Virus record (IMG/VR): IMGVR_UViG_3300022839_000061
Location: 1-30,926 of that record
DNA length: 30,926 nucleotides
Strand: one strand, 5' to 3'
From: a virus
The notes beneath the pieces were generated by a model. The model did not search any database, had not been told where the DNA came from, and was given only the letters and a program-made list of their open reading frames with translations. Shown one piece after another: positions 1 to 30,926 of the stretch. Both the position numbers and the translations under genes were made by a program. Numbering within the stretch: position 1 is the stretch's first letter; the number at the start of each line of letters is the position of its first letter.

Positions 1-382
1 TTATTATTTTTCAATTATAAGTAGAACATGTTATTATCCTGAACATTATATAGGATATTTATTTAATCCAATTTCTTATGCTAGTGAAGATGAGTTTGTT
101 CAGTGGAATTTTATTCACGATGAACATTGTAGAAAAGCTTTAAAAAAGAGTAATTTAGATAAGTGGATAACAACAAGTCAGATACTCAACATTTCTTTAA
201 AAGAATGGGAGACTTTGACTTGTATAATTCAAGATGGTTTTTATCTAGAAGTAAATGATATACTCCAACAAAGAAGTAAGTCTATAAAAGAACAGGAAGA
301 TAAGTTAAGTAAAAACTTGACATCTTCTGTTAAATTACCTCATCAAGTAACAAGTAACTTATCCAGGATTATGAGCAAGTAA
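1..382 (+). CDS. C-terminal part of an unknown phage protein (5' end outside window)
   Basis: An open frame runs from the left edge (codons start at position 2) to TAA at 380-382 and gives about 126 residues. It includes an aromatic, charged middle (SYASEDEFVQWNFIHDE) and a helical, lysine-rich end that finishes NLSRIMSK. I do not recognise the family. The stop overlaps the portal ATG by one base (TAATG), so the two genes are probably translationally coupled and belong to one operon. The position just before a portal gene often holds terminase or other packaging and assembly genes, but nothing in these residues shows terminase motifs. Function is left open. The frame is confident because it is open throughout and fits the portal start exactly. 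Confidence 0.75.
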   Translation, partial: YYFSIISRTCYYPEHYIGYLFNPISYASEDEFVQWNFIHDEHCRKALKKSNLDKWITTSQILNISLKEWETLTCIIQDGFYLEVNDILQQRSKSIKEQEDKLSKNLTSSVKLPHQVTSNLSRIMSK

Positions 383-1872
383 TGTTAGCTGATATTTCAT
401 TTACTAGAAGACAACTTAAAACTAAAAGAAATTTAGCTCAACAGGGCGGTCAAACATTTCATGGAATGCACCGCCCTCTCTTGCAAAATTTACTTGAATA
501 CGAAACAGTAACAAGATATGATACGCAAGTTAGATATTGTTTACGTATTTTATTAAACGCAATTATTGGCTCGTTGTCTGAGATAGAACATCCAGACAAA
601 GAAATACAGTCATTTTTAAGAGCAAATATTCAATACATGCTAAATGAGCATGGAGTAGATTACAAACAGCGTTTAAAGACTATGATTAAAACGTCTTTAT
701 GGGCTGGTTTCAGTATTACTGAAAACTTGTATGAACTTTATGAAGGAAATGTTATCCTTCAAGATTTAATTACATATCATCCTGCAACTATTCAAATCAG
801 AACAAATAGACAAGGACGTTTAACAGAAAACGAACCATCTTGGGAAGGTTTTGAAAGTGGAGTTTACCAGAACGATATTTATGGAAATTCGAAGACTGGA
901 GAAACACAACTTAGTTTATGGAAAATAGCTATTTTAACTAATGATTCTGACTTTAATAATTATTATGGTCAATCAGCAATAGAAGGTGTGTATCGCTGGT
1001 ATTTGTTGAAAGAAGCTTTGTTAGCAATGATGACAGAAGCTTTAGATAAATTTGGTAATCCTTTACTTGCAATTACTCTTCCATCATCAGCAGCTACTCA
1101 TGCAGAATACGACGAAGAATCTGGAGAAGAAGTTACACTTTCAGATCAACAATTATTAGAACAACAATTAAACAATAATATATCAACAGGCGAAGGTAAT
1201 GTTTTAATACTACCTCAACACAACAAAGATATGAAACCAGAAGTAAAAGTAATTACTACTGGAAACAATCATGGTGATATGTATTCTGGTGCAATTGATA
1301 TGTGTGACCAAAATATTGCTAAAGGTTTATTAGTTCCGTTTGGACTAAGCAATAGTGGTCCTAATAGTGATGGTAAAGCATTAGAAAAACATATTGAAGT
1401 ATTCAATAAAATTGTTTCTTCTTTTGTTAGTCAGTTTGTTCAACCTGCTGTTAATCAGACTTTCTTTAATGTAATTAAATATAATTTTGCAAGAGAATCT
1501 GCTAAAATTGCTCCTACCTTACCTTATAATAATGCAACGTCAAGAGCAGAAGATAAAGTTGCTTTAATGCAAATGATAAAAGGATTAACCCAAGACGGTT
1601 ATTTAATACCCACTAATGCTAGTGATTGGGAAATGGTAAGAGAAATGGTTAGTACCAACTTTAGACAACAGTCAAATGAAGATTTAGAATATATTAAACA
1701 ATTAATTATATATCCTCGTAATCCTAACTTAGCTGAATTTAACAAAGAAGACGATAATAGTAAGTCCATTGGTGTTGTAGATCCTTCAAGAGATCGTTCA
1801 ATGGAAGGAAAAGTAAAAGGGAAAGGTCAGCGTGGACGACCCGCTGGTATTTCAACTCCTCAAATTACTTAA
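382..1872 (+). CDS. Portal protein (DUF935/Mu gp29-like)
   Basis: The 496-residue protein has the layout of a phage portal, the dodecameric ring at the capsid vertex through which DNA is packaged and to which the tail attaches. The N-terminal third is helical and rich in charged residues. A central segment (WRWY-type helix, residues about 205-235) is followed by an acidic loop. Residues about 305-345 contain NIAKGLLVPFGLSNSG and a downstream helix (KALEKHIEVFNKIV) like the clip/stem region of DUF935-type portals, where bound chains are described as 'q.sk..lG..Lt...'. The C-terminus is basic (GKVKGKGQRGRP), which suits DNA contact. Length is typical. Its ATG overlaps the preceding stop. A protease/scaffold gene and capsid gene follow, as expected for a head module. 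The exact portal family is inferred. Confidence 0.85.
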   Translation: MLADISFTRRQLKTKRNLAQQGGQTFHGMHRPLLQNLLEYETVTRYDTQVRYCLRILLNAIIGSLSEIEHPDKEIQSFLRANIQYMLNEHGVDYKQRLKTMIKTSLWAGFSITENLYELYEGNVILQDLITYHPATIQIRTNRQGRLTENEPSWEGFESGVYQNDIYGNSKTGETQLSLWKIAILTNDSDFNNYYGQSAIEGVYRWYLLKEALLAMMTEALDKFGNPLLAITLPSSAATHAEYDEESGEEVTLSDQQLLEQQLNNNISTGEGNVLILPQHNKDMKPEVKVITTGNNHGDMYSGAIDMCDQNIAKGLLVPFGLSNSGPNSDGKALEKHIEVFNKIVSSFVSQFVQPAVNQTFFNVIKYNFARESAKIAPTLPYNNATSRAEDKVALMQMIKGLTQDGYLIPTNASDWEMVREMVSTNFRQQSNEDLEYIKQLIIYPRNPNLAEFNKEDDNSKSIGVVDPSRDRSMEGKVKGKGQRGRPAGISTPQIT

Positions 1873-2413
1873 AAAGTTTTTTATTGTTTTGTACACATTC
1901 TAGAAGTAATAGATGACAACAAGGTTTTCTACTTTTAATAAATTCTTGACATGAACAATCTCTACTAGAAAAACTATAAACTGTTCCTAGAGGTCCTATT
2001 AAATTCACATTATCTGATACTATAACTTTCCAACCATTTAAAAGCATATCAGCAGCAATATAATTACTTTTTGTTTCCTCATCTTTTTTTACAATTAATT
2101 TAGTAATGGAAGAATTGGATAAAGTTATAGATAAATTAATTTCATTTTTTGTTTCTTTTTCAATAAAGCAAGAATACATTTTTTCATCCATTAACAAAAG
2201 AATAGATTTAATAGTTGCAAAATAATTTTCATTTATTTCTATGTTTAATAAATACATAGCTTGAGATATTATTTTTTTATCAATAACTAGAGGTTGCACT
2301 TTATATTCTAAATTATTTAATTTAAAAGTATTTTCAGGCAAAATCTCAACATTATTTATAATTTTTTTTAAGAATTCGTATTTTGCCAGTGTGTATGCTA
2401 GAGAAATGGTCAT
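1865..2413 (-). CDS. SWIM zinc-finger protein, antisense to the head operon
   Basis: This 182-residue minus-strand gene lies between portal and protease genes, both on the + strand. Its C-terminus carries a SWIM zinc-finger signature CxC...CxH: C153, C155, C165 and H167 in the segment SRDCSCQEFIKSRKPCCH. SWIM domains bind zinc and are found in DNA-binding or protein-binding factors, including SWI2/SNF2 ATPases, transposases and MEKK-type proteins. No catalytic domain is attached here. The first 145 residues are a helix/strand mix with lysine-rich stretches that I do not recognise. The last 8 bases overlap the end of the portal gene in a convergent tail-to-tail arrangement, with no clear terminator. 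Its orientation and lack of a structural motif suggest a regulatory or anti-host cargo gene rather than a virion part. The reading of the zinc motif is firm; the role is inference. Confidence 0.8.
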   Translation of the reverse strand: MTISLAYTLAKYEFLKKIINNVEILPENTFKLNNLEYKVQPLVIDKKIISQAMYLLNIEINENYFATIKSILLLMDEKMYSCFIEKETKNEINLSITLSNSSITKLIVKKDEETKSNYIAADMLLNGWKVIVSDNVNLIGPLGTVYSFSSRDCSCQEFIKSRKPCCHLLLLECVQNNKKLFK

Positions 2414-2493
2414 CTTAAATTAAATAGATGTGTATGGTGTATTTTGATATTCTTGGAATTAATAACATTAAAGGCTACTAATCTTTTAACCAA
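2414..2493. promoter_or_regulatory. Divergent intergenic region between SWIM gene and protease gene
   Basis: These 80 bases separate two divergent start codons, so promoters for both strands are expected here or upstream. On the + strand, TAACAT at 2463-2468 ends 26 bases before the protease ATG and matches the -10 consensus at 4 of 6 positions. On the minus strand, CAAAAT (complement of 2441-2446) ends 28 bases before the SWIM start and also matches at 4 of 6. Neither has a convincing -35 box, and neither gene has a Shine-Dalgarno sequence. This is a position-based suggestion only. Confidence 0.25.
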
Positions 2494-4107
2494 ATGGATG
2501 TTGATAAAGAAATGTTGCGAGAGTTTATTCTTGCAGAACAAAATAATAGTACAATTGAACCTATTGAATTAACACCATGTGAACAAGATGTTGAATTAAC
2601 ACCCTGTAAACAAGATGTTGATTTAAAAATAGCCGCGTCAGAAAATATTAAATTATCAGATGATACTAGTTCTTTAAAAATTCTAGATGTTTTTACAATC
2701 AAAGAATTAGAAGGAATGAGTTTTTCCGACTTACACATGTTTATTGTACAAAAGCAAGATGCATTAAGTAGTTGGAAGCTAGATGATTTAATTTATTCTA
2801 AATCTTTTGAGTTTCTTGATTCAAAAGAATATTTGATGTTTATTTGCTATTTAGAAGAATTATCTAATATTTCCTATGTTTACATTTCAGCAAAACGAAT
2901 GCTGGAAGTAAGCGTTCATAATGACGCTATAAAAACATGCTCATATTTGGATAATTTATATTGTTGCAAAGAAGAAAGTAATGTTTTAAATAAAGATATT
3001 TCTAACGAAGACACTACTAAAGTAGAAAAGTTTTCACAAGAAATTGAAATATCTAGTAATATTTTAAATAAAGATAGTGATGATATTTCTAACGAAGATA
3101 CTTCTAAAGTAGAAAAGTTTTCACAAGAAATTGAACCTGAAATATCTAGTAATATTAATACAATTTTAGTAAGTAACGATAAAAAACATATTAGATTGGG
3201 TATTGCCAGAATTGGCAGTTGGAAACATCCTTTATATAAGCATGTTACATTTACTCAAAAAGATTTTGATGATATAATTACTAATTTTAATTCTAATGAA
3301 TTAGGCTTTGAACCACCTTTGTTTTTAGGACATACTAAAGACGGAATGGTTAAGAGTGGTAATAATCAATATGAAACTGTTGCTGGAGAACCTGCTGAAG
3401 GTTTTTTATCTTCTATTGAACAAGAAGGTGACGCATTATACTCAACATGGGAAATAGTTAATTCTTCATGTTACGATGCTGTTAGTAATGGTCGATATAG
3501 ATATAATTCTGGAGAATTTCTCCGGAACTATATATCCAAAAGAAGTGGCAAGTCAGTTGGTACTGTATTAATGGCAATGGCTTTAACTAATAAACCATTT
3601 GTTCCAAATTTACCACGAGTTTTAGCATTGTCTGAGAATCAGACGGATGCTGATTTATTTACATTTACACAATATCAAGAAGAAATTATGTCTGATTCCC
3701 AAGAACAAAAGCTTACAGAAGACAATAAAAGTCTTCAACTAAAACTTAGTGAAACTGAAACTCGTTTAGTTGCAGTAGAAGATTCATATAAGGAACAACT
3801 AACAGAACAGCAAACACTTATCGTTGCTTTATCTGAAAAGTTGCGTCATATTGAACTAGAAAAGAAAGTAGCCAGAATCGAAAAGCTTGCTTTGCCTCGT
3901 GAAGTAAAAGATAAGCATATACAAATGCTTTCTAATAATTCCAATCTTGGCGAAACTATTGAAGAAGATATTCTTTCTTCATTAGAAATGGTTGCTAATG
4001 CTAAAGCTCAATTGTTTACTCAACAAGGTTTAACTTCAGATACAACTCGCGTTACTGATGCTAATCCTTATGCTGCTATTATTGAACGTAACAAAGTTAT
4101 TAAATAA
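2494..4107 (+). CDS. Prohead protease (Mu gpI-like) with long N-terminal extension and scaffold-like C-terminus
   Basis: The 537-residue protein has three parts. Residues 1 to about 230 form an acidic, repeat-bearing extension. Residues about 232-380 resemble the Mu I-type capsid maturation protease: GSWKHPLYKHVTFTQKDFDD, then LFLGHTKDG with H280, A/G-EPAEGFL, YRYNSGEFL with S339, and the typical ending ALTNKPFVPNLPRV. H280 and S339 are the candidate catalytic residues of this assemblin-like fold, by family analogy. Residues about 395-480 are a heptad-like coiled coil (LQLKLSETETRLVAVEDS) as in scaffolding domains. In Mu, protease I and scaffold Z share one frame through an internal start; M399 (ATG at 3688) could be the equivalent. 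The capsid gene starts 2 bases after the stop. No SD precedes the chosen ATG. The upstream extension is unusual for the family. Confidence 0.82.
   Translation: MDVDKEMLREFILAEQNNSTIEPIELTPCEQDVELTPCKQDVDLKIAASENIKLSDDTSSLKILDVFTIKELEGMSFSDLHMFIVQKQDALSSWKLDDLIYSKSFEFLDSKEYLMFICYLEELSNISYVYISAKRMLEVSVHNDAIKTCSYLDNLYCCKEESNVLNKDISNEDTTKVEKFSQEIEISSNILNKDSDDISNEDTSKVEKFSQEIEPEISSNINTILVSNDKKHIRLGIARIGSWKHPLYKHVTFTQKDFDDIITNFNSNELGFEPPLFLGHTKDGMVKSGNNQYETVAGEPAEGFLSSIEQEGDALYSTWEIVNSSCYDAVSNGRYRYNSGEFLRNYISKRSGKSVGTVLMAMALTNKPFVPNLPRVLALSENQTDADLFTFTQYQEEIMSDSQEQKLTEDNKSLQLKLSETETRLVAVEDSYKEQLTEQQTLIVALSEKLRHIELEKKVARIEKLALPREVKDKHIQMLSNNSNLGETIEEDILSSLEMVANAKAQLFTQQGLTSDTTRVTDANPYAAIIERNKVIK
2566..2619 (+). 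repeat. 27-bp tandem repeat inside the protease gene (two copies)
   Basis: Two adjacent 27-base units, 2566-2592 and 2593-2619, differ at only two positions and encode ELTPCEQDV and ELTPCKQDV. They lie in the N-terminal extension, outside the protease domain. The near identity at DNA level points to a recent in-frame duplication. Confidence 0.9.
2977..3147 (+). repeat. Tandem duplication (78 and 93 bp units) inside the protease gene
   Basis: Unit one (2977-3054) and unit two (3055-3147) both begin AGTAAT and encode a shared block around DISNEDTTKVEKFSQEIE. Unit two carries 15 extra bases in frame: a DSD-type insertion near its start and a PE insertion near its end. A third partial AGTAAT begins at 3148. 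The duplication sits just before the protease domain in the acidic linker. Confidence 0.9.
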
Positions 4108-4109
4108 AA

Positions 4110-5402
4110 ATGTACGAACCTAATTCTTCTCCTTATCAATATATTGGCGACGTTCCTGCTTTGGGATCGTTGGCTCTTACAAAACTTGCTAAAAGTTTTG
4201 AAGAAACTTCTTCAGAATCTCTCGCTTTCCTTTTCCCAACTGAAGTAATCCCAGAGCGAAATATTATTGTTCGTACAGTTAAGCAAGGATTGGGTTTAAT
4301 GCCAATCGTTATGCCTGGTGTACCAACAGATGGTTATGTAGAAAACGATCGTATTGAAACACGTTATTTTTCTCCTATATATGTTCGTGATAATTACTAT
4401 ATTGATCAACATTTGTTGAATCAACTTCGCCGACCTGAATCAGAAAACGCATCATGGTCTCCTACTGAATTTCTAGCTAAAATTGTACAAAAAATGGTTA
4501 ATCGCCATAATCGTACAGTTGAATTTTTTAGGGTTAAAGCTCTTCTAGGTGGTATTAATCATACTGATCCACGTAGTAACTTGTCTATCAATGTTTCAAC
4601 ACAAGTTCCTGCTCATAACATGTTCCGCTATGATGGCTGGAATGCAACATTGAATGCTGCTGCTTCTGCTGGACATGGTTATACTGCTGATAAAGCTTTG
4701 ACTAATAACAAAGGTCGTACAGAAGCAATGTACTTCTCTTCGTTAGATAATAAAGTTGGAGTTCCTTGGACTTCTCCTAATGCAGACATTGTTCGTACAC
4801 TTCGTTTGATTAAGCAATATCTTGCTTCTACAAACAAGAACGTGTTTACTGACATTATTATGTCTCGTGATTTGTATACTATTCTTCAAGAGAATGCAAG
4901 TATTAAATCAGCAGCAGGTCAAGTTGCAGTACTAAACGGTGCTTCTGCTCCTATTTCATTAGGTTCTAGTGTTGGTAATCCTTTCATCTCTTATAGTGTT
5001 TCTGGAGACATTACTTCGATTGCTGGGCTTAACATCATCTTGGTGGATTCTTTATATAGTGACCCAAGTGCTGACCGCGATGCAAAATCTGCTGTTAAGC
5101 AAATGTGGTCTCCTAATAAAGTTGCATTAGTTGCTCGAACTCATTCTTCTGACCGTTCAGCCACTTTAGGTTATACACAATTCTGCATGGGAGAATCACC
5201 AGATTCTACTCCAGGTATGTGGACTCGTACAGAAGCCAATGTTTTAATCCCAGGAGCTCCTGGAATGGCTATGCAAATGGGGAACGCTTTCCTACCTTAC
5301 GTTATGTATCCTCATTGGATTGCTATTCTTGAAGTTTGCGAAGAAGCTGACGTTGAAGCTAAGTTGTTCATGTCCGCTGATATTGGTTTTGGAACATTCT
5401 AA
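4110..5402 (+). CDS. Major capsid protein (HK97-fold, probably gpE type)
   Basis: The 430-residue product is the likely capsid building block. It follows the protease/scaffold gene directly and is of the usual length. Features recalling the lambda gpE/Phage_cap_E class are an N-terminal region with LFPTEVIPERNIIVRTV, an aromatic block RYFSPIYVRDNYYI at about residues 85-100, the helix MVNRHNRTVEFFRVKALLGG at about 128-147, and a C-terminal LGYTQFCMGESPD segment before the closing β-rich end. Codon use differs sharply from neighbours: nearly all arginines are CGT/CGC/CGA and almost none AGA, as expected for the most abundant virion protein. The start has only an A/T-rich leader and no SD. TATTAT at 4077-4082, inside the previous gene, ends 28 bases upstream and might be a -10 element, but this could be chance. 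Confidence 0.85.
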   Translation: MYEPNSSPYQYIGDVPALGSLALTKLAKSFEETSSESLAFLFPTEVIPERNIIVRTVKQGLGLMPIVMPGVPTDGYVENDRIETRYFSPIYVRDNYYIDQHLLNQLRRPESENASWSPTEFLAKIVQKMVNRHNRTVEFFRVKALLGGINHTDPRSNLSINVSTQVPAHNMFRYDGWNATLNAAASAGHGYTADKALTNNKGRTEAMYFSSLDNKVGVPWTSPNADIVRTLRLIKQYLASTNKNVFTDIIMSRDLYTILQENASIKSAAGQVAVLNGASAPISLGSSVGNPFISYSVSGDITSIAGLNIILVDSLYSDPSADRDAKSAVKQMWSPNKVALVARTHSSDRSATLGYTQFCMGESPDSTPGMWTRTEANVLIPGAPGMAMQMGNAFLPYVMYPHWIAILEVCEEADVEAKLFMSADIGFGTF

Positions 5403-5409
5403 TTAACTA

Positions 5410-5432
5410 GGTAGTGTGTAAAAAGCACTACC
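5410..5432 (+). other. Intergenic hairpin after the capsid gene
   Basis: GGTAGTG (5410-5416) and CACTACC (5426-5432) form a perfect 7-bp stem with a 9-base A-rich loop. No T-run follows, so it is not a standard intrinsic terminator. The right arm ends 27 bases before the ATG at 5459. It may protect the capsid mRNA 3' end or mark an RNA processing site. Confidence 0.55.
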
Positions 5433-5458
5433 AATTGTACTTTATTAAAATAAAAAAT

Positions 5459-6145
5459 ATGCCTGGTTTAAGAGTCGATCCGCATCTATTTCCACAAGGT
5501 TTAAATGGTGGGCACATGATGTATCCCACTTCAGGAGTATCCCACGGTTTACGAGTTGCTTTTGGTAGCCCTGCTGTAAAAGCAGCAACAACTGGTACTG
5601 CTGTTTTAAATCTTACTGCTGGTAAAATTACGTTAGATGGAAATATAATTGAAGTTCCTGCAATTACTGGACTTGAAGTTATTAGTGGTATTGATTTAAC
5701 TGTTGCAGGTCCTGTAACATTTGATTTGTATCTAAATCCAACTCGCCGATTAATTGCATCCCCTACTCCTCCTGAAAATCCTACGACTGGAATGCGTTAC
5801 ATGCGTGTTCTTGATTCGATGGAAGGTGATAAAGTTGTTGAAAACTTTTATGAATATAACGGGTCAGCATGGGTTGCTTTTAATCCTGTTATGTCACCAC
5901 CTATTTCTGAGAGTCAAATGGGTTTAGTATTTAATTCTGTGATTCCAACAGTAACTGCTGCCAATTTTTCTATTGTTCCAGAAGGCGATATTTATCATCG
6001 TTCTGGTCTTAGTGCACAAATGGCTTCTTATGGTGCTGCTATAGCCCGTCAAAGTGCCAGTATTCGCATTGCTACTATTTCGTATGCATCGAGTGTTGGT
6101 TCTGTAGTTAGTAGTTATTCTAAGCAAGACATGGTTAATCTATAA
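5459..6145 (+). CDS. Structural protein candidate downstream of capsid (decoration or head-fibre-like)
   Basis: I chose the ATG at 5459 (MPGLRVDPHLFPQG, 228 residues). The in-frame ATG at 5414 would begin inside the 5410-5432 hairpin and would add an uncharacteristic lysine/tyrosine-rich 15-residue leader. The protein is rich in Gly, Ala, Ser, Thr and Val, with β-type stretches (TAVLNLTAGKITLDGNIIEVPAI) and a middle that looks like an accessory β-domain with a YNGSAWVAF motif. The C-terminus is a small-residue, Ser/Ala-rich helix. Position between capsid and neck genes and CGN-rich arginine codons suggest an abundant virion protein such as a capsid decoration or head fibre. No family is recognised, so the role is inference. 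It is preceded by a short A/T leader without SD. Confidence 0.6.
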   Translation: MPGLRVDPHLFPQGLNGGHMMYPTSGVSHGLRVAFGSPAVKAATTGTAVLNLTAGKITLDGNIIEVPAITGLEVISGIDLTVAGPVTFDLYLNPTRRLIASPTPPENPTTGMRYMRVLDSMEGDKVVENFYEYNGSAWVAFNPVMSPPISESQMGLVFNSVIPTVTAANFSIVPEGDIYHRSGLSAQMASYGAAIARQSASIRIATISYASSVGSVVSSYSKQDMVNL

Positions 6146-6155
6146 CCGATTATTT

Positions 6156-6190
6156 CGTTACATTAATATTCTTGTAGTATTAATGTAACG
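6156..6190 (+). other. Perfect 13-bp-stem hairpin between two head genes
   Basis: CGTTACATTAATA (6156-6168) and TATTAATGTAACG (6178-6190) are exact reverse complements with a 9-base loop. There is no T-run after the stem, so termination is uncertain. The right arm ends 28 bases before the ATG at 6218. Such length is unlikely by chance. It could be an mRNA-stability element, a processing site, or a DNA operator. Confidence 0.75.
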
Positions 6191-6217
6191 AGTTTAAAAA
6201 TACAACACTTAATTAAC

Positions 6218-6583
6218 ATGGATAAGAATCGTAAATATACATTGATGGCGCTGTCACCTTTTACAATTGTAGAAAATGGAAAGCGTCGTTCGTTTGATGC
6301 AGGTGGAGTTTTCGAAATTAAAGGCGAAGATACAGCAAATATCTATTTTGGTACTAATTCTCCTTATAAAAATCGTGTAGTAATTATCTCTGCAGATAAG
6401 CCAATTGAGGAAGAAATTATTCCAGAAACAAAGTTTAAGGTTGATTTTGAAAAACAATCAGAAACAATGAATGAAACTGTTGATGAAAAAGTTGAATCTA
6501 TTGAAGCTGATGAAAAGGAAGTTCAACCAGAACAGCCTATTATTCTAAATCAAGCTCCTAAAGCTAAGAAAGCTAAAATATAA
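6218..6583 (+). CDS. Small unknown protein with charged C-terminal tail, head region
   Basis: The 121-residue product begins with a β-rich block (residues 1-60: RKYTLMALSPFTIVENGKRRSF, then VFEIKG and NRVVIISADKP). It ends in a low-complexity acidic and lysine-rich tail from about residue 65 (EEEIIPETKFKV through PKAKKAKI). I do not recognise the family. Its place between capsid-type and neck-type genes suggests a minor head component or an adaptor, but no motif proves this. The start follows a 27-base A/T leader after the 6156-6190 hairpin and lacks an SD. The stop overlaps the next ATG by one base (TAATG), which ties it to the same operon as the following gene. Confidence 0.55.
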   Translation: MDKNRKYTLMALSPFTIVENGKRRSFDAGGVFEIKGEDTANIYFGTNSPYKNRVVIISADKPIEEEIIPETKFKVDFEKQSETMNETVDEKVESIEADEKEVQPEQPIILNQAPKAKKAKI

Positions 6584-8226
6584 TGTCAAACGTACAAGTA
6601 TTTAATGATAGATTTTCTTATGGCAATCCAGCTTTTGCTGCAATTGAAGATGTTGTTGATACATTAGTTGATACAACTTTAGAATCTTTATCGCCATCTT
6701 TAAAAGAGATGGCAAATACTGTACGTAGACATAGTGTTCTTTTAAAAAAGAAAACAACTAAAGAAATATATTTCTGTATAATTGAACATGCAGATCCTCG
6801 TATAGCTTTAGTTTTAGCTGCTGCAAGAGACAAAACTGGACTGAGATTATTCCCAACATTAGAACAAGTTAAAGAAGCTATGTTTGGTCCTCTCAGTCCT
6901 GATGATACTACTTTTATTGATGGACAAAATAATATATTTGTTCAAGGAATAAAAAGAGTAGCAGCAGCATTAGCAGCAAGTGTTATTATTGGGCAATTAG
7001 CTCAAATTCCTGAACAAGCTAAACATGCTGATGTATTAGAAACACAAGCATTAGCTGATTTAGATCGAATTATATCAGTTCCTGATATATTAAAAGAAGC
7101 TATATCTTCTGTTAATAAATTAGATGGTACTGTTAATCAAGCTTTCTTTTTCGAGAATAGAAGTTTTTCTTTAAATAGTACTCTTAATATAAGTATATTT
7201 TTATCAACAGAATTATCGCCATCTTGGATTTCTGTTGGTTCGTTTAGTGGAAACATTACTACAAGTGATATTGTTATTGCGATAGCTGATGCTATCAATA
7301 CACAAACTTTAGTTAGTAATCAAGGAAATATTGTTGCAAGTCCTATAATAGATGGCAAAAATAAATTTCATAGAATAGAATTTTCTGCAAGAAACAGAGA
7401 TTCAACAATTCAAAACGAACTTATTATTGTTCGTATAGTTAATTTAGAAAATACAATAAAACAAGATCTTCCTTTTAAATGGGGTACAGAAGCAGAATGG
7501 ATGGGGATAGGTGAAGTTAATTCAGCTATTTTAACTGTTCAACAAGGAAAAACCACAACAGCTATACAAAATTCTGCAAACAGAACTGGTAATCCAACTG
7601 TCCTTTATTTTAAAAGAGCACCAGTAAACTCTGGTAATCAAGTATTAAGTCAGTCGGGAATTATTATATCAGATGCTACTTGGGCTAGCACGTCTTTGAT
7701 ATATAGAATTAGTCCTACACAATCGGATGCTGTTACTGTTCTTTTTGAAAGAGAAACATCCGCAGATCCAGTAATACAAGCTAATTTAGATTCATATAGA
7801 CCATCAAAATTAGCTTTAGCTTTGCTTAACGCTTTGTTTATTAATAAAAGTGCAAGTAAAGCATTAGGTGCATTAATTCGTAACGACGATCCTAGTAGTG
7901 CAAATGCAATGACAGCAATAGAATTAGTAGCATTTAATGCTATGAATCCACAGGTGTGGATGATACTAGATTTATTGCAAATACCATCTGACATATTAGT
8001 TTCAGTTGGAAATCTTAATGGACCTGTAACACCATTTTCTTCGTTGCCAAAAACAGTTAGAGTTGAAACACATTACGAATTTAGGTTATCTGCAACTAGT
8101 ATTGATAATCCTACTTCTTCAGGAACTAATTTCTTATCAAAACCAAAAGTATTACGTTTAAAAGAAAGTAGTCCATTAAAAGATTTATTTAAAGATGCTA
8201 CTTATCATTCAAGGAACTTTTTGTAA
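6583..8226 (+). CDS. Unknown 547-aa protein at neck position
   Basis: This protein lies between the head genes and the sheath gene, where neck, adaptor and tail-completion proteins are usually encoded. Residues 1-165 look helical (VDTLVDTTLESLSPSLKEMANTV, an Ala-rich stretch RVAAALAASVIIGQLAQI). Residues about 175-400 are β-rich with many Ser/Thr/Asn (FSLNSTLNISIFLS, GSFSGNITTSDIVIAIADAI). Residues about 405-465 are helical again (KLALALLNALFINKSASKALGAL). I do not recognise the family. Both ends overlap neighbours by one base (TAATG junctions at 6583 and 8226), so it is part of a coupled head-to-tail operon. A head-tail connector or minor virion protein is plausible but unproved. Confidence 0.5.
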   Translation: MSNVQVFNDRFSYGNPAFAAIEDVVDTLVDTTLESLSPSLKEMANTVRRHSVLLKKKTTKEIYFCIIEHADPRIALVLAAARDKTGLRLFPTLEQVKEAMFGPLSPDDTTFIDGQNNIFVQGIKRVAAALAASVIIGQLAQIPEQAKHADVLETQALADLDRIISVPDILKEAISSVNKLDGTVNQAFFFENRSFSLNSTLNISIFLSTELSPSWISVGSFSGNITTSDIVIAIADAINTQTLVSNQGNIVASPIIDGKNKFHRIEFSARNRDSTIQNELIIVRIVNLENTIKQDLPFKWGTEAEWMGIGEVNSAILTVQQGKTTTAIQNSANRTGNPTVLYFKRAPVNSGNQVLSQSGIIISDATWASTSLIYRISPTQSDAVTVLFERETSADPVIQANLDSYRPSKLALALLNALFINKSASKALGALIRNDDPSSANAMTAIELVAFNAMNPQVWMILDLLQIPSDILVSVGNLNGPVTPFSSLPKTVRVETHYEFRLSATSIDNPTSSGTNFLSKPKVLRLKESSPLKDLFKDATYHSRNFL

Positions 8227-9035
8227 TGGAGCGTGTAGCACCAACAGTTAGACAATTAATTAACGCAGTACTTGGTTCAATAGCGACTCATCCTAGAATA
8301 ATAAACCCTGAAATTTATTATCCAATTGTAGGTGCGGATGAACAAAAAGAAGAAGTTAAGATAATTAAATATAGAAATTATGATGGTATTGAATTACAAG
8401 AACCTGGCTTAGTACTAGACGTATTTCCTTACTATTCTAGTAGAACATTTTCTAGTGGATTGAGAGCAAAGTCTGGTGGAAAAAGTGTTGCTTTTAAACC
8501 AATGACTTTAAGCCATAATTCTAGAAATAGTAATTATCAGGAAGCTACTTATAATGTAGTTATTCAATTAAATTATCAAGACGTAGCTATTAATAATACT
8601 GCAACATATAAATATGATGTAATGTCAAGTACTGGTTCTGATTTTTTACAAATACCTCACGGATATAATGTTAGAACTCGTGAACAAAATTTGATGGATT
8701 TATATGGAAATAAAATTGTAGGCGTTCATAATTTTAATGACCCTAATTTATATCAAGAAAGTATAAACATAGAAGTAGATATAAATCCAGGAGAAGAAAT
8801 CCTACGAGAATATTTAGATTTACTTCGTTTAGTTGTAAATGATATGCCAACTTTATTACCATTTTCTATAAGAGATGGTTTTGTTAAAGAATTTGATTTT
8901 CCAACTACTTCTTGGAATAGAACTAGTTCAGATATTTATTTTCATTTTGCTTGGTTATTAGTAGAATTCGTAGTATTTCCACCAGGAGGTTGGGGCAATT
9001 TAAAAACAATTGAAGAAATAATCATATCAGATTAA
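8226..9035 (+). CDS. Tail terminator/completion-type protein candidate
   Basis: The 269-residue protein sits immediately before the sheath gene, the usual place for tail terminator or tail completion proteins that cap the tube and sheath at the head end. Visible traits fit loosely: an N-terminal helix (APTVRQLINAVLGSIATHP), β segments (ATYNVVIQLNYQD), and a C-terminal domain with ILREYLDLLRLVVNDMP and FHFAWLLVEFVVFPPGGW. No signature I can name is present, so this is a positional call. AAGGA lies about 10 bases before the ATG, giving a weak SD. The start overlaps the previous stop (TAATG). An 87-base gap with two direct repeats follows before the sheath gene. Confidence 0.45.
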   Translation: MERVAPTVRQLINAVLGSIATHPRIINPEIYYPIVGADEQKEEVKIIKYRNYDGIELQEPGLVLDVFPYYSSRTFSSGLRAKSGGKSVAFKPMTLSHNSRNSNYQEATYNVVIQLNYQDVAINNTATYKYDVMSSTGSDFLQIPHGYNVRTREQNLMDLYGNKIVGVHNFNDPNLYQESINIEVDINPGEEILREYLDLLRLVVNDMPTLLPFSIRDGFVKEFDFPTTSWNRTSSDIYFHFAWLLVEFVVFPPGGWGNLKTIEEIIISD

Positions 9036-9043
9036 ATAAGATT

Positions 9044-9097
9044 CATTTTTCGATAACATTTTTCGATTAGATTAACTAAAGAGAAATACGATATTAT
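9044..9097 (+). promoter_or_regulatory. Putative sheath-operon promoter region with direct repeats
   Basis: CATTTTTCGAT occurs twice, at 9044-9054 and 9057-9067, with a 13-base period. TATTAT (9092-9097) ends 26 bases before the sheath ATG, at the same distance as -10-like hexamers before several other genes in this window. No -35 consensus lies 16-18 bases upstream of it. The repeats could be activator or phage-specific factor sites. The call is tentative. Confidence 0.35.
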
Positions 9098-9122
9098 TCA
9101 GTTAGGTTTATACAACATATAT

Positions 9123-11921
9123 ATGACAACCTCAGTACCTGGAAGTAATTACGCCTTCCCAAATATTAAATTTAATGAAAGTACTATTGGTCCTGTTCCT
9201 TTTACTCCCGAATGGAGAAATACTATTGGTTTAGCTGGTGTATTTAATAAAGGTCCTCAAGGTCCAATTCAAATTAATTCACGACAACAATTTAACGCTT
9301 TATTTTCTGAAGATGACTCTGCTGGTTCTATCTTTGTTAGACAAGCAATGTTGCAAGGTGCAACAAACTTTTCTATCAGTAGAGTAATGCCTTCGGCACG
9401 TTCTGCAGTCGGAACAGTTAGTTTGCAATCTGGAACTAATCCAACAATTAATGAAGCTCATGTTTCGCCATCTGGTCCAAAAACCATTGGTTTAACATTA
9501 AACATTAATTATGTTGGTTCTCCAGTTATTAGACCTGGTGTATATATTGGTTCACCAGTTCGTATTAATTCAGTATCTCAATTTCTTCCTGTATTTGAAG
9601 GAATTGGATATTTTGATGCAACTATTCAAGAAAAAATTGTTCTTGCATCAATTACTCCTTCAGCCGCAGTAACTTTAAGTTTTATTGATATTGCTGCTAG
9701 TGGAATTTCTTTAGTTTCTATTAGTTCTTCTATCGATGCTGCAGGAACAGCTATTGTACGAAGTAACGTTAAGCCTGGTTTAGTTATAACAAAAGATGTT
9801 GCTGACGCTAGTACGACTGCTCTTCCAGTAGGCGGTTTACAAATTCTTTCATATCCTTATGAAAGTGCAACTGGTGTGTATTCTTTTTATGTTAAAGGAA
9901 CTATAACTGGTGCTGTAACAGCAACTCCAACATCGGTAGTTGTTGGTGCTCCTACAGGAACTGATTATTATATTTTACGTTATCAGTATCGCACTCCAAG
10001 TGGAAGTCTTTTGCCAAGTACAACTATTTCAACAAACACGTATGATGTAGTTGGAAGTGCTCAAGGTTTCTTTACTGTTGGTAATTTGGTAAAAACTTTT
10101 CAAGATATTAAGTTTTTAAATAATGCTGCTGGTGTTATAACTGAAGTTAATACTGGAATTCAAGTTGCTTTGGGAGACACCAACAACAGTGATCCAATGG
10201 AACTTATTCCTGGTTCAGTATTCACTGTTCCGTTTATTAAAACGTCAGTATCTATTGGAGAAACTGATGCTAATGCTCCTGGCTTCCCAGTTACTAGTAA
10301 AGCATTTATTGGTGGAACATCTTCTTCAGATATTCTTACCAATCTTAGATTAGAAATGCTTAAAAATGAATTTGTAATGGGCTTACTTGATGGAGTAGAC
10401 CTTAATATTTCATTAGTTCCTAACAGCGTTTCATTTACAACTAATTTCCAATCAATTGAAGCTAATCGAGTTTATTATAAATTAACTCGCACTGTGTCTT
10501 CTGATAGTCCACAAGACATTCTATTTGGTGCTTCAGGCGCTGTTTACGACACTAATCTTCCAATGAGTGGTGGTCGTGATGGAATGAAAAGCGCTTCTCG
10601 CTTTTTGTATGATGCTAACGGAAATGCTTTAGTTTATATTGAATCTCTATCTCCTGGAGTTAGTGGAAACAATATTCGAGTTACTGTACGTCCAGCACCT
10701 CCAGGAAAATTCAGAATAGACGTAAGAGACGATGCTGCAATTAATAATGCTGTAGTAAATCCTCCTGAAACTTTTCTTCTTTCCAACTACACAGTTGATA
10801 AAGAAACTGGTTTATATGGAGAAACTGCAGACTCTAAGCTAATACGAGCGTATTTTGTTCCAGTTTATGAGAATCTAGTTAGTGAGATTGCAACTTCTAC
10901 TTTTGATCTAACTCCTCAACGTGTTGCTCCTCCTCTATCAGCACTGGAAAATTCAATTCAAATCAACAATCCTCTGCATCCTGCTCATCGTGGTGTAGCG
11001 TACTTAACTGGAATATATCTTCAAAATGGATATGAACCAGTTGATTATAAAGTTACTGCCCCTAGTGACAATGATTATGTTGATGCTATTCGTCGTTTAG
11101 AAACGGAAGATGTTGCTATTCTTTGTGCTGCTTCATTAAATGTTGGAGACGTTCGTTATGAACGTGCAATTACTGAACTGCTTGTACAAGCTGAACAATC
11201 AACTACTTTTAATGGATTAAGAGTATCTGTTGTTGCTACTTCTCCTAACTTGTCAGCATCAAGAAGTGAAACAGTTACTGCTGGTATTAGCAGTGACCGC
11301 TTAGTGGTAGTTTCTGGATTTACTCGCATGGCAGGAGTACGTTCTGTTTCTACTTCTCCTGATGGATTCTATGCTGGTATCCTTGCTTCTATTCCTCCTC
11401 ATGTATCGCCTGCGGCGGTGTATGCTGGTAAAAGTATTAATGGAGTATTACGCACTGATACTAAGAATGACCCATCTTACCTTAACTCTTTAACGTTAAG
11501 TCGTATTGAAGTATTACACTTCGATAACGGAATGCAACTGTATAAGTTTCTTAATGGTCTTACAACTTCAAGTGATCCAACTACTAAGTGGGTTGCTATA
11601 CGTCGTTTGGCAGATCAAATCATTATGGATTTGTATCGTAATCTTCAATGGGTACGTTCACTTCCACATGATGCTGGACTTCGTAGTCGTGTTGCTAGTG
11701 CAATAGATGCATATCTTCGTACACTAATGCGTGGTGGTCAGATTTATACATATCAACCAACGATATGTGATGAATCCAATAACACAATTGATGATATTTC
11801 ACGAGGTTATCTAAACGTTCGTGTAACATATACTCCTGTGTTTCCTGCTGACTTCATCAACGTTGACTTGTTAAGAGATATTACTAGTGAATTCTCTTTA
11901 ACAACTTCGGTTGGTCGTTAA
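9123..11921 (+). CDS. Tail sheath protein (contractile)
   Basis: The 932-residue protein shows both ends of the contractile sheath family. The N-terminus has TIGLAGVFNKGPQGPIQINSR followed by FNALFSEDDSAGSIFVRQAMLQGATNFSISRVMP, like the family pattern of G-[IV]-G at the strand-exchange arm followed by an FG-type loop and a G-ATN-RV motif. The C-terminal domain (from about residue 780) has SRIEVLHFDNGMQLYKFLNGLT, WVAIRRLADQIIMDLYRNLQWVRS and YLNVRVTYTPVFPADFINVDL, typical of the conserved core that packs on the tube. It is clearly longer than T4 gp18 (659 aa), so the middle region (residues about 100-700) probably holds extra surface domains. Arginine codons are mostly CGN, consistent with high expression. 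The tube gene follows. Confidence 0.93.
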   Translation: MTTSVPGSNYAFPNIKFNESTIGPVPFTPEWRNTIGLAGVFNKGPQGPIQINSRQQFNALFSEDDSAGSIFVRQAMLQGATNFSISRVMPSARSAVGTVSLQSGTNPTINEAHVSPSGPKTIGLTLNINYVGSPVIRPGVYIGSPVRINSVSQFLPVFEGIGYFDATIQEKIVLASITPSAAVTLSFIDIAASGISLVSISSSIDAAGTAIVRSNVKPGLVITKDVADASTTALPVGGLQILSYPYESATGVYSFYVKGTITGAVTATPTSVVVGAPTGTDYYILRYQYRTPSGSLLPSTTISTNTYDVVGSAQGFFTVGNLVKTFQDIKFLNNAAGVITEVNTGIQVALGDTNNSDPMELIPGSVFTVPFIKTSVSIGETDANAPGFPVTSKAFIGGTSSSDILTNLRLEMLKNEFVMGLLDGVDLNISLVPNSVSFTTNFQSIEANRVYYKLTRTVSSDSPQDILFGASGAVYDTNLPMSGGRDGMKSASRFLYDANGNALVYIESLSPGVSGNNIRVTVRPAPPGKFRIDVRDDAAINNAVVNPPETFLLSNYTVDKETGLYGETADSKLIRAYFVPVYENLVSEIATSTFDLTPQRVAPPLSALENSIQINNPLHPAHRGVAYLTGIYLQNGYEPVDYKVTAPSDNDYVDAIRRLETEDVAILCAASLNVGDVRYERAITELLVQAEQSTTFNGLRVSVVATSPNLSASRSETVTAGISSDRLVVVSGFTRMAGVRSVSTSPDGFYAGILASIPPHVSPAAVYAGKSINGVLRTDTKNDPSYLNSLTLSRIEVLHFDNGMQLYKFLNGLTTSSDPTTKWVAIRRLADQIIMDLYRNLQWVRSLPHDAGLRSRVASAIDAYLRTLMRGGQIYTYQPTICDESNNTIDDISRGYLNVRVTYTPVFPADFINVDLLRDITSEFSLTTSVGR

Positions 11922-11928
11922 TAAAAAA

Positions 11929-11954
11929 GTTAGTTAGTTGAAAAACTAACTAAC
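11929..11954 (+). other. Perfect 11-bp-stem hairpin with GAAA loop between sheath and tube
   Basis: GTTAGTTAGTT (11929-11939) and AACTAACTAAC (11944-11954) pair perfectly around GAAA, a GNRA-type tetraloop that stabilises RNA hairpins. No T-run follows, so it is not a classical terminator. The right arm ends 24 bases before the tube ATG. An mRNA stability or processing role, letting tube be expressed more strongly than sheath, is likely. Confidence 0.75.
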
Positions 11955-11977
11955 AAATATTTACATTTATAAAATAT

Positions 11978-12766
11978 ATGACATACATAGCAGGTCCATC
12001 TTTAACATCAACCAACGGTAATAGTGTTAGTACTATAGGCGGAGCCGTTGTTAATAACGCAGGTCTCGATCCTTTTCAAGGTTATGATGCTAGTGTTTGG
12101 GTTTTAGACCAAGCAACTGGTAAATACAACCTTGTAGGAGAATTTACATCAGTTCAAGTCACTGTCCAAAATGCTACAGAACCTTATCTAGAACTCAATC
12201 AACGTATTCCCCGTTACTTAGATGGTGAATTACAAATAGGTTGGGTACTTGAACGAGGAATGATTGATGTACGAATTCTTCAACAAACCTTTGGTATTAG
12301 TACTCTTTCTCGCGAACTTAAACTTTCACGTAACTCTAGATTCCAAATTGTGTTTGAAATTAACGCACCAGAATTAGATAGAGTTAACAACACTGTAAGT
12401 GCAGGTCGTGGTTCTGTCGGTAATGGCGGATTATTAGTTTATCCTTCGCAAGCTGGTACGTTTAGTCAGCCTAAAGCGAAAGGTCAAATTAGATTATCTA
12501 ATTGCAAAATTGACAGTTTAACCTTTGGTGCAACTGCTGGTCGTAACGTAATAGCTAACAGGTGGGAAGGTTTAGCTGAAGGCATTGAAGAAGTTTCTAC
12601 TACTTCTGTGTGGGCTGGTACAGCTCTAGGTTCAACTCAGACTGCTCAAGATTCATTCCAGAACATTGGTACAGTTAACCAAGGTTTAGCTGGTAGTCAA
12701 GCAGGAAGACCAATTGGAGTATCTAGTACAGTATTAAGTAGTAATGGTACTGCTGACGGTTTTTAA
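11978..12766 (+). CDS. Tail tube protein
   Basis: This 262-residue product follows the sheath gene, the standard order in contractile phages. Its sequence fits the tube β-barrel class (T4 gp19/P2 FII-like): GLDPFQGYDASVWVLDQATGKYNLVGEFTSVQVTV at the start, a central ILQQTFGI/FQIVFEINAPELDR segment, and a later LSNCKIDSLTFGATAGRNVIANRWEGLAEGI in which subunits typically pack. It is somewhat longer than T4 gp19 (163 aa), with Gly/Ser/Thr-rich extensions at both ends. Tube rings stack inside the sheath to form the DNA channel. The start has an A/T leader (TTTATAAAATATATG) and no SD. Arginine codons are more often CGN than AGA. A strong intrinsic terminator follows. Confidence 0.88.
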   Translation: MTYIAGPSLTSTNGNSVSTIGGAVVNNAGLDPFQGYDASVWVLDQATGKYNLVGEFTSVQVTVQNATEPYLELNQRIPRYLDGELQIGWVLERGMIDVRILQQTFGISTLSRELKLSRNSRFQIVFEINAPELDRVNNTVSAGRGSVGNGGLLVYPSQAGTFSQPKAKGQIRLSNCKIDSLTFGATAGRNVIANRWEGLAEGIEEVSTTSVWAGTALGSTQTAQDSFQNIGTVNQGLAGSQAGRPIGVSSTVLSSNGTADGF

Positions 12767-12783
12767 TAATCAGATACAAATAT

Positions 12784-12822
12784 AAAAATCCGGTTAACAT
12801 TATGTTAGTCGGATTTTTTTTT
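12784..12822 (+). terminator. Intrinsic terminator after the tail tube gene
   Basis: AAAAATCCG (12784-12792) pairs with CGGATTTTT (12810-12818). The stem extends by six more pairs, including two G-U, to a 5-base ATTAT loop. The run of nine T at 12814-12822 completes a strong intrinsic terminator. The hub ATG lies only 9 bases beyond the T-run, so hub transcription must read through or start very close by. Confidence 0.9.
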
Positions 12823-12830
12823 AAATTTAA

Positions 12831-14633
12831 ATGGCAAGAAAAGATAGAGATTTACTTAAAGCTAAAACTGGACTTAATAGAACGCCAGATATTATTGCTA
12901 ACGCTATTGCAAATCCTTTAGTTGTTAGAGATTTTTACAAAGGTTCTGAACTTGGTGATAATTGTCATTTTAAAAATGGAGCTATTCCAGTTGCTGTTAT
13001 AACAGATTTAAAAGGAACAATTATTTCTGGTAACGCAATTGTAAGTGCAGAAGGTATAGTTCAAAATCCTTCAGATACACCTGGATGGTTAGTATCTGGA
13101 TGTAAAATTATGGTTACTAGGTTTTGGGCTGCTTCTACAGCATCTATTGCTCTTACATGTTCTTTTAAACAAGGTCAAGTACCACCCCAAGTACCAGAAG
13201 TATTAAGTTATGAAAGAGACTTTTGTGTTTGGATTGGTTTTATAAATGAAGTTAGAGCTGTAGTTCAATCAGATCTTAAAAATGGTTTGCTTGTAAGAAC
13301 GTTTGTAGGAGTAATAGAAAATCAACAAGTAACTTGTTCAGCAACTGGCGGTGTTACTTTGCAAATTCAAGCTAGATGTAGAATGAAATGGCTTATGGAT
13401 TCTATGGTTTATCTTTCTCCAGATGAACTTAAGAAAACTGCAGAAAATGAAGATAAAGCTTCTTCTTTTTTAAGACGTTCAGACTTAATTTTAAAAATAG
13501 CACAAAGAGGAATTGGGCAAGGAGATGAAACTGAATGTATTGATTGTGGAAAACAAATATTAAAAAGTAAAGAATATACTATTGATATTGAAGATGATGC
13601 TTTAATTAATAGTGATACTTGGTATGAAAGTAAAGGTCCTTTAGTTGGTAAAACTAGAACTGATTTAGAAGTTCAAGAAAATCCTGAATTTCGTATATTT
13701 GTTGGAAGAGCAGGTATTCAACTAGAACAAGCTAGTGCATTTTTAGTAAATCAACAATTATCAATTGAAATAATTAAATTTCTTGCTTTACAAGAAGTAT
13801 TTCCAACAGAAGTATTTCAAGATAGTAGAGATGGTAACTTTTATTTCTGTCCAAGAGCTAATGATATAACTGGATTAGTCGATCCTAAAAGATTTTTTAG
13901 AACTTATTATTGGGGCGGTGCACCTGAAGATTCTAATGTTAATCAATCAACACATTCTTTTAGAGAAGAAAGAAGTTCAATTAGTTTAAAAACAAATTTT
14001 TTGATTGATAAGTCAGCTCCTTTATCTGATAATTCAGGTCAGGACGATTGGATGATTCATTTAAGAACTAAACCTGATGCTTTGAAAAATGTTAGATTTG
14101 CTTGTAAAATTCAACGTATAAGTGACCCGACTATACAATCTTTAGCAGAAGCAGCAACTGTTGCGTTAGCAATGGCAAGAATTATGGGTCGTGAAACAAG
14201 AGCAGCAATGATTGTTGTTTCAGGAGATCCTTCTTTAATTCCAGGTGAAGTAATTCAAATTATCGGTTCACCAATGTTAAAGAATGGAGGAAGAGATCAA
14301 GTTAATTCAGATCGTTCAATGTTTCTTGAATACAACGAACGTTACAAAGATAATGTTAAAGAATATGGAGAGCAGGCATTTAACGGTGTTGATGAAAAAG
14401 AAATTGAACTTCCTGTATATGATAAATCTGTCGCAAAATTTAGTGTTAGTCCAGAAGCTCAAGACCCTAGTGAAATTATGTGTAAAACAACTTCACAAGT
14501 TCAAGGTGAAAATGGAATTGGTTTTAATAAGGAACCTGAAACTATATTTAGAATTGATGCAGTTATGCATAAAATAAACATGGGTGGTAGCACTGGATAT
14601 ACTTCAGAGTGTGCATTACTTAGCCCTTTCTGA
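12831..14633 (+). CDS. Baseplate hub protein (T4 gp27/P2 gpD-like)
   Basis: The 600-residue protein has a hub-type C-terminal domain. Residues from about 436 read SLAEAATVALAMARIMGRET, then AAMIVVSGDPSLIPGEVIQIIG, and the last 30 residues FRIDAVMHKINMGGSTGYTSECALLSPF. This is the typical hub pattern: 'A...A...l', then GDP.L.PG, then a Y/F-x-I-x-x-V-x-H closing strand and a GY.T.l.l end. The N-terminal half (residues 1-230) is a β-rich region with VWIGFINEVRAVVQSDL and a following FVGVIENQQVT strand pair. C236 and C239 (CIDCGK) may hold a metal or be chance. Hubs link tube to spike in the baseplate centre. Arginine codons are mostly AGA, unlike sheath and capsid. The ATG follows the upstream terminator without an SD. 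Confidence 0.75.
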   Translation: MARKDRDLLKAKTGLNRTPDIIANAIANPLVVRDFYKGSELGDNCHFKNGAIPVAVITDLKGTIISGNAIVSAEGIVQNPSDTPGWLVSGCKIMVTRFWAASTASIALTCSFKQGQVPPQVPEVLSYERDFCVWIGFINEVRAVVQSDLKNGLLVRTFVGVIENQQVTCSATGGVTLQIQARCRMKWLMDSMVYLSPDELKKTAENEDKASSFLRRSDLILKIAQRGIGQGDETECIDCGKQILKSKEYTIDIEDDALINSDTWYESKGPLVGKTRTDLEVQENPEFRIFVGRAGIQLEQASAFLVNQQLSIEIIKFLALQEVFPTEVFQDSRDGNFYFCPRANDITGLVDPKRFFRTYYWGGAPEDSNVNQSTHSFREERSSISLKTNFLIDKSAPLSDNSGQDDWMIHLRTKPDALKNVRFACKIQRISDPTIQSLAEAATVALAMARIMGRETRAAMIVVSGDPSLIPGEVIQIIGSPMLKNGGRDQVNSDRSMFLEYNERYKDNVKEYGEQAFNGVDEKEIELPVYDKSVAKFSVSPEAQDPSEIMCKTTSQVQGENGIGFNKEPETIFRIDAVMHKINMGGSTGYTSECALLSPF

Positions 14634-14639
14634 TATAAT
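14631..14639 (+). promoter_or_regulatory. Extended -10 promoter element for the GIY-YIG gene
   Basis: TGATATAAT (14631-14639) is a perfect extended -10 (TGnTATAAT). It overlaps the TGA stop of the hub gene and ends 27 bases before the ATG at 14666. No good -35 is visible, which an extended -10 can tolerate. The expected leader is about 20 bases with no SD. Confidence 0.6.
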
Positions 14640-14665
14640 TAAGAAGTACTAGTTCAATGTTTTAA

Positions 14666-14962
14666 ATGAAAGTTGCAAGTAATAAATCTTCTCATGTTTA
14701 CTTAATTCACGCTTTTGGTACTGACATGTTTAAGATTGGTATTGCAACTGATTCATTTAAAAGAATCAAAACACTACAAACTGGAAGTCCTGTCGAACTT
14801 CAACTAATAAGAAATGTTAAATGTAAATATCCAAGTATGTTAGAAAATGAATTACATACTGGTATATTTAATAAATACCATTCTCATGGAGAGTGGTTTA
14901 AAATACCTAAAGAAGAATGTGTAGCTTTATTTGATAAACATACCATTCCTTATCAACTATAG
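14666..14962 (+). CDS. GIY-YIG nuclease-like protein, T5orf172/MUG113 type
   Basis: The 98-residue protein is a compact single domain of the T5orf172 branch of the GIY-YIG superfamily. Motifs in order are VYL (11-13, GIY equivalent), FKIGIA (22-27, YIG equivalent), R33 in the first helix (FKRIKTLQTGSP, the family catalytic arginine), E60 and H64 in LENELH, and GEWFKI (75-80). The GIY-YIG fold cleaves DNA with one metal ion, and phage members are often homing or self-standing nucleases. The branch is less studied and some members may only bind DNA. It is a single-domain protein without an obvious DNA-binding extension. It has its own extended -10 promoter and its own terminator, so it is a monocistronic accessory gene inside the virion region rather than a tail component. 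Confidence 0.85.
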   Translation: MKVASNKSSHVYLIHAFGTDMFKIGIATDSFKRIKTLQTGSPVELQLIRNVKCKYPSMLENELHTGIFNKYHSHGEWFKIPKEECVALFDKHTIPYQL

Positions 14963-14968
14963 AAAAAG

Positions 14969-14988
14969 AACCCCAATTTGGGGTTTTT
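14969..14988 (+). terminator. Intrinsic terminator of the GIY-YIG gene
   Basis: AACCCC (14969-14974) pairs with GGGGTT (14980-14985) around AATTT, followed by a T-run (14984-14988). It starts 6 bases after the stop codon. Confidence 0.9.
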
Positions 14989-14994
14989 AATAGC

Positions 14995-15020
14995 AATTTT
15001 ATCTTGGATAGGATAAAATT
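14995..15020 (+). promoter_or_regulatory. Inverted repeat, probable operator overlapping the RHH gene promoter
   Basis: AATTTTATC (14995-15003) and GATAAAATT (15012-15020) are perfect 9-bp inverted arms with an 8-base spacer. TAAAAT (15014-15019) within the right arm ends 26 bases before the ATG at 15045 and can serve as the -10. A repressor bound here would block RNA polymerase. The next gene encodes a ribbon-helix-helix protein, a class that often binds short inverted repeats in its own promoter, so autoregulation is a natural guess. Confidence 0.55.
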
Positions 15021-15044
15021 AAGATACATTCTTTCTTAGTTTAC

Positions 15045-15974
15045 ATGAACATTTCAATTTCTTCGAGAGTTACACCTGAAATCAAAGCTTCTCTTAAAAC
15101 TTATTCTGATATTAATTCAATATCAATGAGTGAAGTAATTAGACGTGCTTTAGAAAGCTATCTAGAACAGCCTACAACAGTAGTTAATAATACTATTGAA
15201 GAATTCACGCCATCTTTAATAACAACAGTCTACGAACCACCTGATCCAGAATTAGAAGATAATATTACTACAATCGATATTGGTTTTACAGGTTCAGAAT
15301 TAACTGTTCAACCAAAGTATAAATCTGAATTTGACATGTTGATGGGAGTTAGCGAAATTGCTAAACGAAATAATTTAAATCACTGGGAGGAAGAAGAATT
15401 AATATGGGCTAATAGAGAATATTTTGAATATGACAAACCTTTAAATCGTGAGTCTTTTAATAGTGATAAATTATTTGAAAATGCTATATTTCTACAAACA
15501 GCGGAAGTACCAGAATTAACTGAAGAATATTTAGCATCATTTGAAAAAAGATATTCTGAGGAAGAAATAAATGATAAAGATTTAGAAGAAATAGAACAAC
15601 GTATTGCTGAAATTCAAGAAACATTATCTTGTTCTAACGAAGGAATGGTTGGGGTATATTACATTAATGAATCTATTAAAGAAGATTTAACTCAAATAGA
15701 AATAGAAGAAATTGATGGTTTAATACTGACTGGAGTATTAAATGCTTATAGAATAATGCATTTTGAATATTTGAATAGTGAATATGATATTATACAATAT
15801 TGTGTTTTAAGAGAATTTAAAAACAACCCAGAACTTATCGAATTTGTATCTGAAAAATTAACTTATTATGATGATGGCATAACTACATTGTTTGACAATC
15901 ATCAAAGAATGGAATACAAAGAATTAGGAAAAAAAATGGATACAAATAATAGTTGGAGCCGAATTCTTAAATAA
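15045..15974 (+). CDS. Ribbon-helix-helix (CopG/Arc-type) protein with long acidic C-terminal region
   Basis: Residues 1-42 (MNISISSRVTPEIKASLKTY, then NSISMSEVIRRALESYLEQ) match the ribbon-helix-helix fold: a short β-strand (2-8), helix A (about 10-21) and helix B (27-41) after an S-x-S-E turn. RHH dimers insert the β-ribbon into the DNA major groove. Residues about 50-309 form a strongly acidic region that I do not recognise, with coiled-coil-like EEEINDKDLEEIEQRIAEI near residues 180-200 and a helical end. RHH proteins are usually 45-150 residues, so 309 is unusual. An inverted repeat just upstream may be its operator. The gene has its own terminator. Possible roles are regulator, antitoxin-like partner or acidic inhibitor of a host protein; none is proven. 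Confidence 0.75.
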   Translation: MNISISSRVTPEIKASLKTYSDINSISMSEVIRRALESYLEQPTTVVNNTIEEFTPSLITTVYEPPDPELEDNITTIDIGFTGSELTVQPKYKSEFDMLMGVSEIAKRNNLNHWEEEELIWANREYFEYDKPLNRESFNSDKLFENAIFLQTAEVPELTEEYLASFEKRYSEEEINDKDLEEIEQRIAEIQETLSCSNEGMVGVYYINESIKEDLTQIEIEEIDGLILTGVLNAYRIMHFEYLNSEYDIIQYCVLREFKNNPELIEFVSEKLTYYDDGITTLFDNHQRMEYKELGKKMDTNNSWSRILK

Positions 15975-15989
15975 GTATTTATCGTATTT

Positions 15990-16017
15990 AAAAACCTTTG
16001 GAAGTAAAGGTTTTTTT
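15990..16017 (+). terminator. Intrinsic terminator of the RHH gene
   Basis: AAAAACCTTT (15990-15999) pairs with AAAGGTTTTT (16006-16015) around GGAAGT, followed by a T-run to 16017. A clear rho-independent terminator. Confidence 0.92.
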
Positions 16018-16018
16018 A

Positions 16019-16047
16019 TTGCTAATTTTTTTAATTTAATGTAAAAT
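16019..16047 (+). promoter_or_regulatory. Sigma70-like promoter for the PD-(D/E)XK gene
   Basis: TTGCTA (16019-16024) and TAAAAT (16042-16047) are separated by 17 bases. They match the -35 and -10 consensus at 4/6 and 5/6 positions. The element begins just after the previous terminator and ends 26 bases before the ATG at 16073, predicting a leader of about 19 bases. Confidence 0.6.
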
Positions 16048-16072
16048 AATAATATACCTGATAAAAAAAAGC

Positions 16073-16708
16073 ATGATGAATCCACCCAAAGTGAGAACTG
16101 ACAGACCTATTTTAAATAGTGAAAGAGATTATCAAGAACAAATTATGTTACTTGGTTCTTATTATAAAACAAGGAAACTTTCTCAAGAAATTCCTGTTTT
16201 TATAACACCTAAAGAACAAAGATATATAGATTTTGCATTTATTTATCCTTCAGCTATTCATGCTTTTGAATTGAAAAAAAGAGAAATTAATTTTAAAGAC
16301 GTTAGCGAAAAATTAAAAAATAAAGGATATTGTGAAGCGTTGAGAAATACTTATCCTAAGCGTAAGATAACTTTAACATTTATATCTCCGCGAGATTTTA
16401 CTGTGGATGCAAGAACATTAATTGAAATAAATAATAATGAATTTAATGTTGATGTAAAACATGAAACTTTTTCAACATTTATTTTTAACTTGGTAAAATT
16501 AATGATTTCTGATTCGCCAGAACACACTAAATGGCATTATATAAAAGAATTGAAATTTATTTTTAAAAGGTTTGAAAAAAACCATATTATTCGAACTGTA
16601 AATTATCTTTTACGGGTTTTATCAGAAGTAAGATATAATGCATTATTTCCGCTATACGATAATTTGTATTTTGAAATAAGAAATGAATTATTAGAATTAA
16701 TTAACTAG
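16073..16708 (+). CDS. PD-(D/E)XK nuclease-like protein
   Basis: The 211-residue protein carries a plausible PD-(D/E)XK nuclease core: E17/E22 in the first helix (SERDYQEQIMLLGSYYK), D53 at the start of a strand (YIDFAFI), and E66-L-K68 in the next strand (AIHAFELKKREINF), followed by a helix with K and Y residues (EKLKNKGYCEALRNTY) and a further strand (KITLTFISPRDF). This D-x12-E-x-K spacing is typical of metal-dependent DNA nucleases of the restriction-enzyme fold. The C-terminal part (from about residue 115) is helical and unknown; it may be a recognition or dimerisation part. Two ATGs (16073 and 16076) are possible starts. There is no SD. It has its own promoter and terminator, so it is an independent accessory gene. 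Target and biological role are unknown. Confidence 0.6.
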   Translation: MMNPPKVRTDRPILNSERDYQEQIMLLGSYYKTRKLSQEIPVFITPKEQRYIDFAFIYPSAIHAFELKKREINFKDVSEKLKNKGYCEALRNTYPKRKITLTFISPRDFTVDARTLIEINNNEFNVDVKHETFSTFIFNLVKLMISDSPEHTKWHYIKELKFIFKRFEKNHIIRTVNYLLRVLSEVRYNALFPLYDNLYFEIRNELLELIN

Positions 16709-16742
16709 AAAAAAAAACCCTCAACGTTGAGGGTTTTTTTTT
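16709..16742. terminator. Perfect palindromic bidirectional terminator
   Basis: Nine A, an 8-bp inverted repeat (CCCTCAAC then GTTGAGGG, 16718-16733) and nine T form a perfect 34-base palindrome. It begins directly after the stop of the nuclease-like gene and can terminate transcription from both directions. It also faces the minus-strand gene ending at 16950. Confidence 0.93.
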
Positions 16743-16949
16743 ACAAATATATGTTTTTGCAATTTTAACAGATTGTTCAAGATATTCTGTTTTTGGAGTT
16801 ATTTATTGTAATTACTTAAGGCTTTCAACTTCCTTACGTAAGAACAAATATTATTTAGTAACTTAAGTTTATCTGAAAACTAGTCTAAAATAGCAGGGGC
16901 GGTAGAAGTGTTGATAATACAAGTAAAATAGAAGCAATAATTTTCAAAT
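16743..16949. other. Gene-free spacer between convergent genes
   Basis: No convincing ORF occurs in these 207 bases. They would form the 3' untranslated region of the minus-strand gene before the palindromic terminator. Two short palindromes are visible, CTTACGTAAG (16833-16842) and AACTTAAGTT (16860-16869), along with a small GC-rich patch (GCAGGGGCGGTAG, 16893-16905) that stands out from the AT-rich surroundings. No tRNA cloverleaf could be fitted by eye. A small RNA cannot be excluded. Confidence 0.4.
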
Positions 16950-17537
16950 TTAATTAACAATAAATTGTTTATATTTCTCGTTCATAATTAACCTACTAGT
17001 TTCACAATTAATTTGGTATTGGATTTCTTTTAAAAAAGCAGAATAAAAGAAAAGAGTGTCTTGTTGTTTGTAGTTTCCAACAATATTAATTATTTTATTT
17101 ACATTCGTTTCTTTTAGTTTTAACCAATCTAAATAAGAAATATTCATTTTTAATTTAGAAAATTCGAATACTAAATCAATTTCCTGATCTATGTAGTTTT
17201 TAGAAGATTTTAAAAGTTGTTCATCTGTCATTGGTGTGTATTCTGTTTTTTCTTTTGTTTGTGAGTTTTCTTCATAAATAAAACCAATTGAACAATTAAC
17301 ATTTTTTAAAATATATTTTGTAATATGTTCAGAAGGTTTAATTACTTCTCCTGTAAAAAATATACATTCAATACTATCAATACCTTCTTCTGTGATAAAC
17401 AATTCGTTAAAATTAGTTCTAATTGTTTCTATAGAATTAGCTCTATTTTTTAATCTTGCAAATCTTTTAGATAAAGATATATCCCAATTGTTTACATTAA
17501 TTTTTAATTTCCAATTAGAACGGTTAATTTTATACAT
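16950..17537 (-). CDS. Unknown 195-aa protein on the minus strand
   Basis: The product has a β-rich N-terminal half (NWKLKINVNNWDISLSKRF, then GIDSIECIFFTGEVIKPSEHI and NCSIGFIYEE) and a helical C-terminal half from about residue 105 (TDEQLLKSSKNYIDQEIDLVFEF, then DWLKLKETNVNKIINIVGNYK and FYSAFLKEIQYQINCE). I do not recognise a family. It converges on the nuclease-like gene and shares the palindromic terminator. TATATT (complement of 17565-17570) ends 28 bases before its ATG and could be its -10. Opposite orientation to every virion gene marks it as accessory. Virion-chaperone or regulatory roles are both possible. Confidence 0.65.
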   Translation of the reverse strand: MYKINRSNWKLKINVNNWDISLSKRFARLKNRANSIETIRTNFNELFITEEGIDSIECIFFTGEVIKPSEHITKYILKNVNCSIGFIYEENSQTKEKTEYTPMTDEQLLKSSKNYIDQEIDLVFEFSKLKMNISYLDWLKLKETNVNKIINIVGNYKQQDTLFFYSAFLKEIQYQINCETSRLIMNEKYKQFIVN

Positions 17538-17564
17538 AACAGTGGTTAGCCAATCAATCCTTTA

Positions 17565-17576
17565 AATATAGATAAT
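17565..17576. promoter_or_regulatory. Back-to-back -10-like hexamers between divergent genes
   Basis: GATAAT (17571-17576, + strand) ends 26 bases before the spike-type gene ATG at 17602. TATATT (complement of 17565-17570) ends 28 bases before the minus-strand gene ATG at 17537. Each matches TATAAT at 5/6. No clear -35 is seen for either, so the evidence is position plus hexamer. Confidence 0.4.
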
Positions 17577-17601
17577 AAAAGCATACTTATAACATAACTC
17601 A

Positions 17602-19575
17602 ATGGAAATTAATACAGTTTATAATCACTATAGAAATAACAAGAATACTCAGTTAAATAATTATACAGCTAGAGCCCTACCAGCAAGTGGTCCAATTCAA
17701 GGCTACATAGCTAGTGTATCTAAGTTAGATGCAATAACTGATTCTTACAAAGTGATTATTCCAAGTATGAATAACGCCATTGTAGATCATGTACCTAGAA
17801 GACAAAGTGATGGTTTGGTTGGTGCAAATGGTGTAGGAACAAAACCAATACCTTTAAGACCAGGACAACCTGTTTTAATTGAATATTTAAGTAGAACTAA
17901 GACACCTATTATTACAGGAAGTTTATTTCTTAATGGTAATTTAGATATTTGGAAAGAAGGAAAAGTTCCGTCTATTGATTCTAAAAGTGAGTTTAGTAAT
18001 AATGCATTATTTAATGTTCCCACACATCCAGTTTCTTTATCTTATGGTGGGTTTACAAGTTTATCAGTTGAACCTTTAACTATAAGAAGTAAGTCTCCTA
18101 ATCAACCATTTGAGTCTCCTTCTTCAATAGAGATTCCAGGTAATTGGGAAGTAAAAACAGAACAAGGTGATACATTTTCTGGTACTGTAGGTAAAAATGT
18201 TAATTTTGGTACAAGTAAAACAAATGTGGCATCTGGAACTAGAAGTAGTTTAGCTGATGTTCCAATTGATAATGCACTTAATACTATAACTACATTTGAA
18301 GTATTTGTTAATAGAGAGACAGATAGATGGTTTAGTTTTGTTGCAGGACAAATGATACCAAAATCTATAAGACCACATATACCAAACGAACTAACAGATT
18401 CTTTTTTTAAACCAGTATCTCAAAAATTAAATCAAGTTCTTTCCTTTATAGAAAAAGCTTCTAATCAGTCTAGACAACAACTTAATTTTTTACAAAGAGA
18501 TTTATTACCTAAAGTTAAAAATGCAACTGATGCGTGGGGTGAACATAATATTCCAAAAACTCTTACATCTATTGGATCTATTTTTGGACTAACTAATAGT
18601 TTTGATGTAAAAATAAATTTTTCTACAGGAGTTCCAAGTATTGATAGGTATATTAACACTCAAGCTAATGCTTTGGTTAACGAAGTATTAATTGATCTAG
18701 GATTAAATAATTACGTTGACTTATTAACTTTTAATCACAATGTACCAAGTATTATTACTGGCAAACAACCACTTCCATTATCTATGGAAAATGGTATGAT
18801 ATTTGGTGGTCTTATTGGAAGAACAGCGTCTTTTAATCCTAGTAATCAATCTTTATCAGCATTACCAATTGATTTAATTACAGGACCTTATACATATGAG
18901 GTTGCTGATATAGAAAGACCTACAAGAGTTGAAGGTATAATGCCTTTTAAATTAGTTCATCATACCTTAAATAATATTGACTTTACAAAAGAACCACATA
19001 AAGCATTAGCATCGTTGCTAACAAAGTACGGAGTTCCTAATGCTGAATATTTGACAGATTCTTTAAAAGAATTAATGGATACAGGTTCTTTACAAAGTAT
19101 ATTAAAAATATTATTATCTGTTGGTAATTCTGAAGATAAATTATTATTAGCAACGTTAGCTAACTTTTTTATTAAAGATGTTGATTTAATATTAGATATT
19201 ATTTATGAAACAACATCGTCAATGCCTTTAATATCTTCATGTCCTGCTATAGACCAGGAAGTAAGATTAGTTTTAACACAAGCACAAGAAGGAAATATAG
19301 CTGAAATTAATAATAATTTTAGAACTTATTATGGATTAGATGATTTGAATATAATTAAATTAGTTACGGATACAACAAAATTACAAAATTATTTAAACAA
19401 TACTACAGATTTAAGAGGTATTGTTGATACATTGTTTAATAAAGACATATTAGGATTTTTAGTTGAAGTAATTTATTTAACTACTGGAAATGATTTAAAC
19501 CAATTACAATTTACTAAAGACGAATTATCATACTGGTTGAATCAAGTGTTGTTAAAAAAAGTAATGGGAGCTTAA
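17602..19575 (+). CDS. Baseplate spike/hub-associated protein with N-terminal OB-fold-like domain
   Basis: Residues about 30-112 of this 657-residue protein resemble the OB-fold of phage spike proteins (gp5/gpV/VgrG type): GPIQGYIASVSKLDAITDSYKVIIPSM, an H-V-P-R-x-S segment, a glycine-rich linker, then IPLRPGQPVLIEYLSRTKTPIITGSLF. The pattern is strand, 'G..V...P', 'P.G..VLI.y' and 'P.I.G.l'. In spikes this domain sits on the hub beneath the tube. The remaining 540 residues are unknown: a β-rich stretch to about 240 and a helical stretch with coiled-coil character (QKLNQVLSFIEKASNQSRQQLNFLQ), ending in long helices. No lysozyme or β-helix tip is evident. It opens the dense baseplate operon that continues to the right edge. 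Spike-complex function is likely; exact homology is not. Confidence 0.6.
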   Translation: MEINTVYNHYRNNKNTQLNNYTARALPASGPIQGYIASVSKLDAITDSYKVIIPSMNNAIVDHVPRRQSDGLVGANGVGTKPIPLRPGQPVLIEYLSRTKTPIITGSLFLNGNLDIWKEGKVPSIDSKSEFSNNALFNVPTHPVSLSYGGFTSLSVEPLTIRSKSPNQPFESPSSIEIPGNWEVKTEQGDTFSGTVGKNVNFGTSKTNVASGTRSSLADVPIDNALNTITTFEVFVNRETDRWFSFVAGQMIPKSIRPHIPNELTDSFFKPVSQKLNQVLSFIEKASNQSRQQLNFLQRDLLPKVKNATDAWGEHNIPKTLTSIGSIFGLTNSFDVKINFSTGVPSIDRYINTQANALVNEVLIDLGLNNYVDLLTFNHNVPSIITGKQPLPLSMENGMIFGGLIGRTASFNPSNQSLSALPIDLITGPYTYEVADIERPTRVEGIMPFKLVHHTLNNIDFTKEPHKALASLLTKYGVPNAEYLTDSLKELMDTGSLQSILKILLSVGNSEDKLLLATLANFFIKDVDLILDIIYETTSSMPLISSCPAIDQEVRLVLTQAQEGNIAEINNNFRTYYGLDDLNIIKLVTDTTKLQNYLNNTTDLRGIVDTLFNKDILGFLVEVIYLTTGNDLNQLQFTKDELSYWLNQVLLKKVMGA

Positions 19576-19576
19576 T

Positions 19577-20812
19577 ATGACTGAATTAAAAGGGTTTTAC
19601 GGAGTTAATTTATTTATAGATCAAAATGAACTTAGATTTGGAGCTATTGATCAAGAAAAAAGTTTATTTCAACGACATTTTAATAGACAAATATTGCAGT
19701 CTCACATACGTTTACTACAAATTCAAAATCATTATGCTAATAGTTACTTATCGTCTTCTGATCCAACTGTAGGTCAAGTAAAAGATTTACTGTTTTCATT
19801 AGCTATTAATTTTTCTTTAAGATCTTCTCAATGTGTAGACAGGTCTAACACAAAATTAACAACTCATGCTAATAGGTTTTGGAAGTCTGCATATGGAACG
19901 GATTTTGCTAGTTACATTTTTTCAGATTCTGATGTAAAAGATTATGATGGTTTTGGTGGAGTTGTTGGTTCTGTTGCTTATAGTTTTATTAATACAGAAC
20001 TTAATTTTAATAATCCTAATTTAACTCCGAACAAACCTATTACTTTATTAAAATATTATCTAGATTCTTTTTGGACACAAAATAATATTAATTTTACTTC
20101 AAACCCTAGAATAAAAAATTATCAATTATTATCTAGAATATTTTCGTCTTCATTGCCGTTAGAACAAATAGAACAAATATTAAATTCTATATATTTTAAA
20201 TTAACTCAAAATTTAGAACCAGAGGAAAAGCCTATATATTATCTTATGAGACGAACAATGATTAATAATAATCACTGGCTTAATTTAAGACAACGTTTTA
20301 TTATGGGAGAAATTTCACCAGAATTATTAAAAATATTAAAAACATTTATTCTTCAATCTAATCAATCAGATTATTTTGGTTTAGAAATAATTAATATATT
20401 AGATTTAGAAAGAATTTCTAACAACATTTTGAAAGAAAGCCAACCAGGAGGATTTGTTTTATACTACTTAGCTTTCGCTGTTCAAGGTTTGATTGAAGCT
20501 GCCATAAGACTTTCAAGCTTAAGTGATGATAATTTAAATACTTCTTTTCGAGTATGGTGTAGTCAAATAACAAACAAAGAAATTAAACTAAAATTAATAA
20601 GTGATTTATATACAACAATAGATGCTTTTGATTGTTTGTCATTATTTAATTCTATTGAGGAAGCAAAAGAATTTTCGTACAAAATCTATTTATTAGCTGT
20701 ACAACTTTTACCTCAAGAAGAATTTAATACAAAAGACACTAGATTACTTAAATTTATAGATTTTAATAGAAATGAACCAATAAAAGTAGGAGATTTACAA
20801 GTAGATGTTTAG
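19577..20812 (+). CDS. Unknown baseplate-operon protein (411 aa)
   Basis: A good SD (GGGAG at 19566-19570, 6 bases from the ATG) precedes this gene, which starts one base after the previous stop. The protein is mainly helical, with leucine/isoleucine and aromatic-rich segments such as SHIRLLQIQNHYANSYL, VKDLLFSLAINFSLR and a long C-terminal helical run (GGFVLYYLAFAVQGLIEAAIRL). It has no signal peptide and no clear transmembrane block. I do not recognise a family. Its 3' end overlaps the next gene by 8 bases. Placement between the OB-fold spike-type gene and the gp25-like gene makes a baseplate structural or assembly role likely. Confidence 0.6.
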   Translation: MTELKGFYGVNLFIDQNELRFGAIDQEKSLFQRHFNRQILQSHIRLLQIQNHYANSYLSSSDPTVGQVKDLLFSLAINFSLRSSQCVDRSNTKLTTHANRFWKSAYGTDFASYIFSDSDVKDYDGFGGVVGSVAYSFINTELNFNNPNLTPNKPITLLKYYLDSFWTQNNINFTSNPRIKNYQLLSRIFSSSLPLEQIEQILNSIYFKLTQNLEPEEKPIYYLMRRTMINNNHWLNLRQRFIMGEISPELLKILKTFILQSNQSDYFGLEIINILDLERISNNILKESQPGGFVLYYLAFAVQGLIEAAIRLSSLSDDNLNTSFRVWCSQITNKEIKLKLISDLYTTIDAFDCLSLFNSIEEAKEFSYKIYLLAVQLLPQEEFNTKDTRLLKFIDFNRNEPIKVGDLQVDV

Positions 20813-22460
20813 TACAGTTTCTAAAAAATTTGAACCATCTTTTCAAAATATAATTAACGTAGAAGATTCTTCTTTTATTAGAGTATCTACGTTTAACAAT
20901 GTGGACGTAGCACTTGTTACTAATTTTGATAATGCGTTTTATAATGTAGAATTAATTTCTAATAACTCAGTAGTTTTTTCTTCCAATGAAATATCAATTA
21001 CTGCAACATTAACTGGAAGAGATGGAAATCTTTTATCTAATGTTCCATTAGTATTAAGAGTACTAACAGATTCTACTAATCCAAGTATTCAAAGAATTCA
21101 AGCACCATTTGCAATAACAAATAATGCTGGTATAGCAAAATTTAAAGTTAATTTTTATCTATTTAATTTTTTAACAAAGATTAATGTATGTGCTTATCCA
21201 ATTCTTGCCAATGATTATGGTTCATTAATTCCATTTATATCTTCAAGTCCACCTTTTGAAAAAACTAGTAATATTATTCAGTTGATATTATCTAATTTAA
21301 CATCAGAAAATATCAACTTAGAAAACGAAAGAACAAAAGAATTAGAAAATAATACATTTTATTCTTCTGCTTTAAACACTCTTAAGCAAGGTTTAAATCA
21401 ATACTTTAGTGATGAAACAGTAAACCAAAGTGTACGCGATAAAACGCCATCTGGTGGATCTGGCAATAGCATTTATTCTAGTTTAAATGTAACTAATCCA
21501 GAATTGCAAAGCCCGTATCATCAAGATATATTGTCTACTAAAACTTTGCAAGGATTTACAAAAATTGCTACTGATAGACTTTCAACTTGGAGTACAGATT
21601 TATTAAAAAATGTCCATTTTGAATCAGACACCTCAGAAGTTGGAGTTGTTAATACAGTATTACAAACTGTTCAAGCAACTTTTCCATCGTTAAATCTTAG
21701 CGTTGTTCCTTATAAAAAGTTTGTTTCAGAATCAGGAAAAGTTACTGCTACTGCTTTAAAATCTAATTTAGCAGATTATAGCCAAGGTAACGAAGTTGAA
21801 AGAAATGGAGGGACTAAACAATTTGAAACAAATCAATTTAGAGTTCAGGCATCTACTTTTTCATCATTTGATTCTCCTGTAATAAATCTTACAAGTCAAC
21901 AACAAATTGTTCAATCTAAATTTAATCATACTCAATCTGATTTAATTCAACAATCTTCTTTACAGTCTTGGGCAAGAGCTGAAGATACTATGTCACAAAT
22001 GTCTTCTAATAGAATTATTGTTACTAGTAAATGTAAAACTGATTATGCAGCTAATGTACAAGAAATATATGGTGGAACGGTAAGATATCAAGATTCTTTA
22101 TGGAATCAAGTTGGACAAAATTCTCAACAGACTGTAAGTGATGTATCAGCAAGTACTGGTACAGGATATGGTTCTAGTATGAATGTTGCAACAAATGATT
22201 ATAATGTTGTTAGTAAACAAGGTACAGTAAAAATTCAAGCAGCTAGCAAAGTTTTCATTACAGGATCTATGACTTTTATTAATTCTCCAGGAGGAAGTTT
22301 AGGGACATCTTTGAAATCATTTACTAAAATTCCTATTCCAAAACCTTATAGTAAAGTTGAAGGAAATCAACCAGGTGGGAAAGTTCAAAATAATAACGAT
22401 ACTCCTGAAGCTCCTATAACTATTGCTGGTCCTCAAATATCAAATCAGGATGTATTTTAA
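20805..22460 (+). CDS. Baseplate-operon protein with bacterial Ig-like domain
   Basis: Residues about 45-130 look like an invasin/Big_1-type Ig-like domain: NNSVVFSSNEISITATLTGRDGN, then VPLVLRVLTDS and ITNNAGIAKFKVNFYLFN, matching the pattern 'I.ata.l.d..G....v.v.......T...G.A.f.v'. The rest of the 551 residues is Ser/Thr/Gln/Asn-rich, with a collagen-free, fibre-like composition, and ends in a β-rich segment (QGTVKIQAASKVFITGSMTF) followed by a Pro/Gly-rich tail. Spike or fibre proteins with repetitive β-structure often look like this. Its start lies inside the previous gene with AGGAG 12 bases before the ATG. I do not name the exact role: a spike component, tail-surface adhesin or chaperoned baseplate part are all possible. 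Confidence 0.55.
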   Translation: MFSTVSKKFEPSFQNIINVEDSSFIRVSTFNNVDVALVTNFDNAFYNVELISNNSVVFSSNEISITATLTGRDGNLLSNVPLVLRVLTDSTNPSIQRIQAPFAITNNAGIAKFKVNFYLFNFLTKINVCAYPILANDYGSLIPFISSSPPFEKTSNIIQLILSNLTSENINLENERTKELENNTFYSSALNTLKQGLNQYFSDETVNQSVRDKTPSGGSGNSIYSSLNVTNPELQSPYHQDILSTKTLQGFTKIATDRLSTWSTDLLKNVHFESDTSEVGVVNTVLQTVQATFPSLNLSVVPYKKFVSESGKVTATALKSNLADYSQGNEVERNGGTKQFETNQFRVQASTFSSFDSPVINLTSQQQIVQSKFNHTQSDLIQQSSLQSWARAEDTMSQMSSNRIIVTSKCKTDYAANVQEIYGGTVRYQDSLWNQVGQNSQQTVSDVSASTGTGYGSSMNVATNDYNVVSKQGTVKIQAASKVFITGSMTFINSPGGSLGTSLKSFTKIPIPKPYSKVEGNQPGGKVQNNNDTPEAPITIAGPQISNQDVF

Positions 22461-23140
22461 TGGAATCACATGAATTGCCCTATGATAATAAACAATATTT
22501 ACTACCTTTAAATATTTTTAACTTAACATTTAATAAGTTTTTAATATTAACAACTAACACAATTAGAGTTGATATTACTAATGCACCTTCTTATTTAGAA
22601 TTTGTTGTTGGTAATAATTTAGTATTTTTTAATTCAAACAATGTCGAAATTTTAAAAGGGATTATAATAAACGAAGATAAAATTAATAGGAATATTATTG
22701 TTTTAGTAGAAGTTTGGGATGAAACAATCACTTACGCAAAATATGCTAGAGTTTGGACACTCTTTCAAGAATCCATTGATTTCATTCAACCTTTAGATAA
22801 TTATCTTCAATATGCTTCTAGTCCAGATCCATCAATATTAGACATTTCTATAAACGTTAATACTCCTCATTCTGCAGGATTAATAGGATGGACATTATCG
22901 TATAAGAATAATGATAATTTTATTGAAGTATTGAAGGGTAACGACTTGTTAACAAACGGTCGGATATATGTAGAATTTAATGATTATTCTTTTAAACAAG
23001 GGACTTATTTAATAAAAGCTACAAGATACGATAATTTAATGTTTCCTATTAAATCTGATTCAAGAATTATACCTATATTTCAAACAAGTAAATTTATTAT
23101 TGTCTCTGAATATTCTCAATACGCTTCTTTAAATCTGTGA
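22460..23140 (+). CDS. Unknown 226-aa baseplate-operon protein
   Basis: The ATG overlaps the preceding stop by one base (TAATG), with AGGA 9 bases upstream. The protein is β-rich: YLLPLNIFNLTFNKFLIL, SYLEFVVGNNLVFFNSNN, NIIVLVEVWDETITYAKYARVW and YLIKATRYDNLMFPI. It resembles an immunoglobulin-like or jelly-roll β-sandwich in general appearance, but I do not recognise a family. The stop (TGA 23138-23140) overlaps the GTG start of the gp25-like gene. Its place immediately before gp25 and J suggests a structural part of the inner baseplate. Confidence 0.5.
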   Translation: MESHELPYDNKQYLLPLNIFNLTFNKFLILTTNTIRVDITNAPSYLEFVVGNNLVFFNSNNVEILKGIIINEDKINRNIIVLVEVWDETITYAKYARVWTLFQESIDFIQPLDNYLQYASSPDPSILDISINVNTPHSAGLIGWTLSYKNNDNFIEVLKGNDLLTNGRIYVEFNDYSFKQGTYLIKATRYDNLMFPIKSDSRIIPIFQTSKFIIVSEYSQYASLNL

Positions 23141-23616
23141 CATATTCTTTTTCCAAATACGAACAACAAGGTATATCTACACGATCAAATGCTGCATCTG
23201 GTGTGGATATTTTTCTGGCAGAAATGGGAGATATTGAGGTAGTAAACGGAGATTTTAGGCTAGTTAAAGGAAATACTAATATTGTAAAAGCTTTTCTTAG
23301 AAGACTTAATACTCCTCCTTATGGATATAAAAGATTTATGAGAACTTTTACTGGTATTACAGAAATTGGCGAAACTTATGGAAATGATATGTATTTTTAC
23401 TTATCTGCTCCCATTACTACGTTAAGCTTAGAAAGTATATTAAAAGCTTTGGAAGAAGCAGCAAGAGAAGATCAAAGAATAGAAGTTATGGATATCGGTG
23501 TTGCTTTTAAATCTATTAATCAAGTTTACATACAAAAATTTAAGTATATTATTAAGGGCGAAGATGAACTAAGATCTTTAAGCTTAGTTTTAGATAATGG
23601 AATAAATAATGTTTAA
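23137..23616 (+). CDS. gp25/gpW-like baseplate wedge protein
   Basis: The 159-residue protein matches the GPW/gp25 baseplate family: GVDIFLAEMGDIEVVNGDFRLVKGNTNIVKAFLRRLNTPPYGYKRF near residues 22-67, corresponding to the family pattern 'DI.l...gD...v.G..ni.qal..rL.T..G'. It ends with a ferredoxin-like strand-helix-strand region (LKALEEAAREDQRIEVMDI). These wedge proteins contact the sheath and nucleate its assembly. Translation starts at GTG (23137), which overlaps the upstream TGA; an ATG start is not available at the right place. Overlap with the next gene is 8 bases. It is immediately followed by the J/gp6-like wedge, the usual neighbour. Confidence 0.85.
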   Translation: MTYSFSKYEQQGISTRSNAASGVDIFLAEMGDIEVVNGDFRLVKGNTNIVKAFLRRLNTPPYGYKRFMRTFTGITEIGETYGNDMYFYLSAPITTLSLESILKALEEAAREDQRIEVMDIGVAFKSINQVYIQKFKYIIKGEDELRSLSLVLDNGINNV

Positions 23617-24691
23617 TCCTAGAAATATTCAAGACATACAAATAGGCTTTTTTAAGTACTTAGCAGAAAATGGTTCAGCATTAACTGATATTGCACCTGG
23701 TAGTGTACTTCATTCTTTAACTCGTTCTTTCGCTGGTATTCATTATGAACAAGATTTAGTTCTCAATGAATTATCTAATAGTATGTTTTATTCAAACGCT
23801 ATTGGATCTGATTTAGATAGATTGGCTTCTAATTTTAATTTATTGAGGCGTAGCGGTGGAGTTTCAACAGGGTTTGTATTAACTCTTAGTAGTGATCCCA
23901 ATGTGTCAATTGAACCTAATACTATACTTACTGATACAACTACCAATCTTCAATTTATTGTTAACCTTTCTTTTTCTGTAAAAATTCTAAGTTTTATAGA
24001 AGCAAAAATACCTATTACTGCAGTTCAACAAGGATTACAATATAACTTAAAAGCTGGAAGTAAATTAATATCTCCTTCTTATCCAAATGTTAATTTCATT
24101 GTTGGTACACATAGAACAAACAATGGAGAAGTTTGTGGAAACATAGGTTTTGGTGCATCCCCAGAATCTGATGATTCTTTTAGATCAAGAATTATTGAAT
24201 TTATTTCTAATAGGCGTGGAACAACACAACAAGCTATTCGTGCTGCATTACTAGAGAATAATATTATTGAAGAAGTATTTTTTAAAAATACTATTCCTGG
24301 ATTATTAGAAATATATTTAGATTCACCAAACATTCTTACTCAGATAAATTTTCTTGAATTTTCTAATATTGTAAATTTAATAAAAGCTGCTGGAGTAACA
24401 TTTACCTTATTTCAGGCTATAAGACAAAATACAGATATACAAATATATATTTTACCTTTGCCACAAGTTGATAAAGATACATTGACTGAAAATATACTTA
24501 ATATAACAACTAGGTATTTATTTTCTCTTAGTGTAGGACAATTATTTTCCAGAGAAGCATTAATTAAACAAATAGTTTCTACTGGAAGCGTTGTACAAGC
24601 TCAAATTATTACACCGACTACAGATATTCAACCACCTAATAATGCTGTTGTAAGATCAAATAATATATGGATTACTTATGACGCATTATAA
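23609..24691 (+). CDS. Baseplate J/gp6-like wedge protein
   Basis: The 360-residue protein matches the gpJ/gp47/gp6 baseplate family. The N-terminus has TDIAPGSVLHSLTRSFAGIHYEQDLVLNEL and AIGSDLDRLASNFNLLRR, the family pattern 'pGs.l..l..a.a......' and 'ATGe.Ld.la...g..R'. The second half has PESDDSFRSRIIEFISNRRGTTQQAIRAALLE (about residues 184-215), matching 'es...R.Rl......g....ai..al'. J-like proteins form the dimeric ring of wedges around the hub. Length is at the usual family size, shorter than T4 gp6. It overlaps the gp25-like gene before it and the 835-aa gene after it by 8 and 14 bases, so the set is translationally coupled. Confidence 0.92.
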   Translation: MFNPRNIQDIQIGFFKYLAENGSALTDIAPGSVLHSLTRSFAGIHYEQDLVLNELSNSMFYSNAIGSDLDRLASNFNLLRRSGGVSTGFVLTLSSDPNVSIEPNTILTDTTTNLQFIVNLSFSVKILSFIEAKIPITAVQQGLQYNLKAGSKLISPSYPNVNFIVGTHRTNNGEVCGNIGFGASPESDDSFRSRIIEFISNRRGTTQQAIRAALLENNIIEEVFFKNTIPGLLEIYLDSPNILTQINFLEFSNIVNLIKAAGVTFTLFQAIRQNTDIQIYILPLPQVDKDTLTENILNITTRYLFSLSVGQLFSREALIKQIVSTGSVVQAQIITPTTDIQPPNNAVVRSNNIWITYDAL

Positions 24692-27185
24692 AGAAAACTT
24701 TTATTATTTCTTTTACACTCATTTAGCACAAGAGCCAACTTTTACAAAGTGGGTTGATTTAATTCAGGAAAGTGTAACAAATTATCCTGCTAATTATGGT
24801 GCTAATAATTTAATGATTCGCATAAGTGATTCTATTAAAGGTGATTACACTAACTCATCTCAAAAAAACTATTCTAGAAATCTTCAATTAGGAAACAATC
24901 CGTCTTTAATAGCCGGGCAAGGAGAATTAAAGGTATCAGTAGACGAAGGTGAAACTGGATTAGATGCATCTTATAGAATAACAGTTGATAAAAGTCTTAC
25001 GGTTGATTCTACATTGCAACCTATTAAAAACTTTTCATTGCTTTGGAAAACTCCTATTTATGAATCAGCATTAATAAAAACTGCTGATTATGTTTGGATC
25101 GAACCAAATCTTAGTTTTAATTATCCTTATGCTATTGGTGCTGAAGGAGCAGAAATTCGTCCTGCTTGGTTTGATACTATTGATAATCCTCATTATACTA
25201 TTAGTGATTCTCTTCAACCCGTTTGGACAAGTATAACTGCTGATTCTAGCTTAAAAGTTTCTCAAACATTTCTTATTGATGCTTATGCAAGAACTGTATT
25301 ATTTACTACTGATACAACATCATACTATAATCTTTTAGACATAGACATAACCGAATTTGAACCTTTGGATTCGGAAATACCAAAAGAAGTTTTAATAATT
25401 GAAAACTTTCCTAAAATTGTTAACGCTTTATTTATAAAATACTCGGAAGAAAACCTTACAAAATCTCATACATATAAACTAAATAATAGAGGATACATTC
25501 CATCGTCTATTATTGGCTCAGACATGAAAATGTCTTCTTTAACTGAAATTGCTTTTGGAATATTAAGTTTAATTTCTTTTCAAGAAGATAATTTACTATA
25601 TTTGTTATTGTCTGAGATAACGTATATCTGGGCTAATAATTTAAAAAATGTTGATCCATTAACTTTAAAATTAACTACAGATGATACGGTTATTGCTGGT
25701 TTTCCAACAATATTATACAAAGTAATTTCTAATGATGAAAGCGCTTGTTTTTATGAAAAAAACAGAGATATATTAGAAAATTCTTGGTTAGGTTTTGCTT
25801 TAGTAGAAGCAACTAAATATTTTAGAGATAGACCAAATCATAAATTAATAGAGTTACCGCCTTATTTTGGTGACGTATTAAAGCAGTTGGGTCAATTAGT
25901 TAGCATAAGTGTTGAAGAATCCACAGGATTGTCCATAACTAATTACGATGATTTTGGGTACAGTTCACAAACATTTAGTTATGAAACTAGTTGTATTAGC
26001 TCTTTATTTTTAACTTCTTTATTATCCATACAATACGACGAATTTGTTCATTTTAAAGCAGCAAAAGAGTATTTGGCTATAAATGATTTAGTTGATTTTG
26101 AATTTAATGATAGTTATAATTTATTAGGAAATAAAGAAAAAGCAAACACATATATTGCTTATATTTATTGGTTATACCATTTTAAAAAGTATGACACTTT
26201 AAATCAAGCTATAACAACTATATCAAGTTTTAAAAACTTAATTGCGTTCACTGATAGACAAGATAGTTTATGTTCGTATATGTTTACTTTATTAAAAGAG
26301 AAAAACTTAACTGCGTTAAATATTTCAAACTGGTTATATACTTCTTTGTTTAATAATGTTGCTGAAAATATATACGGTAAAATTGATTCTGAAAATTTAC
26401 CAAGTTTTATAATTTCTTCTTCGTGTAATTTAACAAAAAATAATTATATATTTTCTCAAAATAGTTTTTATCTTAACGCTGACGAAGCAGAAGCCGATAC
26501 TACTTACAATAAACAAACAGCTCAGAGATTACAACCAAATGGATATCATTGGCAATCTATCGAAGCTTTAGAAAACGGAGAATTAGGTAAACTAATAAAC
26601 TCTTATTCAAGTTTAACTTTTTCTAATTCTTTGTTGATGCATGAATTATTTAATAGTATAAGTATATTAACTAGTCAAGGAAAAATTCTAGATGCTTGGT
26701 GTAAATCTTTTTCTGTTAAAAGACATTATCTTCAATCTGACTTTTTTACTAAAACAAATTTATTAACTAGGATTAATTTAAATTTATCTGCTAAAAGTGG
26801 TTTAATAGATTTAATAGAAAATTGTTATAAATTAAATAGATATAAAATTGTTGAACCAAAATTAATCAATCAAATATTTATAAAAGATTTAAGTACTCAA
26901 GTTTTTACAGAATATAATTTCAATTCTTGGTCTGAATTTATTAATGCATTTAAACTTAATCCATCAAATTTTAATACATTATATGTTTTTGATTGGCAAC
27001 ATCAATTAAAGGAATTACCTCTTAATTTATTGTTAGGATTTTTTATTATAGAAACTCCTGATTATATTCAAGGACTTATTGACGATTTATTATTATGCGT
27101 AGCTGCTGGTATTAATGCAACAATACACTATAAGATGTATCAGCAAATTAATGTTAAATCTAAAACTTATATAAAAATTAAATGA
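24678..27185 (+). CDS. Large baseplate wedge protein (gp7 position), gpI-like C-terminus
   Basis: The 835-residue product follows the J-like protein, where T4 has gp7 and P2-type phages have gpI. Residues about 668-760 resemble the gpI/YmfQ family: ILDAWCKSFSVKRHYLQSD, then LLTRINLNLSAKSGLIDLIE, matching 'lD.wg..fg..R...esd..yr.Ri......gt...l'. The C-terminus ends AAGINATIHYKM, like the gpI closing 'paG..v.y'. Residues about 280-620 are densely helical with repeated paired helices that recall an (alpha/alpha) toroid or six-hairpin arrangement, but no catalytic residues are evident. The N-terminal quarter is β-rich. It overlaps J by 14 bases and the gp8-like gene by 4 (ATGA). Function in wedge assembly is likely; the helical insert is unexplained. 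Confidence 0.65.
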   Translation: MTHYKENFYYFFYTHLAQEPTFTKWVDLIQESVTNYPANYGANNLMIRISDSIKGDYTNSSQKNYSRNLQLGNNPSLIAGQGELKVSVDEGETGLDASYRITVDKSLTVDSTLQPIKNFSLLWKTPIYESALIKTADYVWIEPNLSFNYPYAIGAEGAEIRPAWFDTIDNPHYTISDSLQPVWTSITADSSLKVSQTFLIDAYARTVLFTTDTTSYYNLLDIDITEFEPLDSEIPKEVLIIENFPKIVNALFIKYSEENLTKSHTYKLNNRGYIPSSIIGSDMKMSSLTEIAFGILSLISFQEDNLLYLLLSEITYIWANNLKNVDPLTLKLTTDDTVIAGFPTILYKVISNDESACFYEKNRDILENSWLGFALVEATKYFRDRPNHKLIELPPYFGDVLKQLGQLVSISVEESTGLSITNYDDFGYSSQTFSYETSCISSLFLTSLLSIQYDEFVHFKAAKEYLAINDLVDFEFNDSYNLLGNKEKANTYIAYIYWLYHFKKYDTLNQAITTISSFKNLIAFTDRQDSLCSYMFTLLKEKNLTALNISNWLYTSLFNNVAENIYGKIDSENLPSFIISSSCNLTKNNYIFSQNSFYLNADEAEADTTYNKQTAQRLQPNGYHWQSIEALENGELGKLINSYSSLTFSNSLLMHELFNSISILTSQGKILDAWCKSFSVKRHYLQSDFFTKTNLLTRINLNLSAKSGLIDLIENCYKLNRYKIVEPKLINQIFIKDLSTQVFTEYNFNSWSEFINAFKLNPSNFNTLYVFDWQHQLKELPLNLLLGFFIIETPDYIQGLIDDLLLCVAAGINATIHYKMYQQINVKSKTYIKIK

Positions 27186-27706
27186 GAAGTACAGAAACAA
27201 ATCTTAGTAAAGTAAAGAGAGCTTTAAATTATTATGTAACTACAAATAATTTATTTTGGATTGCTGTTGGAAAAACACAGCCTTGGATTAATGAAGATTT
27301 ACCTCCATTACCATCACCTTCTTTAACCCTTTTACCTGAATGTTATGGATTTATTTATGTCCATAAAACAACCTTGTGTTCTAGGGATATTACTGGTGAA
27401 ATTATTGTTGATAACGCTATATATAAAAGTGTTACTTCTAATGATTTATCTATTTTAGTTAATGCTAAATCAACCTATTTATATTTAGAAGCAACATTAC
27501 CACAAGCTAGTTTACCTGCATCTTACAGAGCTTTAGGTTTGTGTAATAATTTAACGTTTACTAACCAACCAACACCTTTAGTTGAGGGAACTTATGTTGG
27601 GTTTAATAATGTTTTGAGTTATCAATTAGAATGGGTTTCCACTTTTGAAAAGATTGAACCTAATCCTTTGATTAATCATACTATACAATTAATAAGGAGT
27701 TTTTAA
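27182..27706 (+). CDS. Baseplate wedge protein, T4 gp8-like
   Basis: The N-terminus LFWIAVGKTQPWINEDLPPLPSPS (residues 24-47) carries the gp8-type signature 'ff..iG...pW..d..PP.p'. The 174-residue product is about half the length of T4 gp8 (334 aa), so it may represent one domain or a shortened relative. The body is β-rich with GFIYVHKTTLC and YLYLEATLPQASLP, and the end is NHTIQLIRSF. gp8 in T4 is an intermediate wedge protein joining gp7 and gp10. Its place after the gp7/gpI-position gene fits. The start overlaps the preceding stop (ATGA) and the stop overlaps the next start (TAATG). Confidence 0.65.
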   Translation: MRSTETNLSKVKRALNYYVTTNNLFWIAVGKTQPWINEDLPPLPSPSLTLLPECYGFIYVHKTTLCSRDITGEIIVDNAIYKSVTSNDLSILVNAKSTYLYLEATLPQASLPASYRALGLCNNLTFTNQPTPLVEGTYVGFNNVLSYQLEWVSTFEKIEPNPLINHTIQLIRSF

Positions 27707-28896
27707 TGGTAGATAATCTTTTATCTATTGATCCTATTAACTTCACAACAAATGTTAACTTCTTGCAGTCAGTTCGTTCATTTGATAATTTATTATCTAC
27801 TAGTAGTCCTACTAAAACTGTAGATATAAAGAATTCTGAACAAGCACAATCTTTTTTTGAATCTAGTCAAACAATTGATATTAATGCAAGTGTTAATGTT
27901 AAATCAGATAATATTTTTAATGTTCCAGCTTTAGATCCTGCAGATATTATTGCATCTGCAACAGAGTTTAGTATTAGTTATATTGATGGAAGTCCTAAAA
28001 CTTTTAAATTTTCATTATTGCCAGCAGTAGAAGTTAGAGGAAGTACATCTACAGCACAAGTACCAGAAATTAAACCTGGTATTTTAATGCGAACTAGTAT
28101 GAATCAAAAAAGATTTTCTATACCAGGTGGTCCACCTGTATTTCAAACATTAGGCGTTGAACAAACTATACTTCAAATGGTTGGTATGTTTATAGGAAAT
28201 GAAGGTATAAACAACACCGAGGGTGTAAACAGTGCAAGCGCATTGTATAACATTAATGCAGCATTAACAGCTAATAAAACTGCCTCGTTTTTTGATAGAG
28301 AAATAGTTCAAAGAGGAAGCCCTGTTAAAATATTAATTGCTTCTATTCCTTTAAAAGATGATTCCAATCCTAATGAACAATCTCTAGTGCTTAGTTATAA
28401 TGCTTTAATACAATCTGTAAGATATTTCTATACTAGAGTTGACAGAGTGTATTATGCTGTAGACGCATTATTGTTAGATTATAAACAATATGGAGTTCAA
28501 GTAGAGAAGCCCAACTTAAACATTGTTTCTAACGTAGGAAAAGCTAGTAATACTAATATACCAGTTGTTGGAGCAGACGGTAAGCCTGTTTTAGATATTA
28601 ATGGAAAGCCCTTAACACTTGATGAAAAAGGGGCTGTAGTGGATTCTTCAAAACTTTCTGAAGAACCTAAACTTATTGGATTAGATAAAAACGGAAATGC
28701 TGTTTTAGATAAAGACGGTAAACCAGTAATTGGACAAGACGGTAAACCTTTAGTTCAGGTATTGACTATAGTAGATCATAAACATAATGCTACATGTGGT
28801 CATAAACGCACAACAGATGGACAGTTAGTTCCAACTACTTATACAAAACCACCAACTACGGTAACACCTTCTGCAACCCCTAAAGGAGGTCGTTAA
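27706..28896 (+). CDS. Unknown baseplate-operon protein with DGKP repeats and HKH/CGH motif
   Basis: A strong SD (AAGGAG at 27694-27699, 6 bases from the ATG) precedes this gene. Residues about 1-270 contain a β-rich domain (FSISYIDGSPKTFKFSLLPAVEV) and a region with RGSPVKILIASIPLK. From about residue 289, short repeats built on D-x-x-G-K-P-V/L occur (GADGKPVLD, INGKPLT, DKDGKPV, GQDGKPL), which look like β-turn or β-roll units. H358-K-H360 followed by C364-G-H366 suggests a metal site. The tail is Thr/Pro-rich. I know no family name. The position suggests an outer wedge or fibre-linking protein. The stop overlaps the next start (TAATG). Confidence 0.6.
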   Translation: MVDNLLSIDPINFTTNVNFLQSVRSFDNLLSTSSPTKTVDIKNSEQAQSFFESSQTIDINASVNVKSDNIFNVPALDPADIIASATEFSISYIDGSPKTFKFSLLPAVEVRGSTSTAQVPEIKPGILMRTSMNQKRFSIPGGPPVFQTLGVEQTILQMVGMFIGNEGINNTEGVNSASALYNINAALTANKTASFFDREIVQRGSPVKILIASIPLKDDSNPNEQSLVLSYNALIQSVRYFYTRVDRVYYAVDALLLDYKQYGVQVEKPNLNIVSNVGKASNTNIPVVGADGKPVLDINGKPLTLDEKGAVVDSSKLSEEPKLIGLDKNGNAVLDKDGKPVIGQDGKPLVQVLTIVDHKHNATCGHKRTTDGQLVPTTYTKPPTTVTPSATPKGGR

Positions 28897-30089
28897 TGAC
28901 TATTAAAAGTGTATTAGAACAATTTAGTGTTGCGTTTGGAACTTGGAATGAAATACAAACTAATGTTAAAGAAGGAAGATTGGCTTACATAGCACAATTT
29001 CCTGGTTCAGTCATTATATTGAAACCTTGGTCTTCAGAAGTTAGTTTGACTAATTTTGGATATTTAGCAAATACTAAATACAAAATATTTGATGAACAAA
29101 ATAAATTTTTATATTCTGGTGTAGCTTTACAAGATAGTTCTGACGAAAATAATTATATTTTTGGTAGTTATTTAATTGACAAAGAACATATAACTAAAGA
29201 ACATGGTGGCTTATTACATCTATCTTTTAACACTGTTAATGGTAAAAAAACAATATTAATATGGTGTTGCACTAAGTTAAACAATTCTCAAATAGAAAGT
29301 CAAATTAGTGCATGGGAACAGCAATATTCGGATACTAATAATAAACAAACTATGGATGAAATATTTCTTAATTGTAAATATCTTCCATCTAATAGTAAAA
29401 TCCGCTTATATTTTCTCCCTGGTTCCTGGAATGAAGTTTTGTCAGAAGAAAATCTTATTCAAAGAGCAATATCTATTACAGAATATCACGGAAATTCTTA
29501 TATATCTTTATATCCTAATAAATCAGGATGGTATCTTTTTAAATATATTTTAGAAGGAGAAGAAGAAGTTTCTTTTAATCTTGACATAGAAAATATTTTA
29601 GGACCTGGTTTTCAACGAATTCGTAAACGAAATTCGTTTTATTTTATTGGCTTAGAAAATGCTTCGATATCTTCTACTGCTTTTTCTGCACAACTATCTC
29701 AACTAGATAAACGTTATGTTTGGTTGGATAACTCAGGAAAAATGCGTATTGATGCAAATTTATTCTTTTCAGAGTTGGCTGTGCACGAAGGTACTTCAAC
29801 TATAGAAGCTAATTATAATACTATTCAAGTTGTTTCATTAAATGAACAAATAAATAGAACTATAATAGAGAACATTAATGCTCGTGTAAAAACTTTGTAT
29901 ACTATACTACCAGAGTTAACGGATATTATGGAGACAAGTATATTTAAAACAGGAATGTTTGGTATACATGATCCAATAGAAAGTGCTATATTTTATGATT
30001 ATTATTCTTCTGATGATGGTACTTTAGCTGGTGCTTTCTCAAACGGCTCTACAATTGTTTTTTCTGACCCTTCTTTGTTACACATATGA
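28896..30089 (+). CDS. Unknown 397-aa baseplate/fibre-linked protein
   Basis: This gene has the strongest SD in the window (AAAGGAGGT at 28882-28890, 5 bases before the ATG). The protein shows β-sandwich-like segments (RLAYIAQFPGSVIILKPW, LLHLSFNTVNGKKTILIWC, SYISLYPNKSGWYLFKYIL), a middle with KRYVWLDNSGKMRID, and a helical stretch near residue 330 (INARVKTLYTILPELTDIMETS). There is no recognised motif. Location after the gp8-like gene and before short fibre-type genes suggests an outer baseplate or fibre-attachment protein. It overlaps the next gene by 4 bases (ATGA). Confidence 0.55.
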   Translation: MTIKSVLEQFSVAFGTWNEIQTNVKEGRLAYIAQFPGSVIILKPWSSEVSLTNFGYLANTKYKIFDEQNKFLYSGVALQDSSDENNYIFGSYLIDKEHITKEHGGLLHLSFNTVNGKKTILIWCCTKLNNSQIESQISAWEQQYSDTNNKQTMDEIFLNCKYLPSNSKIRLYFLPGSWNEVLSEENLIQRAISITEYHGNSYISLYPNKSGWYLFKYILEGEEEVSFNLDIENILGPGFQRIRKRNSFYFIGLENASISSTAFSAQLSQLDKRYVWLDNSGKMRIDANLFFSELAVHEGTSTIEANYNTIQVVSLNEQINRTIIENINARVKTLYTILPELTDIMETSIFKTGMFGIHDPIESAIFYDYYSSDDGTLAGAFSNGSTIVFSDPSLLHI

Positions 30090-30478
30090 AATCTATTTAT
30101 TTACGAAACGGCTTTCAAAATCATGTTTTCGGATTAACCACTCTGGCAAAACCAGATAAATACTGGTTAAACGTATATTCTTCAGATCCTGGTTTAAATC
30201 CTACTTGGCTATTACCTGCTGCTATATTTTCGCCAAGAGAAATTACAGATTTTTCAATTGCAGATAATATTGTTCGTATTGCAGAAGAAATACAATTAGG
30301 TCCAGTTCCAACTGGACAAACATCTCAAATTAGCTTTTTTGTATTGTTTGGTCAGTTTGGTATTGCTACACCATCTTATTCGCCTTTATTTACAGGACAA
30401 TTTCGTGCTACACGAACTGTTCCTGAAGGTGATTTTCTTTTGTTTACTTCAAATAGTATTGTATTTACAGAGGTTTAA
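30086..30478 (+). CDS. Small tail-fibre-region protein (130 aa)
   Basis: The protein is β-rich, with a YWLNVYSSDPGLNPTWLLPAAIFSPREI segment (residues about 26-54). This recalls a widespread family of small phage tail proteins whose members read 'yv.L.t.dPg......'. The C-terminal half has FFVLFGQFG and GDFLLFTSNSIVF, strands of a compact β-barrel. Members of that general type occur next to fibre genes. The ATG overlaps the preceding stop (ATGA). There is no SD. The next gene starts after 2 bases. The family link is a judgement by eye. Confidence 0.5.
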   Translation: MKSIYLRNGFQNHVFGLTTLAKPDKYWLNVYSSDPGLNPTWLLPAAIFSPREITDFSIADNIVRIAEEIQLGPVPTGQTSQISFFVLFGQFGIATPSYSPLFTGQFRATRTVPEGDFLLFTSNSIVFTEV

Positions 30479-30480
30479 TA

Positions 30481-30926
30481 ATGACACTTACGCCACAAGC
30501 TATATTGGGAGATCCAATTACAGGAATTGGTGCTGAACCATTTCGAAGTAGTCTGGCAAAATATAACGCACATATTCATGCTTTAGTGAATCCGTTTAAT
30601 TTTCTTCAATCTGGTATTAAACTTGGAGATTCTCTTACAGCAGAAAATTTATGTGGAATCACAGTATTACCAAGCAATACGGTAGTTACTATTATTACTC
30701 CTACTTCGATTACTTTAAACAACAACGCTACTCGCACTGACAACTGTAGATTAGCTATTAATGTTAATCAATTATTTTTAGATAATGTTTCATCAACTAT
30801 CGGTTCTCCTGTTTTAACTATTACTAATCAAAACTCTGCTGGATTTATTAGTTCTAATAGTTTTAAAAATCTGAGTACTTTTGTACTTTCTGGTTTTTTA
30901 CAAACAGTAGAAACTGGGTTTAAACC
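30481..30926 (+). CDS. N-terminal part of a probable tail fibre protein (runs off window)
   Basis: From ATG at 30481 an open frame continues to the window edge (148 complete codons, 3' end missing). It begins MTLTPQAILGDPITGIG, followed by EPFRSSLAKYNAHIHALVNPFN. Further on it is rich in Thr, Ser, Asn, Ile and Leu with β-helix-like spacing (TVVTIITPTSITLNNNATRT, then LFLDNVSSTIGSPVLTI). Composition and place after the baseplate genes suggest a fibre, or a baseplate-bound adhesin, with the receptor-binding part beyond the edge. AGAGGT lies about 8 bases before the ATG. Confidence 0.6.
   Translation, partial: MTLTPQAILGDPITGIGAEPFRSSLAKYNAHIHALVNPFNFLQSGIKLGDSLTAENLCGITVLPSNTVVTIITPTSITLNNNATRTDNCRLAINVNQLFLDNVSSTIGSPVLTITNQNSAGFISSNSFKNLSTFVLSGFLQTVETGFK

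Follow-up and report, generated by a model that had tools for sequence, protein, structure and literature searches.

A SWIM zinc-finger gene in antisense orientation recurs between the portal and capsid genes of phages related to Ma-LMM01

Results

Gene layout and the SWIM domain

The window, by which we mean the whole 30,926-nucleotide stretch of IMG/VR record IMGVR_UViG_3300022839_000061 analysed here, carries a minus-strand gene within its plus-strand head module (Table 1). The gene layout and the SWIM call at this gene were confirmed to the exact base. The SWIM gene is convergent with the portal gene, with which it shares bases 1865-1872, and divergent from the protease gene. The first-pass annotation had reported the antisense gene with its 8-base portal overlap. 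Read in the same register, the plus strand of the SWIM gene holds many stops, and its G+C content is 23%, versus 30-39% in the head genes.

The encoded protein matches the Pfam SWIM family over residues 148-170 (E 4.3e-5; score 23.4 bits, cut-off 19.6), with predicted zinc ligands in C153-S-C155 and C165-C-H167 separated by a spacer of 9 (CSC-x9-CCH), so that the CxC-CxH zinc finger claimed initially is upheld. No second Pfam family was found at E<=1, in agreement, as far as Pfam sees, with the earlier statement that helicase, transposase and ligase domains are absent. The four ligands are kept in relatives that are only 14-23% identical and the dN/dS of the gene is below 1 (see below), which places the motif beyond chance. 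Taken alone, the window protein is an unremarkable SWIM-domain protein.

Table 1. Positions of the genes and sequence elements discussed in the window and in related genomes (L numbers denote contigs of relatives).
Feature	Genome	Position	Strand	Details
SWIM zinc-finger gene	window	1865-2413	minus	ATG start; 182 codons, 182 aa
Portal protein gene, Mu type	window	382-1872	plus	Pfam Portal_Mu E 5.3e-27; phrog_113 1.2e-21
Mu-I-like prohead protease/scaffold gene	window	2494-4107	plus	Pfam Mu-like_Pro 1.4e-6; phrog_32941 5e-32; phrog_976 5.6e-10
Major capsid protein gene	window	4110-5402	plus	phrog_30785 1.8e-44; query for relatives
Divergent intergenic gap	window	2414-2493	none	SWIM start to protease start
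Weak terminator-like hairpin	window	1824-1842	minus	6 pairs; ~23 bases past SWIM stop, within portal gene
MUG113/T5orf172-type ORF	window	14666-14962		tail-module patch
ORF	window	15045-15974		tail-module patch
Weakly phrog_37791-like ORF	window	16073-16708		tail-module patch; E 0.0016
ORF	window	16950-17537	minus	tail-module patch
gp084, SWIM family member	Ma-LMM01 (NC_008562)	70568-70990	minus	gene after portal; annotated 'hypothetical'
gp080	Ma-LMM01 (NC_008562)	57700-68388		~3,560 codons
Giant gene just upstream of head genes	L002	13379-17386	plus in the locus, opposite to head genes	>1,300 codons (cut off)
Antisense ORF at SWIM place	L029	7773-8330	minus	185 aa; no CxC..CxH; 15-base overlap with portal end
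dUTPase cargo	L016, L018			
Ferritin/Dps-like cargo	L028	7707-8282	minus	Pfam Ferritin
Ferritin/Dps-like cargo	L037	8023-8532	minus	Pfam Ferritin
Ferritin/Dps-like cargo	L058	6661-7296	minus	Pfam Ferritin
Ferritin/Dps-like cargo	L061	7741-8220	minus	Pfam Ferritin
HNH cargo	L028			
DHH phosphoesterase cargo	L034			
Winged-helix-like cargo	L015			
phrog_37791 cargo	L061	6813-7748		E 1.4e-28
Long palindrome, divergent gap	L061	8220-8263		22-base perfect arms
Long palindrome, divergent gap	L037	8537-8573		
Long palindrome, divergent gap	L044	8585-8625		

In the structural model of the window protein, residues 121-170 are predicted with confidence (pLDDT block means 91-94) and the N-terminal half is poor. 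The model of the L061 member (pLDDT 88.2) runs in the order helix, three strands, helix, three strands, zinc loop and long helix. Neither model matched a solved structure at E<=0.001, and the best VIA-align hits (Z 4.2, polo-box chains) were read as background, which is no proof of a new fold. In a viral fold library, the sole match at E<=0.001 was the MaMV-DC member of the same family (BFVD A0A075BUV8, E 2e-11, L061 query). Coenzyme A-disulfide reductase, the lone profile match among PDB sequences (E 0.61), was taken as chance.

Relatives and named members in cultured phages

The SWIM protein of the window is a poor probe for its own relatives: tblastn against the phage collection returned nothing at E<=10, and the first viral scans with it matched only a near-identical contig, L002 (IMGVR_UViG_3300023242_001450), which extends further upstream. 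Relatives were gathered instead through capsid and portal profiles, after which the portal-capsid gap was inspected, giving 57 viral contigs including this near-copy. The window capsid is nearest to those of Ma-LMM01 and MaMV, which are Microcystis phages, and of the Microcoleus phage My-WqHQDG (29-31% identity); the portal is 23-24% identical to theirs, and weaker portal matches (E 7e-8 or worse) are mostly to Bacillus phages. Contig L076 (LUGL01000101.1, 68 kb), from the assembly of the cyanobacterium Elainella saxicola E1, has a capsid gene with 68% likeness to the L061 capsid and, as either a prophage or a co-sequenced phage, points to the host group. It was the one contig given by a scan of genome contigs, and it ends 1.7 kb before the capsid, short of the SWIM place. 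Taken on these sequence affinities, a cyanobacterial host is likely for the window phage.

Two other members were also used as queries. With the L061 member, tblastn found nine named-phage records, all of the same lineage and at E <1e-9; with the L028 member, nine of 11 named-phage records came from that lineage, again at E <1e-9, and the remaining matches, to My-WqHQDG (E 1) and phage csAssE-Sib (E 0.7), were at noise level. The family member in Ma-LMM01 is gp084, which overlaps the portal gene by 8 bases exactly as in the window. Four MaMV records have the same layout as Ma-LMM01, the MaMV-DC member being ORF85L ('hypothetical protein'), and the SWIM gene of My-WqHQDG lies one plus gene further from the portal. 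These members read CSC..CKH or CTC..CKH. Family, place, strand and portal overlap are thus common to the window gene, gp084, ORF85L and phrog_32834, although gp084 and the window protein are only ~28% identical, and gp084 has a shorter N-terminus and a spacer of 5 instead of 9. The phrog_32834 profile matches the window protein at 3.1e-4, the Microcoleus phage at 6.8e-4 and Ma-LMM01 at 8.4e-98, and gp084 is evidently a founding member; used as a genome query, the same profile matched nothing, controls included, and was uninformative. The Ma-LMM01 and MaMV members score 17.9-18.1 and that of My-WqHQDG 17.4, under the Pfam SWIM cut-off of 19.6, which may explain why gp084 and ORF85L carry no domain name.

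Conservation of place, strand and zinc ligands

A SWIM ORF was found between portal and capsid in 31 of the 41 contigs that hold both of these ORFs, a set that includes the window near-copy and in which near-identical contigs are tallied separately; it was absent from the other 10. All 31 run antisense to the head genes. The first-pass annotation had regarded a SWIM gene as odd for a head module; the survey instead makes it a regular feature of the lineage. In L014 and L042 the SWIM ORF was present and the portal ORF was missing from the examined stretch. For further comparison we used 19 representatives, namely the window and 18 of 33 SWIM ORFs from distinct contigs with near-copies omitted; L067 and L069-L075, as well as L001-L003 and L010, were left out of the counts as loci repeating a contig.

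The zinc ligands, whose conservation in homologues had been proposed as a check on the gene, are kept in all 19 representatives: each has CxC..CxH, and the spacer varies between 5 and 13. Because the recruiting profile itself contained the motif, and L018 was picked up on the motif only, a ligand-less member could escape this count. A Gly precedes the motif in 19 of 19 and is followed directly by Tyr in 18; in the window and L061 this invariant Gly stands 26-27 residues ahead of the motif. Pfam SWIM is matched at E<=0.1 by 13 of the 19. A family-profile search of 36 records, many of them fragments, gave a match in 19, one copy each and always between portal and capsid, which does not bear out the expectation of copies in phages outside the head operon; the 17 unmatched records comprise seven cut before the SWIM place, nine of SWIM-less lines and L035. 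Scans against NCBIfam and PADLOC gave single-member hits only.

On a capsid tree of 56 rows, 43 of them scored, SWIM presence requires two changes compared with 8.9 in shuffles (none of 500 as low), in a tree made by a quick method, without the partial capsids L065 and L066, and with near-copies that inflate the contrast. L029, scored as SWIM-absent, accounts for one of the two changes. It has an antisense ORF at the SWIM place (Table 1), whose likeness to the SWIM family core in hhalign is weak (E 0.043, probability 1.2%); this ORF may be a family member whose zinc site was lost. Across 20 pairs with identities of 45% or more, 14 being comparisons among close Ma-LMM01-like copies, dN/dS of the SWIM gene ranged from 0.06 to 0.55 and was below 1 throughout, as expected under purifying selection. 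Judged from these sequence comparisons, the SWIM gene is a regular feature and landmark of the lineage, apparently kept by descent.

Overlap with the portal gene is not conserved in the same way. It occurs in three of the 19 representatives (the window, L028 and L056), and overlap with any plus gene of at least 100 aa in seven. Antisense RNA to the portal end, raised in the first-pass annotation, finds no backing here as the function of the gene, because an overlap kept in just three of 19 is not the conserved feature.

An antisense cassette with changing cargo

In 11 of the 19 representatives (L015, L016, L018, L028, L034, L037, L043, L044, L058, L061 and L068), the SWIM gene is flanked by further minus-strand ORFs, chosen by mechanical ORF picking, whereas the window and Ma-LMM01 have no such cargo beside it. 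In six (L016, L018, L034, L043, L044 and L061) the SWIM gene overlaps its antisense neighbour by 1-13 bases. The cargo that could be named is listed in Table 1; phrog_3636 matched the ferritin/Dps-like protein in both of the two scanned. No convincing family was found for 10 of 20 cargo proteins, all 20 being compared with Pfam and 10 with PHROGs too.

Minus-strand ORFs of at least 100 aa occur between portal and capsid in all 19 SWIM representatives, and beyond the capsid in three of them (up to 8 kb scanned, 720 bases for L068). Among SWIM-less representatives, such an ORF lies between portal and capsid in one of six (L029); the L032/L033/L062 line is left out of this strand control since long shadow ORFs confuse the mechanical gene picking. 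The antisense strand is therefore a property of the portal-capsid gap, such ORFs being rare elsewhere in the module and in SWIM-less genomes, and the SWIM gene is the constant resident of the cassette, since it stays while its neighbours vary. The fixed combination of one SWIM gene, one strand and one place with changing company appears new.

A second foreign-looking patch was seen in the tail module of the window (14666-17537). One of its ORFs is weakly like phrog_37791, a family also found beside the SWIM gene in L061, so cargo may move.

Transcription signals

A scan of window positions 1700-2700 gave six sigma70-like sites against 6.9 in shuffles and none in the divergent gap, which is the expected site of the opposed promoters; in Ma-LMM01 such sites are likewise at chance level (1 versus 1.2). 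The late-promoter motif of PMC5780444 is present before the window protease and absent before the SWIM gene, but with 5 of 25 starts against 2.5 in shuffles it is too loose to weigh.

As for terminator-like hairpins, the same 1-kb stretch of the window has one against 0.2 in shuffles, and within 200 bases past the SWIM gene there are five minus-strand sites among the 19 representatives (window, L028, L034, L037 and L061) against ~0.9, in keeping with a SWIM unit of its own. On the plus strand, between the end of the portal gene and the plus gene that follows, 10 of the 19 have at least one such site (15 sites against ~6.9, some inside cargo genes), and the window and L056 have none. In L061, a 15-pair two-way hairpin sits exactly at the portal/SWIM junction and could stop transcription on both strands.

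The divergent gap itself holds long palindromes in L061, L037 and L044 (Table 1) and the element ATAAATGCCTACA in genomes of the L037/L043/L044 type, with one exact copy in each of five related genomes and 0-2 more with one mismatch. These palindromes and ATAAATGCCTACA look operator-like. No inverted repeat was found in six of the 10 divergent gaps tested, the window's included.

Discussion

The recurrence of the same gene, reversed in the same gap, in many distant viruses makes it probable that it performs a useful job, and this job is most likely DNA handling. Ma-LMM01 is the studied member of the lineage, and according to the main text of PMC5780444 its genes fall into three expression classes with sigma70-like promoters, the ordering of which was left open; it seems to rely throughout on host promoters of the sigma70 type. 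The early set reported there is gp054-gp063, the dUTPase gp181 is a middle gene, and gp086, gp087 and gp091 are among five late genes. That set leaves out gp084, which the main text does not mention, so the early expression anticipated in the first-pass annotation is not supported by this source, whose RNA library was not strand-specific; the interpretation in that annotation is, overall, partly supported.

Our preferred reading, which we hold with about even confidence, is that the gene encodes a non-virion SWIM protein of the replication phase, acting in DNA metabolism or regulation and forming the constant member of an antisense unit of its own inside the head genes across a broad group of cyanophage-like tailed phages. 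The cassette would be a separate transcription unit with its own promoter, expressed in the replication (middle) phase apart from the late head proteins, and its opposite orientation would leave it out of the head transcript. The CxC..CxH site would hold one zinc ion and, together with the preceding helix-beta core, would bind nucleic acid or a partner protein, in the service of phage DNA metabolism or its control; the protein would be absent from the particle. A separate replication-phase unit is suggested by cargo devoted to DNA and nucleotide work and by the middle timing of the Ma-LMM01 dUTPase, set against the late timing of gp086, gp087 and gp091 (PMC5780444). The cargo is only a guide to the role of the SWIM protein itself.

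Other roles can be imagined for such a gene. It is rather unlikely, though arguable, that the protein is a late-gene regulator, which would bind DNA or host RNA polymerase and switch the capsid-side unit on or off from the divergent gap. The SWIM gene is indeed divergent to the next plus gene where cargo does not intervene, and the long palindromes and ATAAATGCCTACA fall in that very gap. On the other hand, cargo separates the SWIM gene from the gap in seven of the 19 representatives (L028, L034, L037, L043, L044, L058 and L061), most gaps tested have no inverted repeat, and a single exact copy of ATAAATGCCTACA per genome does not make a genome-wide late promoter. In phage P2, the small zinc protein Ogr activates the late genes; it too is coded beside structural genes, but its zinc motif and its place are different. 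The open ordering of the three Ma-LMM01 classes would leave room for a regulator of this kind (PMC5780444). A separate, unlikely reading is a middle-to-late switch, formed by the zinc-finger gene together with the opposed strands and kept throughout the lineage: opposed middle-phase transcripts of the cassette would hold the head genes down, and the head transcript would later silence the cassette. Such a switch needs a head transcript that runs through the cassette, and the terminator-like hairpins of several relatives argue that it is not universal. If true, it would bear on how expression is ordered without a change of host promoter type, a question open in PMC5780444.

SWIM proteins without enzyme domains do exist, as exemplified by the eukaryotic RAD51 regulators Shu2/SWS1, which act with RAD51 paralogues (PMC6316741), and a phage counterpart might serve as a recombination mediator that helps a phage RecA/UvsX. 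We regard this as very unlikely: the alanine of the Shu2/SWS1 CxHxxA motif is missing in 18 of the 19 representatives, the window having Leu, and is found in one. RecA-family genes accompany the SWIM gene in six of eight SWIM-bearing records, compared with one of four SWIM-less ones, but these counts come from 12 records, largely fragments. RecA is common in large phages. Just as unlikely is a virion or head-assembly protein that happens to be coded on the other strand. Its location in the portal-capsid gap in every record with a SWIM gene would fit, yet genes for head proteins are as a rule transcribed together with those of their partners, and the antisense neighbours that can be named are DNA/nucleotide enzymes or Dps-like proteins, none of them structural. 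An accessory, moron-like gene directed against the host or its defences, outside the core cycle, is distinctly unlikely as well, even though its own strand, variable neighbours and lower G+C would suit one; a single fixed place across capsids only ~30% alike, with few changes of state, is unusual for accessory genes, and PADLOC matched single members only.

The replication-phase SWIM protein that we favour has partial parallels in known systems. It shares with Pfam PF04434 the CxC..CxH signature, and differs in being small, in lacking a second Pfam domain and in having a helix-beta lead-in of its own. A radiation-induced SWIM protein, likewise devoid of an enzyme domain, has been reported in Deinococcus (PMC5552922). 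The layout recalls noncontiguous operons, in which opposite-strand genes are nested among genes of one direction, phages included (PMC7154746, PMC11087260), as in the men operon of S. aureus and ith-1/tha-1 of prophage 80alpha. Overlapping transcripts were measured in those systems, whereas the SWIM cassette is known only from its gene layout, and hairpins in some SWIM relatives may cut the sense transcript. Among the papers listed for SWIM with phage terms, none concerned this gene by title, and neither SWIM nor gp084 occurs in passages of PMC9927357 (MaMV-DH01) or PMC13340012.

These results provide a likely domain name for a 'hypothetical' gene of cultured phages of a bloom-forming cyanobacterium (Ma-LMM01 and the MaMV phages), and illustrate that a reversed gene among head genes can be a stable landmark of a phage lineage. 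Because Microcystis NIES-298 serves as a culture host for Ma-LMM01 (PMC5780444), timing and function are directly testable.

Just upstream of the head genes, L002 carries a giant gene (Table 1) whose counterpart in Ma-LMM01 is gp080, part of which weakly resembles phospholipase D (PLDc, E 0.052); long opposite-strand ORFs occupy this place in many relatives, and in L030 and L031 they lie on the head strand.
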